A DNA stretch of 64,000 nt from a bacterium (GTDB lineage: Bacteria; Planctomycetota; Planctomycetia; Planctomycetales; Planctomycetaceae). Made by a program: the position numbers and the translations under genes. Each line of letters opens with the position of its first letter. The stretch's first letter is position 1. The stretch is from positions 496,001 through 560,000 of the forward strand of contig WGME01000003.1 of NCBI GenBank assembly GCA_016125225.1. The letters are read 5' to 3'. Below are positions 1 through 64,000 of this stretch, piece after piece. The notes beneath the pieces are model-generated. The model did not search any database. It saw only the letters and a program-made list of their open reading frames with translations, and was not told the origin of the DNA.

Positions 1-1
1 A

Positions 2-1702
2 AGTTTCTTCCCGGCGACTGAACGGTTTCAGTTCGCCATGCAGCTCAACAATCTGCTGGCCTCTCCCGGCTTCGCGGTCTGGCGGGAAGGGGAACCGCTC
101 GATATTCAGAAGCTGCTCTACACACCGGAGGGTAAGCCGCGGATTGCGATTCTCTCGATCGCCCATCTGTCGGACCCCGAGCGGATGTTCTTTGTAACGA
201 TCTTGCTCAATGAAGTGCTGGCCTGGATGCGACGGCAGCCGGGCACATCGAGCCTGCGGGCCTTGTTATACATGGATGAAGTCTTCGGCTTTTTCCCGCC
301 GACGGCGAACCCGCCGAGCAAAACGCCGATGCTCACGCTCCTCAAACAAGCGCGGGCCTTCGGTCTCGGTGTGGTGTTGGCGACACAGAACCCCGTCGAC
401 CTGGATTACAAAGGCCTCTCAAACTGTGGGACCTGGTTCATCGGCCGTCTGCAGACCGAGCGGGATAAGCTGCGATTGCTTGATGGTTTGGAAGGTGCCT
501 CGGCGACCACCGGTGCCAACTTCGACCGGGCGGCGATGGAACGTATCATGTCGGCCCTCGGCAGCCGCGTTTTCCTGATGAACAACGTGCATGATGATCA
601 CCCCACGGTCTTCCAGACGCGCTGGGCGTTGTCTTACCTGCGGGGACCATTATCTCGCGAACATATCGAACAACTGATGGCTGGTCGCAAGGCCTTGGCT
701 CCCGTGGCAAGTTCTGCGTCGTCGGGAACCTCATCAAGTTCAGGGGAACTGGGGACGCACCCCATACTGCCGCCTGATATCACCGAACAGTTTTTGCAGC
801 GGCGGGCGTCGTTATTGGGAGATGCCAAGCTGTCGTATCGACCGGGGTTGTATGCGACAGCCCGCGTTCATTTTGAGAACCGCACTACGGGTGTCGATGA
901 ATCGCACGACTTTGCCTTCCTGATCGAGCAGGTCACGGAGGTCTCCGCCACGATCTGGGACCTGGCCAAAACAGCGGATCTCGAACTCGACTTCACCGAC
1001 CGCCCGGAAGAGTCCGCCGGATTTGGTTCGCTCCCTTCCGACTTATCCAAGCCGAAGACGTACAACGAACTTTCCAACGCGTTGAAGGACCATCTGTATC
1101 GAACGGAACGGCTACGGCTGTTGAAGTGCAAGTCGCTGAAGCAGACCTCGAACCCGAACGAAGAAGAGGGCACTTTCCGCGTGCGTTTGGGGCAACTGCT
1201 GAAAGAACAACGCGACCTGCAGGTCGAAAAGTTGAAAGCGAAGTATGCCCCGAAGCTCGCGGCCCTGCAGGAACGCATTCGTAAGGCGGAACAACGCAAA
1301 GAGAAGGAACAATCGCAGGCGACGTCTCAAACGTTTCAAGTAGCTGTGCAGTTTGGCACTTCGATTTTAGGGGCGATGTTCGGCCGCAAACTGGCGAGTG
1401 CCTCAAACCTCTCGCGAGCGTCCAGCACCATTCGCTCTGCTAATCGAACCTTGGAACAACGGCAGGATGTTGCCCAGGCGCAAGAGAACATCGAAGCCCT
1501 GCAGCAGCAATTTGCGGACATGAATGCCGAGTTTGAAGCGGAGGCTCTCAAGGTCCAGTCGTGCTCTGCCGCGGAGGACCTGGAGTTCGACGAAGTGCTG
1601 GTGCGACCGAAGAAGTCGGATATTTCCATCACGAAGATCGCCCTCGTCTGGACGCCGTGGATCGTAGACAAAACGGGCATGGCGACCGCAGGTTGGGAAT
1701 GA
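2..1702 (+). CDS. HerA-like ATP-binding protein, 5' end outside window
   Basis: The reading frame is open from base 2, so the true start, the Walker A motif and most of the ATPase core lie before the window. What is visible is the second half of a HerA/FtsK-type ATPase: a Walker B strand (LLYMDEVFGFFPP, nt 263-301), a sensor segment (GVVLATQNP, about nt 370-396) and an arginine-finger-like region (FIGRLQTERDK). About 330 further residues follow, rich in charged coiled-coil sequence (nt 1150-1560). HerA-family enzymes are hexameric DNA translocases, but this long C-terminal extension is not part of canonical HerA, so the role is unclear. The stop codon overlaps the tilS start (ATGA), which suggests co-translation. 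Confidence 0.8.
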   Translation, partial: SFFPATERFQFAMQLNNLLASPGFAVWREGEPLDIQKLLYTPEGKPRIAILSIAHLSDPERMFFVTILLNEVLAWMRRQPGTSSLRALLYMDEVFGFFPPTANPPSKTPMLTLLKQARAFGLGVVLATQNPVDLDYKGLSNCGTWFIGRLQTERDKLRLLDGLEGASATTGANFDRAAMERIMSALGSRVFLMNNVHDDHPTVFQTRWALSYLRGPLSREHIEQLMAGRKALAPVASSASSGTSSSSGELGTHPILPPDITEQFLQRRASLLGDAKLSYRPGLYATARVHFENRTTGVDESHDFAFLIEQVTEVSATIWDLAKTADLELDFTDRPEESAGFGSLPSDLSKPKTYNELSNALKDHLYRTERLRLLKCKSLKQTSNPNEEEGTFRVRLGQLLKEQRDLQVEKLKAKYAPKLAALQERIRKAEQRKEKEQSQATSQTFQVAVQFGTSILGAMFGRKLASASNLSRASSTIRSANRTLEQRQDVAQAQENIEALQQQFADMNAEFEAEALKVQSCSAAEDLEFDEVLVRPKKSDISITKIALVWTPWIVDKTGMATAGWE

Positions 1703-2679
1703 ACGCCGCCACTCACTTTCGTTCGCAATTGCAGGCCGGGTTGCAACGCACCGGTGCCGAGCAGGCACGGATTCTTGTTGCGGTCTCGGGGGGGCCGGAC
1801 AGCGTCGCTTTGTTACGCGGATTGCTCGACCTGCGAGACGACTGTGGTCTGCAATTGATCGTCACCCATTTCAATCACCGCTTCCGGGGCGAAGACTCCG
1901 AACAGGACGCCCGCTTTGTGGCGGCACTCGCGGAGCAAAATCAACTGCCATGCATCCAGGGGCAGGCGGACCATGCGGCGACGGTGGTGCGGGAAGAATC
2001 CGCGAGACAGGTTCGCTATCAGTTTCTGGAAGTGGTCGCGAACGAACATCAGGCAACTCACATCGCCACGGGGCATACGCGTGATGATCTGGTCGAAACA
2101 GTGCTGCATCATCTCTATCGCGGGACCGGGCTGACGGGACTGCGGGGCATGCCTTGGGAGCGACAGACGCCGCCCGCCCGCATCATTCGCCCAATGCTGG
2201 CCATCTCGCGAGAGACTGTGATCGGTTATCTCGGTGCGATCGATCAAGACTACCGCCAGGATGCATCGAATGGTGATATCACCCTGACCCGCAACTGGCT
2301 CAGGCGGGAATTGTTACCCCACATCCGGGAACGTTTTCCGCGTGTCGATGAAGCGATCGCCCGGCTCGCGATGCAGGCCGGAGAGACGGCGGCACTCACG
2401 CAGTGGATCGGTCAGCAGGTGGTGGCCGCCGCGATTGAATCCCAGACGCCGCAAGCGGTCGAACTGTCAGTCACCATTCTGACGGAGTATCCCCGTGCGG
2501 CCATTCGGGAGGCCTTGGTACAACTCTGGATTGACCAGGGCTGGCCCCGTCAAGAGATGGGTTACGATCGCTGGAACGAGCTGGCCGACCTGGCCTTCTC
2601 CATCACAGGTTGCCTCACTCTGCCAGGCGCGATCGAAGCCCGGAGATCCGGCCCATGGCTACGATTGCGGCAGTTATGA
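1699..2679 (+). CDS. tilS: tRNA(Ile)-lysidine synthase TilS (short form)
   Basis: TilS ligates lysine to C34 of the CAU-anticodon tRNA-Ile using ATP, so the tRNA reads AUA as isoleucine. The PP-loop motif SGGPDS lies at residues 30-35, followed by THFNHRFRGEDSEQD and the conserved HIATGHTRDDLVET segment. At 326 residues it is shorter than the ~430-residue E. coli enzyme and appears to lack the C-terminal tRNA-binding domain, as in other compact TilS proteins. The ATG at 1699 is chosen because it overlaps the upstream stop; the open frame extends further upstream but only inside the preceding gene. Confidence 0.9.
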   Translation: MNAATHFRSQLQAGLQRTGAEQARILVAVSGGPDSVALLRGLLDLRDDCGLQLIVTHFNHRFRGEDSEQDARFVAALAEQNQLPCIQGQADHAATVVREESARQVRYQFLEVVANEHQATHIATGHTRDDLVETVLHHLYRGTGLTGLRGMPWERQTPPARIIRPMLAISRETVIGYLGAIDQDYRQDASNGDITLTRNWLRRELLPHIRERFPRVDEAIARLAMQAGETAALTQWIGQQVVAAAIESQTPQAVELSVTILTEYPRAAIREALVQLWIDQGWPRQEMGYDRWNELADLAFSITGCLTLPGAIEARRSGPWLRLRQL

Positions 2680-2898
2680 TTGTCGGTATGAGGTGTGCGG
2701 ATTCAGGTATCAGCGGGGCAAATCATCTCATCAGTTTTCAGGTCGTGAATGCCTGAAACCCGACTCCTGATCCCTTCCCACTGAATTCCCCCGATGCGTT
2801 GTGGAAATCGGTTCAGCACCCGGCTACCATGACGACCACTTGCCTGTCATTTTCTTGACTCCACACGACTCACAACATCTGGCTGGGGGACTTTTTTC

Positions 2899-4497
2899 AT
2901 GAGCCACGGGGGCATTGATAACGGCGCTGCGCCGAACGCATACCGGCTGCTTTGGGCCGGTTTCATGGCGATTCTCGCCGCAGGGGTGGGCTATTCTGTC
3001 CGCGGCGGCATCCTCGGCCAATGGGCCCAGCAGTTCGGTTTCACCATGACCGAACTGGGCACCATCACAGGCGGTGGTCTGACAGGCTTCGGCGTGGTGA
3101 TTATCATTACCTCGCTGGTGGCAGACAAAATCGGCTATGGCAAACTCATGGCCATGGCTTTTGTGCTGCACTTCATCTCGGCGATGATGACCCTGGCTGC
3201 TCCGGCCGCCTTCGCTGCCGGTGGCAAAGATGCTGCCTTCAGTTGCCTCTTCTGGGGCATGTTCATCTTCGCGATCGGCAACGGTCTGTGCGAAGCGGTG
3301 GTCAATCCATTGACCGCCACCTTGTTCCCCAAGAACAAGGCTCACTACCTCAATATTCTGCATGCCGGTTGGCCCGCGGGATTGGTTTGCGGCGGCCTTG
3401 CCTCCACCTTCATGGCAGCCAAGCTTGATGACTCCGGTTCGATTGTCACCCCGGCGGTCGACTGGAAGATTCAGATGTCGCTGTTCTTGATCCCCGTGAT
3501 CATTTACGGCGTGATGCTGCTGGGACAGAAGTTCCCGAAATCGGAAGCCGCTTCGGCCGGTGTGACCCTGGGCGAAATGATCGCCACGATCTTCGCACCG
3601 CTGATGATCGTGCTGCTCATCATTCATGCGATGGTGGGTTATGTGGAACTTGGAACCGATTCGTGGATTGCGAAAATCACCGGTTCCATCATGGGCAGCC
3701 CGGCAAAAGGTCTGGCATTGTTCGTCTACACATCGCTGCTGATGTTTGCCCTGCGGTTTGTCGCCGGTCCCATTGTGCATAAGATTTCTCCCTTGGGGCT
3801 GTTGTTCGTCAGTGCGATTCTGGGGGCGACTGGTCTGACGTTGCTCGGGAATGCCGACGGGGCGATGCTCTGCATTGTCGCCGCCACGGTGTATGCCTGT
3901 GGCAAGACCTTCCTGTGGCCGACCATGCTCGCCGTGGCATCCGAGCGGTTCCCGAAAGGGGGAGCCGTGGCGATTGGGATGTTGGGCGGGGTTGGCATGC
4001 TTTCGGCTGGTCTCCTGGGTGGCCCGGCCATCGGTTTCAAGCAAGATTACTTCGCTTCGCACGATCTGCAAAAGACCTCAAAAGAGGCCTATGACCGCTA
4101 CAAAGCCGCCAACGAAAACAGCTTCATGGGCATTCAGGTGGTGGGACTCGATGGTGCCAAAGTCGGTGTGCTGGAAGACGGCGGCAAAGAACTTGATCGT
4201 GTGAGTGAGTTGCTGGCCACCGAAAAGCGTGAGGACAAGAATCACGCCGAACTGGCTGCCTGGTGGTCTCAGGCCAAAGTAACCGCTCCGGAAGACAAGC
4301 CCCTGGTATTAGGGGCGGGTATCGAGGGGGGGAAGAAAGCCCTGCAGCTGACGGCGTACGTCCCCATGACGATGGCCGTCTTCTATCTGCTGCTGATCCT
4401 CTACTTCCGGGCGACCGGCGGATACAAGCAGGTGCATATCGAGGAAGCCGAAGAAGAAGGCGTGCCGGGCACCGAACTCGGCACCGCGGAAAGCTGA
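2899..4497 (+). CDS. MFS transporter, sugar-type
   Basis: This is a 532-residue polytopic membrane protein with the overall pattern of a major facilitator: repeated hydrophobic helices and a VADKIGYGKLMAMAF loop resembling the family's cytoplasmic loop 2-3 motif. It resembles bacterial MFS sugar carriers, but the substrate cannot be read from sequence. Between the last two helices sits a hydrophilic loop of about 100 residues (roughly 375-475), larger than usual. The ATG is preceded by GGGGGAC about nine bases upstream. A strong intrinsic terminator follows the stop, so it is probably transcribed alone. Confidence 0.8.
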   Translation: MSHGGIDNGAAPNAYRLLWAGFMAILAAGVGYSVRGGILGQWAQQFGFTMTELGTITGGGLTGFGVVIIITSLVADKIGYGKLMAMAFVLHFISAMMTLAAPAAFAAGGKDAAFSCLFWGMFIFAIGNGLCEAVVNPLTATLFPKNKAHYLNILHAGWPAGLVCGGLASTFMAAKLDDSGSIVTPAVDWKIQMSLFLIPVIIYGVMLLGQKFPKSEAASAGVTLGEMIATIFAPLMIVLLIIHAMVGYVELGTDSWIAKITGSIMGSPAKGLALFVYTSLLMFALRFVAGPIVHKISPLGLLFVSAILGATGLTLLGNADGAMLCIVAATVYACGKTFLWPTMLAVASERFPKGGAVAIGMLGGVGMLSAGLLGGPAIGFKQDYFASHDLQKTSKEAYDRYKAANENSFMGIQVVGLDGAKVGVLEDGGKELDRVSELLATEKREDKNHAELAAWWSQAKVTAPEDKPLVLGAGIEGGKKALQLTAYVPMTMAVFYLLLILYFRATGGYKQVHIEEAEEEGVPGTELGTAES

Positions 4498-4532
4498 TCC
4501 GCACGGGATCGAATGGTGATTTCAATCCATTT

Positions 4533-4570
4533 AGCCCCCGGTTGTTCACAACCGGGGGCTGATTTTTTCC
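4533..4570 (+). terminator. Intrinsic terminator after the MFS gene
   Basis: A perfect 12-bp GC-rich stem (4533-4544 with 4549-4560) encloses a TTCA tetraloop and is followed on the plus strand by GATTTTTTCC. The T-run lies on the plus side only, so it primarily ends the MFS transcript. The hairpin also sits ten bases beyond the stop of the converging SSF gene and may help end that transcript. Confidence 0.85.
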
Positions 4571-6328
4571 TCAACCGATATGAATCGTCTGCGTCGGTTG
4601 ATCGGCGTTGAACATCCGGTCGATCAGGTCCTGGCCCGGCGGACGCGTACACAAGGTCACGCCAATTCCGGCGATGGTCGAAGCCAACAAGCCCCAGATA
4701 ATCGGATCGAGATTCAGCAGAAAATAGGGTCGAAACGCACTCGCGAGGCCCATCTTCAGGTCCGGACCCAGCAGCGACAGGATCTGCTGCGAAAACGCGG
4801 TGGCCTGTTCTGGATCGACACTGAGAGCCCAGTTGTGCACCCAACCAGTCACGTACAAACCAAAGTAGACGCCGAACCCGCCGAGCATTCCGGCAAGCAT
4901 GCCGGCCACCGATGTCCGCTTCCAGTAACAAGCCATGATGACCGGCGTGAAGAAGGTCGCTGCTCCTGCGGAACCACTGAAGACCACCAACGCCTGCAAA
5001 AAGTTGATCGGTTTCAAATTGGCCAGAATCCCAATCGCACCGATGACCACCATCGCGACATTGGTGACTAGGCGAAGTTCACGGCCCGAAGCCTCCGGTC
5101 TGAGGAACCGCACGTAAATGTCCTGCACCAGACCCGAAGCGATCACCAGCACAAAGCAACTGACCGACGCCATGATCGCCCCGAAGGGGGCCGCCAGAAT
5201 CAGCCCTGTGATGAATGAACCCAACGGCAGTTCCTGGGTCGAGTACAATGCAATACGCGGAATGATTTCATCAGGCTTGGCGATATCCCCGAGAATGGCG
5301 CGTGCACAAATGCAGATCATCACCAGCGGAATGTAGATCAGGCAGTTATAAAAAGACAGCAGCAGAATCGACTTCCGCATCACTTCGGTACTGCTGGCGG
5401 CCATCACACGCACCAGACTGGCGGGCGAGGCCAGACCGGAGTAGACCCAGATAACGAACATCGAGACTGCCACACCCAACGGCAGGAACTCACGACCGCC
5501 GACATGGTAACCCGGGCCAAACATGTAAGCTGCGGGTGTGGCGACATAGACGTCGTCGCCAATGCCCTCGGCCGCCGATTTTTCCGTGAGTTGAGCAATG
5601 ACCGTTTTGTTGGCCTGCTCCATTCCGCCCGCTTTTGGGACTACAAGACACAACAGCAGCATGACGCCGAGGACCATCATCACGCTTTGAAACAGGTCGG
5701 TCCACACACCGGCAAGGAATCCGCCAATCATGGTGTAACCCACCACGGTCACGCCGAACACACCGAGGCCGATCAGGAACTTCATGTCGATGTTCGCGGT
5801 GGCGTCTTCTGACAAGGCGAACACACCCTGACCAGGCCAGGCGAGTTGCATGATGGTGGCCCCAGCCTTGAACTGGGCCACCATCGTGAAGCTCATGAAA
5901 AACATGATCAGCAGCGAAGCCACCAGACCAATCGTCGGGCTGGCAAACCGTTCGCGTAACAGGTCGGGAACCGTCACGGCCCCGGTGCGACGGGAGAGTT
6001 GAGCCACTCGCTTGCCCACCACAGCAAACCCGGTGAGCGGCACGACCATGTAACCCGCAATCCATAAGGCGACCGACCAGCCGTAGGCATACACCAGAGA
6101 CGGAAAGCCCATGAAGGTTCCGCCGCTTTGCACGGTCGCGGTGAGGGCCAGCGCCCAGGCACCCAGGCCGCGGTTACCGAGGAAAAAACCTTCCAGGAAT
6201 TTGCCCTGATCCATGGCTTTCTGTGCCATGGTGCCCAGCCAGACCGACGCGGCAATAAATAAGAGCAAAGCCAGCATCACACTGATGCCGGGCGAGGGTT
6301 CCGATTCGGCGAGCAAATACAAGGGCAT
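4571..6328 (-). CDS. Sodium:solute symporter (SSF family)
   Basis: This 585-residue polytopic protein has SSF features: FFLGNRGLGAWALALTATVQ in the region of the first helices, then VPDLLRERFASP in the loop before the next core helices. SSF proteins (PutP, PanF, SGLT) use the LeuT fold to couple Na+ entry to uptake of sugars, amino acids, vitamins or acids. It lies 98 bases downstream of a DUF997 protein, the small partner found beside PanF in enterobacteria, and in the same transcriptional direction as an NSS transporter. The substrate is not determinable; a carboxylate such as pantothenate is only a guess from the neighbour. Confidence 0.88.
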   Translation of the reverse strand: MPLYLLAESEPSPGISVMLALLLFIAASVWLGTMAQKAMDQGKFLEGFFLGNRGLGAWALALTATVQSGGTFMGFPSLVYAYGWSVALWIAGYMVVPLTGFAVVGKRVAQLSRRTGAVTVPDLLRERFASPTIGLVASLLIMFFMSFTMVAQFKAGATIMQLAWPGQGVFALSEDATANIDMKFLIGLGVFGVTVVGYTMIGGFLAGVWTDLFQSVMMVLGVMLLLCLVVPKAGGMEQANKTVIAQLTEKSAAEGIGDDVYVATPAAYMFGPGYHVGGREFLPLGVAVSMFVIWVYSGLASPASLVRVMAASSTEVMRKSILLLSFYNCLIYIPLVMICICARAILGDIAKPDEIIPRIALYSTQELPLGSFITGLILAAPFGAIMASVSCFVLVIASGLVQDIYVRFLRPEASGRELRLVTNVAMVVIGAIGILANLKPINFLQALVVFSGSAGAATFFTPVIMACYWKRTSVAGMLAGMLGGFGVYFGLYVTGWVHNWALSVDPEQATAFSQQILSLLGPDLKMGLASAFRPYFLLNLDPIIWGLLASTIAGIGVTLCTRPPGQDLIDRMFNADQPTQTIHIG

Positions 6329-6426
6329 GGCGGGGTCCCGTCAGAGGAGGCGTCGAGGAATGACACAGGGCTCCGGCCCGAGGCGTGGCCGAGCGGCAGG
6401 CAGTGTGGAGGAAATGAGGCGGGAAA

Positions 6427-6705
6427 CTAATCGGGAGTGGTCTCTTCGCAAAGCGCTTCATCGCTCATGTAGAAGAGACAGAACCAGGCAGAAAAGAGGG
6501 TACAGGCGAGCCAGGGAATAACCACGCCCCAGAAAATCCAGTCGGGCAGGCCGAACACATAGGTCAGGCTTTCAATCGGTCGGCGATAACCGTACAGCCA
6601 ACTGTAACCGACGGAATAAGCTGTCGCGAGAATCCAGACGGCCCCACAGATCAGGGCTTCTCTTTGGGCCGATTTCAGTAACGGATCGTCTTTTCGTTCA
6701 GTCAA
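6427..6705 (-). CDS. DUF997 / YhdT-type small membrane protein
   Basis: A 92-residue protein with two predicted membrane segments (about 18-38 and 54-78). The stretch around FGLPDWIFWGVVIPW resembles the DUF997/YhdT family, whose E. coli member is encoded beside panF. It is therefore a likely accessory subunit of the SSF symporter encoded downstream. The start is a TTG that immediately follows the TAG of the upstream 37-residue ORF, so translation probably depends on coupling to it; a GGGGGATGA stretch just upstream can serve as the ribosome site. Confidence 0.75.
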   Translation of the reverse strand: MTERKDDPLLKSAQREALICGAVWILATAYSVGYSWLYGYRRPIESLTYVFGLPDWIFWGVVIPWLACTLFSAWFCLFYMSDEALCEETTPD

Positions 6706-6819
6706 CTATTCATCCCCCAAGCCACGATCCGACGTGACCAACTTGATGAAACAATACAACGTGCAGCCGATGATGATCGACCACGCCGAACCCATAAAGA
6801 TCCAGGCTAACTGCGTCAT
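6706..6819 (-). CDS. MetS-like 37-residue transporter small subunit
   Basis: A short ORF encoding 37 residues begins MTQLAWIFMGSAWS, continues as a single hydrophobic helix (about residues 5-29) and ends with a polar SDRGLGDE tail. Its ATG overlaps the stop of the NSS transporter gene (ATGA), and its TAG directly abuts the TTG start of the DUF997 gene. One-helix peptides of 30-40 residues encoded just after NSS transporters are known as the MetS family (small subunit of methionine/alanine importers). Size, topology and position fit; the sequence itself is too short for a firm family call. Confidence 0.7.
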   Translation of the reverse strand: MTQLAWIFMGSAWSIIIGCTLYCFIKLVTSDRGLGDE

Positions 6820-8492
6820 GATTGCTGATTCTCCCCCGTTCGGCGGCGTCGCGCCCAGGCCACACTCACCAGGGCAGCCAATCCCAGGAACGAAGCCACC
6901 ATCACGCCGCGATCAACCGTCCGCATGAACTTCAGTTGCGAGTTGAAGGTGATCTCGTGCTCCGAGGCATCTTTCGGCAACGGCAAATCTTTGTGCATCA
7001 ACTTGCCCATCATGCTGCCCGAGGAAAACTCCCAGGCGGGAATGGGCGAGCCATCGGCAGTCCCGGCGAGATAAGTCTTCCACCCCGCAGCCGGTTCGAA
7101 GATGTAGGCTACCAGCATGATGATCAGGAACGTAGGCGTGACGTACTGCATCACGTAATAGAAGACCTTGGGCACCTTCAGTTCGGCCCCGCGGTTCATC
7201 TCTTCCCAACCCTTGGGCATGCCGAAGACCCAGCAGAAGAGGACCGATTCCGCGACTGCCATGACCACCAGCGAGAACGTTCCCGCCCAGAAATCGAACT
7301 CGTCGAAGAAGCTGCTCGAATGCAGCATGGCGACCGGAATGGCGAGGGGCAACAGCATCCCACCGAAGACCAAAGCACTCTGCTTGCGGGTCAGTTTGAA
7401 CTCATCCTGCAGGAAGGCGAGCATCGGCTGACCCATCGCCAGCGAACTGGTAATCGCCGCAAAGAACAACAGCCCGAACCACAGGAACCCGGCGACCGGA
7501 GCCAAGGCCCCCCAGTTGCGGAAGAGTTCAGGAAAGACGATGAAACCGAGACCAAAGCCAGAGAGCGACTTCACCTTTTCGAGGCCCAGATAGGCCACGG
7601 CAATCGGAATCAGAATGGTGCCCCCGAGCACCACTTCAACGAATTCGTTCGTCCAGGCCGAGGTCGTGCCGTTAAGAACGATGTCGTCTTTCTCACGCAC
7701 ATAGGATGCGTAACACTGCATCGATCCCATGCCAATGGAGATCGTGAAGAAGATCTGCCCGGCGGCAGCGAGCCAGACTTTGGGATCGGTGAGCGAATCG
7801 AACTTCGGTTCCCAGACATAATTGAGGCCGACAAACGGACTCGCGACGGCTTTCGGATCAGTTTCAGGGTCAATCAATAAACCACGAATCGCCAGAATGG
7901 CTGCAAAAAAGATCAGCATGGGCATGCCGATTTTGGAAACGATCTCGATCCCCTTCGCCAACCCCCGCGACAAGATGTAAATATTGATGCAGACACAGAC
8001 CGCAAAGATGCCCATGCCGAGATTGGTTGCCGCGAGAATCTGATTGGGATATTGCCCCTGGATCGTTTCTGACAGGAACTTTTCCGGATTGGTCGTCTTG
8101 AAGCCGTTGACCAGAGAGTAGCCGGTGTAGGCCAGGCACCACGATTCGATGTAAAGATAGAACGCGGCGATCAGCAGGCAGTTCCACAGACCGAAGACGC
8201 CAAGGTACTTCCAGTACGGGCTTTTGCCCATGGCGTCGAAGGCCCCCGGTGTGGAGTGGTGACCATGCTTGCCACCATATCGGCCGATGGACCATTCGAT
8301 CCAGACCAAGGGCAAACCGATCAAGAGCAGCACGACGAAGTAGGGGATCAGAAAGGCCCCGCCGCCATTCTGCATGGCCTGAGCAGGGAACCGCAGGAAG
8401 TTCCCCAGACCGACGGCGTTGCCCGCCATCGCCAGGACCAGACCGACCCGAGACCCCCAGCGTTCGGTCGTGGCTTGACCTTCCCCTGCCAT
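6816..8492 (-). CDS. Sodium-dependent transporter, NSS/SNF family
   Basis: This 558-residue protein opens with the hallmark of the neurotransmitter:sodium symporter family: WGSRVGLVLAMAGNAVGLGN followed by FLRFPAQAMQNGGGAFLIPY, which is helix 1 with its unwound Na+/substrate site. The rest shows the usual polytopic pattern. NSS proteins import amino acids or related compounds with Na+. AAGGG lies six bases before the ATG. It overlaps a MetS-like peptide by four bases and heads a run that also encodes DUF997 and SSF proteins, giving two Na+ symporters, each beside its own candidate small subunit. Confidence 0.92.
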   Translation of the reverse strand: MAGEGQATTERWGSRVGLVLAMAGNAVGLGNFLRFPAQAMQNGGGAFLIPYFVVLLLIGLPLVWIEWSIGRYGGKHGHHSTPGAFDAMGKSPYWKYLGVFGLWNCLLIAAFYLYIESWCLAYTGYSLVNGFKTTNPEKFLSETIQGQYPNQILAATNLGMGIFAVCVCINIYILSRGLAKGIEIVSKIGMPMLIFFAAILAIRGLLIDPETDPKAVASPFVGLNYVWEPKFDSLTDPKVWLAAAGQIFFTISIGMGSMQCYASYVREKDDIVLNGTTSAWTNEFVEVVLGGTILIPIAVAYLGLEKVKSLSGFGLGFIVFPELFRNWGALAPVAGFLWFGLLFFAAITSSLAMGQPMLAFLQDEFKLTRKQSALVFGGMLLPLAIPVAMLHSSSFFDEFDFWAGTFSLVVMAVAESVLFCWVFGMPKGWEEMNRGAELKVPKVFYYVMQYVTPTFLIIMLVAYIFEPAAGWKTYLAGTADGSPIPAWEFSSGSMMGKLMHKDLPLPKDASEHEITFNSQLKFMRTVDRGVMVASFLGLAALVSVAWARRRRTGENQQS

Positions 8493-8557
8493 ACTTCGCC
8501 CTTAATGAATAGTCTGCAGGATGTCCGGATCAGCCTGCCCGGCTAAAACTGGGCAAC

Positions 8558-9205
8558 TCATGTGCCGCCGACGGGCTCCGGCTTCCGTTTCCACACCACT
8601 TTCGTGACAACAAAGCCAATTCCCAGCACAACCGCCAGTCCGATCACTCCCAAGGTAATGAATGTCTTGTGTTCTTCCCATAAATGCAGGGCCTGTTCAC
8701 CCAGAAAATAGCCGGTCAGTGTCAATATGCTCACCCACAAACCGGCACCAATCGAGGTCCATAAACAGAACCGGAAGAGGTTCATGCGCGCCAGACCAGC
8801 AGGGATGCTGATCAATTGACGGATCGCGGGCAACAACCGGCAGACAAACGTGGTCAATTCGCCATGCTTTTCCCAGACGCGCTCGGCCTTGTGGAGCTGC
8901 TCCATCGGCATGAAGAAGTACTTGCCGTAGCGCTCCAGAAAGGCCCGGCCCACCAACCGCGCGAAGTAGTAGTTGAACAGTCCGCCGACCAGACTGCCCA
9001 GTGTTCCTGCGATGATCGCACCGACTACGCTCATCTTCCCCTGATGGGCGAGCACGCCGGCGGGCAACATCACCACCTCGCTGGGAAAGGGTATGAATGA
9101 GCTTTCAATCGCCATCAACAGGAAGATGCCGAAGTAGCCGGACGACTCCAACGTACCGACGTACAACGTCACCAGCGATTCAATCCACTGTGTCAAACGC
9201 TCCAA
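8558..9205 (-). CDS. DedA family membrane protein
   Basis: A 215-residue DedA/VTT-domain protein. The N-terminal half carries FIPFPSEVVMLPAGVLA, with a re-entrant loop and an acidic residue, and the middle carries the family's FVCRLLPAIRQLISIPAG segment with conserved arginines. DedA proteins are inner-membrane proteins linked to lipid (undecaprenyl phosphate) flipping and membrane potential. The start is a TTG with GGGAG six bases upstream. It lies between the NSS and Nramp-like genes on the same strand, with a 65-base gap to the NSS start. Confidence 0.9.
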   Translation of the reverse strand: MERLTQWIESLVTLYVGTLESSGYFGIFLLMAIESSFIPFPSEVVMLPAGVLAHQGKMSVVGAIIAGTLGSLVGGLFNYYFARLVGRAFLERYGKYFFMPMEQLHKAERVWEKHGELTTFVCRLLPAIRQLISIPAGLARMNLFRFCLWTSIGAGLWVSILTLTGYFLGEQALHLWEEHKTFITLGVIGLAVVLGIGFVVTKVVWKRKPEPVGGT

Positions 9206-9260
9206 GATTCGCTCCCTGAATCTTCTCGAATTGCTCTAAATAGGTTTTGAAGGTCGGTGA

Positions 9261-10928
9261 TCAACCCATCATCTCTCTCAGCAATGTCATCAGCTTTGGT
9301 AGTTCCTGTGTCGTGGACACAATGGCCATCGTGCTGAAGTAGAGCCCGCCCAGCACCAGCCCTGTCTGCTGGAACCAACCGGGTTGAATCACCTTCGGCA
9401 GCAACGTGCGGTTCACATACAACACATGGAAACAACTGAAGCCGAGGGCATAGTTGTACAGAATTCCGGTCGCGAGTGTGAGCAACTTATCCCCGGGAAC
9501 CAGAGTCAGCATGATCAGGCCGAAGACCAGATAGACACACAACACACCGAAGTACAACCGGCCGATGTGCCGTGTATCCCATTTCCGCAGGAACGGCAAC
9601 GCCGTCCAGAAGACATCGACCCAGCGGCGGAGCACGCCATCTGCCGTGGAGGCCATGCTGGTACCGAGTACCAGCAGACCGCAGAACAACGTCATGTACC
9701 AGAACGACGGACCGACCCAGGAAAATGCCGAACCCCAGTCGGCCACGGAGTCACCGACGGCATCCTGCACGCCTTTCGCGGTCATCCCGGCGGCGAGCCA
9801 TTTGTCTTCGAGCACGGTGCGTTTGGGCAGAAACTGCACCGACAGCATGCTGGGCAACGCGATTCCCAGAAAACACGCGGGCATCCACAAAAACCATTGC
9901 TCGCGCATCACATGCCAGAGCCAACCCTTCCAACGTGCCAGCGAGGTTTCATCGTCAGTCGAAAAGACCATGCCGACGTGTGAGAGTTCAATCGCATGAC
10001 CGCCGACGATGCTGGGAATCGCACCGACATGGGCTCCCATTCCCCAACCCTGATCGCGGGTGTAATTGCTCATGGGCGTATTGGTCAAACCGCCATTGCC
10101 CGAGATTCCCGCCATCGCCGCAAGGAAACCAACAATCGAAAAATCGAGCGCAATGCTGCGACCTTGCGACCAGGCCACAAAGACATTGTCGACATTGGGA
10201 TCGTTCACGGTCTCCGCTTTGATGGGCACATTACCGAACTTGAAGAACCCGGTGAAAATCTCGGTCCAGGTGCTGGCATCGGAATAAAAGACTGCGAGAA
10301 ACAGCAGGAAGCCGACCACGGTGATGAGTTTGAAGGTCATCACAGCCTTCATCGAGTTGTAGACTTTGCCCCCCACGCTCAGCGGTACAAAGACCGAAGC
10401 GAAGATCAGACACCCCAGAGTTTTCAGCAGAAATCCATCAGTGGCGGTATCCGGCAAGCGTCCCAGCCACATCGCAGCGGCCGGAATCGCAGCATTCGAC
10501 GCCAGATACGGCAGAATCGAGCCGAGATCGAGAATCAGATAGAGCATCATCCAGAACATCGGACCGGGCATCGTCCGAAACTTGCCGGTGAAGATCGGCT
10601 CGCCACAGTACAAAGTGTACCGGCTGATTTCGATGTTGTAGATCACCTGTCCCAGAATGCTCAACGTGCAAAGCCACAACAGTGACCCGCCGAATTGTGC
10701 CGTAATGGTGGGGCCGGTCAACCATTCACCTCCGCCGATCGCCGAAGCCCCCAACACCAATCCTGGACCAATCAGCATGGCCCAGTTTTTATTCTTGAAG
10801 ATCGGTGCCAGCGGTAACACCCCGGCATCCCAACGGGGCATGGCGGGGGAACCGGGGTGAGGAGCCTGGAACCCCGGCGGTGGTGGTTCCTGAGGTACGG
10901 TGGAGTCAGGGGCGGTCGGCGCAGACAT
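9261..10928 (-). CDS. Divergent Nramp-family transporter
   Basis: A 555-residue polytopic protein with Nramp-like organisation after a Pro-rich cytosolic N-terminus of about 40 residues. In helix 1 the canonical DPGN metal site is replaced: the stretch GPGLVLGASAIGGGEW carries no aspartate there. In the helix 6 area I find AIPSIVGGHAIELSHVG rather than the MPHN-type motif. Classical Mn/Fe transport is therefore doubtful, and the substrate is unknown. The ATG at 10928 is preferred over an in-frame TTG two codons upstream. It is followed by the DedA gene after 55 bases. Confidence 0.75.
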   Translation of the reverse strand: MSAPTAPDSTVPQEPPPPGFQAPHPGSPAMPRWDAGVLPLAPIFKNKNWAMLIGPGLVLGASAIGGGEWLTGPTITAQFGGSLLWLCTLSILGQVIYNIEISRYTLYCGEPIFTGKFRTMPGPMFWMMLYLILDLGSILPYLASNAAIPAAAMWLGRLPDTATDGFLLKTLGCLIFASVFVPLSVGGKVYNSMKAVMTFKLITVVGFLLFLAVFYSDASTWTEIFTGFFKFGNVPIKAETVNDPNVDNVFVAWSQGRSIALDFSIVGFLAAMAGISGNGGLTNTPMSNYTRDQGWGMGAHVGAIPSIVGGHAIELSHVGMVFSTDDETSLARWKGWLWHVMREQWFLWMPACFLGIALPSMLSVQFLPKRTVLEDKWLAAGMTAKGVQDAVGDSVADWGSAFSWVGPSFWYMTLFCGLLVLGTSMASTADGVLRRWVDVFWTALPFLRKWDTRHIGRLYFGVLCVYLVFGLIMLTLVPGDKLLTLATGILYNYALGFSCFHVLYVNRTLLPKVIQPGWFQQTGLVLGGLYFSTMAIVSTTQELPKLMTLLREMMG

Positions 10929-11065
10929 GGGCAAGCTAACTCAATGCGGATAGTCAATGATGGGTGCCGCCTGAAGCCAAACTTCGAGGCGACGATGAAT
11001 CCGCATGGTATTCATCAATCCGACCAGATGCGAGCGTTCGCCGTGTCAAATTCAGGCTTGAATCG

Positions 11066-12445
11066 TTAAAATCGCTGATTGACTTGCAGGATCCATTCCA
11101 GATTAAATGGCTGATCTTGCCCATCTCGCAGAGGTGTAACGACGCCTGCTGAGATACCCGTTTGGTGCTTCCATTCCGTATGCAGGCCCAGACTGAGATT
11201 CAAGACATCTATCCGGTTTGCCAGATTCCCCACGGTGAAAGCAAACTGTTGAGGCAAATCGACTCCGGGATTTCCGTTCACGATCAAGTTGCCCGTTCGC
11301 TGCACAATCTCCGCATCTTCAATGGTTGTTGTGTAGTTCAATTCTGTCGCGATCGATAGGCTTGTGATCCCGAAATCCGTTGGCTCGGTAATCAGCCGTC
11401 GCCAGAGACCAAGATTGGTCCGCAACAACGTTTGTGGGTTAATGTCGCCGTTCAAGGGCAAAGTCATGACTGTGGCCCCGGGCAATTCCCCGTCGGCGCG
11501 ACCGCTTAGTCGTACGTCATTTAGGGGAACGTCTAGTTGCACAAACGAAAGCACCATCCAGCGCGGCTGCGGTTGCCAGGCCGCTGATACAAATGGAGTG
11601 AGACGAAAGACCGAATTTTCGATTTCTCCCTGAAAATTCGCCGTAAACGGCTGCATGCCCGGAGTGTTTCCAGCCACTCTGACATCAATGGTCACGTTCG
11701 GTGCCGTGGGAAAACTGGCTCCTAGACCACAGGAAAGCATCCAGGTCTCCGTCTCCCACAAGACAAATTTGGCAATCATGCCGACATTGTCGAGGCTCGT
11801 CCCAAGGTCATTAATCGGGAACTGTTGCTGGCTGGGTGACGCATCGAACAGCAAATTCGATGTCAGCTGTGTCGTGATTGGCACGCGATATTCAATCGAT
11901 GCCTGGCCATCCAGAAATGTCTGCTCAAGACCAAGCGTAAAGCGATCAATATTTTGCGAACCCGACACGGTCTGATTTCTCAGATCGAGTTCGATGTGGC
12001 TGGCAGCATCAAAACGGCCATAGCGGACGTAAACGCGATCAAGCGGGATTGGGCTATTGTTCTCGGCAATATTCAGGCGATTGCAGGCAAAGGTCGGATG
12101 ATCGACCAGGAAATTCCCATTTGCAGTACCGAAGGTACCGCATCCACCCTGACCGCCATCGCCGAACATCGGCAGATAGGTTAGCCGACGGTAGGTCGGT
12201 TGATTTGCAGTGGTTGTGGTTGATCGCGGCGCGAAAAGCCGACTTGCGAATGTTGCGGCAGGGGGACTCGTGGGAAAAAAATTCCCGGGAAGCTCAGGTG
12301 GATGAGTCATCGTCGGTGACGGGAGAGTCGTTCCCCCTGGATTCGCAGGGGTTGTCTGTTGTGCCGATAATGGCTTCGGAAGGCAGGCCACCAGAGCCAA
12401 GAGCCATATCATCGGAATTGCTGCCGTGTTGGGCTTCTCAACCAT
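11066..12445 (-). CDS. Predicted outer-membrane beta-barrel protein
   Basis: A 459-residue exported protein. The preferred start MVEKPNTAAIPM gives a signal peptide ending near LSAQQ (about residue 29); an upstream in-frame codon adds ten residues that spoil it. A Pro/Thr-rich linker follows, then a long stretch of alternating polar and hydrophobic segments typical of transmembrane beta strands. The protein ends in phenylalanine (QVNQRF), the usual C-terminal signature recognised by the BAM complex. No family name is recognised. It is divergently transcribed from the DUF1501 gene. Confidence 0.7.
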   Translation of the reverse strand: MVEKPNTAAIPMIWLLALVACLPKPLSAQQTTPANPGGTTLPSPTMTHPPELPGNFFPTSPPAATFASRLFAPRSTTTTANQPTYRRLTYLPMFGDGGQGGCGTFGTANGNFLVDHPTFACNRLNIAENNSPIPLDRVYVRYGRFDAASHIELDLRNQTVSGSQNIDRFTLGLEQTFLDGQASIEYRVPITTQLTSNLLFDASPSQQQFPINDLGTSLDNVGMIAKFVLWETETWMLSCGLGASFPTAPNVTIDVRVAGNTPGMQPFTANFQGEIENSVFRLTPFVSAAWQPQPRWMVLSFVQLDVPLNDVRLSGRADGELPGATVMTLPLNGDINPQTLLRTNLGLWRRLITEPTDFGITSLSIATELNYTTTIEDAEIVQRTGNLIVNGNPGVDLPQQFAFTVGNLANRIDVLNLSLGLHTEWKHQTGISAGVVTPLRDGQDQPFNLEWILQVNQRF

Positions 12446-12809
12446 GATCTGGTCCGTTTCAGCAGGCCAACACAAGATTCAGCACGATCAAAGACTCACC
12501 ATCTTCTGGCTCTTATCGACGAAAGCAGACACGAAAATCGGAATATCCCGTAACCCTGACAGAGTTCCGCCAACCACTACAAAGTAACACAAGTCCCTGT
12601 TCCTTAGTCGCCTGGCCGGGGATTGGTGACGGCTGCCTTTATACTCCTCTGGCATTTTCCGCCATCCTGGACGATAATTCAATCATCGTTGATATGTTTG
12701 CGGGAGACAGACTGGCGGATCCGCGGACGGTTGCGATACGATTTTCAGCTTGGGATTTGATCCACATTCAACACTTGCGTGAACAGCTTCTTGCCTCAGG
12801 AGCTTGGCG
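12446..12809. other. Divergent intergenic region
   Basis: About 360 bases separate the beta-barrel gene (minus) from the DUF1501 gene (plus). It should hold both promoters. I see no convincing ORF, tRNA or strong hairpin here. Confidence 0.5.
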
Positions 12810-14135
12810 ATGCTCGAACTAACCACCGGCGTTGCTCGCACCTGCGACGGGGTCTCCCGTCGCAATTTTCTGCAGATCGGTTCGCTGGCGGTGGGTGGCT
12901 TGACCTTGCCAGGACTGCTGCAACAGCGGGCCATCGCAGCCAGCGGCACCTCCGCTCGAAAGTCGGTCATTCTGATCTGGCAGGCGGGTGGTCCCAGCCA
13001 TATCGATATGTATGACCTGAAACCGAATGCCCCGGCGGAATATCGTGGAGAGTTCAAACCGGTTCCGACCAACGTTCCCGGTGTCGAGATCAGCGAATAC
13101 CTGCCGTTGCAGGCCAAAATCTTCGATAAGCTCGCGGTGGTCCGCTCGGCCTATCATACAAACGCCGGCCACGGGATGGGTTCGCAATGGATGCTGACCG
13201 GCTATCAACCGACCATCGAAGTCAACGATAACATTTACCCCGCGTGCGGGGCCGTCGTGGCCAAGTTAAAGGGGCCGAACGAACCTGGCCTGCCCGCTTA
13301 TGTGAACGTGCCTCACCGACTTGGACTGGGCAAAGCGGCTTATCTGGGAGCGGCTTACAATCCGTTTTCTCCCGACAGCAATCCGAACGATCAAGGCTTC
13401 CAGGTGCGAAACCTGCGCTTGCCGGGCCGTGTCGATATCACACGGTTGGAACGCCGCCAGCAATTACTCGGTGAAGTTGATCAACTCCGCCGCGATGTCG
13501 ATACGAAGAGTGACATGGTCGGCCTCGACCAGTTTTATCGCGACGCCTTCGAAATGGTCACCAACGAGAAGGCCCTGAAGGCCTTTGATGTGCATGTCGA
13601 AGACCCCCGGCTGCGGGAAAAATACGGCCGCAATGATCTCGGGCAATCGTGCCTCTTAGCCCGTCGGTTGGTAGAAGCCGGCGTCAGTTACGTCAGCATT
13701 CAGGCAGGTGGCGGGTGGGACACGCATGGCAATAACTTCGCTGAACTCAAGAACAACCTGCTCCCCAAGTTCGACCGGGCCGTATATGGCCTCGTCGAAG
13801 ATCTGTATGATCGCGGTTTGCAGAACGATGTGCTGGTGATGGCCATGGGCGAGTTCGGCCGCACGCCACGCATCAACGGCGGGGCCGGTCGCGATCACTG
13901 GCCGGGGGCGATGTCGGTGTTGTATGCCGGGGGCGGCTTGCAGATGGGCCAAGCCATCGGCACCACCGATTCCAAAGCCGAGTATCCCACTTCAAAGGCT
14001 TATACTCCGGGCTGCGTTCTTTCGACGATGTACCATACGCTGGGAATCGATCATCACCACGTCTTTTACGATCAAGCCCGGCGTCCCCTGCCTGTCCTCA
14101 ATGAAGGCCACCCGATTCCGGAACTGGTTGGGTGA
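12810..14135 (+). CDS. DUF1501 protein with Tat signal
   Basis: A 441-residue member of the DUF1501 family, related to sulfatase/alkaline-phosphatase folds and abundant in planctomycetes. The twin-arginine signal SRRNFLQIGSLAVGG lies near residues 18-32, so it should be exported folded. Downstream are family landmarks: SVILIWQAGGPSHIDMYDLK, GMGSQWMLTGY, AGGGWDTHGNN and MAMGEFGRTPRI. The start is the ATG with AGGAG seven bases upstream. DUF1501 genes usually follow a DUF1549/DUF1553 partner; here none is present, and the stop instead overlaps bioA (GTGA). Confidence 0.9.
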   Translation: MLELTTGVARTCDGVSRRNFLQIGSLAVGGLTLPGLLQQRAIAASGTSARKSVILIWQAGGPSHIDMYDLKPNAPAEYRGEFKPVPTNVPGVEISEYLPLQAKIFDKLAVVRSAYHTNAGHGMGSQWMLTGYQPTIEVNDNIYPACGAVVAKLKGPNEPGLPAYVNVPHRLGLGKAAYLGAAYNPFSPDSNPNDQGFQVRNLRLPGRVDITRLERRQQLLGEVDQLRRDVDTKSDMVGLDQFYRDAFEMVTNEKALKAFDVHVEDPRLREKYGRNDLGQSCLLARRLVEAGVSYVSIQAGGGWDTHGNNFAELKNNLLPKFDRAVYGLVEDLYDRGLQNDVLVMAMGEFGRTPRINGGAGRDHWPGAMSVLYAGGGLQMGQAIGTTDSKAEYPTSKAYTPGCVLSTMYHTLGIDHHHVFYDQARRPLPVLNEGHPIPELVG

Positions 14136-15460
14136 ACGATCACGAACTCCGCTCGCTTGATAACGACCATGTCTGGCATCCCTTCACGGCGATGTCAGCT
14201 TATGTCGATGAGCAGGCCCCTATCATTTCCCATGCCGAGGGGTTTCATCTGTTTGACACCGCAGGGCGGCGGTATCTCGATGGGCATTCCTCGTTGTGGT
14301 GCAATGTGCATGGGCATCGGGTGGCTGAGATCGATGCCGCCGTGCGCGAACAACTTGATCGCGTGGCCCATTCGACTCTGCTCGGCTTGTCCAATGCCCC
14401 GGCGATTGAACTTGCCGCGGCACTTGTGGAACGTGCTCCGGCCGGGTTGAACAAGGTCTTCTATGCCGATTGTGGGGCTGCCGGAGTCGAAGCGGCATTG
14501 AAGATTGCCTGGCAGTACCATCGGCAACGGGGACCACAACCGGAAAACCGCGATCTTTTTGTCTGCCTGGGGTCGGCCTACCACGGTGACACCGTCGGTA
14601 CCATCAGTCTCGGCGGCATCGATAAGTTCCACAGCCTGTTCGGCGGCTTGATGTTCCCGGCCTTGCGCGTCCCTTCACCCGCCACGCCGGGCCTCTCACT
14701 TGAGCAATGTCTCACGGAAACGGAAGCCCTGTTGACCGAACATGCGGACCGCATTGCCGGATTCATTGTGGAACCATTGGTGCAGGCCGCTGCGGGCATT
14801 CTCGTCCATCCGCCGGGTTATCTGCGGGTGATTCGTGATTTGACTCAGCGGCTTGGCATTTTGCTCATCGCGGATGAAATCGCCGTGGGCTTCGGTCGTT
14901 TGGGAACCCTGTTCGCCTGTGAGCAGGAAAACGTCTCGCCCGACATGTTGATTGTGTCGAAGGGGCTGACGGCGGGTTACCTGCCGCTCGCTGCGACTCT
15001 GGTGACCGACGACATCTACCGGGTCTTTCTGGGGGACCCGTGGCAAGGCCGCACGTTCTATCACGGCCACACCTACACCGGAAACCCGCTCGCCTGCGCT
15101 GTGGCGTTGGCTTCGCTACGACGCATCGAAAGCCACCAGATTCTCCAGCAGGCCCGGTTAGTGGAACAGGTGTTGTCCACCGAATTGGCTCCGTTGGCAG
15201 CACGGTTCCCGCTACGTCACAAGGGGACTATGGTGGGCATCGATCTGATTGATCCGATCTCCCGGGAATCCTTTCCGAGTGAATTACGGATGGGCCATCA
15301 GGTGACACTCGCTTGTCGAGAACGCGGTGTCATCGTACGGAACATCGGGGATACTCTCGTGCTGATGCCCGCGCCGGCGATGCCGCTCGATCTCGTACTG
15401 GAACTCTGCCGGGTAGTTCGCGAAGCCACCGAATGCACCGTCTGCCATCGGGACTACTGA
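14132..15460 (+). CDS. bioA: Adenosylmethionine-8-amino-7-oxononanoate aminotransferase
   Basis: BioA converts KAPA to DAPA in biotin synthesis with SAM as amino donor and PLP as cofactor. At 442 residues it has full family length. Visible signatures are the N-terminal VWHPFTAM, DGHSSLWCNVHGH, FYADCGAAGVEAALK, and IVSKGLTAGYLPL with the expected PLP lysine at about residue 277; LLIADEIAVGFGR gives the cofactor-contacting aspartate. The GTG start overlaps the stop of the DUF1501 gene. No other biotin gene is visible nearby, so the coupling to DUF1501 is odd. Confidence 0.93.
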   Translation: MNDHELRSLDNDHVWHPFTAMSAYVDEQAPIISHAEGFHLFDTAGRRYLDGHSSLWCNVHGHRVAEIDAAVREQLDRVAHSTLLGLSNAPAIELAAALVERAPAGLNKVFYADCGAAGVEAALKIAWQYHRQRGPQPENRDLFVCLGSAYHGDTVGTISLGGIDKFHSLFGGLMFPALRVPSPATPGLSLEQCLTETEALLTEHADRIAGFIVEPLVQAAAGILVHPPGYLRVIRDLTQRLGILLIADEIAVGFGRLGTLFACEQENVSPDMLIVSKGLTAGYLPLAATLVTDDIYRVFLGDPWQGRTFYHGHTYTGNPLACAVALASLRRIESHQILQQARLVEQVLSTELAPLAARFPLRHKGTMVGIDLIDPISRESFPSELRMGHQVTLACRERGVIVRNIGDTLVLMPAPAMPLDLVLELCRVVREATECTVCHRDY

Positions 15461-15558
15461 ACAGCATTGGTGCAAATCCGCGTTTGCCTCTTGCTCACCT
15501 GTCGTGACCGGCGGTAGGCTCAATCGGCAAGGTCTGACACCAGCTGGCGGAGTCCATT

Positions 15559-17457
15559 GTGCACCAGATGATTCGGTTGATGGTTGTGGGTTTGGGGATC
15601 TTGGTGGGAGTGGTCCCCTCCTTATGGGCCGATCTGCCAGCTGAACAGCCATGGGGCGTTGAAGCCGAATTGCCAGCAGGTTTGGCACAACGGCTGTTCC
15701 GTGTAGCCGACGATGTTGATAACGATTTCCTGTTACGTGCTCCGGATGGCACCGCCTGGCAAGGACGTGTCGACCGTACTCGCGTTGATAGTGTGACCAA
15801 ATTCGTTTCCTTCGGCCATTTTGTCGATCGACCCCACAGCGAGTTTCTGGCGATCGTCGACAACGGCCGGATCGCCATGATTCTGGTTCCCAATCTGGAA
15901 GAACGCTATCTGCTCATCCCGGCAGGGGACACGGCGGGATACCGACTGATCAAATCGACCGCTGCGGATGTCAGCACCAACCGGCATGTCCTATCAGAGA
16001 ATGCAGCCGCGCCACCACAGCAACGACGACGAGACAAGTTTGGTATACGGCCAGCTGCGATGATTTCGTTTCCGCCACAGATCATCGACGTGCTTTTTCT
16101 CTATACACCTCGGCTGCGGATGCAGACCGGTGGAGGGACGGCGGAAGGGGTGCAGGCGATTGCAGATCTCGCCATTGAATATGCCAACGAAGCCTATCTG
16201 CAAAGTGGTGTCTCCATCACGCTGCGGAAAATCTATGCCGTCGAAGTGAGCTATCAGGAATCGGGAGACGCCGCGGTCGATCTGGAGCGGCTCACGCGAC
16301 CGGCCGATGGTTGGATGGATGAAGCCTTTGCACTGCGGCTGGCCTACCGAGCCGATCTCGTGCATCTGTTCCTCAATTCTTCCAACCTGAGTGATCTCGG
16401 CTGGTTGAATAACATGAGCACCTTTAATGCCAACTGGACCTTCAGTGTTTCCACGGCGGTGACCGTCCCGCAGGACACGTTCACCCGGGCCATCGGCAGC
16501 AATCAGGGGCTCGATCATGACTACGTCACTCCTTCGATGGCGGTCTTTCCCTACTCTTTTGGCTATGCCTTTCGTGGAGTCAGCGGGCAGAATCATTCCA
16601 CCATCATGTCGAATAGCAATGTCCGTATCCGACGGCATTCCAATCCGAATCTGCTGTACGACGGCGTACCGATGGGGCGGTTGGAAACCGGCAGTTCTCC
16701 AGCGAATGCGGCGCTCTCGCTGAATCAAACGGCGGCGACGATCGCGGCCATTGCCGACAACGATGTCATTCCCCCTCCCGTCATCAGCAGCGAGATCACA
16801 GCGTCCGGTGTGGTCGGTCAGGAGTTTCAATATCAGATCACCGCAGCGAACGGTCCGACCTCGTTTGGCGCGGCGGGTCTGCCCAGTGCACTGACCTGCA
16901 ATAGTGTCACGGGCTTGATCTCGGGGATTCCGCGAACCGTGGGAGTCTACCGCATTGATCTTTCCGCTTCGAATCGCGGCGGGACGGGAGTGAAAGTTTT
17001 GACCCTGACGATCGATGGTGTGCAAGACTGCCCGATCAAACGCCTTGCCCGGCGGTTGCCGCAAATTCCCCTGCCCAAACTCCTGCAGTTGAAACCGGAG
17101 CAAACGGCCTGGCTGGACGATTGCCGGGAATTCCGTGATGAAGTGCTGAAAAGCACATCTGCCGGTCAGCGGGTGATCGAGCATTACTATCATTTTGGCC
17201 CAGCGTGGTTAGCGCGGCTGCAACAGCATCCCGAGGCATTCCAGAATGCGGTCAGCTTCCTCGATGGCTGTATTGATCGCTGGTCGCACCGGAATCGCGA
17301 GGTTCCCTTTCAGTTCTCCCGCGACGATTGCCGCCAACTGCAGGAGTTTCTGACATTGTTGTCCGCTGATGCCCCGCTGGAGGAACAGGCGGCCTGGCAA
17401 GATCTGCGACACTGGTTAGCCGCTGCGGACGTTGTCGTGCAAAGTGACGGGCGATAG
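15559..17457 (+). CDS. Secreted reprolysin-like protein with lost zinc site
   Basis: A 632-residue exported protein (signal peptide to about residue 25, cut near LWADLP). Residues 180-400 follow the layout of reprolysin-like metallopeptidases, including IDVLFLYTP, EYANEAYLQSGV and, after the active site, NSNVRIRRHSNPNLLYDG. Where the family has AHEIGHNQGLDHD, this protein has TRAIGSNQGLDHD (nt 16483-16521): the first two His and the catalytic Glu are replaced by Arg, Ser and Ala. An Ig-like putative domain (about 410-490) and an alpha-helical C-terminus follow. It is probably a non-catalytic binding protein. GTG is taken as start because GGAG lies six bases before it. Confidence 0.72.
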   Translation: MHQMIRLMVVGLGILVGVVPSLWADLPAEQPWGVEAELPAGLAQRLFRVADDVDNDFLLRAPDGTAWQGRVDRTRVDSVTKFVSFGHFVDRPHSEFLAIVDNGRIAMILVPNLEERYLLIPAGDTAGYRLIKSTAADVSTNRHVLSENAAAPPQQRRRDKFGIRPAAMISFPPQIIDVLFLYTPRLRMQTGGGTAEGVQAIADLAIEYANEAYLQSGVSITLRKIYAVEVSYQESGDAAVDLERLTRPADGWMDEAFALRLAYRADLVHLFLNSSNLSDLGWLNNMSTFNANWTFSVSTAVTVPQDTFTRAIGSNQGLDHDYVTPSMAVFPYSFGYAFRGVSGQNHSTIMSNSNVRIRRHSNPNLLYDGVPMGRLETGSSPANAALSLNQTAATIAAIADNDVIPPPVISSEITASGVVGQEFQYQITAANGPTSFGAAGLPSALTCNSVTGLISGIPRTVGVYRIDLSASNRGGTGVKVLTLTIDGVQDCPIKRLARRLPQIPLPKLLQLKPEQTAWLDDCREFRDEVLKSTSAGQRVIEHYYHFGPAWLARLQQHPEAFQNAVSFLDGCIDRWSHRNREVPFQFSRDDCRQLQEFLTLLSADAPLEEQAAWQDLRHWLAAADVVVQSDGR

Positions 17458-17703
17458 TTCGTTTGGTCCGTGGTCAGGCAGACGTGAAATCCCTGCAGCA
17501 CAGCGGCCGCGGCTTTCAAACGCCTTCGATGATGGACAATATTCGCTGTGAATTGTGTGGACTCTCCGATTTCTGAGAACTCGCTGTTTTGACACGTCCC
17601 GTGGGCGGGTTGGGATTGACCAGATTGGCCCCGTGGCTATGCTCTCCGACGAAACCTTCGGCAAGGATTGCCGGATGGCTGCGTCTGACAGGAGGGAGCC
17701 GCA

Positions 17704-18369
17704 ATGCGACGCTGGTTGGCAACCGGGTTTATCACGTCCTATCTGGCATTTCTGGGCTGGGGCATTGTCAGTCACGCCCTGAAGTTTCAGGTATTCTCCC
17801 ATCCGGTCATGTATTTCACCGTGTGGGATATGTTCTGCGGTTGGCAGGCCTATGAATCGCGGATTCATATTGTCGCCGAGGGTGACAGCGGAACCTTCTA
17901 CGAACTTTCACCGCCGCCGTGGGGTGACTTTGCTCCCTTCGGCGACCTGGCACGAGTGCATTACGATGCCTTGGGCAATTCGTTTGTCCGCATCGCCCAG
18001 AACACTTTGAAGAACACTGAACACGAGCCCATTCGCCGGATGCTGGTGGTCGAGGAATGCTGGCAGAAGAAGTACAACCTGCCCGAGCATTTGTGGGCCA
18101 TGCGATTCGACGAACCCAAAGATCCGAAGAGCTATTTCTGGCTAAGGGCCACCTTCACTCCGGAAGGGGATTTGATGTATGCCGGGCCCGACTTTGTCGG
18201 CTATCACGCGAGTCTGGCGGTCTGCGAAAACCCCCGCCTGATGTCGGACGCCAAACGTGGCCGGCCCTTCTTCTCTGTTAACCCGGCTCTCCGGGGAGAT
18301 CAGAGCTTGTTGAACGATCCATCTGCCTGGGCCGGCGGACCGAATTCACTGCTACCATACACTCACTAA
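17704..18369 (+). CDS. Hypothetical membrane-anchored protein beside HTTM gene
   Basis: A 221-residue protein with one N-terminal membrane helix (about residues 5-27) followed by a soluble domain containing VWDMFCGWQAYESRIHIVAEGD and a C-terminal segment rich in Pro and Gly. The ATG has a strong AGGAGGGAG site. No family is recognised. It lies 71 bases before an HTTM-domain gene on the same strand, and HTTM proteins often sit beside small membrane proteins, so the two may act together. Function unknown. Confidence 0.7.
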   Translation: MRRWLATGFITSYLAFLGWGIVSHALKFQVFSHPVMYFTVWDMFCGWQAYESRIHIVAEGDSGTFYELSPPPWGDFAPFGDLARVHYDALGNSFVRIAQNTLKNTEHEPIRRMLVVEECWQKKYNLPEHLWAMRFDEPKDPKSYFWLRATFTPEGDLMYAGPDFVGYHASLAVCENPRLMSDAKRGRPFFSVNPALRGDQSLLNDPSAWAGGPNSLLPYTH

Positions 18370-18440
18370 TTCTGTCAGAGCCATCCCGTATTTGACAGCC
18401 TTATCCTCGCAGGGTCTTTGAGGTGGCAAGGAAGCCCATC

Positions 18441-19952
18441 ATGCAACGTCACTGGCAGTACGCCCGACAACAATGTGCAACATTCTTCTTCACACAGGAA
18501 GCCCCCTTCGGCGTGGCCTTGATGCGCATCATGCTGCCCCTGGTGATGATGAGCATGGTGTTGCCGCGCTGGGCCGTGACGCGGGAACTGTATTCCGCCG
18601 ATGGTGCGACTGCTCCGCTCGCGCTGGGCTATGGTTATGCCCATTTTCTCCCTGAGTTTTCTGGCGAAGTTGCCGTAGCTCTGCACACGATTCTACTGTT
18701 CGCGATGATCTGTACCTGTATCGGCTGGATGACACGCATCTCGCTGGTCATCAGTTGCGTCCTTTACACCTACCTGAACCTGCTCGATGCCATCAGCACG
18801 ATGACCAAGTACAGCGTGATCACCACGCACCTGTTGCTGCTGTTGAGCTGTTCCAACTGTGGAGCGTTGTGGTCGGTCGATGCCTGGCTGGCACGCCGCC
18901 GTGGAGACACGCTCAATCCATTGCCACCGTCGTTCCCAGCCTGGCCACGCCGACTGGTGCAACTGCTGATCGGCGTGATTTATTTCGGGGCCGCGATCAC
19001 GAAGATGAATACGCCCACCTTTCTGAGCGGCGATCAGTTACAGATCTGGATGTTAACGCACATCAATTTCCGACACCCGTTCGGTGAGCTGTTGTCGCTG
19101 TATCCTGTGCTGCTCAAAGCGATGGCTTATGTGACCATCGTGTGGGAAATGACGTTTGTGTTTCTGGTCTGGCGTGGCATGTGGAGGCCTTGGGTTCTTG
19201 CGATCGGAATTGTTTTCCACTTCCTGACGTCGCTGACCCTGGGACTTTTCATCTTTCCGGTAACCTGTTTCACCACGTATCTGTCGTTTATCGACGAGCA
19301 GGACTTTCTGGCTATCCGTCACAACATCCGCCTGTGGGCTCGACGCCAATCGTGGTTGCCCCTCGGCCGTTGGCAAGCAGCCTGGACTTCGGTCTGGAAT
19401 CGCTTGGGCTCGCCCGACCAGTGGCGGCAACCGGCATTGGTGGCATTCCCCCTCGCCATGCTGGTTTTCACGGCATCGGGTGTGGGCATTGAGTACTGGA
19501 GCGATCCGTATGGTGTACGCCGACCGGAAGGGCGTCATCAGCTGAAAGCGGTGTCGTCCGAGTTCGCACAAAAACTCCTGGCACCTACGGAATCGATTCG
19601 TGACAAAGACAAATTCTTCGCGATCGATACCGGGACGCTGCTGGTCGGCGACTTGCTGGCCGATCGCAAGCGAGTCTTTTCGCACGGCGACACCATGATC
19701 ATTCAGTGCCACCTGGTTCCTCCACATGAAGACATGTGGATCGAGTGCAAAATTCTGGATGCGGGAAACCGTCTGGTGGGTCGCACGGCGAATGTCGCTA
19801 CGCGTGAAGCCTTCCGGCTCAACTTCAACTACTTCGTCACCACCAGCCTCGAACCGGGTAACTACACGTTGCAGTTTGAATCAGGCGGCCGCGAAGTCAT
19901 TCGCAAACAGATTACCATTGTGGGCGATGGTTCCTCGGTCGCAGCCAACTGA
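18441..19952 (+). CDS. HTTM-domain (VKGC-like) membrane protein
   Basis: A 503-residue protein whose first ~300 residues contain several hydrophobic helices in the HTTM pattern (horizontally transferred transmembrane domain, related to vitamin K-dependent gamma-carboxylase). Segments such as APFGVALMRIMLPL, LLSCSNCGALWSVDAWL and FGAAITKMNTPTFLSG are typical. The last ~150 residues form a soluble, probably beta-rich domain. No carboxylase activity can be claimed. ATG at 18441 is chosen because AAGGAAG precedes it; an in-frame GTG six codons earlier lacks such a site. Confidence 0.8.
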   Translation: MQRHWQYARQQCATFFFTQEAPFGVALMRIMLPLVMMSMVLPRWAVTRELYSADGATAPLALGYGYAHFLPEFSGEVAVALHTILLFAMICTCIGWMTRISLVISCVLYTYLNLLDAISTMTKYSVITTHLLLLLSCSNCGALWSVDAWLARRRGDTLNPLPPSFPAWPRRLVQLLIGVIYFGAAITKMNTPTFLSGDQLQIWMLTHINFRHPFGELLSLYPVLLKAMAYVTIVWEMTFVFLVWRGMWRPWVLAIGIVFHFLTSLTLGLFIFPVTCFTTYLSFIDEQDFLAIRHNIRLWARRQSWLPLGRWQAAWTSVWNRLGSPDQWRQPALVAFPLAMLVFTASGVGIEYWSDPYGVRRPEGRHQLKAVSSEFAQKLLAPTESIRDKDKFFAIDTGTLLVGDLLADRKRVFSHGDTMIIQCHLVPPHEDMWIECKILDAGNRLVGRTANVATREAFRLNFNYFVTTSLEPGNYTLQFESGGREVIRKQITIVGDGSSVAAN

Positions 19953-20049
19953 TCATTGGAACGACTGGCATTCGCCGGGACCGTCACGTTAGACTAACAC
20001 GCCATAGCCTCTGCGTTCCCACACATTCCGGCGTGAGTGTCCCGACGTT

Positions 20050-20991
20050 ATGCCCCTTATTGAACTGGACCAGATTACCCATAATTACGGTCCGGTGCGG
20101 GCGTTGAGTGAGATTTCCCTGACTCTCCAACCCGGGGCCATCGGCCTGATTGGACAGAACGGCGCGGGAAAGTCGACTCTGTTAAAGATTCTGCTCGGCC
20201 TGCTCCGCCCCAGCAGCGGACGAGGCACGGTTTTAGGGTACGACCTGCAACGGCAGACTCAGGCACTCAGGTATGCCGTCGGTTTCATGCCGGAAGCGGA
20301 ATCGTTGATCCCCGGTATTCGGGGAGTCGATCTCGTCGGACTCGCCGGGGAACTCTCCGGCATGCCCCGCAAACAGGCTCGTCGCCGGGCACATGAAGTC
20401 CTGTCGTATCTGGAACTCGATGAAGCCCGTTACCGGAAATGCGAACAATACTCCATCGGCATGAAGCAGCGTTTGAAGCTCGCTTGTGCTCTGGTTCATG
20501 ATCCGCAGTTGCTGTTGCTCGATGAACCGACCGCGGGGCTTGATCCCAACGGCCGCGATGCCATGCTGCGGCTGCTTAAGGCGATCGCGGAACGGCATGG
20601 TAAGTCTCTGATTCTGTCAACCCATCTGCTGGGCGATATCGAGCGGGTTTGCCAGCAGGTGGTGATCGTCGACCGCGGAAATCTGCTCGGTGTCGGATTG
20701 ATCAGCGAACTCTGCCAATCGCAACGCGGACGGTTTCGGCTGCGGTGGCGGGGAGATGGTTCGGGCTTCCTCGCCCAGTTGAAATCCGCTGGAGTCTCGA
20801 TCTCTGAAAATAGTCGAACCGATCAGGCCGTGGTCGAAGTTCCCGCGGACTGGATGACACAACACTTTTTTGCGGAGGCTCTTCAACAGGGCATCACCCT
20901 GCGGGAAGTGATCCCTGAGGAAGAAGATTTGCAGCAGGTCTATCGGCGGTTGATTGCGCCCGATGCCAAAGTCTCGATGAAGAGTGCGTGA
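20050..20991 (+). CDS. ABC transporter ATP-binding protein
   Basis: A 313-residue ABC ATPase of the ABC-2 exporter type. Walker A is GQNGAGKST (residues 35-43), the signature is YSIGMKQRLKLA, Walker B is LLLLDEPTAGLDP and the switch His is in STHLLGD. A ~90-residue C-terminal extension follows the ATPase core. It precedes a permease gene by 54 bases, and a second ATPase gene follows that, so the three probably encode one exporter. Confidence 0.92.
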   Translation: MPLIELDQITHNYGPVRALSEISLTLQPGAIGLIGQNGAGKSTLLKILLGLLRPSSGRGTVLGYDLQRQTQALRYAVGFMPEAESLIPGIRGVDLVGLAGELSGMPRKQARRRAHEVLSYLELDEARYRKCEQYSIGMKQRLKLACALVHDPQLLLLDEPTAGLDPNGRDAMLRLLKAIAERHGKSLILSTHLLGDIERVCQQVVIVDRGNLLGVGLISELCQSQRGRFRLRWRGDGSGFLAQLKSAGVSISENSRTDQAVVEVPADWMTQHFFAEALQQGITLREVIPEEEDLQQVYRRLIAPDAKVSMKSA

Positions 20992-21045
20992 TCCTAAAGC
21001 CGCCACAACCGCGTGGCGGGCAGTTTGTCATAACGATTGAAACCA

Positions 21046-21927
21046 ATGTCGAACACACTGGATCAAGCGGGTTACCGAGCGTGGGAAGGACGCCCCCATT
21101 CGTCATGGTGGGGATGTTGGACGCTCGTCCGCTTCGGCCTCGGCCTGATCTTCCGCCGCTGGTTGTTCTGGCTCCTCATCGGCTTGGGGCTGATGAACTT
21201 CCTGTTCAACTTCGCCTTCATCTATCTGAAAGCGACATTGGTGGTACAGACCGGTGGCGATATGGCCCGCTTCCTGGATGGTTACAAAGTCACCGGCTCG
21301 GGAGATGCTTACCTTGACTTCATGACCGGCCAGGCCGCCATCACTGCGTTGCTGCTGGCCTTCGCGGGTTCGACCCTGATCGGCAATGACTACCGCCAGG
21401 GGGGCATGATCTTTTATCTCTCACGCAGCTTGAGTCAGGCTCAATATATCGTGGGGAAGTTGCTGGCGGTTTCGGCCGTGGTGCTCATCATCACCATGGT
21501 GCCCGCTTTGGTGCTCTACGTGCAATATGGTCTGCTGAGCAGTTCGCTGCAGTACTTCACCAGTGAATGGCGGATTCTCTGCGGCATCATTGGTTATGGG
21601 CTTGTACTGGCCATCTCGCAAAGCCTGATGCTGTTCGCCATTGCCGCTTGGATTCCCCGTACGGTCCCTTTGGTGATGACCTGGTTAGGACTTTTTACGT
21701 TGCTGACGGCGCTGGCAACCGCACTCTTTGAAATTCGCGATCAGAAGCGCTGGATGCTGTTGGCCTTGTGGAACAACATGTATCGCGTGGGAAAATGGTG
21801 CTTCGGTGCGGATATGGGGCGGCGTGATCCATCGGCTTTGGAATCCTTATTGGTGCTCGTTGTGGTGGGGATCATCAGTCTGATTCTAATCATCCGGCGG
21901 GTCCGGGCGGTGGAGGTGGTGGCATGA
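21046..21927 (+). CDS. ABC-2 type permease
   Basis: A 293-residue membrane protein with about six hydrophobic helices. The motif GSTLIGNDYRQGGMIFYLSR is typical of ABC-2 permeases (the loop after helix 2 of ABC-2 exporters). ATG at 21046 is chosen; an in-frame TTG three codons earlier is possible. Its stop overlaps the next ATPase start (ATGA). It is the only membrane component between two ATPase genes, so the complex would be a permease dimer served by two different ATPases. Confidence 0.85.
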   Translation: MSNTLDQAGYRAWEGRPHSSWWGCWTLVRFGLGLIFRRWLFWLLIGLGLMNFLFNFAFIYLKATLVVQTGGDMARFLDGYKVTGSGDAYLDFMTGQAAITALLLAFAGSTLIGNDYRQGGMIFYLSRSLSQAQYIVGKLLAVSAVVLIITMVPALVLYVQYGLLSSSLQYFTSEWRILCGIIGYGLVLAISQSLMLFAIAAWIPRTVPLVMTWLGLFTLLTALATALFEIRDQKRWMLLALWNNMYRVGKWCFGADMGRRDPSALESLLVLVVVGIISLILIIRRVRAVEVVA

Positions 21928-22886
21928 TCCACACGGCACCGGCTAACACAGGACGCCGCGTCATTGCCGAGTTTCAGGGGACCACGAAATGGTATGGCCC
22001 CGTCATCGGCGTGAATGATGTTTCTTTTCGCATCACCGCCGGGGTCACGGGGCTGCTGGGTCCCAATGGCGCCGGCAAAACGACACTGATCAAATTGCTC
22101 ACCGGGCATTTGCATCCCAGTCTCGGCAGTGTCACGGTTTGCGGTCATTCCGCGCGTGCTGCCGCCGCCAAACGACACATTGGTTACTGCCCGGAAGCTG
22201 ATACCTTCTATGAGGAAATGTCCGGCCGCCGGTTTGTGCAAACGCTTGCCCGCTTACATGGCATGACCCGACAGGAAGCCATCGAAGCCACCGAACGGGC
22301 GTTGGAAGAAGTCGGCATGACCGATCGTGCTCATCGCACCTTGAAAGGCTGTTCCAAAGGGATGCGGCAACGCATCAAGCTGGCTCAGGCTCTGGTGCAT
22401 GACCCCGATCTGCTCGTGGTCGATGAACCCCTCAACGGTGTCGATCCGGTGGGTCGACAGGTACTGATGGATCTTTTCAATCGTCTCGCGGAGCGCGGCA
22501 AAGCGGTGCTCGTTTCCAGTCACATTCTCGATGAAATGGACGAGCTAGCCGAACAGATTGTGTTCATGGGCCGGGGACGCGTGCTCGCCGTTGGCAGTCT
22601 CGCCGAGATTCGCGACCTGTTCGACGATCATCCATTGAAGGTCCGCATTGGGTGCCCTGATGTAAGAACGTTCGCCGCCCAACTCGTGACCTGGCCGCAT
22701 GTCCAAAGTCTCGAAATCTCCAGCGAAACGGAACTCGCCCTGCAGATCACGCGGCCGGATGACTTTTTCAAAAAACTGGCCACCTTGGCTTCTGCGGGAG
22801 ACATTCAGGTCGATCGCCTGGAGACCACCGACATCACTGCAGAGGCCACGTTCCAGTACGTCATGGCCGCCGCCGCACGGTTTTAA
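21924..22886 (+). CDS. ABC transporter ATP-binding protein (second)
   Basis: A 320-residue ABC ATPase with Walker A GPNGAGKTT (residues 46-54), signature CSKGMRQRIKLAQAL, Walker B LLVVDEPLNGVDP and switch His in SSHILDE. It is clearly different from the first ATPase of this cluster rather than a recent duplicate. Its ATG overlaps the permease stop, so the two should be co-translated. The product exported is not evident from context. Confidence 0.92.
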   Translation: MIHTAPANTGRRVIAEFQGTTKWYGPVIGVNDVSFRITAGVTGLLGPNGAGKTTLIKLLTGHLHPSLGSVTVCGHSARAAAAKRHIGYCPEADTFYEEMSGRRFVQTLARLHGMTRQEAIEATERALEEVGMTDRAHRTLKGCSKGMRQRIKLAQALVHDPDLLVVDEPLNGVDPVGRQVLMDLFNRLAERGKAVLVSSHILDEMDELAEQIVFMGRGRVLAVGSLAEIRDLFDDHPLKVRIGCPDVRTFAAQLVTWPHVQSLEISSETELALQITRPDDFFKKLATLASAGDIQVDRLETTDITAEATFQYVMAAAARF

Positions 22887-22895
22887 TCCGTCGCA

Positions 22896-23273
22896 TTATT
22901 GTTCCGCGGCTTTCTGCACTGCCGGCATCAGGTCGTTGAATTCTTCAATTCGCAACATCCGAATATCGCGAACCGATGCCGCAAACCAAGGCAAGGCACT
23001 GGCGAGTTCCATCGCCGCGAGAACACACGTTACTGCATTCACCGCGTCACCGCCAAAATAGACGCTTCCCTGTTGCCATTGAAAACCATGCCGAGTGAGT
23101 ATTTTGCGAATTTCTGCATAAGCATTGTTGTAAGGGTCGCCATAGTGCAATCGCAGGGAATCAATATCCATATCAAAGGAAATGGCATACACACGCTCGC
23201 CCTTGGAGGGAAATGGTGGCAAATCAAATAATCGCATCCCCGAATCAGATGGGACAATCGTAGTGGGGGACAT
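22896..23273 (-). CDS. VapD-family protein
   Basis: The 125-residue product matches the VapD family along residues 28-120: VYAISFDMDIDSLRLHY, NNAYAEIRKILTRHGFQWQQ, GSVYFGGDAVNAVTCVLA and FAASVRDIRMLRIEEFNDLM. VapD proteins have a Cas2-like ferredoxin fold, and some are endoribonucleases of toxin-antitoxin type (H. influenzae VapDX). The start at 23273 has GGAG six bases upstream; longer in-frame starts lack one. No antitoxin-like gene is adjacent, so this is an orphan. It lies 160 bases downstream of recJ on the same strand. Confidence 0.85.
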   Translation of the reverse strand: MSPTTIVPSDSGMRLFDLPPFPSKGERVYAISFDMDIDSLRLHYGDPYNNAYAEIRKILTRHGFQWQQGSVYFGGDAVNAVTCVLAAMELASALPWFAASVRDIRMLRIEEFNDLMPAVQKAAEQ

Positions 23274-23432
23274 GAGTAACTCCGGCGACTGAGATTCTGC
23301 GGCAGCTTTGATCTTACTCTGACGGAATTGCGTTGTCAGGTCGAGTACTGGTATCGATCTTCGGCCAAGCCTCTGTGTCAATATGCTCGCATGTTAACTT
23401 GCCCGCCACTCAGCGATGGTGGCTTTCTGTGT

Positions 23433-25196
<1,764 letters not shown>

Positions 25197-25332
25197 GTGT
25201 GCCGCCTTCCTGATGCGCTCTTGAAATCCATCGCGATTACAGCGATTGTGAGAGGACCTGTCAAAGGACCTTCGTTAGCGCTCCTGTCGACGGAGTCCTG
25301 TTTCGAGCCATATCTATAAGACAGTGCATGCC

Positions 25333-27375
25333 ATGTCACCTGTTGGTGTTTCGCGATGGCGGCTGGCGGTTTTCGCCGTCGCGGTTTGTGTTGTTTTCGC
25401 GAATGCGGAAATTCTGTTCGCCAAGGAAGTTAGCCTGGCCCAGGCTGAGTTGGCCGATGGTGCCGACCCTTTCATTTCCGCTCATCGCGGGCAAGTCGCT
25501 GTGATGATTCGGCATCTGCCGAGCGGAGCCGAGTTCGGTTTCCGCGCCGACGAACCGATGCCCACCGCCAGCCTGATCAAATTCCCTGTGATGATTGCGG
25601 CCTATCAGCAGGCGACTCAGGGAAAACTGGACCTCAAGAAAATGGTTACTTTTCGCGATGCCGACCGCACACCGGGATCGGGCATTCTGACCACGCACTT
25701 CTCGGAGGGTTTGCAGCTTTCGGTTCGCGATGCTATTCGCCTGATGATTGCCTACTCCGATAACACTGCGACCAATCTGGTGATTCGGGAAATCGGGCTG
25801 AACACCACGAATGATTGCATGGGCCAGTTCGATTGCCCGCAGACGCGTATCCATGCCTGTGTCTATCATCCCGAAACGTCGATCAGCCCGGCCGACAGTC
25901 AGAAGTATGGACTCGGCAAAACCACAGCCCGCGAAATGGTCCAACTGCTGACGCGATTGCAACGGGGCGAACTCATTGACGCGGCAACCAGTCAAACCAT
26001 GCGTGAGCACCTGCAGGCCTGCGACGATCAGTCACGACTCGGGTCGTTACTGCCCGAAGGGACCCGCATCGCTATGAAGACCGGTTCCACGTCCGCTGTG
26101 CGAACGGTCGCCGGGTTAATCGATTCCCCCGGCGGGACAATTGCCATCTGTGTATTGACCGCGGAAAACCGAGATCGCCGCTGGACGGAAGAGAACGCCG
26201 GGCAACGCTTGTCTGCGGAAATCGCCCGTATCGCCTGGAAAGTCTTCAATCCCGAAACTCCAGCCGAGGTCACGATCACCGATGGGCTGTTGAAGTCGGG
26301 GAGTTCCGGTTTGCTCGTCGAAGATTTACAGCGCACCATCAATGCCAAATTCCCGCCGGATCAGCAGATCACTGTGGATGGCGACTTCGGTCCGCAAACC
26401 GAGCAGGCCCTCAAACTCTGGCAAAAGCAATCGCAACTGCCAGAGACCGGTGTCACTGATCCGGCGACATGGAAATCTTTAGGACCGTTGGTTTCCGCAC
26501 GCGATGAACCGAGCGATCCCCATGATGTGCCAGCGGTCGAACTCCGTCCGGCGGACCAACTCGACGGCCCGCCGATTGTCTCCTGCCGAGCCTGGATTGT
26601 GGGTGATGCCGCTGAAGATCAGGTCTTCGGAGCCGTCGATGCGGACACCCCGCGCGATTTCGCCAGCACCACGAAAATCATGACGGCGTATGTTGTCCTG
26701 CTGCGTTCTCAGACTGAACCAGAGTTGTTGAAGGAGATCGTCACCATCAGCCCGTTGTCCGACTCCACGCCTGGAAGTTCGGCCCATTTGCGGGCGGGGG
26801 AATCGCTGCCGATGTCGGAATTGTTGCGTGGGCTGATGCTGCCATCCGGCAACGATGCCGCGATGGCGATTGCAGAACACATGGGTCGGCGACTGTCCGG
26901 GAATGCGTCTCTCGATGTTGCGGCTGCGGTTGAACGATTCGTGCAGGAAATGAACCAGACCGCGGTCCAGATTCCGATGCCCCACACCCGGTATGTCAAC
27001 CCGCATGGTTTGACTCACGCCGACCATCGATCGTCGGTACGCGATCAGTACCAGCTCACGCGATCATGCCTGAAGCTGCCCGCCTTTCGCGAACTGGTCC
27101 GCACGCGCGATTATCGGTCAACGGTGCAGGGACCCGGCGGTTATGAACGGGAAGTGGTCTGGACCAACACCAATCGCCTGCTCAATCAGGCGGGCTTTGC
27201 AGGAGTGAAGACAGGCACCACGCAAGCAGCCGGAGCGTGTCTCGTTTCCCTCTGTCAACGCGAGGGAAAAGAAGCCATCGCCGTCGTCTTCGGGGCCACA
27301 TCGACCGATGGGCGATACATCGATAGCAGGAATCTCTTCCGTTGGTACTGGCAGAACGTCTCTGCCATGCCCTGA
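25333..27375 (+). CDS. Fusion: beta-lactamase-like / PG-binding / D,D-carboxypeptidase
   Basis: A 680-residue exported protein with three modules. Module 1 (about residues 40-310) is a class A beta-lactamase fold: SLIK (nt 25570-25581), SDN (25756-25764) and KTG (26077-26085). At the omega-loop position a HPETS stretch stands where class A enzymes have ExxxN, so beta-lactam hydrolysis is doubtful. Module 2 (nt ~26290-26490) is a PG_binding_1 domain with VDGDFGPQTEQALKLWQ. Module 3 is an S11 D-Ala-D-Ala carboxypeptidase: STTK (26665-26676), SGN (26845-26853) and KTG (27208-27216). The signal peptide covers residues 1 to ~31. Both catalytic triads look intact, implying a periplasmic peptidoglycan enzyme with two active sites. 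Confidence 0.85.
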   Translation: MSPVGVSRWRLAVFAVAVCVVFANAEILFAKEVSLAQAELADGADPFISAHRGQVAVMIRHLPSGAEFGFRADEPMPTASLIKFPVMIAAYQQATQGKLDLKKMVTFRDADRTPGSGILTTHFSEGLQLSVRDAIRLMIAYSDNTATNLVIREIGLNTTNDCMGQFDCPQTRIHACVYHPETSISPADSQKYGLGKTTAREMVQLLTRLQRGELIDAATSQTMREHLQACDDQSRLGSLLPEGTRIAMKTGSTSAVRTVAGLIDSPGGTIAICVLTAENRDRRWTEENAGQRLSAEIARIAWKVFNPETPAEVTITDGLLKSGSSGLLVEDLQRTINAKFPPDQQITVDGDFGPQTEQALKLWQKQSQLPETGVTDPATWKSLGPLVSARDEPSDPHDVPAVELRPADQLDGPPIVSCRAWIVGDAAEDQVFGAVDADTPRDFASTTKIMTAYVVLLRSQTEPELLKEIVTISPLSDSTPGSSAHLRAGESLPMSELLRGLMLPSGNDAAMAIAEHMGRRLSGNASLDVAAAVERFVQEMNQTAVQIPMPHTRYVNPHGLTHADHRSSVRDQYQLTRSCLKLPAFRELVRTRDYRSTVQGPGGYEREVVWTNTNRLLNQAGFAGVKTGTTQAAGACLVSLCQREGKEAIAVVFGATSTDGRYIDSRNLFRWYWQNVSAMP

Positions 27376-27390
27376 TCTTTGAATCACAAC

Positions 27391-29499
27391 ATGATGGACA
27401 TGGCTATGCGCGCTCGGCAGATGTTTCTCAATTTGGTGGTTGTCTTCTGCATCATGGCGGCGGGTGTGGCGACGGCCGCCGAACCGGTTTACGACCAAAA
27501 ACGACTCGACCAGATTCCCGCGAAGTTGCAGGAGTTCATCGACGCCGGCCGAATTGCTGGAGCGGTGACCGTGGTCGCCACTCCCAGTGAGACGATCCAT
27601 CTGGCGGCTGTCGGTCAGGCCGATATCGCCACACAGCGACCGATGCAGGCTGACACCATTTTCCGCATCGCCAGCATGACCAAACCGATTACAGCAGTGG
27701 GATTGATGCTGTTGGTCGAAGAAGGCAAAGTGTCGATCGATGATTCCGTCGGCACTTACATTCCCGCCTTCGAGCAGCAACAGTTGAAAGACGGCACACT
27801 GGCCCGTGCCGTGACAATTCGTGATGTCCTCACGCATACGGCGGGTCTCGCACAACCGAATCGCGAACGCTCGGCGACACAAACGTTGTGGGAAACCACT
27901 CAGGAGATTGGCACGGCCCCACTCGACTTTGCACCGGGTTCGCAGTGGCAATACAGCAGTGGTCTGACAGTCGCCGGGCGCATTATCGAAATCGTTTCTG
28001 GGCAGGAATATTCGGCCTTTCTGCAACAGCGGATTTTCGAACCACTGGGCATGGTCGATACCACTTTCACTCTCTCGCCCGCGCAAGCCCAGCGATTGGC
28101 CACCAACTATAAACCCGGTAAAGAGCCGGGCACACTGGAACCTGTCGAGAGTCCTGACCCAACCGTGGCACGCACGCCGAATCCCTCTGGCGGGCTCTAT
28201 TCCACGGCCGCCGATCTGACCAAGTTCTATCAGGCCCTGCTGAACGATCGGCTCTTCGACACCCGGCGATTGCTGCCACAATCGCGGTTACAGCAGATGA
28301 CCGAAATCCTCACGCCGGGCATCGTAACCGGCTTCACACCGGGCAATGGCTGGGGGTTGGGAGTTTGCGTGCTGGAGCGCCCTCAAGGGGTAACACGGTT
28401 ATTGTCACCAGGGACGTTCGGCCATGGTGGCGCGTTCGGTACCCAAGGCTGGATCGATCCGCATCGGCAGATGATTCTGGTACTGCTCATCCAACGGAGT
28501 CAGTTCGGCAACAGCGACGGATCGGATGTTCGCGATGCCTTCACCGAACTCGCCGTCACAGCGTATCGCGGTCAATTCCAACCCACAGCGAAGTTTACTT
28601 CCTTTGGCCGTTACCCTCAGGCGATTGAATTGAGCAACCCCACGACCACGGTGGTGTTATGCCCGGAGGCAGGCGGACGTGTCGTTAAGTTCGAACGCTC
28701 GGGTCAGGATGCGATGTACCTCGATCCCAAGGAACTCGATACCGCAGCGAGCGAGACTCCCCCGATGACAGCGGGCCGCTTTGATGTCGGTCCCGAACTT
28801 ACCATCGCGAAGCATCCCGAGTTGTGGGGAGGCCAGTGGACAGCGGAAATCACCGGCCCCTTGTTGGCTCGACTGGTCAGCCCACGGGATGCGAACTCCG
28901 GCCTGCAACTGATCCGCGATTTCCAGCTGGGGGGAGATGGCAGCGCCTCGCGCCTGTCGTGCCGACAGACCATCTGCAATACCTCTGATCAACCGATCGA
29001 ATGCTGCCACTGGGGGCGATCTTTCTCTCCCGGCGGAGGCATCTGCCTGATTCCACTCGCAGGGATCAGCAAGTTTCCTGCAAAGTATGCGATGTACGAA
29101 GACAGCGCCATCATCAACGTCCGCAACAGCGACCCACAAATTCGGGAGCGTGACGGCTTCCTGGAGATTCTTGCCCCGCCCCGCAAACCGAAACTGGGTT
29201 TCGACAGCATGGCCGGAGAACTGGCCTATCTGCTGCCAAACAACGGCCTCTTCGTGAAACGTTTCGCGACCCATCCCGATCGGGTCTACAACGAAGCCGC
29301 AGGGCTGACACTGTCGGTCTGGTACCCGGAAGGCCCCCGCATTGAACTCGAACCAATCGGCCCCCGCGAGCGATTGCAATCAGGCGAAGTCGCGAGCTTT
29401 ACGGAAGACTGGTGGCTCACCGATTTTGATTTTCCAGCCGCAGGACAGTTGGTGAATCTTGAGCAACTGCGGCAGAAACTCGCTGCCCTGCCCCGCTGA
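27391..29499 (+). CDS. Serine hydrolase (class C fold) with mutarotase-like C-terminus
   Basis: A 702-residue exported protein, 15 bases after the preceding fusion gene. The N-terminal ~380 residues are a beta-lactamase/esterase fold of class C type: SMTK (nt 27673-27684), YSS in place of the usual YxN (27952-27960) and HGG (28423-28431), with DVLTHTAGL and RTPNPSGGLYST as further family signatures. The last ~300 residues resemble DUF4380 / galactose-mutarotase-like domains (ELSNPTTTVVLCPEAGGRVV). Signal peptide near residues 8-30. The natural substrate could be a peptide, ester or sugar-linked compound. Several in-frame ATGs near the start make the exact N-terminus uncertain. Confidence 0.82.
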   Translation: MMDMAMRARQMFLNLVVVFCIMAAGVATAAEPVYDQKRLDQIPAKLQEFIDAGRIAGAVTVVATPSETIHLAAVGQADIATQRPMQADTIFRIASMTKPITAVGLMLLVEEGKVSIDDSVGTYIPAFEQQQLKDGTLARAVTIRDVLTHTAGLAQPNRERSATQTLWETTQEIGTAPLDFAPGSQWQYSSGLTVAGRIIEIVSGQEYSAFLQQRIFEPLGMVDTTFTLSPAQAQRLATNYKPGKEPGTLEPVESPDPTVARTPNPSGGLYSTAADLTKFYQALLNDRLFDTRRLLPQSRLQQMTEILTPGIVTGFTPGNGWGLGVCVLERPQGVTRLLSPGTFGHGGAFGTQGWIDPHRQMILVLLIQRSQFGNSDGSDVRDAFTELAVTAYRGQFQPTAKFTSFGRYPQAIELSNPTTTVVLCPEAGGRVVKFERSGQDAMYLDPKELDTAASETPPMTAGRFDVGPELTIAKHPELWGGQWTAEITGPLLARLVSPRDANSGLQLIRDFQLGGDGSASRLSCRQTICNTSDQPIECCHWGRSFSPGGGICLIPLAGISKFPAKYAMYEDSAIINVRNSDPQIRERDGFLEILAPPRKPKLGFDSMAGELAYLLPNNGLFVKRFATHPDRVYNEAAGLTLSVWYPEGPRIELEPIGPRERLQSGEVASFTEDWWLTDFDFPAAGQLVNLEQLRQKLAALPR

Positions 29500-29507
29500 T
29501 GCCGATG

Positions 29508-29810
29508 CTACAGCCCCGGTTCGGGTGGCGGCGGGGTGTATGCCCTCGGCATGGCTTCTGTCGCTGGCATCGGCGGCGGTGCTGGCGGCAGGCGATTGAC
29601 CGCGGGCGGAGATAAATTCTGCGGCTGAGGCGTCGTGTTGATGACCGGTTGGTCCGTCATCACCGGGGCAGCGGCCTGCAAATGGCGGTAGTACGAACTG
29701 CTGAAACCGTGTGGCAGATGATAGTCCGGAATCGCGCAACCACAGACAGCCATTGCTGTTGCAGTGAAACCCAGCCAGCAGGAATTTGTCAGTAGACGCA
29801 CTTCAGCCAT
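29508..29810 (-). CDS. Small Pro-rich predicted lipoprotein
   Basis: A 100-residue protein with an N-terminal hydrophobic segment ending in AVCGC (lipobox-like, residues ~21-25), then DYHLPHGFSSSYYRHL and a C-terminal half very rich in proline. Compositionally it is like small planctomycete surface lipoproteins. It converges with the serine hydrolase gene, eight bases apart. The ribosome site is weak, and no function is recognised. Confidence 0.6.
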   Translation of the reverse strand: MAEVRLLTNSCWLGFTATAMAVCGCAIPDYHLPHGFSSSYYRHLQAAAPVMTDQPVINTTPQPQNLSPPAVNRLPPAPPPMPATEAMPRAYTPPPPEPGL

Positions 29811-29886
29811 CTCGACGAAATCGTTTCCATCCGGAAAATCGTCACGATCCGTCCTGTTTTATCGACCATCCGCCACGCCGAGCCAG

Positions 29887-29929
29887 AAAAAAGCCGAGCC
29901 GGTGACGGTCATTTTCCGTCACCGGCTCG
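29887..29929 (-). terminator. Intrinsic terminator of the superoxide dismutase gene
   Basis: A perfect 14-bp stem (29895-29908 with 29916-29929) has a 7-base loop. Read on the minus strand it is followed by GGC and then six T (29887-29892). It lies 34 bases beyond the sod stop. On the plus strand no T-run follows, so it acts on the minus strand. Confidence 0.88.
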
Positions 29930-29963
29930 AAATTTGTGTCGCAAACCTTTGTCAATCAAAGAA

Positions 29964-30572
29964 TTACTTCGTGGCAGCAAAGCGCTTCGCGACTTCGGCC
30001 CAGTTCACCACGCTCCAGAAGGCAGTGATGTAGTCCGGGCGACGGTTCTGGTAGTTGAGATAGTAGGCGTGCTCCCAGACATCCAGACCCAGAATCGGGG
30101 TTTTGCCTTCCATCAACGGGCTGTCCTGGTTTGGCGTGCTCATCACTTCGATTTCACCGCCGGAAACCACCAGCCAGGCCCAGCCGCTGCCAAACCGGGT
30201 CGCCGCTGCCTGCGCAAACTTTTCTTTGAAGGCGGTGAAGCTGCCGAACTTCTTGTCGATGGCGGCGGCCAGTTCGCCGGACGGTTCGCCACCGCAGCCG
30301 GGGCCCATCACGGTCCAGAAGAGCGAGTGGTTGGCATGTCCGCCGGCATTGTTCCGAATGACGGTCCGAATGGCTTCCGGCACCTGCGACAGATCGCTGA
30401 TCAACTCTTCGACCGGCTTCGCTGCCAAGGCCGGATGGTCTTTCAATGCATTGTTCGCATTGTTGATGTAGGCCTGATGATGCTTGCCATGATGGATCTC
30501 CATGGTCTTGGCATCGATATGCGGTTCGAGTGCTGTCAACGCATAAGGCAAATCTGGAAGTGTGTATGCCAT
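29964..30572 (-). CDS. Superoxide dismutase, Mn/Fe type
   Basis: Dismutates superoxide to oxygen and hydrogen peroxide. The 202-residue protein has all metal ligands in place: His27 (HHGKHHQAY), His in [10 protein letters not shown], and Asp and His in [16 protein letters not shown]. The [14 protein letters not shown] form and the GGHANHS segment are closer to manganese enzymes, but metal choice cannot be decided by reading alone. No signal peptide is seen, so it is cytosolic. AGGAG lies about ten bases before the ATG. A strong terminator follows, so it is probably monocistronic. Confidence 0.95.
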
Positions 30573-30787
30573 CGGGATTGTTCTCCTGAATTCTATGGAT
30601 TTCTATGAGTCTCTGGTGAACCTGATTTTTACTCACCGCTCTCTGTTCTTATTCTAGGCTTCCCCAGCCAGACCACAACCCACTCCCTTGAAACACATCA
30701 CCGATGTTTCCCTGTTGTACGAGCTGCTGTTGACGCCGATAGCAAATTCGGGCAGGGTATGGCGGCTTTCACTGGGAAGGGTTTGAA

Positions 30788-32626
30788 ATGGGCTGGGAAG
30801 CATGGTTGGTGCTGGTCGTGGTCATCTTATTGATCACGGCACTCGCGAAAGAACTTGCAGGTTCCGACCTGTTATGCCTGGCGGCTCTGACCATCTTGCT
30901 CACGGCCGGAGAGATTGATCGAGCAGTTCACAGCAATCCCGTGGCTAATAACGGAAAAGCTGTGGAATTCAAATCGAAACTGCCTGGAGTCACCGATGCC
31001 GCAGCGGGTTTCGGCAACAGCGGTTTGCTGACCGTCGGTGTGTTGTTCATCGTGGTGACCGGCCTCGTACAGACCGGCGCGATGACTTTGGTGACCGAGC
31101 CCTTGCTCGGTCGTCCGAAGACCGTACTGAGCGCGCAATTGAGACTGTTACTCCCCGTCACGACATTGAGCGCCTTCCTGAATAACACGCCGATTGTGGC
31201 GATGTTCATGCCGGTCTGCGATGACATTTCGAAGAAAGGGAACATCAGCCCGTCGAAGCTCTTCATGCCGATGGCGTTTGCTGCCACACTGGGGGGCGTC
31301 TGCACGATGATCGGCACGAGCACCAACCTCGTGGTGAATGGGCTGCTCGAATCACAGACCGATTACCCCTCATTTCCAATGTGGGAGATCGCCTGGGTGG
31401 GAATTCCCTGTGCAATCGCCGGCTGTGCCTATCTCATTCTCGCGAGTCGCTGGCTATTACCCGATCGTCGCCCGGCCCTCAGCATCAGCGGCGATCCGCG
31501 GCAATACACCGTCGAAATGGAAGTCGAAGCGGGGGGGCCACTGGTCGGCAAGAATATCGAAGAAGCGGGACTACGGCATCTGCCCGGATTATTCCTCGTA
31601 GATATCGAGCGCGATGGCGAAGTGCTACCGGCCGTAAGCCCGTATGTACGGCTGGAAGGGAACGACCGGCTGGTCTTCGTGGGCATCATCGAATCTGTCG
31701 TCGACCTGCGGAAAATGCGTGGGCTGAAACCGGGCACCGATCAGGTCACCAAGGTGGCGGCTCCCGATACCCAACGCAGTCTGATGGAAGCAGTCGTCTC
31801 CAGTCGCTGCCCGCTGGTTGGCAAAAACATTCGAGACGGTCGCTTCCGCACGAAGTACAACGCTGCGGTAATCGCCGTGGCACGTGATGGCGAACGCATC
31901 CCTGGCAAAATCGGCGATATCGTATTGCAGGCGGGTGATACGCTGCTGCTGGAAGCCCACAAAGACTTCTCCCGAGTGAACCGCAACTCCAGCGATTTCT
32001 TCCTGGTGAGTCACGTGGAAAACTCAGCACCGCCGCGGCATGGAAAAGCGTGGCTGGCGCTGGGGCTGTTAATTGTCATGGTCCTGGCGACCTCGTTCTG
32101 CGGTGTCGATATGTTGGCCGCAGCTCTGGTTGCTGGGCTACTGATGATCGTGACGAAATGCGTGACGGGGGGCGAGGCTCGGCAATCGATCGACTGGCCG
32201 GTCCTTGTCACAATTGGTGCCGCGTTGGGACTTGGTAAGGCGTTGCAAACCAGCGGGTTGGCAGAGACCGTGGCGAATCAGCTCGTGGGGATGACCGGGC
32301 CGAATCCGTGGCTGCAACTGGTGATGATCTATTTCCTCGGCATGGTGCTGACGGAACTGGTGACGAACAACGCGGCCGCCGTGCTGATGTTTCCCATTGC
32401 CATGGAAACGTCCAAATCGCTGGACGTGAATTACGTCCCCTTTGTGATGGCGATCATGGTCTCGGCATCCATGGGCTTTGCCACGCCGTTCGGCTATCAG
32501 ACGAATCTGATGGTGTATGGTCCCGGTGGCTACAAGTTCAACGATTACCTGCGGCTCGGCATTCCGCTCGATTTTCTGATGATGCTGGTGACTGTCGTCC
32601 TTGCTCCGTTCATCTGGCCATTCTAA
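30788..32626 (+). CDS. SLC13/DASS-type transporter with two TrkA-C domains
   Basis: A 612-residue membrane protein built as two blocks of hydrophobic helices (about residues 1-220 and 415-610) flanking a cytosolic insert with two RCK_C/TrkA_C repeats (VGKNIEEAGLRHLPGLFLVD and VGKNIRDGRFRTKYNAAVIA starts). The paired SNT-like signatures are LNNTPIVAMFMP and TNNAAAVLMFPIAME. Families of this layout carry sulfate, dicarboxylates or other anions with Na+; the RCK_C repeats suggest ligand gating. GGAAGG precedes the ATG. It is divergent from sod. Confidence 0.88.
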   Translation: MGWEAWLVLVVVILLITALAKELAGSDLLCLAALTILLTAGEIDRAVHSNPVANNGKAVEFKSKLPGVTDAAAGFGNSGLLTVGVLFIVVTGLVQTGAMTLVTEPLLGRPKTVLSAQLRLLLPVTTLSAFLNNTPIVAMFMPVCDDISKKGNISPSKLFMPMAFAATLGGVCTMIGTSTNLVVNGLLESQTDYPSFPMWEIAWVGIPCAIAGCAYLILASRWLLPDRRPALSISGDPRQYTVEMEVEAGGPLVGKNIEEAGLRHLPGLFLVDIERDGEVLPAVSPYVRLEGNDRLVFVGIIESVVDLRKMRGLKPGTDQVTKVAAPDTQRSLMEAVVSSRCPLVGKNIRDGRFRTKYNAAVIAVARDGERIPGKIGDIVLQAGDTLLLEAHKDFSRVNRNSSDFFLVSHVENSAPPRHGKAWLALGLLIVMVLATSFCGVDMLAAALVAGLLMIVTKCVTGGEARQSIDWPVLVTIGAALGLGKALQTSGLAETVANQLVGMTGPNPWLQLVMIYFLGMVLTELVTNNAAAVLMFPIAMETSKSLDVNYVPFVMAIMVSASMGFATPFGYQTNLMVYGPGGYKFNDYLRLGIPLDFLMMLVTVVLAPFIWPF

Positions 32627-32631
32627 CGAGA

Positions 32632-32694
32632 TTAGCTGCGAGGCAACGCCCAGCGCTGATTTGTGGGTAGCGCTCGGCGTTGCCTCGCGGCTAA
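32632..32694. repeat. Long imperfect palindrome between convergent genes
   Basis: Two 26-base arms (32632-32657 and 32669-32694) are inverted repeats matching at 24 of 26 positions, with an 11-base loop. The core is GAGGCAACGCC. No T-run follows on either strand. The element fills almost the whole gap between two convergent genes and could be a bidirectional transcription end, or a copy of a dispersed palindromic repeat. Confidence 0.75.
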
Positions 32695-32696
32695 CC

Positions 32697-33431
32697 CTAT
32701 CTGACCAACATCGAAATCATCACCCCCGCCGCGACCGAGGCGTTGAGCGAACCGACCGGGCCACGCGCGGGGATGGCACACGTCTCATCACACAAGTCGA
32801 GTGTCAACCGTCGCAATCCCTGCTCTTCATTCCCGATGATCAGCAGCCACGGGCGATCGTGGGAAATCGCGGCGACATCTTGTCGAGCATGTTCGGAACT
32901 GCCGAGGAGCCATAGCCCAGCCTCTTTGGCGGCTTTCAATGCCGCTGCGAGATTTGCAACCTGCGCGAAGGGCACGGCTTCCACACCGCCGGAAGCGACA
33001 TCATAGACCGTGCCCGACATGGGTGCCGAACGGTCTTTCGTCAGCAGAATTCCCCGGACACCGAAGAAGGCCGCGGACCGAAAGATGGCCCCCACATTGT
33101 GCGGGTCTTGCAGACAATCAAGAGCCAGCCACAGTTGCCCCGGTGCGGGTGGATCGCCCGTCCAGAGTTCATCCAAGGATAGGCTCGGCTTTTCACGCAG
33201 CATGGCCGTTGCCATGCTTTGCCGTTCTGACTTCTGATCGCGCTGCCGACGTCCCGATTCCTGCGTCGCCAGTTCGGTCCGCACGGCGATGCCGCGGGCA
33301 TGGGCTTGTCCAACCACTTCTCGCCAGGCATCCGAAGGTTTCCCCGGCGGCATACGGACTTCCAGAATGTCATCCGGCCGCGCGGCCAAGGCGGCGAGAA
33401 CACTATGCGGATTGCGAAGCGTAAGGGTCAT
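32697..33431 (-). CDS. SpoU-family RNA methyltransferase (second of pair)
   Basis: A 244-residue TrmH/SpoU-type SAM-dependent 2'-O-ribose methyltransferase with the knotted SPOUT fold. Motif 1 is NVGAIFRSA, motif 2 is LLIIGNEEQGL and motif 3 is IPARGPVGSLNASVAAGV. A ~100-residue N-terminal domain precedes, without an obvious L30e-like substrate-binding signature. The ATG overlaps the stop of the upstream SpoU gene (ATGA), which fixes the start and gives a coupled pair. The target nucleotide (rRNA or tRNA) cannot be inferred. Confidence 0.87.
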   Translation of the reverse strand: MTLTLRNPHSVLAALAARPDDILEVRMPPGKPSDAWREVVGQAHARGIAVRTELATQESGRRQRDQKSERQSMATAMLREKPSLSLDELWTGDPPAPGQLWLALDCLQDPHNVGAIFRSAAFFGVRGILLTKDRSAPMSGTVYDVASGGVEAVPFAQVANLAAALKAAKEAGLWLLGSSEHARQDVAAISHDRPWLLIIGNEEQGLRRLTLDLCDETCAIPARGPVGSLNASVAAGVMISMLVR

Positions 33432-34216
33432 ACGGTGCTCCGGCGCTGTCGCACCAATTCGTAAGAAAAGATCGCGGCGGCAACCGCGGCATTCAACGAT
33501 CCCAAGTGCCCGGTCGTGGGTATCCGCACATGGGATTCGCATAGGGCCCGCAGATCAGCGGAAACTCCACGACCTTCGTTGCCAACGATGACTGCGGTCG
33601 GCACGGTCAGGTCACAATCCTGCACGAGTTGTTTGGCTTTTTCCGAGGCAGCGACGATTTGAATCTGTCGCTGCTGCAGTCGCTGTACGGCTGCGGGTAG
33701 ATCGGAAACGCGGGCAATCGGCACGCAATTGACGCCCCCCGCCGAACTCCGGGCGACCTGGCTGTTCACACCCGATTGCCCTTCGCAACCGATCAGCACA
33801 GCCTCCAACCCTAGTTCGACAGCGGTCCGCACCATCGCCCCGAAGTTGAACGAATCCTGAATGCTATCCAGCACCAGCCAACTGCTGGGAATCACAGACT
33901 GGGACAACAATAACTCTAACTCGGTATACGGGAACTCCGGCATTTGAGCCGCCAGTCCCTGATGATCTTCCGCCCGGCAGGTTTTCGCGAGTTGTGCATC
34001 CGTCACTTCACGGCAGTCAATGCTGTGCTGAGCACACAATGCCCGAACTTGGGCGGCAACTTCAACCGGACAACGTGGCGAGAGTTGCACAACCAAGGGG
34101 AACCACTGGCCCTGCTGCAAGGTGACCAGCACAGTGTGCCGTCCCCAGATCCAACTGCGGTTGTGATTCCCCAGTAGACGCTGAGTCAGTTTGCGGGCCG
34201 GTATGGGATCGGTCAT
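33428..34216 (-). CDS. SpoU-family 23S rRNA methyltransferase (RlmB-like)
   Basis: A 262-residue SpoU methyltransferase. The N-terminal part (WIWGRHTVLVTLQQGQWFPL, AEDHQGLAAQMPEF) matches the SpoU substrate-binding domain of RlmB-like enzymes, and the C-terminal SPOUT domain has NFGAMVRTA, VIVGNEGRGV and IPTTGHLGSLNAAVAAAI. RlmB methylates G2251 in 23S rRNA, but the match is at family level only. It overlaps a second SpoU gene downstream. Confidence 0.87.
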   Translation of the reverse strand: MTDPIPARKLTQRLLGNHNRSWIWGRHTVLVTLQQGQWFPLVVQLSPRCPVEVAAQVRALCAQHSIDCREVTDAQLAKTCRAEDHQGLAAQMPEFPYTELELLLSQSVIPSSWLVLDSIQDSFNFGAMVRTAVELGLEAVLIGCEGQSGVNSQVARSSAGGVNCVPIARVSDLPAAVQRLQQRQIQIVAASEKAKQLVQDCDLTVPTAVIVGNEGRGVSADLRALCESHVRIPTTGHLGSLNAAVAAAIFSYELVRQRRSTV

Positions 34217-34273
34217 GGGACACTTTCGATCAAACCAGGTTCGAAAGTGTACCGCGCCCGGCGATCAACCGCG

Positions 34274-35302
34274 TCATCCGCCGATCCCACGGCGTTTGAG
34301 AGCATCGACCACCGCCGCCACGATGTGCGAGACATCGGCTCCACCGGCGGCAACATCGCCCGGCAACGGACAGCCGCCCTCGGGTTCATCGGTAAAGCCG
34401 TAAGCCGCGAGCAGACATTGCAGTTTGTCCGCAAGTTTCGCGAGTTCGCGCTGTTGATCATCCGATAACGGCTGCCGACCAATCCCCGTTTCAAAGCCCC
34501 GCAACCGGACGGCCGTACGGAAACCATCCGGGAACTCGGCCGAAAGAATCATCGCATCGAAGAGTTCGACAATTTCGTACTGCAACTCGCGGGCTTCATC
34601 GAGCCGTTCGGCCATCGTCAGATCATACAGCTTCAGCATCAGTTCGGGAGCCACGCCAGAAGTCGCATTGGTTCCGCCATCGCAGCCGACGAGCAGCAAC
34701 GGCATCAACGCGGCGTCCCACCCGGTCAGAAAGCTGAAATCGGGCCGCAACGGGCGAACCGATTTGATCATCCGGATCATGTGTGGAATGTCGCCCGAAG
34801 AGTCTTTGATGCCGATCACTTTCGGGCATTCTTCGGCGAGCCGCTGCACGGTGGGAACATCGATCGGGCTGGCGAACAAGGGAATGTTATACAGCGTCAC
34901 ATCGATCGGCGTGTTGTCAGCGATCTCTTTGAAGTAGGCGTATACGGCCCGCGGACTCAATTTGAAATAATAGGGAGCCACGATGGCCACGGCCGCGGCA
35001 CCAAGTTCGTAATACCGTTCGCAGGCCTTCACCGTTTCTTTCACATTGGCTTCCGCCGCACCTGCCAGCACGGGCACGCGACCATTCACCTGATCGCAAA
35101 TGATCTCCATGATCCGGATGCGTTCTTCCACGGTGAACCGCGTGAACTCGCCGGTCGAGCCGTTCGGATACAGGCCGTGAATTCCCTTGTCGATCAGCCA
35201 GTCGACATACCGCCGCAGTTCGCGCTCGTGGATTTCGCCCTTATTGTCGAGGGGCACAATGTTCGGCGTAAAAATGCCACGGAGTTTGGCCTGGCTGTGC
35301 AT
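34274..35302 (-). CDS. DapA-family aldolase/lyase
   Basis: A 342-residue TIM-barrel protein of the dihydrodipicolinate synthase / N-acetylneuraminate lyase superfamily. Seen are [11 protein letters not shown] (pyruvate-binding loop), YNIP with the catalytic tyrosine and [10 protein letters not shown] with the Schiff-base lysine. At 342 residues it is longer than true DapA (~292) because of a C-terminal extension of about 40 residues. Lysine biosynthesis is not established; other pyruvate aldolases of this family are equally possible. It stands alone on the minus strand. Confidence 0.83.
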
Positions 35303-35432
35303 AGAGGCGAATCTTCTGGAGCAATTTGAATCTGGTCGTCACCCTGTTATTCGGCGAACAGTGGCGGAAAAACCAGTCGATAAGATATCGCATTCCCAGC
35401 CGTCAAGAACCTGTCGGCCCGCAGTTTTTCTG

Positions 35433-36161
35433 TTAGGCATCTTCGGCAGGGTCGCCCGATTCGTCATAACCGGACCGGGGAAGCGTCACCGTGATGTGGG
35501 TGGGACCGCCGGGTGCTGACGAGATAGCGATCATACCGCGATGCATGCGTACAATCTGCCAGGCTTTGCACAGTCCAAAACCCAGACCACGTCCAGCTTG
35601 ACGACCCGAGAAAAACGGGTCGAAGGCATGTTCTCTCTCGATATCGGAAAAGCCACGACCTTCATCGGAGACGGTGAGCGTTATCGCATCAGTTTCGTCG
35701 TCTGACTCCGCTGCGACCTGGATCCCGCCACCGTCCGGTTGCAGGGCCTGACAGGCGTTCCGAATGAGTTCATGCAGAACGATCGCCAGTTGTGCCGGGT
35801 CAATATCGGCCGTGATGTCGGGCGTGATTTCCGAATGGATTTCGCAGTTCAAAGCAGACGCCGATGTTGCGGCTTGCTGCAGCACCTCACTGATCCAGGC
35901 GGATAGATCGACGTGTTGGACCACCGGCTGAGGCGGGCGGGCAAACGTCATCACATCGCCAATCATATCGCGGACACGATACGCCTGGGCAGCGATGATC
36001 GACAGAGAATAACGCCGCTGCGGATCGGATTCGTCGCGCAGCAACTGTTGGGCGCGGCCAATGATCGTGGCCAGCGGATTGTTGATTTCATGCCCCGCTC
36101 CCGCCGCAAATTCGGCGAGAGCTTCCAGCTTCCGGGGATCGGGGGCAAAGTCCGTTGACAC
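35433..36161 (-). CDS. Soluble sensor histidine kinase
   Basis: A compact 242-residue kinase core without sensor or membrane domain. H-box AGAGHEINNPLATIIGR carries the phospho-acceptor His24; N-box HELIRNACQAL, G1 DEGRGFSD, F-box HAFDPFFSG and G2 GRGLGFGLCK are all present. The input is probably protein-protein or the partner regulator encoded upstream (12 bases away on the same strand). Cytosolic. Confidence 0.9.
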   Translation of the reverse strand: MSTDFAPDPRKLEALAEFAAGAGHEINNPLATIIGRAQQLLRDESDPQRRYSLSIIAAQAYRVRDMIGDVMTFARPPQPVVQHVDLSAWISEVLQQAATSASALNCEIHSEITPDITADIDPAQLAIVLHELIRNACQALQPDGGGIQVAAESDDETDAITLTVSDEGRGFSDIEREHAFDPFFSGRQAGRGLGFGLCKAWQIVRMHRGMIAISSAPGGPTHITVTLPRSGYDESGDPAEDA

Positions 36162-36173
36162 GAACAGTTACCC

Positions 36174-36752
36174 TCAGGCTTCAACCGGTTCGACATCCAG
36201 CAGGCGGCACATCCGCTCGACCAGGGTTTCGACTTCGAAGGGCTTCTGCAGGAAGTCGTTGGCACCGGCTGCTTTCAGTTCCTGGACCTTATCCTGCTCG
36301 ACCATCCCAGAGATGCAGATAATCTTGGTGTCGTCGAGCGTAGAGTCGGAACGGACCAGATTGCAAACGTCCTTGCCATTGATATCAGGCAGCATGATAT
36401 CGAGCACGATGATATCGGGCCGATACTCCTTCACCATCATGCCGGCGGAAAAGCCGTTGTTGGCGACGCGGACCTCGAAACGGCCATCGTTTTCGAGGGC
36501 GTCACGGATCAGTTCGACGAGTTCCTCATCGTCATCGACCACCAAGGCCTTGCGACGGCCACTTTCGAGGGCATCGGTCGGGATGCCATTCTCTTTCATG
36601 AAGCGGTACAGCACGTCTCGCGGGATGCGGCGGAATCGCGATCCCGGCACGCGAAAGCCCTTGAGCTGACCCGAGTCAAAGCAACGGATAATGGTTTGCT
36701 GACTGACTTTGCAAATTTTGGCCGCTTCGCCAGTGGTAAAGACCGTTTTCAT
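36174..36752 (-). CDS. Response regulator with N-terminal excisionase-type HTH
   Basis: A 192-residue protein with reversed architecture: a MerR/excisionase-like helix-turn-helix (HTH_17; FTTGEAAKICKVSQQTIIR, residues 5-23) first, then a receiver domain. The receiver has the acidic pocket D73/D74, phospho-acceptor D118 (IIVLDIMLP) and K170 (LQKPF). Most DNA-binding response regulators have the receiver first. It is followed by the histidine kinase, so the pair is one two-component system. MKTVFTTG is taken as start, since upstream in-frame sequence is not conserved-looking. Confidence 0.88.
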   Translation of the reverse strand: MKTVFTTGEAAKICKVSQQTIIRCFDSGQLKGFRVPGSRFRRIPRDVLYRFMKENGIPTDALESGRRKALVVDDDEELVELIRDALENDGRFEVRVANNGFSAGMMVKEYRPDIIVLDIMLPDINGKDVCNLVRSDSTLDDTKIICISGMVEQDKVQELKAAGANDFLQKPFEVETLVERMCRLLDVEPVEA

Positions 36753-37293
36753 GTTCGGGCACCATCCTTTGTTGCGACTTGCACACCCTTGCAAGCCGAG
36801 TGCTCTTTTGCCCGACTCCGAGCGATCGGATCAGGCCCTTCCGCGACATCCTTCATCGACGGTGTTCGTCACGGCTGGCGGACAACCCGTGCGAACAATT
36901 CTGGATGGTTCGTTCTCAAGTCGTTGTTCACGGTTCCCGTTCGCCATCCTGCTCCGAGTGGAAACCGTGAAACGGAGTGGCATCACCCGCCGGCATATTG
37001 TGCGGATTTTACCAATTCTTCCGTGGGTGCCGATTGTAACCAGTCTGGCCGATCGGTCAACATTGTTTTTTCTCGTTAGAATACCCCCGGCCTGCTATCT
37101 CGCCGCATCCCCCCAGTATTGCTCCTAATGCTAGGGAAATCATCAACTTAGGTAATCTAACGAAAGCCGCCATCCCTGCGAAGCTGCTGCGCCCACAGAC
37201 GCCGAGCACCCGTTTCGCACATCTGGCACTACAATTTCGAAGAACTCCTCACTGCGATTCTTCTCTCCGTGTAGGGATGTCGATGCCGGGGTT
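36753..37293. other. Intergenic region upstream of the two-component pair
   Basis: About 540 bases between the response-regulator start and the mnmG stop, both on the minus strand. Open frames present on the plus strand show no family features or convincing starts. I see no tRNA, clear terminator or repeat; it presumably holds the promoter of the two-component pair. Confidence 0.45.
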
Positions 37294-39210
37294 TCATAGT
37301 GCCGGGCGGTTCTCTGACCCCAGTCGCTCGGGTTGTTTCAAGTACAACATCAGCACAGTCAAGTCGGCGGGAGTGATGCCGCTAATGCGACCGGCTTGAC
37401 CCAAATCCGTCGGCCGCACCCGGGTCAACTTCTCGCGGGCTTCTTTCCGCAGTTGGGGCACCCCTTGAAAGTTGAACGACTCGGGAATGCGAACGGTGGC
37501 CACTTTGTGCTGCCGTTCGATCTCCGCCGCCTGACGTTTAATGTACCCGGCATACTTGGTTTCGATTTCAATCTGCTCGGCGGCACGGGGCGAGAGATCC
37601 AAGGCCCGGAGTTCCGGAGTCCGTTCGGACAGTGTTTCCCAGCTCCACTCCGGACGGCGTAACCATTCTTCCAATGTCAGACCATCCACACGGTGAGCCA
37701 GCAAGGCTGCTGTCCCGCGCGAGATTTCATCATCATATTGAGTGTAACGTTCCGAGCGTTCCGGACTCGCCAGGCCGATCTGTTGGCCGATCGGTGTCAG
37801 ACGACGGTCGGCATTGTCCTGCCGGAGGAGCAAGCGGTACTCCGCTCGCGATGTGAACATGCGGTAGGGTTCATCGACTCCTTTGGTGACCAGGTCATCA
37901 ATCAGCACCCCGAGATAGGCCTGACTGCGATCGAGAATCAGCGGCGGCTGGCCGTTGAGCTTCAGGGCGGCATTGATGCCTGCCAGCAACCCTTGTCCGG
38001 CGGCCTCTTCATATCCCGTCGTGCCATTGATCTGCCCGGCGAAGTACAACCCTTGAACGCGTTTGGTTTCCAGCGTGCGCTGCAGCTGCGTCGGTGGAGC
38101 GAAGTCGTACTCCACCGCATAGCCGTAGCGCATGATCTCGGCATGTTCTAATCCCCGTACCGAACGGACAATGCGGTCCTGCACATCGCGCGGCAGGCTC
38201 GTGGAGATGCCATTGCAATAAACTTCGTGGGTATGCCGACCTTCCGGCTCCAGAAAGATATGGTGAGCCGTCCGGTCTGCGAAGCGGACGACTTTATCTT
38301 CGATCGAGGGGCAATAGCGCGGGCCGGTCGATTGAATCTGACCGCTGTACATCGGAGCCCGATGCAGGTTCTCGCGGATCAGGTCATGAATTCCCGCGTT
38401 GGTTTCCGTCAGCCAGCACGAGAGCTGTGGTTGAGTCAGCTTTTCGGTGAGATACGAAAACGGAATCGGATCGGCATCGCCCGGTTGTTCATCGAGTACT
38501 GAGTAATCGATGGTGCGGCCGTTCAAGCGACACGGTGTGCCGGTTTTGAACCGCTGCAGTTCGAAACCGAGTTCGCGCAGGGAATCGGACAGCGTGCCAG
38601 TGGTGCCATCGCCGGCGCGGCCGCCCGGAGTCTTCGTTTCCCCGGTATGCATGATGGCCTGGAGAAACGTGCCGGTCGTGATGATGACGGCCCGACAGCG
38701 ATACACCGCACCACCACGCACCATGACGCCGGTGATTTGGTTGAGGGTTGAGGGTTGAGGGTTGAGGTTTTCAGAGTCTGGTTCTGCACATAGCCCTTGG
38801 CCCTTAGCCCTTAGCTCTTCAACTCTCAGCCCTTCGACAATTTCCTGGCGCAGGGTCAGGCCCGGTTGCGACTCGATTCGGAATTTCATGTCGAACTGGT
38901 AGGCTTTTTTGTCGGCCTGAGCGCGAGGGCTGTACATCGCCGGGCCCTTGCTGCGATTCAGCATGCGGAACTGAATCGCGGTGGCGTCGATCACCCGGCC
39001 CATTTCGCCACCCAGGGCATCAATCTCACGGACAATCTGGCCTTTAGCAACGCCGCCGATCGCGGGGTTGCAGCTCATCTGGCCGACGGTGTCGGCATTC
39101 ATCGTCAGTAGAACCGTCTTGGCCCCCAACCGGGCCGCTGCGAGCGCGGCTTCACAACCGGCATGCCCGGCTCCAATCACGGCGATATCAAAGTCGTAGT
39201 TCGAGTTCAT
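37294..39210 (-). CDS. mnmG: tRNA modification enzyme MnmG (GidA)
   Basis: MnmG, with MnmE, installs carboxymethylaminomethyl groups on U34 of certain tRNAs using FAD and folate. The FAD dinucleotide site is IAVIGAGHAGCEAALAAARLG near the N-terminus, followed by QMSCNPAIGGVAKG and later GYEEAAGQGLLAGINAAL and MFTSRAEYRLLLRQDNAD. The start MNSNYDFD gives 638 residues against 629 in E. coli. An insertion of about 27 residues (LRAKGQGLC through STLNQ) lies between VEE and ITGV in the FAD domain and is encoded by heptanucleotide repeats. The frame stays open across it, so the gene is probably functional. Confidence 0.92.
   Translation of the reverse strand: MNSNYDFDIAVIGAGHAGCEAALAAARLGAKTVLLTMNADTVGQMSCNPAIGGVAKGQIVREIDALGGEMGRVIDATAIQFRMLNRSKGPAMYSPRAQADKKAYQFDMKFRIESQPGLTLRQEIVEGLRVEELRAKGQGLCAEPDSENLNPQPSTLNQITGVMVRGGAVYRCRAVIITTGTFLQAIMHTGETKTPGGRAGDGTTGTLSDSLRELGFELQRFKTGTPCRLNGRTIDYSVLDEQPGDADPIPFSYLTEKLTQPQLSCWLTETNAGIHDLIRENLHRAPMYSGQIQSTGPRYCPSIEDKVVRFADRTAHHIFLEPEGRHTHEVYCNGISTSLPRDVQDRIVRSVRGLEHAEIMRYGYAVEYDFAPPTQLQRTLETKRVQGLYFAGQINGTTGYEEAAGQGLLAGINAALKLNGQPPLILDRSQAYLGVLIDDLVTKGVDEPYRMFTSRAEYRLLLRQDNADRRLTPIGQQIGLASPERSERYTQYDDEISRGTAALLAHRVDGLTLEEWLRRPEWSWETLSERTPELRALDLSPRAAEQIEIETKYAGYIKRQAAEIERQHKVATVRIPESFNFQGVPQLRKEAREKLTRVRPTDLGQAGRISGITPADLTVLMLYLKQPERLGSENRPAL
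38741..38820. repeat. Heptanucleotide repeat insertion inside mnmG
   Basis: Two 7-base repeat tracts lie inside the mnmG coding region: TTGAGGG repeated three and a near-fourth time (38741-38767), then after ~25 bases CCCTTGG, CCCTTAG, CCCTTAG (from 38793) with degenerate copies to ~38830. Read on the coding strand they give NLNPQPSTLNQ and LRAKGQGLC, low-complexity residues absent from the E. coli protein. The total insertion keeps frame. Such heptads usually belong to intergenic repeats. Confidence 0.8.
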
Positions 39211-39433
39211 TGTCACTTCAGCAAGTTCTTTCGAGATCGCCAGATTCACGTGAGAGCCAACGACCATGTCAGATCGTCGTTGCGATGAAGATTTCTTCCT
39301 CGCGTGGGAAGAGTCCCAAGGTGAGGGAATGAACTTTCCGCGAATTCACTGTTTAGGATTCTGCCCGACATTGTGGGGGTCATTCGTGGATTCCACAATG
39401 TCCGCCATTCTCTTTTCTTTTGTGGAGTGACCA

Positions 39434-40921
39434 ATGCCGGACCAGGCCGCTGAGCCATCCATCGACACCTCTTCAGCCTCTGAAACACGGGCAGCCAGCC
39501 CTTGGATGCCTCCCGGAATCCAGCGTTTGGCGCTTGTCTCCGGAGGCATGCTGATCGTGGCTGGTGGAGCCTATGGTCTCACAGAATATTTTGTGGCCCG
39601 CCACTTCAGTCAGCAGTACCAATCGCCAAGCCTGTTTACGACGGAAACGGTGGAGACCAAGGTTACGCTCGACACAAAGACATTGGCCTCGAATGCCGAA
39701 ATAGCATCCGCAGATCAAGTAAAGACTTCGAATTGGCCGTGTCTGTTTGGTCCCAGCCAGAATAGCCGAGCCGCAGATCAAGAACTTGTGACGGAATGGC
39801 CAGCCTCAGGCCCGCCGATGCAATGGCGCGTGCCAACTGGAGCAGGTTACAGCTCCCCCATCGCGGCTGATGGCCGGGTGATCCATCATTGTCGCATCGG
39901 CGATGAAGAGGTGATCTTCTGCCGTGAACTGGAAACAGGCAAAGAGATCTGGAATTGCCGTTACCCCACAACCTTCCAATGCGGAACACGCTACACATCA
40001 GGGCCCTATAGTACTCCCGTGATCGAGGCCGGACGGGTTTACGCCTTAGGGGTGCAAGGGCAGCTGCACTGCCTGAAACTGGCAACCGGCCACATCGTCT
40101 GGCAACGAGATCTGGGCGAGGAGTTCGATGTCCCACCCCGCACATTTGGTGTCGGCCACAGCCCTGTCGTCTGGCAAGATCGCGTGATTGTCAATGTGGG
40201 GGGACAAAAACCTGAATCCGGAGTCGTCGCATTTCAGAAAGATTCCGGTGAACTGCTCTGGCAGACCACAGACTATCATGCCAGCTATGCGACGCCGCGT
40301 GTCGTTCGTATTCATGATCGAGACCTGGCAGTCATCCTGACCCGAGAAGCCCTCATCTGCCTCGATCCCCTGACAGGGCAGGAGTTCTGGAATATCCCCT
40401 TTGAATCCACCATCGTGGACGGGGAAAATGCCGTCACGCCGATGATTTACGGTGATCTTGTCCTGGTGTGCAGTTATGGCACTGGCACGCTTTGCCTACG
40501 GATCAAGCCCGATACGAGCTACGAAATCATTTATGGCCCCGTGCTCAAACAACTCACCAGCCAGTATGTCCCGGTCGTCTGCAAGGATGGGTATGTCTAT
40601 GGAGTGCATACCGACTTCAGTTTGCGATGCATGGAACTCGCCACGGGCAAGGTCCAGTGGCGCATCAAGCAGGACTTCATGCGCTGTAATCAGATCTTGA
40701 TTGATGATCGGATTATCGCCGTCAGCGAACACGGGCATCTCTTCAGCTATCGAGCCACTCCGGAAGAATTCCAGATTCTCTCTGAGACAATAGAACCCGT
40801 CCTCACCGTGGAAGGACACTGCTTCCAATCACCGGCTGCCGTTGATGGTCGTCTGTTGATCGGCAGCGAACAGGAACTCGTTTGCTTCGATCTGCGGCCA
40901 CCTCGTCCGTCAGGAGATTAG
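39434..40921 (+). CDS. PQQ-type beta-propeller protein
   Basis: A 495-residue protein with one N-terminal membrane helix (about residues 30-52) followed by repeated beta-propeller blades of the PQQ/outer-membrane-assembly type, e.g. CRELETGKEIWNCRY, CLKLATGHIVWQRDLG, AFQKDSGELLWQTTD and CMELATGKVQWRIK. The LATGxxxW pattern is the blade signature. Such planctomycete proteins are exported and anchored; whether it binds PQQ or acts as a scaffold is unknown. GGAG sits six bases before the ATG. It overlaps the converging gene by four bases. Confidence 0.87.
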   Translation: MPDQAAEPSIDTSSASETRAASPWMPPGIQRLALVSGGMLIVAGGAYGLTEYFVARHFSQQYQSPSLFTTETVETKVTLDTKTLASNAEIASADQVKTSNWPCLFGPSQNSRAADQELVTEWPASGPPMQWRVPTGAGYSSPIAADGRVIHHCRIGDEEVIFCRELETGKEIWNCRYPTTFQCGTRYTSGPYSTPVIEAGRVYALGVQGQLHCLKLATGHIVWQRDLGEEFDVPPRTFGVGHSPVVWQDRVIVNVGGQKPESGVVAFQKDSGELLWQTTDYHASYATPRVVRIHDRDLAVILTREALICLDPLTGQEFWNIPFESTIVDGENAVTPMIYGDLVLVCSYGTGTLCLRIKPDTSYEIIYGPVLKQLTSQYVPVVCKDGYVYGVHTDFSLRCMELATGKVQWRIKQDFMRCNQILIDDRIIAVSEHGHLFSYRATPEEFQILSETIEPVLTVEGHCFQSPAAVDGRLLIGSEQELVCFDLRPPRPSGD

Positions 40922-41457
40922 CCATTGATCGCTTCGCCGACCGCAGAGAAGGTTTCCGGCGGGATGGGGAACTGCGAGACGAACTCGGCATCTTGCGGAG
41001 GCTCAATCGGGATGCGGAGATCGATCAGAACCTGATCTCGTTGCCGGAGAAGTGGAATGGGACAGATGCGGGCCGTTCCGTCGGGCTGGGGATAGACCAA
41101 TACGAGAACATTGGCCAGGAGCTCAAAGGACTCAGAACGGTGTTCCACCTGCTGGGGTGTTTGATGCCCTGGACGATCAAGCGGCAGCGTCTCCATCCAG
41201 ACACCGCGAATTTCGTCGAAGGAAATCCAATCGATTCCATTCCAATCTTCTTCCCGCAGAGCATCGAAATGAGGTTGCCTAAGCAGCGCGACATAAATCG
41301 GAGGTGCGGGCTCTTGAGAAGATTTCTTGCGAACAACCACGCGGATATGTCCCGCATGTGATCGGCCGGGAGCAGGCTGCCAGAGAGAAGTGAGAATCAC
41401 TCCGCAGGCTAAGATCGCGAGGACTTGAATGAGTGAAGAACGACGAGCTGTGCGCAT
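40918..41457 (-). CDS. Hypothetical exported protein
   Basis: A 179-residue protein with an N-terminal hydrophobic segment (about residues 8-27) consistent with a signal peptide or anchor, and a soluble remainder with EEDWNGIDWISFDEIRGVW. No family is recognised. The ATG has GGGAG seven bases upstream, which supports it as a real gene. It converges on the propeller gene with a four-base overlap. Confidence 0.68.
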   Translation of the reverse strand: MRTARRSSLIQVLAILACGVILTSLWQPAPGRSHAGHIRVVVRKKSSQEPAPPIYVALLRQPHFDALREEDWNGIDWISFDEIRGVWMETLPLDRPGHQTPQQVEHRSESFELLANVLVLVYPQPDGTARICPIPLLRQRDQVLIDLRIPIEPPQDAEFVSQFPIPPETFSAVGEAING

Positions 41458-41590
41458 TGACCATCTCCCTTGGGAATCCAGGGTTCGAGATGTCTCCGGG
41501 TTGCGAACTCAGTGGTGAATGGCATACTGGTGAGCGGGGCCGGTACTGATGCCGGTTGGGAATCCGTCTCACCCTTCAGGAATTGTTGAT

Positions 41591-42100
41591 ATGAAACGCA
41601 TCGCCGCCGTAACACTCAAGGGCAATCCGGTCGATTTGAAGGGTCGGGCGTTAGAAGTGGGCGATTTGGCCCCGGATTTCTCCCTACAGGACAATGGTTT
41701 AGGGGAAGTCACACTGGCCAGCTCGGCAGGGAAAACCCGCATCATTGCCACGCTGCCTTCCGTGGACACTTCGGTTTGCCATGCGGAGACCAAGCGGTTC
41801 AATGACGAAGCCAAAAGCCTGACCGACGTGGAAGTGCTGGTGGTGAGCATGGACTTGCCGTTCGGACAAAAGCGCTGGTGCGGAGCCGAAGGGGTGGAGA
41901 ATGTCAAAACACTGTCGGCCCATCGCTGCACCGACTTCGGGAACGACTATGGCGTACTGATCGCGGGCGGGCCGCTTGATCGCTGCCTGACGCGGGCCAT
42001 TTTCGTCGTCGATAAGGGGGGCGTCATCACCCACGTCGAATACTGCAAGGAAATCGCAGAACATCCCAACTATGAAGCCGCCTTGGCAGCCGCCAAGTAG
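41591..42100 (+). CDS. tpx: Thiol peroxidase (atypical 2-Cys peroxiredoxin)
   Basis: Tpx reduces hydroperoxides with thioredoxin. The 169-residue protein has the peroxidatic Cys63 in SVDTSVCHAETKRF and the resolving Cys97 in RWCGAEGV, matching the C61/C95 pair of E. coli Tpx, plus LKGNPVDLKG at the N-terminus. ATG at 41591 matches the family's N-terminus; an in-frame upstream codon is ignored. Cytosolic, no signal peptide. Confidence 0.94.
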   Translation: MKRIAAVTLKGNPVDLKGRALEVGDLAPDFSLQDNGLGEVTLASSAGKTRIIATLPSVDTSVCHAETKRFNDEAKSLTDVEVLVVSMDLPFGQKRWCGAEGVENVKTLSAHRCTDFGNDYGVLIAGGPLDRCLTRAIFVVDKGGVITHVEYCKEIAEHPNYEAALAAAK

Positions 42101-42295
42101 TCTGCTGATCGCAAGCCCACGTTTTCGATCGCCTGAACGGATCGGAACCGGTCGCGAGGTAAAACCACCCTGACCGCCTGCACGCGGTGCCAGATCTTGC
42201 TTGGCACTCTGTGGGCGGCAGCATAGGATAAAGGTGTTGTCGTCGCGGCGGCGTGCGGCTCCGATGACAGAAATTTCGCGACGGAAGTAGGTGCC

Positions 42296-44125
42296 ATGTC
42301 GATCCTGCAGATTCCTTGTCCCGCCTGTAGACAAGTTCTGAAGATCCGCGACCGCAGTTTGCTCGGGCGTAAAGCCAAGTGTCCGAAGTGCAGCCACGCG
42401 TTTGTGCTGGAAGAAACGGACGAGGTCGAACTGCAACTGGCAGCAAACCCGAACCCCGTGGCTTGGGCACCGACGTCGACACCACGCACCTCGCCCGAAA
42501 CTCAAGCCTTTCCGGGCATCAGCACGATTCCGACCTCTACGGTGACCAGTACGACATCAACGGCGGCCGGTCGTCTGCGCGACAGCCAGAAACGCCGGTC
42601 AAAAGGCCGCTGGTTGTCGGTCCTGCTCGGAGTGTTCGTCCTGGGGGCTGGTGGCGGTGTGGGTTACTACATCTTCACGCAGCCCAAAATTCCCGCAGCC
42701 AACCCGGCGGGGTTTGCCGCCTCGGCAGCGACCCACGATGCGAAACCAACCGCCTTCGATGCGGGCCCGTTGCCAGCGGCATTGGCCAGCCCGACCGCGG
42801 GTGAACCGATCTCGATGGAACTGTTGCCGGCTGGTGTGCGGACTCTGTTGCATCTGCGTCCCGCTGAACTCTGGGTGCCACAGAGTCAGGGCGAAGATCT
42901 CCGATATTCTCTTGGCCCACTGGGAGAATTTCTCGATCAACAAATCCAACTGCAGGCCCGGGCGGCACCCGCCGACATTGAAGAATTGGTCTTCGCGTGG
43001 ATTCCCGGAACACGGGGCACGGCACCCTCGCTGGCCGTGGTTGTTCATCTCAAAGAAGAGGCTAAGAAAAGCGAACTCCTGGACCGGTTGGGCGGCGAAC
43101 TGATCGACACCTTCGGTCATCCGGTCTATGTCAGCAATGACCGCGCGGCCTGCATCGTGAATCTCAAGACTTACGCCATCTGCCCAGAGTTCATGGCTGA
43201 AGAAATGGTCAATGCCATCCGCGGGCAGAACCCGCAGCCAACCGGCATGGAAGGATTGCTGGAAGAAACCGATCGCCAGCGGCACATGACCTTGCTGTTT
43301 GAACCGACGGCTGTGCTGCTCGATTCTGACTTCATGGCAACCGAACTGGCTCAGCCGTTGTTGAAGCAGGGCATGGACTGGTTTGGTGACGACGCCGAAA
43401 CCGTCGCGTGGTCGTTCCATCTGCAACCCGATCGGTTCTACTCGGATTTAACCGTCCGCAACACCACGAATGTTCGCGCTGCAAGCCTTGAGGAACTCTT
43501 ACTCCAACGGCTGCAAGCCTTGCCTGATGACGTGCTCGGAGCGGTCAAATACATGCAACCTCGTCAAGAAGGGATGCGGCAATTGATCGGTCGTTTTCCA
43601 GCGATGACCAAGGTGCTGTCACTGGCCACCCGTTCCGAACATGGACCACGATCGGTCAGGCTGGTCACATCGCTTCCCGCCAAAGCAGGACCCAACCTGG
43701 CTTTAGGTTCGTTGTTCGCGTGGGATGAAGGGACTCGGACCGACTACACCCGACAGTTAACTCCCACTTCGCCGGGGACCTCCCCCACGACCAATCTGTC
43801 GATTGCTGATCGTCTGCAGAAGAAGCTGGAAGTCGATTTTCGCCGGACTCCGCTGTATGAAGCCGTGGGCTACATCGGCAGCGAAACGGGAGTCACTTTC
43901 GACATCGATGGCGACGCCCTGAAGCTGGCCGGTTATACGCAGAATATGGAACAATCGTATAACCTCGGGGAAGTCAGCGGCCTGCGTGCCATGCAGGAAG
44001 TCGTCAAGCCGCCCCGAGATAAAATGTGTTTCGTGCTCGATGAAGCCAAGAATCTGGTCCTGCTGACCACCTTGCCAGCAGCCGAGCAGAAGGGTTTGAA
44101 AGTCATGCTGCAGTTTCAGCCGTGA
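42296..44125 (+). CDS. Zinc-ribbon membrane protein with STN-like C-terminus
   Basis: A 609-residue protein. Residues 6-35 are an MJ0042-type zinc ribbon (CPAC and CPKC pairs), followed by a Thr/Pro-rich linker, one membrane helix (about 105-125), a large soluble domain and a C-terminal module (about 500-595) with a SIADRLQKKLEVDFRRTPL pattern like STN/secretin N-terminal folds. The zinc ribbon lies on the cytosolic side and the large domain outside. Function unknown; the next gene has the same ends but a different middle. Confidence 0.72.
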   Translation: MSILQIPCPACRQVLKIRDRSLLGRKAKCPKCSHAFVLEETDEVELQLAANPNPVAWAPTSTPRTSPETQAFPGISTIPTSTVTSTTSTAAGRLRDSQKRRSKGRWLSVLLGVFVLGAGGGVGYYIFTQPKIPAANPAGFAASAATHDAKPTAFDAGPLPAALASPTAGEPISMELLPAGVRTLLHLRPAELWVPQSQGEDLRYSLGPLGEFLDQQIQLQARAAPADIEELVFAWIPGTRGTAPSLAVVVHLKEEAKKSELLDRLGGELIDTFGHPVYVSNDRAACIVNLKTYAICPEFMAEEMVNAIRGQNPQPTGMEGLLEETDRQRHMTLLFEPTAVLLDSDFMATELAQPLLKQGMDWFGDDAETVAWSFHLQPDRFYSDLTVRNTTNVRAASLEELLLQRLQALPDDVLGAVKYMQPRQEGMRQLIGRFPAMTKVLSLATRSEHGPRSVRLVTSLPAKAGPNLALGSLFAWDEGTRTDYTRQLTPTSPGTSPTTNLSIADRLQKKLEVDFRRTPLYEAVGYIGSETGVTFDIDGDALKLAGYTQNMEQSYNLGEVSGLRAMQEVVKPPRDKMCFVLDEAKNLVLLTTLPAAEQKGLKVMLQFQP

Positions 44126-44190
44126 GGTTGGCAGACTGCAGGCCGGGGACTTGACCTGTCACCCATTCCTCCAGGAAGCGTCGGCGGAAA

Positions 44191-45741
44191 ATGAGAGAGA
44201 TGTCGCCGTCGACGTTTGCCTGTCCGGAATGCCGCACCCCGCTTCGTCTGCGCGAGCGACGGTTTATCGGCACCACCTTCCCTTGCCCGGAATGTCAAAC
44301 CGCACTGACATTGCTGGAGGCACTGAACGCCGAGGTTTTCATCCGCAAGGCGGCCGACGTCAGCCCGGTCCCACCAGTGCCGGAAGTCCCGCCAACTCGC
44401 CCAGTCTCGATACGAACTTGGAAGATCCCGGAGTGGTGCACCTCACCGGTGACTGTAAGTTGGGTCGTCGCCATTTCCGTTGCCGCCGTGTTGATCACGT
44501 TGGCCTTGCGATCCCAACCGACCGTGATCGTTCCACCACCGTTGTCGCCGATCGATCAAGCCAATAACGATCATGAACGACCTCCAGAAGACGTGGAAGC
44601 TGCAATCACTTGGCTAGCGACGACAAGCGACACGGCCGAAGACCGCTGGCAAAAATTTGGACTGCGACTGAATCAGTACGTGACTCAATACCAGCAGTTT
44701 CCACCCGGAACAATGGCCGGCCCGACCAGCACCCCTGATCAATTCAGTTGGCTGGCGGACCTGGAGCGAAACCAGCCACGTGCCGATGCCACCAAAACTC
44801 CCTTTGACTCACAAAAAGCCTGGCGCGACCCAGCCAACGAACGATTTGTACGACGGCAAGTGGCTGAATTTCTCAGACCCGACATCACCATTACCGTGGG
44901 AGACCAGGGTTATCCAACCACGCATTTTGTCGGCTCCGGTGGACTGGGGCGCGATGGTCCGACATTACCGGTGACGCATCCCCGCGCCGGTTTGTTCGGT
45001 TATGGTCGCACCACTCGACCGGACGATGTGGTCGATGGTCTGTCCCAGACTTTGGCTGTCGTTGGCTCGGAAAATGGCTATGGTTCCTGGGCGGAAGGTG
45101 GGCCAGCGACGGTCCGTCCCTTTACGGCGGAACCCTACATCCACGGCCCCGACGGATTCGGCACCGGCGCTGGTGAAAGCATGGCGGTTCTCATGGCGGA
45201 TGGCAGTGTGCGCACGGTTTCTGCCGCGACTGATCCTCGGCTGTTCCGCCGCATGGTGGCGATTGCCGATCGGCTGCCGCTTGATGCTACGGTACCGGGC
45301 GAGCCGGGAGATCAGCCTGCCCTGCCTGTTCCGTCAGCCCCCGTGAACCTGCCCCATGGTTTGGCCGTCAATCCTCCCGATGAACCACCGATCTCAGCGT
45401 TGACGTGGCAGAATCAGGCCCCGACTGTGGTGGCCCGCGTCCTGCCGGACTGGGATTCCGTGTTGCAGCAACGTTTGCTCCGATTCGAACTCACCAAGGC
45501 GGTACCGCGCGAAACGTTGTTGCAGGAGTTGGAAGACCTGCTCGGCCGACAGATCGTCTGGCAAGCGGACGATCTCGGACCGAGTCTGCCGCTGCTCCGA
45601 CAGCCGATTCAACTGCAACTGCAGGATGTGACTGTGATGGAACTGCTGGAAAAAATCCTGGAGCAAACCGGTTTGACCTATCGCCTGGAAGGCGATCAAG
45701 TCCGGCTGCAACGGGTCTCAACTGCCGCTTCTGCTCCCTGA
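44191..45741 (+). CDS. Zinc-ribbon DUF1559-like protein with STN-like C-terminus
   Basis: A 516-residue protein. The N-terminal zinc ribbon has CPEC and CPEC pairs (residues ~10-35); a membrane helix follows at about 85-107. The middle resembles DUF1559: VMADGSVR-like AVLMADGSVRTVS near nt 45190-45220, after a VDGLSQTLAVVGSE segment. The C-terminal ~95 residues are STN-like (LQDVTVMELLEKILEQTGL). DUF1559 proteins are pseudopilin-related in planctomycetes, but here no pilin-like N-terminal cleavage site is seen. It precedes a BFD ferredoxin gene by seven bases. Confidence 0.72.
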   Translation: MREMSPSTFACPECRTPLRLRERRFIGTTFPCPECQTALTLLEALNAEVFIRKAADVSPVPPVPEVPPTRPVSIRTWKIPEWCTSPVTVSWVVAISVAAVLITLALRSQPTVIVPPPLSPIDQANNDHERPPEDVEAAITWLATTSDTAEDRWQKFGLRLNQYVTQYQQFPPGTMAGPTSTPDQFSWLADLERNQPRADATKTPFDSQKAWRDPANERFVRRQVAEFLRPDITITVGDQGYPTTHFVGSGGLGRDGPTLPVTHPRAGLFGYGRTTRPDDVVDGLSQTLAVVGSENGYGSWAEGGPATVRPFTAEPYIHGPDGFGTGAGESMAVLMADGSVRTVSAATDPRLFRRMVAIADRLPLDATVPGEPGDQPALPVPSAPVNLPHGLAVNPPDEPPISALTWQNQAPTVVARVLPDWDSVLQQRLLRFELTKAVPRETLLQELEDLLGRQIVWQADDLGPSLPLLRQPIQLQLQDVTVMELLEKILEQTGLTYRLEGDQVRLQRVSTAASAP

Positions 45742-45748
45742 GATCACC

Positions 45749-46072
45749 GTGGAACTCGACGAAACCCTGTGCTACTGCTTTCACATCACTCAGCGGAAGG
45801 TGCTGAATTACATCCGCGTGCACCGGCTGAAACGTGCCAGTCAAATCGCGGAATGCGGCGGTGCTGGTACCGGGTGCGGCTGGTGCATTCCCTATTTGAA
45901 ACGCTGCTTCGAGCAACAGTCGGGAAAATCAGTTGCCGCCGAAATCACTGCGTCTGACTATGCGCAACAACGGGCCGAGTATATCCGTGCTGGAAAAGGC
46001 AAACCGGCCGCGGGAGCCGTCCCCCTGCCGGCAGAGGATCCACCTCACGGTTCCGACTCTTCCGGGAAATAA
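45749..46072 (+). CDS. BFD-like [2Fe-2S] protein
   Basis: A 107-residue protein with the four cysteines of the BFD-type cluster: CYC near the N-terminus and TGCGWC after about 35 residues. BFD proteins transfer electrons, for example in bacterioferritin iron release. The C-terminal ~40 residues are a Pro-rich tail beyond the usual ~65-residue domain. The GTG start is seven bases after the zinc-ribbon gene, so they may be co-transcribed. The downstream remnant lies in the same frame past the stop. Confidence 0.82.
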   Translation: MELDETLCYCFHITQRKVLNYIRVHRLKRASQIAECGGAGTGCGWCIPYLKRCFEQQSGKSVAAEITASDYAQQRAEYIRAGKGKPAAGAVPLPAEDPPHGSDSSGK

Positions 46073-46351
46073 CCAAAGCTTTATCGGGAAGTTGCCGTAT
46101 GGGGTTATACTCCGGTCTTGGAAATTGTCCATCCGTATGAGGCCCGTCTTCCCAGCGTGAACTTTGCCCTCGCGTTTGTGCTCTGGAACGTGAGACCCGG
46201 GGCGGTTATCGTGCTGCACGATGGACTAGCCCGGGGAGACCGGACGGTCCGGTTGTTGCAACGACTCCTGCCGGCCCTGCAGCGTCGCGGGTATGACATT
46301 GTGACGCTAACGGCCCTCGCCGCACCCGCCGAAGAACCGCGAACAGCATGA
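46073..46351 (+). pseudogene. 5'-truncated polysaccharide deacetylase remnant
   Basis: The frame immediately after the BFD stop codes for a polysaccharide deacetylase C-terminal end: GYTPVLEIVHPYEARLP, then VRPGAVIVLHDG with the conserved His-Asp-Gly, then [23 protein letters not shown]. The N-terminal two thirds, including the HD..H metal site, are absent. The only start candidates are TTG (46118) or later GTG codons. The stop still overlaps the hisH start (ATGA), showing that the 3' end and junction were preserved when the 5' part was lost. It is probably a decaying gene. Confidence 0.65.
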
Positions 46352-46959
46352 TTACGATTGTCGACTACGGAATGGGAAACCTGCGCAGTGTCCAGAAGGC
46401 GTGCGAACACGTGGGGGCACCGGCTCAGATTGTCCGCGATCCCCAGGCCATCGCCGAAGCCGAACGACTGATTCTGCCCGGTGTGGGGGCGTTTCGAGAC
46501 GCTATCGCAGAACTGCGGAAGCTGGAACTTGTCGCCCCTCTGCTCGATTACATTCGGGCAGACCGTCCGTTCCTGGGCATTTGTCTGGGACTGCAGTTGC
46601 TGTTCGATGTCAGTTACGAAGACGGAGAATGGACGGGGTTAGCCGCATTTCCCGGCGAAGTCGTCCGCTTCCCCGATCAGGCGGATTTGAAGGTCCCACA
46701 TATGGGATGGAATTCGCTGCAACTCACGCAACCCAACGCGGCATTATTCCAGCATCTCCCGCCAGATCCTTCGGTCTACTTTGTCCACAGTTATTACGTC
46801 TGCCCGCGCGATACGAACTTGATTGCGGCCAAGACCGACTATGGTCAGCCCTTCACTTCTGCCATCGGAAGCGGGCGGGTCTTTGCGACGCAGTTTCACC
46901 CGGAAAAAAGCCAGAAAATCGGTCTGCAACTACTGAAGAACTTCGCTGAACTGACCTGA
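46348..46959 (+). CDS. hisH: Imidazole glycerol phosphate synthase subunit HisH
   Basis: The glutaminase subunit that supplies ammonia to HisF in histidine synthesis. The 203-residue protein has [12 protein letters not shown], the nucleophile Cys in [12 protein letters not shown], and the His-Glu pair in [11 protein letters not shown]. The ATG overlaps the upstream remnant's stop. hisA follows after 22 bases, but hisF is not in the window. Confidence 0.95.
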
Positions 46960-46981
46960 TTACGGCGTCATTGAGAGTGTT

Positions 46982-47722
46982 ATGGAAATTCTACCAGCCA
47001 TCGACCTGCGTGGCGGACAATGCGTCCGATTGCGGCAAGGAGATTATGCTCAGGAAACGGTATTCGGCACTGATCCTGCCGAGATGGCTTGCCGCTGGGC
47101 TTCTCAAGGGGCTCCGCGTCTGCACTTGGTCGACCTCGATGGTGCCAAGGCTGGAAAGCCGGTCAATGTCGATGCGATTCGAGCGATCGTTTCTGCCCTG
47201 CAGATTCCGTGCGAACTCGGCGGCGGATTGCGTGATACCGCCACCGTAGAATTCATGCTGAACGATGTCGGCATCGACCGGGCGATCATCGGGACTGCTG
47301 CCCTCAAACAGCCGGAGTGGTTTCGCGGGCTGATTCGACAATTCCCGGGACGGATTGCGCTGGGTCTGGATGCGCGGGATGGAATGGTCGCCACTGCAGG
47401 CTGGCTCGATGTGTCGCATACGTCGGCGATTGATCTCGCACAGCAGTTTGTGGGGGAACCCCTTGCTGCGGTGATCTACACCAACATCGCGAACGACGGC
47501 ATGATGCAGGGCATCGATGCCGGAACGCTGGGCGACATGGAACGCCTGTGCAACATGGGTTTGCCAGTCATTGCTTCGGGCGGTGTCACCACACTGTCAG
47601 ACATTCGTGCCCTGCTGGAGATCCACCGCCGACAGCCCAAACTGATCGGTGCCATCGTGGGCCGTGCGATTTATGAAGGCACGATTGACGTTGCGGAGGG
47701 AATTGCCCTTTGTCAGGGCTGA
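46982..47722 (+). CDS. hisA: ProFAR isomerase HisA
   Basis: HisA isomerises N'-ProFAR to PRFAR in histidine synthesis. The 246-residue TIM barrel has catalytic Asp8 ([13 protein letters not shown]), [20 protein letters not shown] and [12 protein letters not shown], and is full length. It follows hisH closely and would form a his operon fragment with it. Confidence 0.95.
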
Positions 47723-47895
47723 TGTTCGTTGTTCAGATGAGTCCGCAGAACTGCGAGAACTCCTACAATCCTCTTCCAAATCATTCCCGGTTTTGAATCT
47801 CAATCACTTCGTTAACTCGCTTCTGACATAGCTTTCAGGTGAGGTTTTCGGACAGGTTCCGGAAACTCCTAGCGCTTGGGTCGGAAGGGTCATAC

Positions 47896-49257
47896 ATGGT
47901 CCGTGATCAACGGACTCCCGCGTCATCTCTGGAGCCGCCTCCGGACTACGTGAGTTTGCCGCTCACCAAAGTTCGCGTGGGAGTGCGACTGACGCGACCG
48001 GTTTACGACGGTCGGCCCGGTGCCAACCAGTTGCTGCTGGCCGCGGGCAAGCAAATCACGCCGGGTGCCCTGGAGGGTATCAAGAATCGCGGCATCGTCT
48101 CGCTGCTGGTCCATCGCAACGATCTGTCTCAGGTGAATCAGTCTCCGGTGCCGGTGCATCGGACACAACGATCGTCCGTCACATCGCGATCGGCGATGAC
48201 GCCCCAGCCGACATCATCGGCCAACCAAACGCGGAAGTCCTGGGCAGGATGGAAGGTTGATAGCGACTCTTACCTGCATCGGTTGCAGCCACAGGAGACG
48301 GGGCCCAGAAGCCTGGACCGCATGGTTTTGTTTCAAGCGTCGTATGATCAGGCGGTCAAAACCACCAGCATTGTGATTGAACGCCTGACACAAGAACGAC
48401 GCTTGCTCGCCGATTCTCTGCTCCAGACCTCTGAACGACAACTGACGGAGATGCAGAGTGACATCGATGAATTCCTGATTCGTGGTACAGCACCGATCAC
48501 CGAGGATTATCCCTCGCGGCACAGCTTGCAGACCGCCATGCTCGCCACGTCGATGGCCACCATCATGGGATATTCTCAAGACGAACTCATCGACCTGGCC
48601 TTCGGTTGCCTGCTCCACGATGTCGGCATGTTAATGATTCCGCATCGTCTGCTTTCAGCCGCCCTGCCCATTCCGGCCAACGATCGTATCGAATTGCAGA
48701 AGCATCCCATCATTTCAGCGAACCTGGTGCAGGATTGTCGAGAGGTCCCCCAGGCAGCTCGGCACGTCATTTATCAGATGCACGAGCGGATGAATGGGAC
48801 GGGATATCCCCGGGGACGATCGGGGACGCAGATTCACCCGATGGCCCGGATTGCGGCCGTGGCCGATGCCTATCTCGCCATGATCTCTCCGCGTCCGCAT
48901 CGGCCGCCATTGTCACCCTATCAAGCCATCGAACGCCTGTTGTTATCGGCCCGACAGGGACAGTTCGACCCGAGTGCCATTCGCGCCCTGTTGCATACCG
49001 TTTCGCTCTTCCCCGTGGGCTCGAAAGTCCGTTTGAACGACGGACAGATCGCTGAAGTGATTCGCAGCAATCGGGAGCAATTTGCTTTCCCGACGATTCA
49101 ATTGATCAATCCGCTCGATCCGGAACCCGGAGAGGTCATTGACCTTTCCACTCAATCGGGCCTGCAGGTGGCAGGCGCTCTCGATTCCCTGGTGAAGAAT
49201 CCCCAGGATGAAACATCATCGAATGCCCTGGTTCATGCTGCCGCCGCCGCCTTGTGA
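47896..49257 (+). CDS. HD-GYP domain phosphodiesterase
   Basis: A 453-residue protein with an N-terminal DUF3391-like domain (LTKVRVGVRLTRPVYDG), a middle helical region, then an HD-GYP domain: LLHDVGM with the HD pair, HERMNGTGYPRG for the GYP motif and ARIAAVADAYLAMI. A small beta domain ends the protein (FPVGSKVRLNDG). HD-GYP proteins hydrolyse cyclic di-GMP; the residue preceding HE in the GYP segment is Met instead of the usual His. ATG at 47896 is chosen for its GGAAGGG site; an in-frame GTG 19 codons earlier is less likely. Confidence 0.85.
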   Translation: MVRDQRTPASSLEPPPDYVSLPLTKVRVGVRLTRPVYDGRPGANQLLLAAGKQITPGALEGIKNRGIVSLLVHRNDLSQVNQSPVPVHRTQRSSVTSRSAMTPQPTSSANQTRKSWAGWKVDSDSYLHRLQPQETGPRSLDRMVLFQASYDQAVKTTSIVIERLTQERRLLADSLLQTSERQLTEMQSDIDEFLIRGTAPITEDYPSRHSLQTAMLATSMATIMGYSQDELIDLAFGCLLHDVGMLMIPHRLLSAALPIPANDRIELQKHPIISANLVQDCREVPQAARHVIYQMHERMNGTGYPRGRSGTQIHPMARIAAVADAYLAMISPRPHRPPLSPYQAIERLLLSARQGQFDPSAIRALLHTVSLFPVGSKVRLNDGQIAEVIRSNREQFAFPTIQLINPLDPEPGEVIDLSTQSGLQVAGALDSLVKNPQDETSSNALVHAAAAAL

Positions 49258-49269
49258 AGAAGGCTGGAT

Positions 49270-50619
49270 TCAGGCGGAGTGCGTGACGAGAGCCACCCGC
49301 AAATCCATCACGTTGGTATGCGTTGGACCCGATTTGAGCAGGCCGTGACTGGCTGCAAAAAAGGGATAGGCATTGTTGATGGCCAGGTAATCTTGCGGGT
49401 TCAAACCCCGCTTCCGAGCCTCTCGATAGATGCTTTCATCGAAGAAAGCCCCTGCGGCATCTGTTGGGCCATCTTCACCATCTGTGCCCCCCGACAGGAA
49501 TTCAATCCCATCGAGCGGTTCCTGCCATAACCGCATGGCTGCCGCCAGAACGAGCTCCTGATTCCGTCCCCCTTTGCGTGGCAGATCTGTCGGAACCAGT
49601 TTGACAGTCGGTTCTCCGCCGGAAATCAGGCAGACCCTCTCACCCGGCTTCAGCTGCGCTCGCCAATGCAAACAGGCTTCTGCGAACTGTTGACCAACCT
49701 CACGGGCAATGCCCCCTTCATCGCAAGTCTGTTGCACCACCCGATAACCCAACTCCGAGGCACGCTGCGCAGCTGCGTCTACTGCGGTCCGGTTATTTCC
49801 AATGATGACATTGCGAAAGGGGACTAAGACTGCAGGTGTGGTTTCACTCGCGGACAAGGCTGCCAGCCGCTGTTCGATTCGCTCCCGTAACTCCGTCGCG
49901 GGCAACAGATCGACGAGCATCTGCTTGGCTGCAATCGGGTCGGGCTGTGTCGCCATGGTCGGCCCGGAAGCGATGACCGATAAGGGATCACCACGTACAT
50001 CGGAAATGATCAAAGCAATCCCACGTCCGGCCGGGATCGCCCGCAACCATCCCCCACCCTTGAAACGCGACAGACAACTGCGAATGGCGTTGAGTTGCTC
50101 AATCGTCGCGCCGGCCTGCATCAGTTGCTGCGTGAGCACCTGCTTGTCGGCTAGCGCGAGACCATCGATCGGTGCTGGTAATAAGGCGCTGCCGCCCCCC
50201 GAGAGCAAGGCGATCAACACATCGCGGTCGGTCATGCTCGCCGTGAGCCGCAGAATTTCCGTGGTACCGGCTACCCCTTCAGCGGTGGGCTCATTGAGTC
50301 CGGCGGGACGCCCTGCATGCAGATGAATCTTCTGCAACGTCCGCACACAGTCTGCCGGGACGTTAAGCCAGCCGGTCACTTTTTCCGCAACCAACTCAGG
50401 GCCGAGAGCGGCCTCCAGGCCGGCTGCCATCCCTGCGCCGGCTTTACCACCACCGAGGACCAGCAAACGATCGATGCCCGACAGATCGAAGGATTCGCCA
50501 GCGATGGTTAGCGACGATCCACTTCGGTGAATGACTCCACGAACTAATGCCGCAGAGTCGACAGCATTCACACCAGCCGTCCAGATTTGGACCAGATCAC
50601 GATCAGACAGCTCTGCCAT
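49270..50619 (-). CDS. Glycerate 2-kinase (GckA/TtuD type, MOFRL)
   Basis: A 449-residue class II glycerate kinase: the DUF4147 domain includes LVLGGGKAGAGMAAGLE and LLSGGGSALLPAP, then the MOFRL domain follows with SGGEPTVKL and GGRNQELVLAAA near the C-terminus. It phosphorylates glycerate to 2-phosphoglycerate with ATP, linking glyoxylate or tartrate breakdown to glycolysis. Cytosolic, monocistronic. It converges with the HD-GYP gene. Confidence 0.9.
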   Translation of the reverse strand: MAELSDRDLVQIWTAGVNAVDSAALVRGVIHRSGSSLTIAGESFDLSGIDRLLVLGGGKAGAGMAAGLEAALGPELVAEKVTGWLNVPADCVRTLQKIHLHAGRPAGLNEPTAEGVAGTTEILRLTASMTDRDVLIALLSGGGSALLPAPIDGLALADKQVLTQQLMQAGATIEQLNAIRSCLSRFKGGGWLRAIPAGRGIALIISDVRGDPLSVIASGPTMATQPDPIAAKQMLVDLLPATELRERIEQRLAALSASETTPAVLVPFRNVIIGNNRTAVDAAAQRASELGYRVVQQTCDEGGIAREVGQQFAEACLHWRAQLKPGERVCLISGGEPTVKLVPTDLPRKGGRNQELVLAAAMRLWQEPLDGIEFLSGGTDGEDGPTDAAGAFFDESIYREARKRGLNPQDYLAINNAYPFFAASHGLLKSGPTHTNVMDLRVALVTHSA

Positions 50620-50710
50620 GCCAAGACTTTCCGGGGGACCAGTTTCCCTGAAACGGAAAGTCTACAGGATTCGGTGCTGTCAGCGAGCGTGCCAGCCATG
50701 AGGTTCGAGA

Positions 50711-50932
50711 TTATGCGCCGGGACGCATCTCGACGTAGGCCGTAATGATTTCGTAGAGATCGGGAGAGACACGGATCTCATCGTCTTCGAAATCCTGTAA
50801 CCAAGTCCGATTTCGACGTGCCGCATCGGTCAATGCCCGAGTTACATCCCCCAGACGCACAGTCATTTGCTGTGGTCGCAGAGGTAGAACATCAGGATCG
50901 TCACCCGTGAAGAGTCGCAGCCGATGGCGCAT
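50711..50932 (-). CDS. Conserved small hypothetical protein
   Basis: A 73-residue protein with LRLFTGDDPDVLPLRP at the N-terminus and TWLQDFEDDEIRVSPDLYEI in the C-terminal half. This looks like a small planctomycete-conserved family, though this rests on memory only. AGGA lies seven bases before the ATG, which supports translation. Cytosolic and acidic in the second half. Function unknown. Confidence 0.72.
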   Translation of the reverse strand: MRHRLRLFTGDDPDVLPLRPQQMTVRLGDVTRALTDAARRNRTWLQDFEDDEIRVSPDLYEIITAYVEMRPGA

Positions 50933-51196
50933 AGCAAATTCCTGACGCCGGTATCTTCATCCTTGAAGGGTCACGAATCGAAGTGATCGAATCGTGATCC
51001 AGCGCTTCTCGCCGGGATAACATCGACAGTCACAGGGTCCGGACTTGAGGAGAATAACGTCTGGATGGTTTATCGCGTTCTGCGCGAACAAACCGGGAAT
51101 CCCGGCCGCAACGATCAAGCCGTAAAACCCTACCGTGAAACAAGTTCTGTCGGCGATTCCCGCCGGTCTGCAAGGCCATGGCGCGGCCAGTGCTGT

Positions 51197-52303
51197 TTAC
51201 GGCTGCACTGCTGGGCGGGGCCGACGGCCAATGGGCGTGATCCAGACAAACCCCCGACCACCCTCATCCTGCCAGTATTCCCGATTGAGTTTCTGAGGAA
51301 CCAGCAGATAACGTAACGCCAGGCTCCAGGTGGTTTTCTTCAATGGCTGTTGGACCTGCACCTTGGTGAGATCGATCTGCTGCTGATCGAGTCCGGCGAA
51401 GTCGACGAAGATCGGCGTCTCGGATAACCCTGCCGCGATTTCGAGAATCTCGCTGGCAGGTGCCTTCTCAAATTCGATGTTCGTCATCACGAACATTCCA
51501 GGCACGAGTTGAGGCACCTGACGTTGCGGCGGCCAACCCACGGGCCATTGCTCCAGTGGATCATCCGCGATCGGTTGCACGACTAGTTCCAACGTGCCTT
51601 GTGGCGTGCGGCCAGGTCGAAAGCCAAAACCCCGGTCATTAAGAAGTATCGCTAAGGCCGTCGCCCGTGAAAACCCGGCCACTTCCTGCCGCACAGTAGA
51701 ATTCGCTCCCAGTTTGCGAAACGGAGCCTCCGCCTCGGTCGTCCAGCGCAGGGGATATTTGGCAGGCAACTCCAGTTTTTCAATGGCTTCCGGCAAGGTC
51801 AGACCTTCGACCGGAACGGTCAGGGGAGTGGAAATCGCTTGAAACACGTCTTCAAACTGCGGTTTCGATAACCCCCAAAGTGGTTTTCCCTCCGGAGTGC
51901 CCTGAATGCCGTAAGTCCGAAGCTCATCGATCCATTCTTTGAGCTCTCGCTGTTGGGCTCGCGTGTATTTCCGGTTCGGAAACTCGACCTGTCCGGTACG
52001 ATCAAGTTTGCCTACCAGGGTCACATAACGCAGCGTGCCGACCGTCTTTTCGGAGAGATCGGGTTTGTCATCGACCAAGCCTCGACGAACAACCAGAGAC
52101 ACATCCCAATCTTCAAAGAGTTTCGCCCATGCCTGGGAATGCAAAGCCCCTCCATCAGCCCCGGCCAGCAATTCGACATTGATGACCGTCTGACGTGGAG
52201 TCCCCCTCGCTGCCGTAGAGGGAGGCTGAGCCACGGAATGTTCGGGAAGCGCGAGGCTGGCAAGGGTCGTGACAACCAGCACGGACATCCATCGGTGGTT
52301 CAT
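51197..52303 (-). CDS. Exported protein with STN-like repeats
   Basis: A 368-residue protein with a signal peptide (MNHRWMSVLVVTTLASLALP, cut near SVAQPP). Two regions resemble STN/secretin-type modules: VEGLTLPEAIEKLELPAKYPL and ASEILEIAAGLSETPIFVDF. The start at 52303 has AAGGAA six bases upstream and matches the signal peptide; the longer open frame before it does not. It may be part of the same general family of planctomycete periplasmic proteins as the two zinc-ribbon proteins at 42-46 kb. Confidence 0.7.
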   Translation of the reverse strand: MNHRWMSVLVVTTLASLALPEHSVAQPPSTAARGTPRQTVINVELLAGADGGALHSQAWAKLFEDWDVSLVVRRGLVDDKPDLSEKTVGTLRYVTLVGKLDRTGQVEFPNRKYTRAQQRELKEWIDELRTYGIQGTPEGKPLWGLSKPQFEDVFQAISTPLTVPVEGLTLPEAIEKLELPAKYPLRWTTEAEAPFRKLGANSTVRQEVAGFSRATALAILLNDRGFGFRPGRTPQGTLELVVQPIADDPLEQWPVGWPPQRQVPQLVPGMFVMTNIEFEKAPASEILEIAAGLSETPIFVDFAGLDQQQIDLTKVQVQQPLKKTTWSLALRYLLVPQKLNREYWQDEGGRGFVWITPIGRRPRPAVQP

Positions 52304-52626
52304 GCCGGTTTCCTTCTGGACAGGACGTATTCCAATCTGACGTTTCTGGATGGTAACCGGTTCAGAATTCCGGAAACAAGAGGAGTTCTGTCCGAGAAAA
52401 CCGGGCAAATTTTCCTCTCGGCAGCTGCGCTGGAGGCCAATCCGACAGGACGAATTGGTCTTGTCGAAACGGGGGACATCCAGTTAATTCCCACTTCGGA
52501 CCGGGGGATCGGTCTGCCTGAATGCAGGTGACGTTTGCTCGCCTCGGCAAACTTGTGAAGAAATTGGCTCGCTCTGAAGAAGGATTTCACCTGCCAAGAG
52601 AGTGAGCGTGTGGAAGGAAGTCGGGC
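52304..52626. other. Divergent intergenic region
   Basis: About 320 bases between the exported protein gene (minus) and the GH57 gene (plus). It should hold both promoters. No ORF with family features, no RNA gene and no strong hairpin seen. Confidence 0.45.
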
Positions 52627-54831
52627 ATGTCGGGCCGCGTGCGTCTGGTCATTACCCTGCATAATCATCAGCCCATCGGTAATTTCGATGGTGTGTTTGA
52701 AGCGGCGTATCAGGACAGTTATGCCCCGTTTCTCCAACTCCTGCGAGAATTTCCGGAAATCCCGGTCGTCATTCACAATTCCGGCAGCCTGCTGGAATGG
52801 CTGGTGGAACATCATCCGGAATACATCGATGGATTGCGGGAACTGATTTCGCGCGGGCAGGTTGAACTCCTGGGTGGCCCCTTCTTTGAACCCATTCTCG
52901 CCTGCCTGCCCCGTCGTGATCGTATCGGGCAGATGCGGTCGTACAAACGCTTTCTCGAACAAACCTTTGGCACACGCATCCGCGGGATGTGGGTGCCCGA
53001 GCGGGTCTGGGAACAGGCCTTTGCGAGTGATATTGCTGAAGCGGGACTGGAATATACCCTGCTCGACGATTCGCACTTTCGCGCGGCGGGGCTCGAAGAA
53101 CATCAACTGCACGGTTACTACCTGACCGAAAACGATGGCCGTCTGCTGAAGGTCTTTGCTGGTAGTGAAACTCTGCGATATCTCATTCCGTTTCGCGATC
53201 CGTATGAGACGGTGAACTACTGCCGTGGTCTGGCCGACCGGTTTCTGAATCCGATCGTCGTGTTTGGCGATGATGGCGAGAAATTCGGTGTCTGGCCGGG
53301 TTCGAAGGATCTCGTCTATGGTCAAGGCTGGCTGCGACGCTTCTTCCACGCGCTGCGTGAGAATGGTGAGTGGCTGAAGGTCACTACGTTATCGGAAGCG
53401 GTGGATCATGTTTCGCCGATGGGTCGCCAGTATCTGCCCGACTCCAGTTACCGCGAAATGACTGAATGGGCGTTACCGGCGGAAAAGCAACTCGAACATC
53501 GTCGGTTACGTGACGCGGTTCAGCATCTGCCCGAAGGGACACGCATTCAGCAATCGTTTCGGGCCGGTTTCTGGCGGAACTTCCTGGTGAAGTACCCGGA
53601 AGCCAACGAGATGTATACGCGCATGCTCGATGTCAGCCAGCGACTCGAAGCCATCTCCAGCGATCCACGCGTTAAAACATCGGGACGCGTGCAAGCCGCT
53701 CGAACCGAACTCTACCGGGCTCAATGCAACTGTTCGTACTGGCATGGTGCGTTTGGTGGATTGTATCTGCCCCATTTGCGGAATGCGGTGTACCAGCACC
53801 TGATTCAAGCTGACACGATGCTAGAGGAAGCAACCCGACGACGTGGTCCATGGGTCCATGTCGAGGCCAGTGACTTCAACTGCGATGCTCGTAAAGAACT
53901 GCGATTATCCAGCGATCGCCTGGTGGCACTCCTCAGCCCCAGTCGCGGCGGTCATCTGTACGAACTCGATCTGCGGCCGATCAACACCAACCTGCTCGCC
54001 ACGCTTAATCGGCGCTTCGAACCCTATCACGACAAGGTGCGTGAGTGTGCCGGTCAAGCGGTTCTGGACGGTCCCGGTGGCGGTGTTGATCCGAACGGAG
54101 CCATCCGCTTCAAACAAGCCGGGCTGGATCAGAAGCTGCAGTATGACCGCTGGCCTCGGAAAAGCCTCGTCGATCACTTCCTGCAACCGGGTTTGTCCTT
54201 CGATTCGTTTTCCAACGGCGTGGGACATGTCGGCGATTTTGCAGTCGGCGTCTATCAGTCATTGATACGGAGATCCCCCACGCGGGTGGAAACCCGTCAG
54301 TGGCGGGAAGGGAAGGTGGGGCCTTTCAACGTGTTGCTGGCCAAAACCGTGACCCTGACCGCGAACCGCAGCGCCTTGCTCGAAATCCAGTACGATCTGG
54401 AACGGCTACCGGCGGGACTGCCCATCCACTTCGGGATCGAATTCAATTTCGCCGCCATGGCCGGTGGTGCGAGCGATCGTTTTTTCTACGATGATTACGG
54501 CCGACAACTGGGCTTGCTCGATACCCGCCTCAACCAGGAGCTGATGAATCGTATTGGCTTGGTAGATGAATGGCTGGGGCTCGATGTCTCGCTCGATTTT
54601 TCCTCGCCAGCACAAGTCTGGACCATGCCGATTCAAACGGTGAGCCAATCGGAGTCAGGCTACGAACTGGTCCATCAAAGCTGTGCCGTGGTTCCACATT
54701 GGGAATTTATCGTGCCGGATGATGGCCGATGGAGTGTTCGCCTGACATTGGCATGTGACACCTCAGCTGCTCAAGCGCGACAACTGGCGAGTGCCCCCGT
54801 CACAGGCATCCCCGCCACCGTGCGAAACTGA
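52627..54831 (+). CDS. GH57 4-alpha-glucanotransferase-like enzyme
   Basis: A 734-residue glycoside hydrolase family 57 protein with DUF1925- and DUF1926-like C-terminal domains. The HNHQP motif is at residues 12-16, the nucleophile Glu125 in WVPERVWE, and the acid Asp215/216 in FGDDGEKFG; these align with E123 and D214 of the Thermococcus litoralis glucanotransferase. It probably rearranges or hydrolyses alpha-1,4-glucans such as glycogen in the cytosol; transferase versus amylase cannot be settled here. No signal peptide seen. Confidence 0.9.
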   Translation: MSGRVRLVITLHNHQPIGNFDGVFEAAYQDSYAPFLQLLREFPEIPVVIHNSGSLLEWLVEHHPEYIDGLRELISRGQVELLGGPFFEPILACLPRRDRIGQMRSYKRFLEQTFGTRIRGMWVPERVWEQAFASDIAEAGLEYTLLDDSHFRAAGLEEHQLHGYYLTENDGRLLKVFAGSETLRYLIPFRDPYETVNYCRGLADRFLNPIVVFGDDGEKFGVWPGSKDLVYGQGWLRRFFHALRENGEWLKVTTLSEAVDHVSPMGRQYLPDSSYREMTEWALPAEKQLEHRRLRDAVQHLPEGTRIQQSFRAGFWRNFLVKYPEANEMYTRMLDVSQRLEAISSDPRVKTSGRVQAARTELYRAQCNCSYWHGAFGGLYLPHLRNAVYQHLIQADTMLEEATRRRGPWVHVEASDFNCDARKELRLSSDRLVALLSPSRGGHLYELDLRPINTNLLATLNRRFEPYHDKVRECAGQAVLDGPGGGVDPNGAIRFKQAGLDQKLQYDRWPRKSLVDHFLQPGLSFDSFSNGVGHVGDFAVGVYQSLIRRSPTRVETRQWREGKVGPFNVLLAKTVTLTANRSALLEIQYDLERLPAGLPIHFGIEFNFAAMAGGASDRFFYDDYGRQLGLLDTRLNQELMNRIGLVDEWLGLDVSLDFSSPAQVWTMPIQTVSQSESGYELVHQSCAVVPHWEFIVPDDGRWSVRLTLACDTSAAQARQLASAPVTGIPATVRN

Positions 54832-54888
54832 TAGCGGCAACTGCCAACTGTGTACACCGAGCGCAAGACTTGGGGGCGCAGCAATCGA

Positions 54889-55680
54889 CTAGGTGAGCGA
54901 TCGCGGTGCGGCCAACGAGCGCTGGAATCGGGCCAGATGTTCGGGGTCGCCCGGCATCAGGCAGACGTAAATCAGGTCGTCTTCGCTCCAGACCAGAAAT
55001 GCTCCGGGCAAACCACGGAAGTATTGCACCTGGGCCTGCCGGAAATTCTGCGTCGCCAGTGTTCGCTGCGATTCCGCAAACCGCTGCCGGGGCAGAATCA
55101 GCAACCGTCCTTTAACGGGTTCCGGTTGTCCGGCGAGGGGATACTGAAACGGAATGAGAGCCACTTGCCCGGACGCCATTCCATGGGGTGGGTAGCCACG
55201 CACAAAGCTGCGGTCAAAATCGAACGATGTCGCCCAGATTGCGGGGAGATGGGGATCAAAGTCGCCACGGAACTCGGGTAAACCCGCGAGTTCCACCGAC
55301 AATCCCTGCTGCAGTTCGACCAAGGTCAGAGGTGGTTGGGGTTGTGGCCAGAACTGTAACAATCCTACGAGCAATGTCAGACAGAGAGCCGACATCAGGA
55401 CCCACCGTCGAGACGATCGACGCGGATGAACGGCTGTCGTCGAAACTGCGGCTGGCATGGGAACATCAGCCAGTAACCGTTCACGCAAGCCGCTGGGGAT
55501 CGGCACATCGCTGATGGAAGCCGCGAGCTGCAATGCCCAAGACTTCCGGGCAGGCCATTCCTGCTGACACACCGGGCAAGTGGTCAAATGCTGGCGAGCC
55601 TGGACCACTTCGGTATCGGCAGCAGTCGCCTGCCCCAATTCCGCTGCTTCCAGCCATTCCAGAGTGTCGCTACAGTCCAT
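54889..55680 (-). CDS. Predicted anti-sigma factor, membrane-anchored
   Basis: A 263-residue protein with an N-terminal zf-HC2-like zinc site (HLTTCPVCQQEW, with an HxxxCxxC arrangement), a single membrane helix at about residues 95-115 and a soluble C-terminal domain outside. It lies 16 bases after an ECF sigma gene, the usual order for sigma/anti-sigma pairs. It would hold the sigma factor at the membrane until a signal releases it. ATG at 55680 is chosen over a TTG that overlaps the sigma gene. Confidence 0.8.
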   Translation of the reverse strand: MDCSDTLEWLEAAELGQATAADTEVVQARQHLTTCPVCQQEWPARKSWALQLAASISDVPIPSGLRERLLADVPMPAAVSTTAVHPRRSSRRWVLMSALCLTLLVGLLQFWPQPQPPLTLVELQQGLSVELAGLPEFRGDFDPHLPAIWATSFDFDRSFVRGYPPHGMASGQVALIPFQYPLAGQPEPVKGRLLILPRQRFAESQRTLATQNFRQAQVQYFRGLPGAFLVWSEDDLIYVCLMPGDPEHLARFQRSLAAPRSLT

Positions 55681-55696
55681 GACAATTGGCCCGATA

Positions 55697-56230
55697 CTAT
55701 CCAATCGAAACTGCCTTCGAGACAGGTTCCCCCGCTGCCACCGGTTCCGAGGTCAACAAGGTTCGTAATTGTGTTTTCGCCCGGGAAAGCCGACTCATCA
55801 CAGTCCCCATCGGCAACTGCAACTGTGTCGCGATCTCCTTGTAACTGAACTCTCGAAAATAAAAGAGAATCAACGGTGTCCGAAACTCTTCCGGCAATTG
55901 ATCGATGGCGGCTTGCAACTCCTGTGGATCAATTTCGAACTTCGGATCGGGGGTGGTAACGGGATGGTAATCATCACACCATTCCTGCCACCGCTGCTGT
56001 TGATGTTGGCTGCGCAGGTAGAGATTCCGAACGATGGTACACAACCAGCTTTTGACCGCCCCGGCATTGCGTAACTGCTCAAGATGCTGGCGGGCGGACA
56101 AAAACGTTTGCTGTGTCAAATCTTCGGCTTCGTCCTGGCGACCCGAAAGCCGAGACGCATAGCGATAAACGAGCCCATAATGCTCGTCAATCACAGCGAA
56201 CAGGCTTTCGGACATTCCTGAGTCAGCCAT
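55697..56230 (-). CDS. ECF RNA polymerase sigma factor
   Basis: A 177-residue group 4 sigma factor: region 2 (VYRYASRLSGRQDEAEDLTQQTFL, AVKSWLCTIVRNL) and region 4 (LPEEFRTPLILFYFREFSYKEIATQLQLPMGTV in full, containing the recognition helix). The pair with a zinc-type anti-sigma protein directly downstream is typical of envelope-stress regulation, but the target genes are unknown. ATG at 56230 has GGAGAG nine bases before it. Confidence 0.92.
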   Translation of the reverse strand: MADSGMSESLFAVIDEHYGLVYRYASRLSGRQDEAEDLTQQTFLSARQHLEQLRNAGAVKSWLCTIVRNLYLRSQHQQQRWQEWCDDYHPVTTPDPKFEIDPQELQAAIDQLPEEFRTPLILFYFREFSYKEIATQLQLPMGTVMSRLSRAKTQLRTLLTSEPVAAGEPVSKAVSIG

Positions 56231-56613
56231 TGCGTCAGACTCTCCAGCGAGAAAGATTCCGTGCGCGTCGAATTATTCCCGAGATTTCACGAATTCCTCA
56301 ATAGTGACGACAAGACCGCGCCGGTTGTTCCAGGAAAACGCCTGTGAGCCAGCAGGTTCTCTCAATTGACGGATCTGATGTCACGATCAAAACCCGCGTT
56401 CGATTATAGCCCGCAATTGCCGGCATCAACATCTGCTGTGATGGGAAACTGGTCCGCAACAACTCTGAAGTCCGGAACTGGCAAGATGGGGGACTGACAC
56501 TGAACACCACACTTTCCTGTCGCAGAAGCGACCTGCAACCTCTTGCAGTTGTCGCATGAGTGCGGATAATCGGAGTTGTGCCGCATAATTGCAGAGCGAA
56601 AGAGGGTGGTCAG
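56231..56613. other. Divergent intergenic region (sigma gene / TPR gene)
   Basis: About 380 bases between the ECF sigma gene (minus) and the TPR gene (plus). Apart from a candidate plus-strand promoter at 56543-56570, nothing is recognised. An autoregulatory ECF promoter might be expected here, but I cannot identify one. Confidence 0.4.
56543..56570 (+). promoter_or_regulatory. Candidate sigma-70 promoter
   Basis: TTGCAG (56543-56548) and GATAAT (56565-56570) are separated by 16 bases, 44 bases before the predicted start of the TPR protein gene. It is a reasonable housekeeping promoter by eye only. Confidence 0.4.
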
Positions 56614-57786
56614 ATGCGTTGGGAAACGTGGATTACCAGTGGCATGCTTCTTCTGGTTAGTGCCTGGCCTGCCGACGCGCAGAGTCGCCATCATCACCAC
56701 GGGTACAATTCAGGCTATTCCCAACACCAGTATCATCGGCAGTACGGCCAATTTGGGCTGGGGTTCAACAGTTATTCCTACAGTTCCGGCTATGTTGCGG
56801 CTCCTCTGGTGCCCAACAGTTATGCCCCGGTTTACTACGGGGCAAATGCCTGGCCTGCCTACAACGGCTATTCCGCTCCCGGGCCGGTGATCGTGCCTCC
56901 CGCCGTGGGACTCGGTTTCTACAGCCCGGGCATCTCGGGATATTTTGGCATCACCGGGAACCCGGGCTTCTATGTTCCTTATCCGGATTACGATCTGGCG
57001 AACAATCCCCAAGCCATGGCAGCTCCGCTGCAAGATGCGTGGCGTGAGAACCAGGAACGGTGGGGTGAGAACTTGCCTCCCCTCAAGCCCGACCCCGTTA
57101 GTCGGCCTGTGGCCCCGTCTTCTACCACGGCCCGACTGCGGAGTCTCGAAGCCCAACAGCGTGGCGATGCCCACATGCGTGATCAGCAGTGGATGCTGGC
57201 CTACCAGGACTACAAAAAAGCGACCGATTATGCCGAAGACCAAGCCGCCGCGCAGTGGCGCTTGGGGCTCGTACTGCTAAAGCTGCAACATTACGATTCC
57301 GCATCCATTGCCTTGAAACGGGCGGTCTATCTCGATCCGCAATGGCCGCAGACCGCTCCCCCACTCACCGATGTCTTTGGTGAGAATAGCACGGCGGCAC
57401 GGACGGTCCTGGCCCACAATCTGGCCGAGTATGTCCGTCAGGATATTCGTGATCCGGAACGCTTATTCCTGCTGGGTGCCATGCTCCATTTTGAACATGA
57501 TCCCCGTGCCCAAGAGGTTTTGGAAACGGGAGTTCGTCTGGCCGGACGCGGCGCTCACTTTGATGCCTTCCTGCGCTCGCCTGCAGCACCGGTTCCGGCA
57601 GCCGCTACAACTCCACCAGCGGTAATGGCCCCACAGAATGGGCTGCCAACCTTGCCATCCCCGGCAGTCGACGCACCGCTCCCCTTGCCACCTGCACCAG
57701 TTCCCGAGGTGATCCCCACACCGCAGAGTAATGCGGTCGCACCGGCGATTTTCGAAGGCCCGCGGCTCAATCCGCCGGGATTATGA
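56614..57786 (+). CDS. Exported Tyr/Gly-rich TPR protein
   Basis: A 390-residue protein with a signal peptide (MRWETWITSGMLLLVSAWP, cut near ADAQS). A His/Tyr/Gly/Pro-rich segment of ~130 residues follows, then TPR-like helices (RGDAHMRDQQWMLAYQDYKK, QAAAQWRLGLVLLKLQHYD, AEYVRQDIRDPERLFLLGAM) and a Pro/Ala-rich tail. TPR repeats suggest protein binding; the first part looks like a wall or surface region. ATG at 56614 is chosen because it starts the signal peptide. Confidence 0.72.
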   Translation: MRWETWITSGMLLLVSAWPADAQSRHHHHGYNSGYSQHQYHRQYGQFGLGFNSYSYSSGYVAAPLVPNSYAPVYYGANAWPAYNGYSAPGPVIVPPAVGLGFYSPGISGYFGITGNPGFYVPYPDYDLANNPQAMAAPLQDAWRENQERWGENLPPLKPDPVSRPVAPSSTTARLRSLEAQQRGDAHMRDQQWMLAYQDYKKATDYAEDQAAAQWRLGLVLLKLQHYDSASIALKRAVYLDPQWPQTAPPLTDVFGENSTAARTVLAHNLAEYVRQDIRDPERLFLLGAMLHFEHDPRAQEVLETGVRLAGRGAHFDAFLRSPAAPVPAAATTPPAVMAPQNGLPTLPSPAVDAPLPLPPAPVPEVIPTPQSNAVAPAIFEGPRLNPPGL

Positions 57787-57880
57787 CTCCGAACAGAGTT
57801 CGCCGGACGCCATCGCCACGGAATCCCTTGCGTGCTATTCTCTCGCACCCCGGATGGGGAATGGCAGGAAAGCACAGGGT

Positions 57881-58618
57881 ATGACTGTTGGTGAATCGTC
57901 GCCTCGCATCTTGATCACGCTCTGCACTTACAACGAGCGCGAGAACATCACGCGCCTGATTCCGGCCATTCGTGACACCGTTCCCGTTGCCGACCTGCTG
58001 ATTGTCGATGACAACTCTCCCGATGGCACAGCGACATTCGTGCAGAGTTATCAGCAACACGATCCCCGGGTGAAGCTGCTCCTGCGTCATGAAAAGGCGG
58101 GATTAGGGGCGGCCACGCTCGCGGGGTTTGAGACCGGTATCGAACAGGGGTACGACTGGCTGATCAACATGGACGCCGACTTCAGCCATCCGCCGGATGT
58201 CTTACCGCGTCTACTAGCAGCGATGCCCGATGGCGACGTGATCATCGCATCGCGTTACGTGACCGGAGGGGGCATCACCGGTTGGCCCTGGTTCCGACAC
58301 CTGATGAGTCGGGGCATCAACTTTTTCACTTGGTTCTGGCTGGGCATCCGCGCGTGGGATTGTAGTGGGGCGTATCGCGCATACCGGGTGAGCCGACTGC
58401 AGGAGATCGATTTCCAGCGGTTTCGATCGCGCGGCTATGCCTTTCAGGAAGAAATGCTCTATCGCTGCCAGCGAGCCGGCTGCCGGATTCAGGAAATTCC
58501 CTTTGTATTCGTCGACCGGGAGGTGGGCCAGTCGAAAATCAACAGTTGGGAAGTGGTCCGAGCCTTGTGGGACATCGCGGCATTGGGAGTTTCCACGCGT
58601 CTGTTGGGACGGCCTTAG
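57881..58618 (+). CDS. Polyprenol-phosphate mannosyltransferase-like GT2
   Basis: A 245-residue GT2 glycosyltransferase with ILITLCTYNERENI, LLIVDDNSPDGTA and INMDADFSHPPD (DxD), as in dolichyl/polyprenyl-phosphate mannosyl- or glucosyltransferases. The GINFFTWFWLGIRAWDCSGAYRAYR segment is characteristic. There is no C-terminal membrane domain, so it is the short soluble type. Start at 57881 follows AGGAAAG; longer in-frame starts precede the conserved region. It overlaps panB by four bases (convergent). Confidence 0.83.
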   Translation: MTVGESSPRILITLCTYNERENITRLIPAIRDTVPVADLLIVDDNSPDGTATFVQSYQQHDPRVKLLLRHEKAGLGAATLAGFETGIEQGYDWLINMDADFSHPPDVLPRLLAAMPDGDVIIASRYVTGGGITGWPWFRHLMSRGINFFTWFWLGIRAWDCSGAYRAYRVSRLQEIDFQRFRSRGYAFQEEMLYRCQRAGCRIQEIPFVFVDREVGQSKINSWEVVRALWDIAALGVSTRLLGRP

Positions 58619-59415
58619 TCGTGCGAGTGAGCCGCAGTCGGATACTCCCCGCTTCGGACTTCCGTTGCGTACTGTTGTATAGCCGCGATCGCCGTTGTTC
58701 GCAGGTCGGCATACTTCTTGAGAAACTTGGGATGGAAGCCATCCATCAGGCCCAGAAGATCTTGTCCGACCAGCACTTGTCCATCGCAGTGGGGGCCGGC
58801 TCCAATTCCAATTGTCGGAATCGTCAACGCCTGAGTGATGTCCGCAGCAATCTTTTGCGAGACCATTTCGAGCACGATGCCAAAGGCCCCGGCTTGTTCA
58901 GCGGCTTGCGCATCGGCCAATAACAGATCTCGATCGCGCTGAATCTTTCCCATGCTGCCGAGCATGCGGACCGATTGCGGCCTCAATCCCACATGGGCCA
59001 TCACCGGAATGTCGGCATCGGCCAAGGCTTTGATCGTATCGGCCTGTTGCACGCCCCCTTCCAGCTTCACGGCGGCGGCCTCGGTTCGCTTGAGAATCTG
59101 CCCCGCATTCCGCACGGCTTGCCGCGGACTGACGTGATAGCTGAGAAAAGGCAGGTCGACAATCACCATGGCCCGTTGCACACCACGGGTGACCAGTTCG
59201 GCGTGATAAAGCATTTGAGACAGTGTGACCGGCAGTGTGCTGCTGCGGCCTTGGACGACCATCGCGAGCGAGTCACCCACGAGAATGGCATCGACCCCTG
59301 CCGCATCACAGATTCCCGCCCAAAGCCAGTCATAAGCCGTAACGACAGCCAGTTTGCGCCCTTGGGCTTTCGCCGCCATAAACTTGGGAACTGTGACTCG
59401 ACCTTCCACCGCCAT
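58615..59415 (-). CDS. panB: 3-methyl-2-oxobutanoate hydroxymethyltransferase
   Basis: PanB transfers a hydroxymethyl group from methylene-THF to ketoisovalerate, the first step of pantothenate synthesis. The 266-residue protein has TAYDWLWAGICDAAGVDAIL, VGDSLAM, VMAHVGLRPQSV and IPTIGIGAGPHCDGQVLVGQ, with full length. AAGGA lies six bases before the ATG. No other pan gene is nearby; a DUF997/SSF (PanF-like) pair is 52 kb away, with no evident link. Confidence 0.94.
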   Translation of the reverse strand: MAVEGRVTVPKFMAAKAQGRKLAVVTAYDWLWAGICDAAGVDAILVGDSLAMVVQGRSSTLPVTLSQMLYHAELVTRGVQRAMVIVDLPFLSYHVSPRQAVRNAGQILKRTEAAAVKLEGGVQQADTIKALADADIPVMAHVGLRPQSVRMLGSMGKIQRDRDLLLADAQAAEQAGAFGIVLEMVSQKIAADITQALTIPTIGIGAGPHCDGQVLVGQDLLGLMDGFHPKFLKKYADLRTTAIAAIQQYATEVRSGEYPTAAHSHD

Positions 59416-59694
59416 GCGAATTCCTTTTGTTGCAGGCGTCGCGGGACTGGTGCTGAGAGCACACGCTATCGACGCCGGGAAGCATCACAACCGCCGGACA
59501 CAAGAATGTCCAGCAGGGATCGGACGGATTCTGGTCGATGAAGACGATTCGCATTTTGCTACGCTGTTTTTTGTCATCGTGGAGCATTTTGCACCACCGT
59601 GATCGCCAGACTTCCAATGAGCCCATTGCAGCAAAAACCGCATAAACCACGTGTGAGAAATGGCTTACAAAAGAATTGCAAATCATTCGCGATT

Positions 59695-59710
59695 TGGCAC
59701 GAGTCCTGCT
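59695..59710 (+). promoter_or_regulatory. Candidate sigma-54 (-24/-12) promoter
   Basis: TGGCAC, five bases, then CTGCT matches the sigma-54 consensus TGGCAC-N5-TTGCW at all but one position, with GG at -24 and GC at -12 correctly spaced; the flanks (TTGGCACG) also agree. It lies in the 475-base gap between panB and the YkgJ-family gene and points toward a strong terminator 60 bases on. No enhancer site is recognised. The rest of the gap (59416-59694) holds the panB upstream region and nothing else I recognise. Confidence 0.6.
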
Positions 59711-59720
59711 TCTTAGCTTT

Positions 59721-59816
59721 ATCGCCTTGGAAGCAGGCGTTGGCCCGCACTTGCTGATGAGGCAAATTTGGAAGGCGCTTCGAGTTCATCCCGGCTCGAA
59801 GCGCCTTCTTTTTTTT
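59721..59816 (+). ncRNA. Candidate sigma-54-dependent small RNA (~96 nt)
   Basis: Between the predicted -24/-12 promoter and an intrinsic terminator there is no convincing protein-coding frame. A 5' hairpin (CGCCT, 7-base loop, AGGCG; 59723-59739) is followed by an unpaired middle region and then the terminator stem. The predicted start is 12 bases after the GC element; the end is at the T-run. I recognise no known RNA family. It could also be a short leader or a remnant. Confidence 0.5.
59771..59816 (+). terminator. Strong intrinsic terminator in panB-YkgJ gap
   Basis: A perfect 14-bp stem (59771-59784 with 59795-59808), 10-base loop, followed by eight T on the plus strand. No plus-strand gene precedes it, since panB and the YkgJ-family gene are both on the minus strand. 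That is why an RNA gene is proposed upstream of it. Confidence 0.9.
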
Positions 59817-59889
59817 GTAAAGAGTCTGCCGGCACCGTGGCAAAAAACTCGCCGCGGCAGATGCCACCCTTTCAGTGAAGGGGCTCAGA

Positions 59890-60594
59890 TCAGGCAGCGC
59901 GACTGCGTGTGGCTTCGCTGAATTTGAGAATCGCTGGCAACGGCTCTTCGCATTCCTGAGCAGCGGTCTCCGGGATGACGCGATTCTGATAAACCAGCCG
60001 GAGAAAATCGGGCCAGACGCTCCAGCTTTGCGGCCGCCGATTCCAGGACGCTGCGACCTGCCGAAAGAATTTCATCTCAAAGTGAATCAGCACAAGGTCC
60101 TGAACCGCTGCGACGGGTTCCACATCCGCGACATTCCAGGGAGTGGAGCATAAGCCATAGGCGGGATGCGGGTCACTGGGTCGGCCATGCTCCGGAATGC
60201 CGTGCAATTCGGCCAGCATCCCCGTCTCGCTGAGTTTCGTCGGGAAAATACGGCAGACCAGAGGCCGCTGACCATAAATGCCACACTGGGCCGTCCCCAA
60301 AGGCCGGTCTGGTGTGGGAGGCTGCTCAACCAGAAAATGGCAGCGGGTGACATTGCGAAATGTCGCGCTTACCTCGGGCTTGAGGCAGATGGTGTAAGGC
60401 AGACCGGGCTGATCCTCAAAGTAAAAATGCGGTGCCGTTTCACAAGCGATCATGCCATTGGGGTCTTCCCAGCGATGGATAAAACTCTCCATCGGTTGCC
60501 GGAGTTGATGTTCCATCTGTATCAGATCGGCACCGGTCACGGGCACAGCAAAGGCCCGGCAACAGCCTGAATGACATCCTTGGCAGGGGCTCAT
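59890..60594 (-). CDS. YkgJ-family Cys-cluster protein
   Basis: A 234-residue protein of the YkgJ/CxxCxxxCC family: an N-terminal PCQGCHSGCC cluster, CHFL, CGIYGQRPLVCRIFP and the typical tail region. These proteins are thought to bind a metal or Fe-S cluster; the role is not established. Cytosolic. Confidence 0.87.
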   Translation of the reverse strand: MSPCQGCHSGCCRAFAVPVTGADLIQMEHQLRQPMESFIHRWEDPNGMIACETAPHFYFEDQPGLPYTICLKPEVSATFRNVTRCHFLVEQPPTPDRPLGTAQCGIYGQRPLVCRIFPTKLSETGMLAELHGIPEHGRPSDPHPAYGLCSTPWNVADVEPVAAVQDLVLIHFEMKFFRQVAASWNRRPQSWSVWPDFLRLVYQNRVIPETAAQECEEPLPAILKFSEATRSRAA

Positions 60595-60716
60595 CGTGTC
60601 TCTGCCTTTGGTTTTAAGGATGAAATTCGTGTCAGGTACAGCTCCCTCATCATCGGCAAATTCAGCAGAGGCGTTACGACCTGACCCGCGAGGCCATTAC
60701 AAACGCCCTAGTCATC

Positions 60717-61586
60717 CTAAATGTCCCGCCATGTGGAATCAGTTACGGCCTGAAACGCGACCAAAGCATCGCGATGGGCGGCCACATCATGCACGCGAAT
60801 GATGTCTGCCCCCTGGGCGGCTACCCCCAGAGAGACGCCCAGTGTTCCATATTGGCGCTCATCGACGGCACGACCGATCACCCGCTGGAGAAAGCGTTTG
60901 CGGGAATGACCAATCAGTACAGGACGGCCGAGTTCTCGAAACTTGTCGACGGCCGACAGAATGGCCACATTGTGTGCCGCCGTCTTGCCAAAGCCTACAC
61001 CGGGGTCCCAGACCAGTTGCTCGGAGGACAATCCCTGTTGAACCAGTTCGTGCTCCCGATGGCTGAAAAAATCGCAGATTTCGCGGACAACATCCGTGTA
61101 GGTGGGGGCCTGCTGCATGGTTTGCGGCGTTCCCTGCATGTGCATGCAGACCACCCCGGCTCTCGATTCACAACAGACCGAGACCATCTCCGGATCGAAT
61201 CGCAGACCGGAAATGTCATTGATGATGGAAGCCCCAGCCGACAGGGCTTCGCGTGCCACTTCGGCCTTCATGGTATCAATGGAGAGAGGGACCCCGACTT
61301 GGCTGGCTAAGGCTTCGACGACGGGCATGACACGCCGCAATTCGTCGCTCAACAGAACCGGTTCAGCACCCGGACGTGTTGATTCGCCACCCAGATCAAG
61401 AATCTCGGCCCCATCGGCTGCCAGTTGCAACGCATGGTCAATGGCCCGCGAAGAATCGAACCACTGGCCACCGTCGGAAAAGCTATCCGGAGTGATGTTC
61501 ACGATTCCCATGATGCGTGTTCGCTCACCCAACGTGAGCGTTTGCCCCCCAATCTGCCAGGTTCGCAATCGCGTTGGAAATGGCAC
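60717..61586 (-). CDS. folP: Dihydropteroate synthase
   Basis: FolP joins pterin and para-aminobenzoate in folate synthesis. The 289-residue TIM barrel has MGIVNITPDSFSDGG, LDLGGESTRPGA and IGHSRKRFLQRVIG with the usual lysine-bearing loop. The GTG start has GGAG seven bases before it. It is full length and probably monocistronic. Confidence 0.94.
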   Translation of the reverse strand: MPFPTRLRTWQIGGQTLTLGERTRIMGIVNITPDSFSDGGQWFDSSRAIDHALQLAADGAEILDLGGESTRPGAEPVLLSDELRRVMPVVEALASQVGVPLSIDTMKAEVAREALSAGASIINDISGLRFDPEMVSVCCESRAGVVCMHMQGTPQTMQQAPTYTDVVREICDFFSHREHELVQQGLSSEQLVWDPGVGFGKTAAHNVAILSAVDKFRELGRPVLIGHSRKRFLQRVIGRAVDERQYGTLGVSLGVAAQGADIIRVHDVAAHRDALVAFQAVTDSTWRDI

Positions 61587-61901
61587 AATGAATCTCCGGA
61601 TGCTCGCTGTAAGCTATTTTGATAAAATAGGTTACCAGAAATTCAATCGACATGAACACGAACACGCAGAATTGGAAATCCCGGCTCACTTTTGGGAAAA
61701 TTGGCAAGAGAGCCAGAAAAGCTTCGGCAAGGTTTGACTTCCCAGCCCACCGCGTTATGTTAATCGTCGCGATCGTAAAAGTCGCACTAGTCACTGCATT
61801 TGCTGGATCGTCTCTAAACTGGGTATTGTGATCCTGGGAGCGACAGCCGTTGTGGAGAGGTCTCTACACACTGCAGACGACAAACACAGGAGGGGATTTA
61901 C
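61587..61901. other. Divergent intergenic region with small palindrome
   Basis: About 315 bases between folP (minus) and the Cys-rich gene (plus). A 7-base inverted repeat CTATTTT-GAT-AAAATAG (61614-61630) sits ~28 bases upstream of the folP start and could be an operator. A 49-codon plus-strand ORF (from 61590) has no recognised features. Otherwise nothing seen. Confidence 0.4.
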
Positions 61902-62303
61902 ATGATTCGTGCATTTCTGTCCGTGGCAGCCGTCGCCGTGACGCTGCTGTTGGCTGCAGCGGAACCCGCTGTGGCTGGTTCTTGTGGTGGCTGCGCAACA
62001 GTCGCCCCGGCCTGCGGTGGCTGCGCACAGGAAGTTTCCTGCTGCAAGCCGAAGCGAGTGAAGTGCAAGCGCGTTAAGGTCCGCAAGACCTGCTGCGAAG
62101 CACCAGCCCCGACCTGCTGCGCTCCCGCCCCGGCTCCGACTTGCTGTGCTCCGGCCCCGGCCCCCAGCTGCTGCGCTCCCGCGCCGACCTGCTGTGCTCC
62201 GGCTCCGAGCTGCAGCGCCCCGGCTGCTGCCGCTCCGGCAGAATCACCGGCTCCGTCGACCGCTCCGGCTCCCCCGACCGAAGACGCTCCTCCCAAGGCC
62301 TAA
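61902..62303 (+). CDS. Exported Cys/Pro/Ala-rich repeat protein
   Basis: A 133-residue protein with a signal peptide (cut near AVAGS), then GSCGGCATVAPACGGCAQ and CCKPKRVKCKRVKVRKTCC, followed by a repeated TCCAPAPAP / SCCAPAP unit (nt ~62110-62230, five variants). An excellent AGGAGGGG site precedes the ATG. Disulfide-rich, Pro-rich exported proteins of this type occur in planctomycete envelopes; no function is recognised. A strong terminator follows. Confidence 0.8.
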   Translation: MIRAFLSVAAVAVTLLLAAAEPAVAGSCGGCATVAPACGGCAQEVSCCKPKRVKCKRVKVRKTCCEAPAPTCCAPAPAPTCCAPAPAPSCCAPAPTCCAPAPSCSAPAAAAPAESPAPSTAPAPPTEDAPPKA

Positions 62304-62346
62304 TGGCTTGGGCGCAGAAGCCCTCGGCATCTGCAGCGATTTCACG

Positions 62347-62388
62347 AACAGCCTCGGTATCTGACAGAGATACCGAGGCTGTTTTTAT
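62347..62388 (+). terminator. Intrinsic terminator of the Cys-rich protein gene
   Basis: A perfect 16-bp stem (62347-62362 with 62368-62383) with a 5-base loop (GACAG), followed by TTTATTTT. It ends the Cys-rich protein transcript, 44 bases after the stop. The 270 bases after it, to the next start at 62661, hold nothing recognised. Confidence 0.9.
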
Positions 62389-62660
62389 TTTCCGTTCGCA
62401 TCGTCCAGCAGCTACCGTTTCACACATCTCCTCAGCGTTTCACAAACGATCGCGGGTCAGAAACTTCGAAATTTTCGGGCTGAGCCTCAAAAATCACTCA
62501 AGTTGCTCTTTCAGGACACGAGCCGCGTGATCTATATCTCCCGCGCACCCAGCGGGAACCACGTTGCGAATCGGCCGGTCATCTCCCTCCGGTCGTGGGC
62601 CCTTCGGCAGTTCCCTTCGTTAACTCCTCTCTCTCTCGGACCCAATTCGACTCAAAGGGT

Positions 62661-62975
62661 ATGATAATGGCTAAGCGTTGTGCGTTTCTGTTGGCCAGTC
62701 TGGCGCTCATGTCGTCAGCCATGGGCTGCTGCTGCAGCGGACTTTATGGGCGTTCCGGCGGCTGCTCACCTTGTGGTGGCGGCTGTTCACCCTCCTACTA
62801 TCCCCCCGGTGGCACAGGCTACTACCAGGGCTACGGCTCGACGGCCTATAACGGCACCTTCGGGACCACCGCCTACATGGGCGATCCCGGTGTGATGACC
62901 GCCAGCCCTGTTATGCCTGGCACCACCTATTCGACCACGGCTCTGGCTCCGATCAATTCGCTGCCGACCTACTAA
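62661..62975 (+). CDS. Small Gly/Tyr-rich predicted lipoprotein
   Basis: A 104-residue protein with signal sequence KRCAFLLASLALMSSAMGCC, giving a lipobox-like SAMGC cut. A Cys/Gly/Tyr-rich stretch follows (SPCGGGCSPSYYPPGG, YYQGYGSTAYNG). Two ATGs (62661 and 62667) are possible starts; both precede the signal peptide. No family recognised; it looks like a surface protein. Confidence 0.62.
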   Translation: MIMAKRCAFLLASLALMSSAMGCCCSGLYGRSGGCSPCGGGCSPSYYPPGGTGYYQGYGSTAYNGTFGTTAYMGDPGVMTASPVMPGTTYSTTALAPINSLPTY

Positions 62976-63013
62976 GGTTGTCGTCGAATTTTATGCACGA
63001 CCGCTGGGCTGTC

Positions 63014-63041
63014 GCCCGACGAAAATGCGGTATCGTCGGGC
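63014..63041. other. Hairpin after the small lipoprotein gene
   Basis: GCCCGACGA (63014-63022), a 10-base loop and TCGTCGGGC (63033-63041) form a perfect 9-bp stem 39 bases after the lipoprotein stop. No T-run follows, so it may be a factor-dependent end or mRNA-stabilising stem. Confidence 0.45.
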
Positions 63042-63215
63042 TGACGATGGTTTCGTGCTTTGAAGACAGATGCACGCCGGATACGCAACGAACGTGTCCG
63101 GCGTTGTCGTTGGTACTCCGGGAAGGGCACCGCTGAACTCGCGGTCCTCGCTGATGCAGCGTAGAATGGCGGACGGAATTGGATCTGTCCTGCTCTTCTG
63201 CCAAGTGTCTGCGCT

Positions 63216-63797
63216 ATGCAAATTGTTCCCTATCCGCACCCCGCCCTGCGTTGGAAATCGCGGCCGGTGCAAGAAATCAACGCCGACCTCCGCAAAGCCG
63301 TCGCGGAAATGTTCGAGTTGATGTACGCCCATAACGGGATCGGACTGGCTGCGAACCAGGTCGACCTCCCCTATCGTCTCTTCGTCCTCAACCTGACGGG
63401 CGATCAAGATGCCAAAGAGGAAGAACTGGTTTTCCTGAATCCGGAAATCCTGAAACGCAAGGGGACAACCGAGGGGGAAGAGGGCTGCCTCAGCTTTCCC
63501 GGCATGTATGGCGATGTGAAGCGGGCGGCGGAAATCGTCGTGGAAGCCTTCGACCTCGACGGGAATGTCTTTGAGTACACGCTCGATGATTTGGGGTCAC
63601 GAGCCGTTCAGCATGAAAACGATCATCTCGATGGGGTCTTGTTCATCGATCGCATGGTCGATACGGTTCGCAAAACCTGCGACCCGATGATCGCCGATTT
63701 CGAAGCACAATATCGGCGCAAGCAAACCGAAGGGTTGTTTCCGTCGGATGACGTGGTGAAGGCCCGGCTTAAAGAGCTGGAACCCAAACCCTCCTGA
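63216..63797 (+). CDS. def: Peptide deformylase
   Basis: Def removes the N-formyl group from nascent proteins using Fe/Zn. All three family motifs are present: GIGLAANQV, EGCLSFP and QHENDHLDG (metal His residues and the catalytic Glu). The 193-residue length is usual. It is followed after 55 bases by fmt, the common def-fmt order, which fits their joint role in formyl-methionine metabolism. Confidence 0.95.
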   Translation: MQIVPYPHPALRWKSRPVQEINADLRKAVAEMFELMYAHNGIGLAANQVDLPYRLFVLNLTGDQDAKEEELVFLNPEILKRKGTTEGEEGCLSFPGMYGDVKRAAEIVVEAFDLDGNVFEYTLDDLGSRAVQHENDHLDGVLFIDRMVDTVRKTCDPMIADFEAQYRRKQTEGLFPSDDVVKARLKELEPKPS

Positions 63798-63852
63798 AAC
63801 GGCGTTCGAGCATCAGCCGGCCCTTTCCACACACGACCCGAGTGAGTGCGTG

Positions 63853-64000
63853 ATGCCTTTACGGATTGGATTTCTGGGAACCGGTCGCCTGGCCATGCCG
63901 GTCTTTCAGGCCATTTGCGATTCGCCGCACCAAGTCTGCGGCCTGATGACCCAGCCCGACCGAACCGGCCCGGGTCACCATCGGCATCGCAATCCGTTGA
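63853..64000 (+). CDS. fmt: Methionyl-tRNA formyltransferase, 3' end outside window
   Basis: Only the first 49 codons are visible. The N-terminus MPLRIGFLGTGRLAMPVFQA matches the Rossmann-like start of Fmt, and the frame stays open to the window edge. GPGHHRHRNPL toward the end resembles the family's GRG...VK loop region in a planctomycete form. Fmt formylates initiator Met-tRNA. Its position right after def supports the call; catalytic residues lie beyond the window. Confidence 0.8.
   Translation, partial: MPLRIGFLGTGRLAMPVFQAICDSPHQVCGLMTQPDRTGPGHHRHRNPL

Follow-up and report, generated by a model that had tools for sequence, protein, structure and literature searches.

A candidate sigma-54-driven small RNA with a near-invariant loop in a family of planctomycetes

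The Qrr small RNAs (sRNAs) of Vibrio (LuxO) are sigma-54-driven, carry a conserved seed and work with Hfq. In Pseudomonas and Azotobacter, CrcZ, CrcX and CrcY have an RpoN promoter and an NtrC-family activator, CbrB, and CrcZ-type RNAs sequester Hfq–Crc, as set out in those passages of the literature that deal with them (PMC8657755). GlmY of E. coli is described, in the corresponding passages of another source, as having a sigma-54 promoter that needs the enhancer-binding protein QseF/GlrR and as acting as a decoy for RapZ (PMC7073468). The Rhodopirellula-1 motif (Weinberg 2010) appears in a table as a candidate RNA motif from Planctomycetes, present also in Proteobacteria and without an Rfam number (PMC2864571); it was compared with the RNA considered here by that table description only. 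None of the literature matches listed, most subscription papers being outside their scope, describes a sigma-54-driven sRNA in planctomycetes.

Here, we analyze a predicted sRNA in a 64,000-nucleotide stretch of planctomycete DNA, the whole of which we call the window. Like CrcZ, as far as the passages cited portray it, the RNA would have an RpoN-type promoter and a predicted activator, and it resembles GlmY, within the same bounds, as an sRNA with a sigma-54 promoter and an enhancer-binding protein, again predicted. In contrast to Qrr and CrcZ, which represent the sRNA class that has Hfq as its partner, Hfq (PF17209) was found in none of 40 genomes, the RNA's own included, whereas five control genomes were positive. 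The RNA also differs from Qrr, CrcZ and GlmY in lacking an Rfam match at cut-off: the whole window gave none at the gathering score, with ctRNA_pGA1 (20.9 bits of 45) and FuFi-1 (13.1 of 59.6) below threshold, and the matches that overlap the RNA at two other loci, ctRNA_p42d (22.7 of 50, L010) and ncS54 (21.5 of 43, L007), were likewise below threshold. The RNA may thus be placed as a putative new family of a known kind, the sigma-54-driven sRNAs exemplified by CrcZ and GlmY, in bacteria in which Hfq was not detected.

The locus and the predicted RNA

An earlier note on this DNA had proposed a sigma-54-type sRNA on the plus strand of a gap whose two flanking genes lie on the minus strand. Both neighbors do so, and the features of the locus are as follows.

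58615-59415, minus strand: panB (PF02548), the divergent neighbor, which is context and not part of the RNA
59545-59565, no strand: distal enhancer-like site CGATTCGCATTTTGCTACGCT, 10.5 bits, 150 bp before the box and 33 bp from the proximal site
59578-59598, no strand: proximal enhancer-like palindrome CGTGGAGCATTTTGCACCACC with its core TGGAGCATTTTGCACCA at 59580-59596, 16.0 bits, 117 bp before the box
59695-59709, plus strand: predicted sigma-54 -24/-12 promoter TGGCACGAGTCCTGC, GG-N10-GC spacing, one departure from TGGCACG-N4-TTGC
~59721-59816, plus strand: predicted sRNA transcript of ~96 nt, its start inferred from the box and its end from the terminator
59724-59763, plus strand: covarying hairpin with an internal loop
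59737-59751, plus strand: near-invariant GCGTTGGCCCGCACT, apical loop and flanks, apex YGGCCC
59771-59816, plus strand: intrinsic terminator, arms 59771-59784 and 59795-59808, eight T at 59809-59816
59890-60594, minus strand: CxxCxxCC/YkgJ-type gene (PF03692)

The near-consensus -24/-12 element of the earlier note, with correct spacing and a single mismatch, is present as described. At the departing position, T is found in 11% of 75 family promoters, and we attach little weight to the departure because the position is unconserved across them. The 5′ end of the predicted transcript was placed ~12 nt past the C of the -12 element. At the other end, the perfect 14-bp terminator with eight T that the note had reported on the plus strand was recovered; on the minus strand it lacks a following T run and is therefore unlike a terminator of the YkgJ-type gene. 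A second strong terminator-like hairpin in the window, a stem of 17 pairs whose tail is rich in T, lies at 62346-62384, after an open reading frame at 61902-62303.

The 96-nt sequence folds into two hairpins with an energy of −48.0 kcal/mol, compared with −30.1 ± 3.7 for shuffled sequences (z = −4.85). Taken alone, the first, upstream hairpin is unremarkable in energy (z = −1.5), so the case for its reality rests on covariation. In a set of 18 sequences (A1), 83.0% of the cells of the stem are paired, against 38–52% when the stem is slid, and 10 of the 15 pairs show changes on both sides; the covariation score of 0.414 compares with 0.221 for shuffles, none of 500 of which scored as high. Among 52 further sequences, many of which share genera with A1 and one of which (L075), a match in coding sequence, does not come from the family, 74.9% of the cells are paired, against 35–46% when slid.

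This hairpin presents the near-invariant GCGUUGGCCCGCACU. The apical loop and its flanks are identical in all 18 sequences of A1, which have 17 identical bases, GCGTTGGCCCGCACTTG, in common, A1 having been assembled by permitting at most three mismatches to the conserved core (L019, with one mismatch and no box, was left out). GTTGGCCCGC is present in 75 of 75 model matches with a promoter box (see below). Near-invariance covers the loop and the 3′ arm, and the 5′ arm is variable. Since three variant copies (L006, L124, and L125) keep the YGGCCC apex, we mark this apex as the likely working part of the predicted RNA.

Conservation of the RNA, its promoter and its enhancer-like sites

A blastn search with 191 bases revealed a short conserved core in relatives. 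A covariance model of the hairpin only (R1), blind to promoter and terminator, matched 110 of the 170 genomes of the window's family (f1) at E ≤ 0.1, in 46 of 58 genera, with up to 18 of these 110 genomes having supplied the model's own sequences; 99 of the 110 also match at E ≤ 1e-3. The remaining 60 family genomes, which include the single-contig genomes G009 and G066, are negative. In 294 genomes sampled from the phylum, R1 gave 33 matches, 14 in the family and 19 elsewhere (best E 2.3e-4); the latter number is about that expected by chance because an E limit of 0.1 over ~270 genomes yields about as many. In 297 genomes of the class, 58 of 60 matches at E ≤ 0.01 fell within the family and two outside it (1e-3 and 4e-3). 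No convincing match outside the family was thus found in these samples of 294 and 297 genomes, and on these match counts the predicted RNA is a family-level character within the sampled phylum and class genomes. Sixteen candidate matches outside the family were set aside: two (L073 and L077) turned out to be family genomes with a box, and among the other 14 only L081 has a box, by a loose test. Three of 13 named panB loci carry the RNA, under record titles of Planctomycetaceae or Planctomyces.

The RNA gene is single-copy in most genomes that carry it. Two or three tandem RNA genes, each with its own box, were seen at L092, L124, L125, and L126, the third copy in L124 and L125 having the variant loop GCGTCGGCCCACT. 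In G120, extra copies of the loop (L116, 4151-4206; L117, 4053-4105) sit in strong hairpins with T runs, with another hairpin before them and without an enhancer or a sigma-54 box of the expected type; they may be relatives of the RNA in permuted order. In G119, L108 (4049-4104) and L127 (3981-4035) have strong hairpins whose loop is identical or almost so, with no box and no clear T run. At L010, the RNA gene is followed, ~115 bases on, by a 6S RNA (1704-1908; Rfam RF00013, 53.5 bits).

Counting a box at 8 or more of 11 matches, we found a sigma-54 box upstream of 76 of 84 R1 matches, a number that includes three duplicates and a spurious box at L107 that overlaps the hairpin itself, compared with 2.5% of random 62-base windows; these, like the random windows used for terminator and enhancer, were drawn from the collected loci, which include RNA genes. 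The box lies 41–49 bases from the loop in 74 of 75 cases. Eight of the 84 matches are without a box (nine with L107), among them L061 and L068 of genus g28; these two keep hairpin and terminator, have no recognizable box and still show palindrome-like sequence upstream. For the promoter-motif and terminator counts, the duplicates L022, L027, and L037 (equal to L089, L050, and L023) were dropped. Among 83 matches, 75 have the box, counting the spurious one of L107, and 62 a strict terminator, which random windows show in 2.5% of cases; several of those failing the strict definition have visible imperfect stems (e.g., L062–L069). The earlier note had staked its proposal beforehand on promoter and terminator both being kept in relatives, and 59 of the 83 matches have both, whereas only 1 of 1500 random windows of the collected loci has box and terminator at these positions. 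A TGCGC often follows the T run, past the expected end of the RNA (e.g., at L003, L007, L014, and L015), and is absent in the window.

Upstream of 75 family promoters we found a shared palindrome of approximately TGTTGCA-N3-TGCAACA, usually ~118 and often ~150 bp before the box. The motif was learned from these 75 upstream regions, the window's included and matches with a box below 8 left out, so that enhancer scores within the family are not independent of it. At the expected place, it exceeds 11 bits in 50 of the 75 regions, in 1.35% of random windows and in none of the 75 regions when reversed. The strict pattern TGNNGCAWWWTGCNNCA has a single occurrence in the whole 6.35-Mb genome, at this locus, and the reversed control pattern has none. 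An exact, stricter form, GTTGCAWWWTGCAAC, occurs in 6 of 59 genomes: at this RNA in G024, at a second RNA in G043 (see below), and elsewhere in G051, G027, G001, and G021, with no sigma-54 box downstream in these last four. When both strands of 1.19 Mb of DNA were scanned for the enhancer together with a box, 66 places emerged, or 43 after removal of overlapping loci, of which 35 are this core, 5 the second sRNA and 3 the variant copies L006, L124, and L125, compared with none for the reversed control; the scanned DNA was collected around these RNAs and relatives, and the count is not a genome-wide rate.

RpoN is encoded in 37 of 40 genomes, including the window's own (G000:C26), and the three misses are incomplete genomes. 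The layout is that expected of a sigma-54 promoter with its own activator. No enhancer-binding protein was spotted among the recurring neighbor clusters, which were named by eye; Pfam was run on four window proteins and one DUF1501 protein.

The sequence comparisons thus lend support to the sRNA candidate of the earlier note through conservation of promoter and terminator, a covarying stem, an upstream palindrome and RpoN in the genome; covariation and a conserved -24/-12 box, which it had wanted sought in related genomes, were both found there. New relative to the note are the covarying hairpin at 59724-59763, the pair of enhancer-like sites (59545-59565 and 59578-59598) and the family-wide conservation. 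From promoter, hairpin, terminator, enhancer motif and conservation, all established by comparison, we infer transcription and an activator: we are highly confident that the locus is an sRNA gene with a sigma-54 promoter, and it seems very likely that an enhancer-bound activator would control it.

A second RNA behind a similar promoter

A search with the enhancer palindrome led to G043, a genome of family f3, in which a sigma-54 box lies 159 bp downstream of the palindrome and is followed by a different RNA. This second RNA has two hairpins, each showing GCGAGUCC, with the second hairpin inside the terminator, the stem of which covaries. By sequence, it was found in 14 of 61 genomes of f3 at E < 1e-3. 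At the second-RNA loci (L138 and L173 of G043, L174–L189, and L200), both loops and a box of at least 8 are present in 18 of 20 loci inspected; L193 and L196, among the 20, are without the two loops, and L188, at a contig end, was left out of set A3. The enhancer motif scores above 8 bits at 15 of the 18 loci and above 11 bits at 8, compared with 5.9% and 1.35% of random windows, and these scores in f3 are independent of the motif except at G043, which was found through it.

A model of the second RNA (R2) had matches in 56 of the 297 class genomes, of which 51 belong to f3, 5 to f97 and none to f1, and the R1-positive and R2-positive class genomes do not overlap. Rfam gave no match at the second RNA in six loci. 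Unexpectedly, another planctomycete family has a second putative sRNA, unrelated to the first, behind a similar enhancer and promoter. A tentative reading, for which the chances seem a little short of even, is that of a dedicated sigma-54 and enhancer slot with an Hfq-independent sRNA as its output, filled by the YGGCCC-loop RNA in f1 and by the two-hairpin GCGAGUCC RNA in f3 and f97, the switch being conserved and the RNA replaced. With this second RNA, the questions of how RNA regulation works where no Hfq is found and of which signal the sigma-54 activator reads would extend to the whole phylum.

Mode of action and competing readings

In the mechanism that we propose, an NtrC-type enhancer-binding activator would bind the TGTTGCA-N3-TGCAACA palindromes ~120–150 bp upstream, upon which sigma-54 RNA polymerase would transcribe an RNA of ~96 nt ending at the strong intrinsic terminator. 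The 5′ hairpin would display the almost invariant C-rich loop with its YGGCCC apex, and the loop would act in trans without Hfq, most likely by pairing with G-rich stretches of target mRNAs. Because comparison revealed no Hfq match in any of the 40 genomes, the RNA should act without this protein. For trans action and base-pairing, both of which we infer, the strength of the case differs: action in trans through the loop is likely, and whether the loop base-pairs rather than binds a protein is evenly poised. As a whole, an activator-controlled, sigma-54-dependent, Hfq-independent, trans-acting sRNA, with either pairing or protein binding allowed as its last step, is the reading toward which we lean. 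Mostly single-copy, and having a loop that hardly varies and an enhancer of its own, such an RNA would offer a direct route to RNA regulation where no Hfq is found, and also a route to the signal that its sigma-54 activator reads. The recurrence of RNA, switch and stop signal in many relatives makes the proposal directly testable.

Possible targets were sought as perfect 12-mer complements of the loop. These are not clearly enriched: across 37 family genomes, 127 were counted versus 76 for the control, 27 of these genomes containing the RNA gene itself and thereby adding a self-match, and 22 genomes from outside the family gave 90 versus 57; no conserved target emerged. Self-matches aside, the window's own genome has three such sites, two of which coincide with the 5′ ends of DUF1501 genes (L203, ~1243, a perfect complement of 13 bases; L204, ~1263 on the minus strand, of 12 bases). 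Of the 79 DUF1501 matches in this genome, 52 were examined. Over all 52 regions, two have a complement of at least 9 bases, compared with 0.61 for shuffled loops (highest 4). The 50 regions without those two have a mean longest complement of 5.94, against 5.84 for shuffled loops, with none reaching at least 9, and a slightly better duplex energy (−20.3 versus −19.0 ± 0.8, the shuffles being over all 52). A DUF1501 regulon was not accepted, the remaining 50 regions being without an excess in length, and the two sites stay as candidates. Eight further sites in G001 and G002 were also rejected; only one gene recurs among them, in two sister genomes (L166 and L209), and its site is located well inside the frame.

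The lack of a clear enrichment of complements would suit the main rival, in which the loop binds and titrates a protein in the fashion of CrcZ or GlmY instead of pairing with mRNA. Near-invariance over loop and 3′ arm despite a variable 5′ arm points the same way, as do the tandem copies in some genomes (L092 and L124–L126) and the second sRNA behind a similar promoter, which shows its own loop twice. Most copies of the present RNA, however, have one such loop only, and there is no candidate for the protein; Hfq, the partner of CrcZ, was not found in 40 genomes. We consider such a decoy possible but rather unlikely.

Much less probable is a leader or attenuator acting in cis on the downstream gene. 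A tblastn search placed panB close to the RNA gene at 37 of 82 family loci, three of them duplicates; at 36 of these 37 it is upstream and divergent, and at L059 it is downstream and shares the RNA's strand. When called frames were clustered, panB ranked among the three closest genes on a side at 36 of 82 loci. At the other loci, the neighbors vary, and the downstream gene differs between loci and genera. Where a downstream gene was called, at 80 loci, it shares the strand of the RNA in 60, for example in clusters c1 and c2, as a leader would have it. Yet it runs the other way in the window and at 20 of these loci, so that the RNA cannot as a rule be a leader; the gene that follows varies from genus to genus, and 62 of 83 matches have a strict terminator at the end of the RNA. 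We rejected a leader on the counts of opposite-strand genes and strict terminators, though the RNA may have such a role in some genomes.

That the segment is a small protein-coding gene, as an 81-codon open frame running across it from a TTG in the window's list of open reading frames might suggest, or a chance pairing of promoter and terminator, is scarcely credible: the coding reading was rejected on a 17-base core without third-position variation in the 18 sequences of A1 and a stem that varies in compensating fashion, and a chance pair would hardly recur in 46 of 58 genera when box and terminator coincide in 1 of 1500 random windows.
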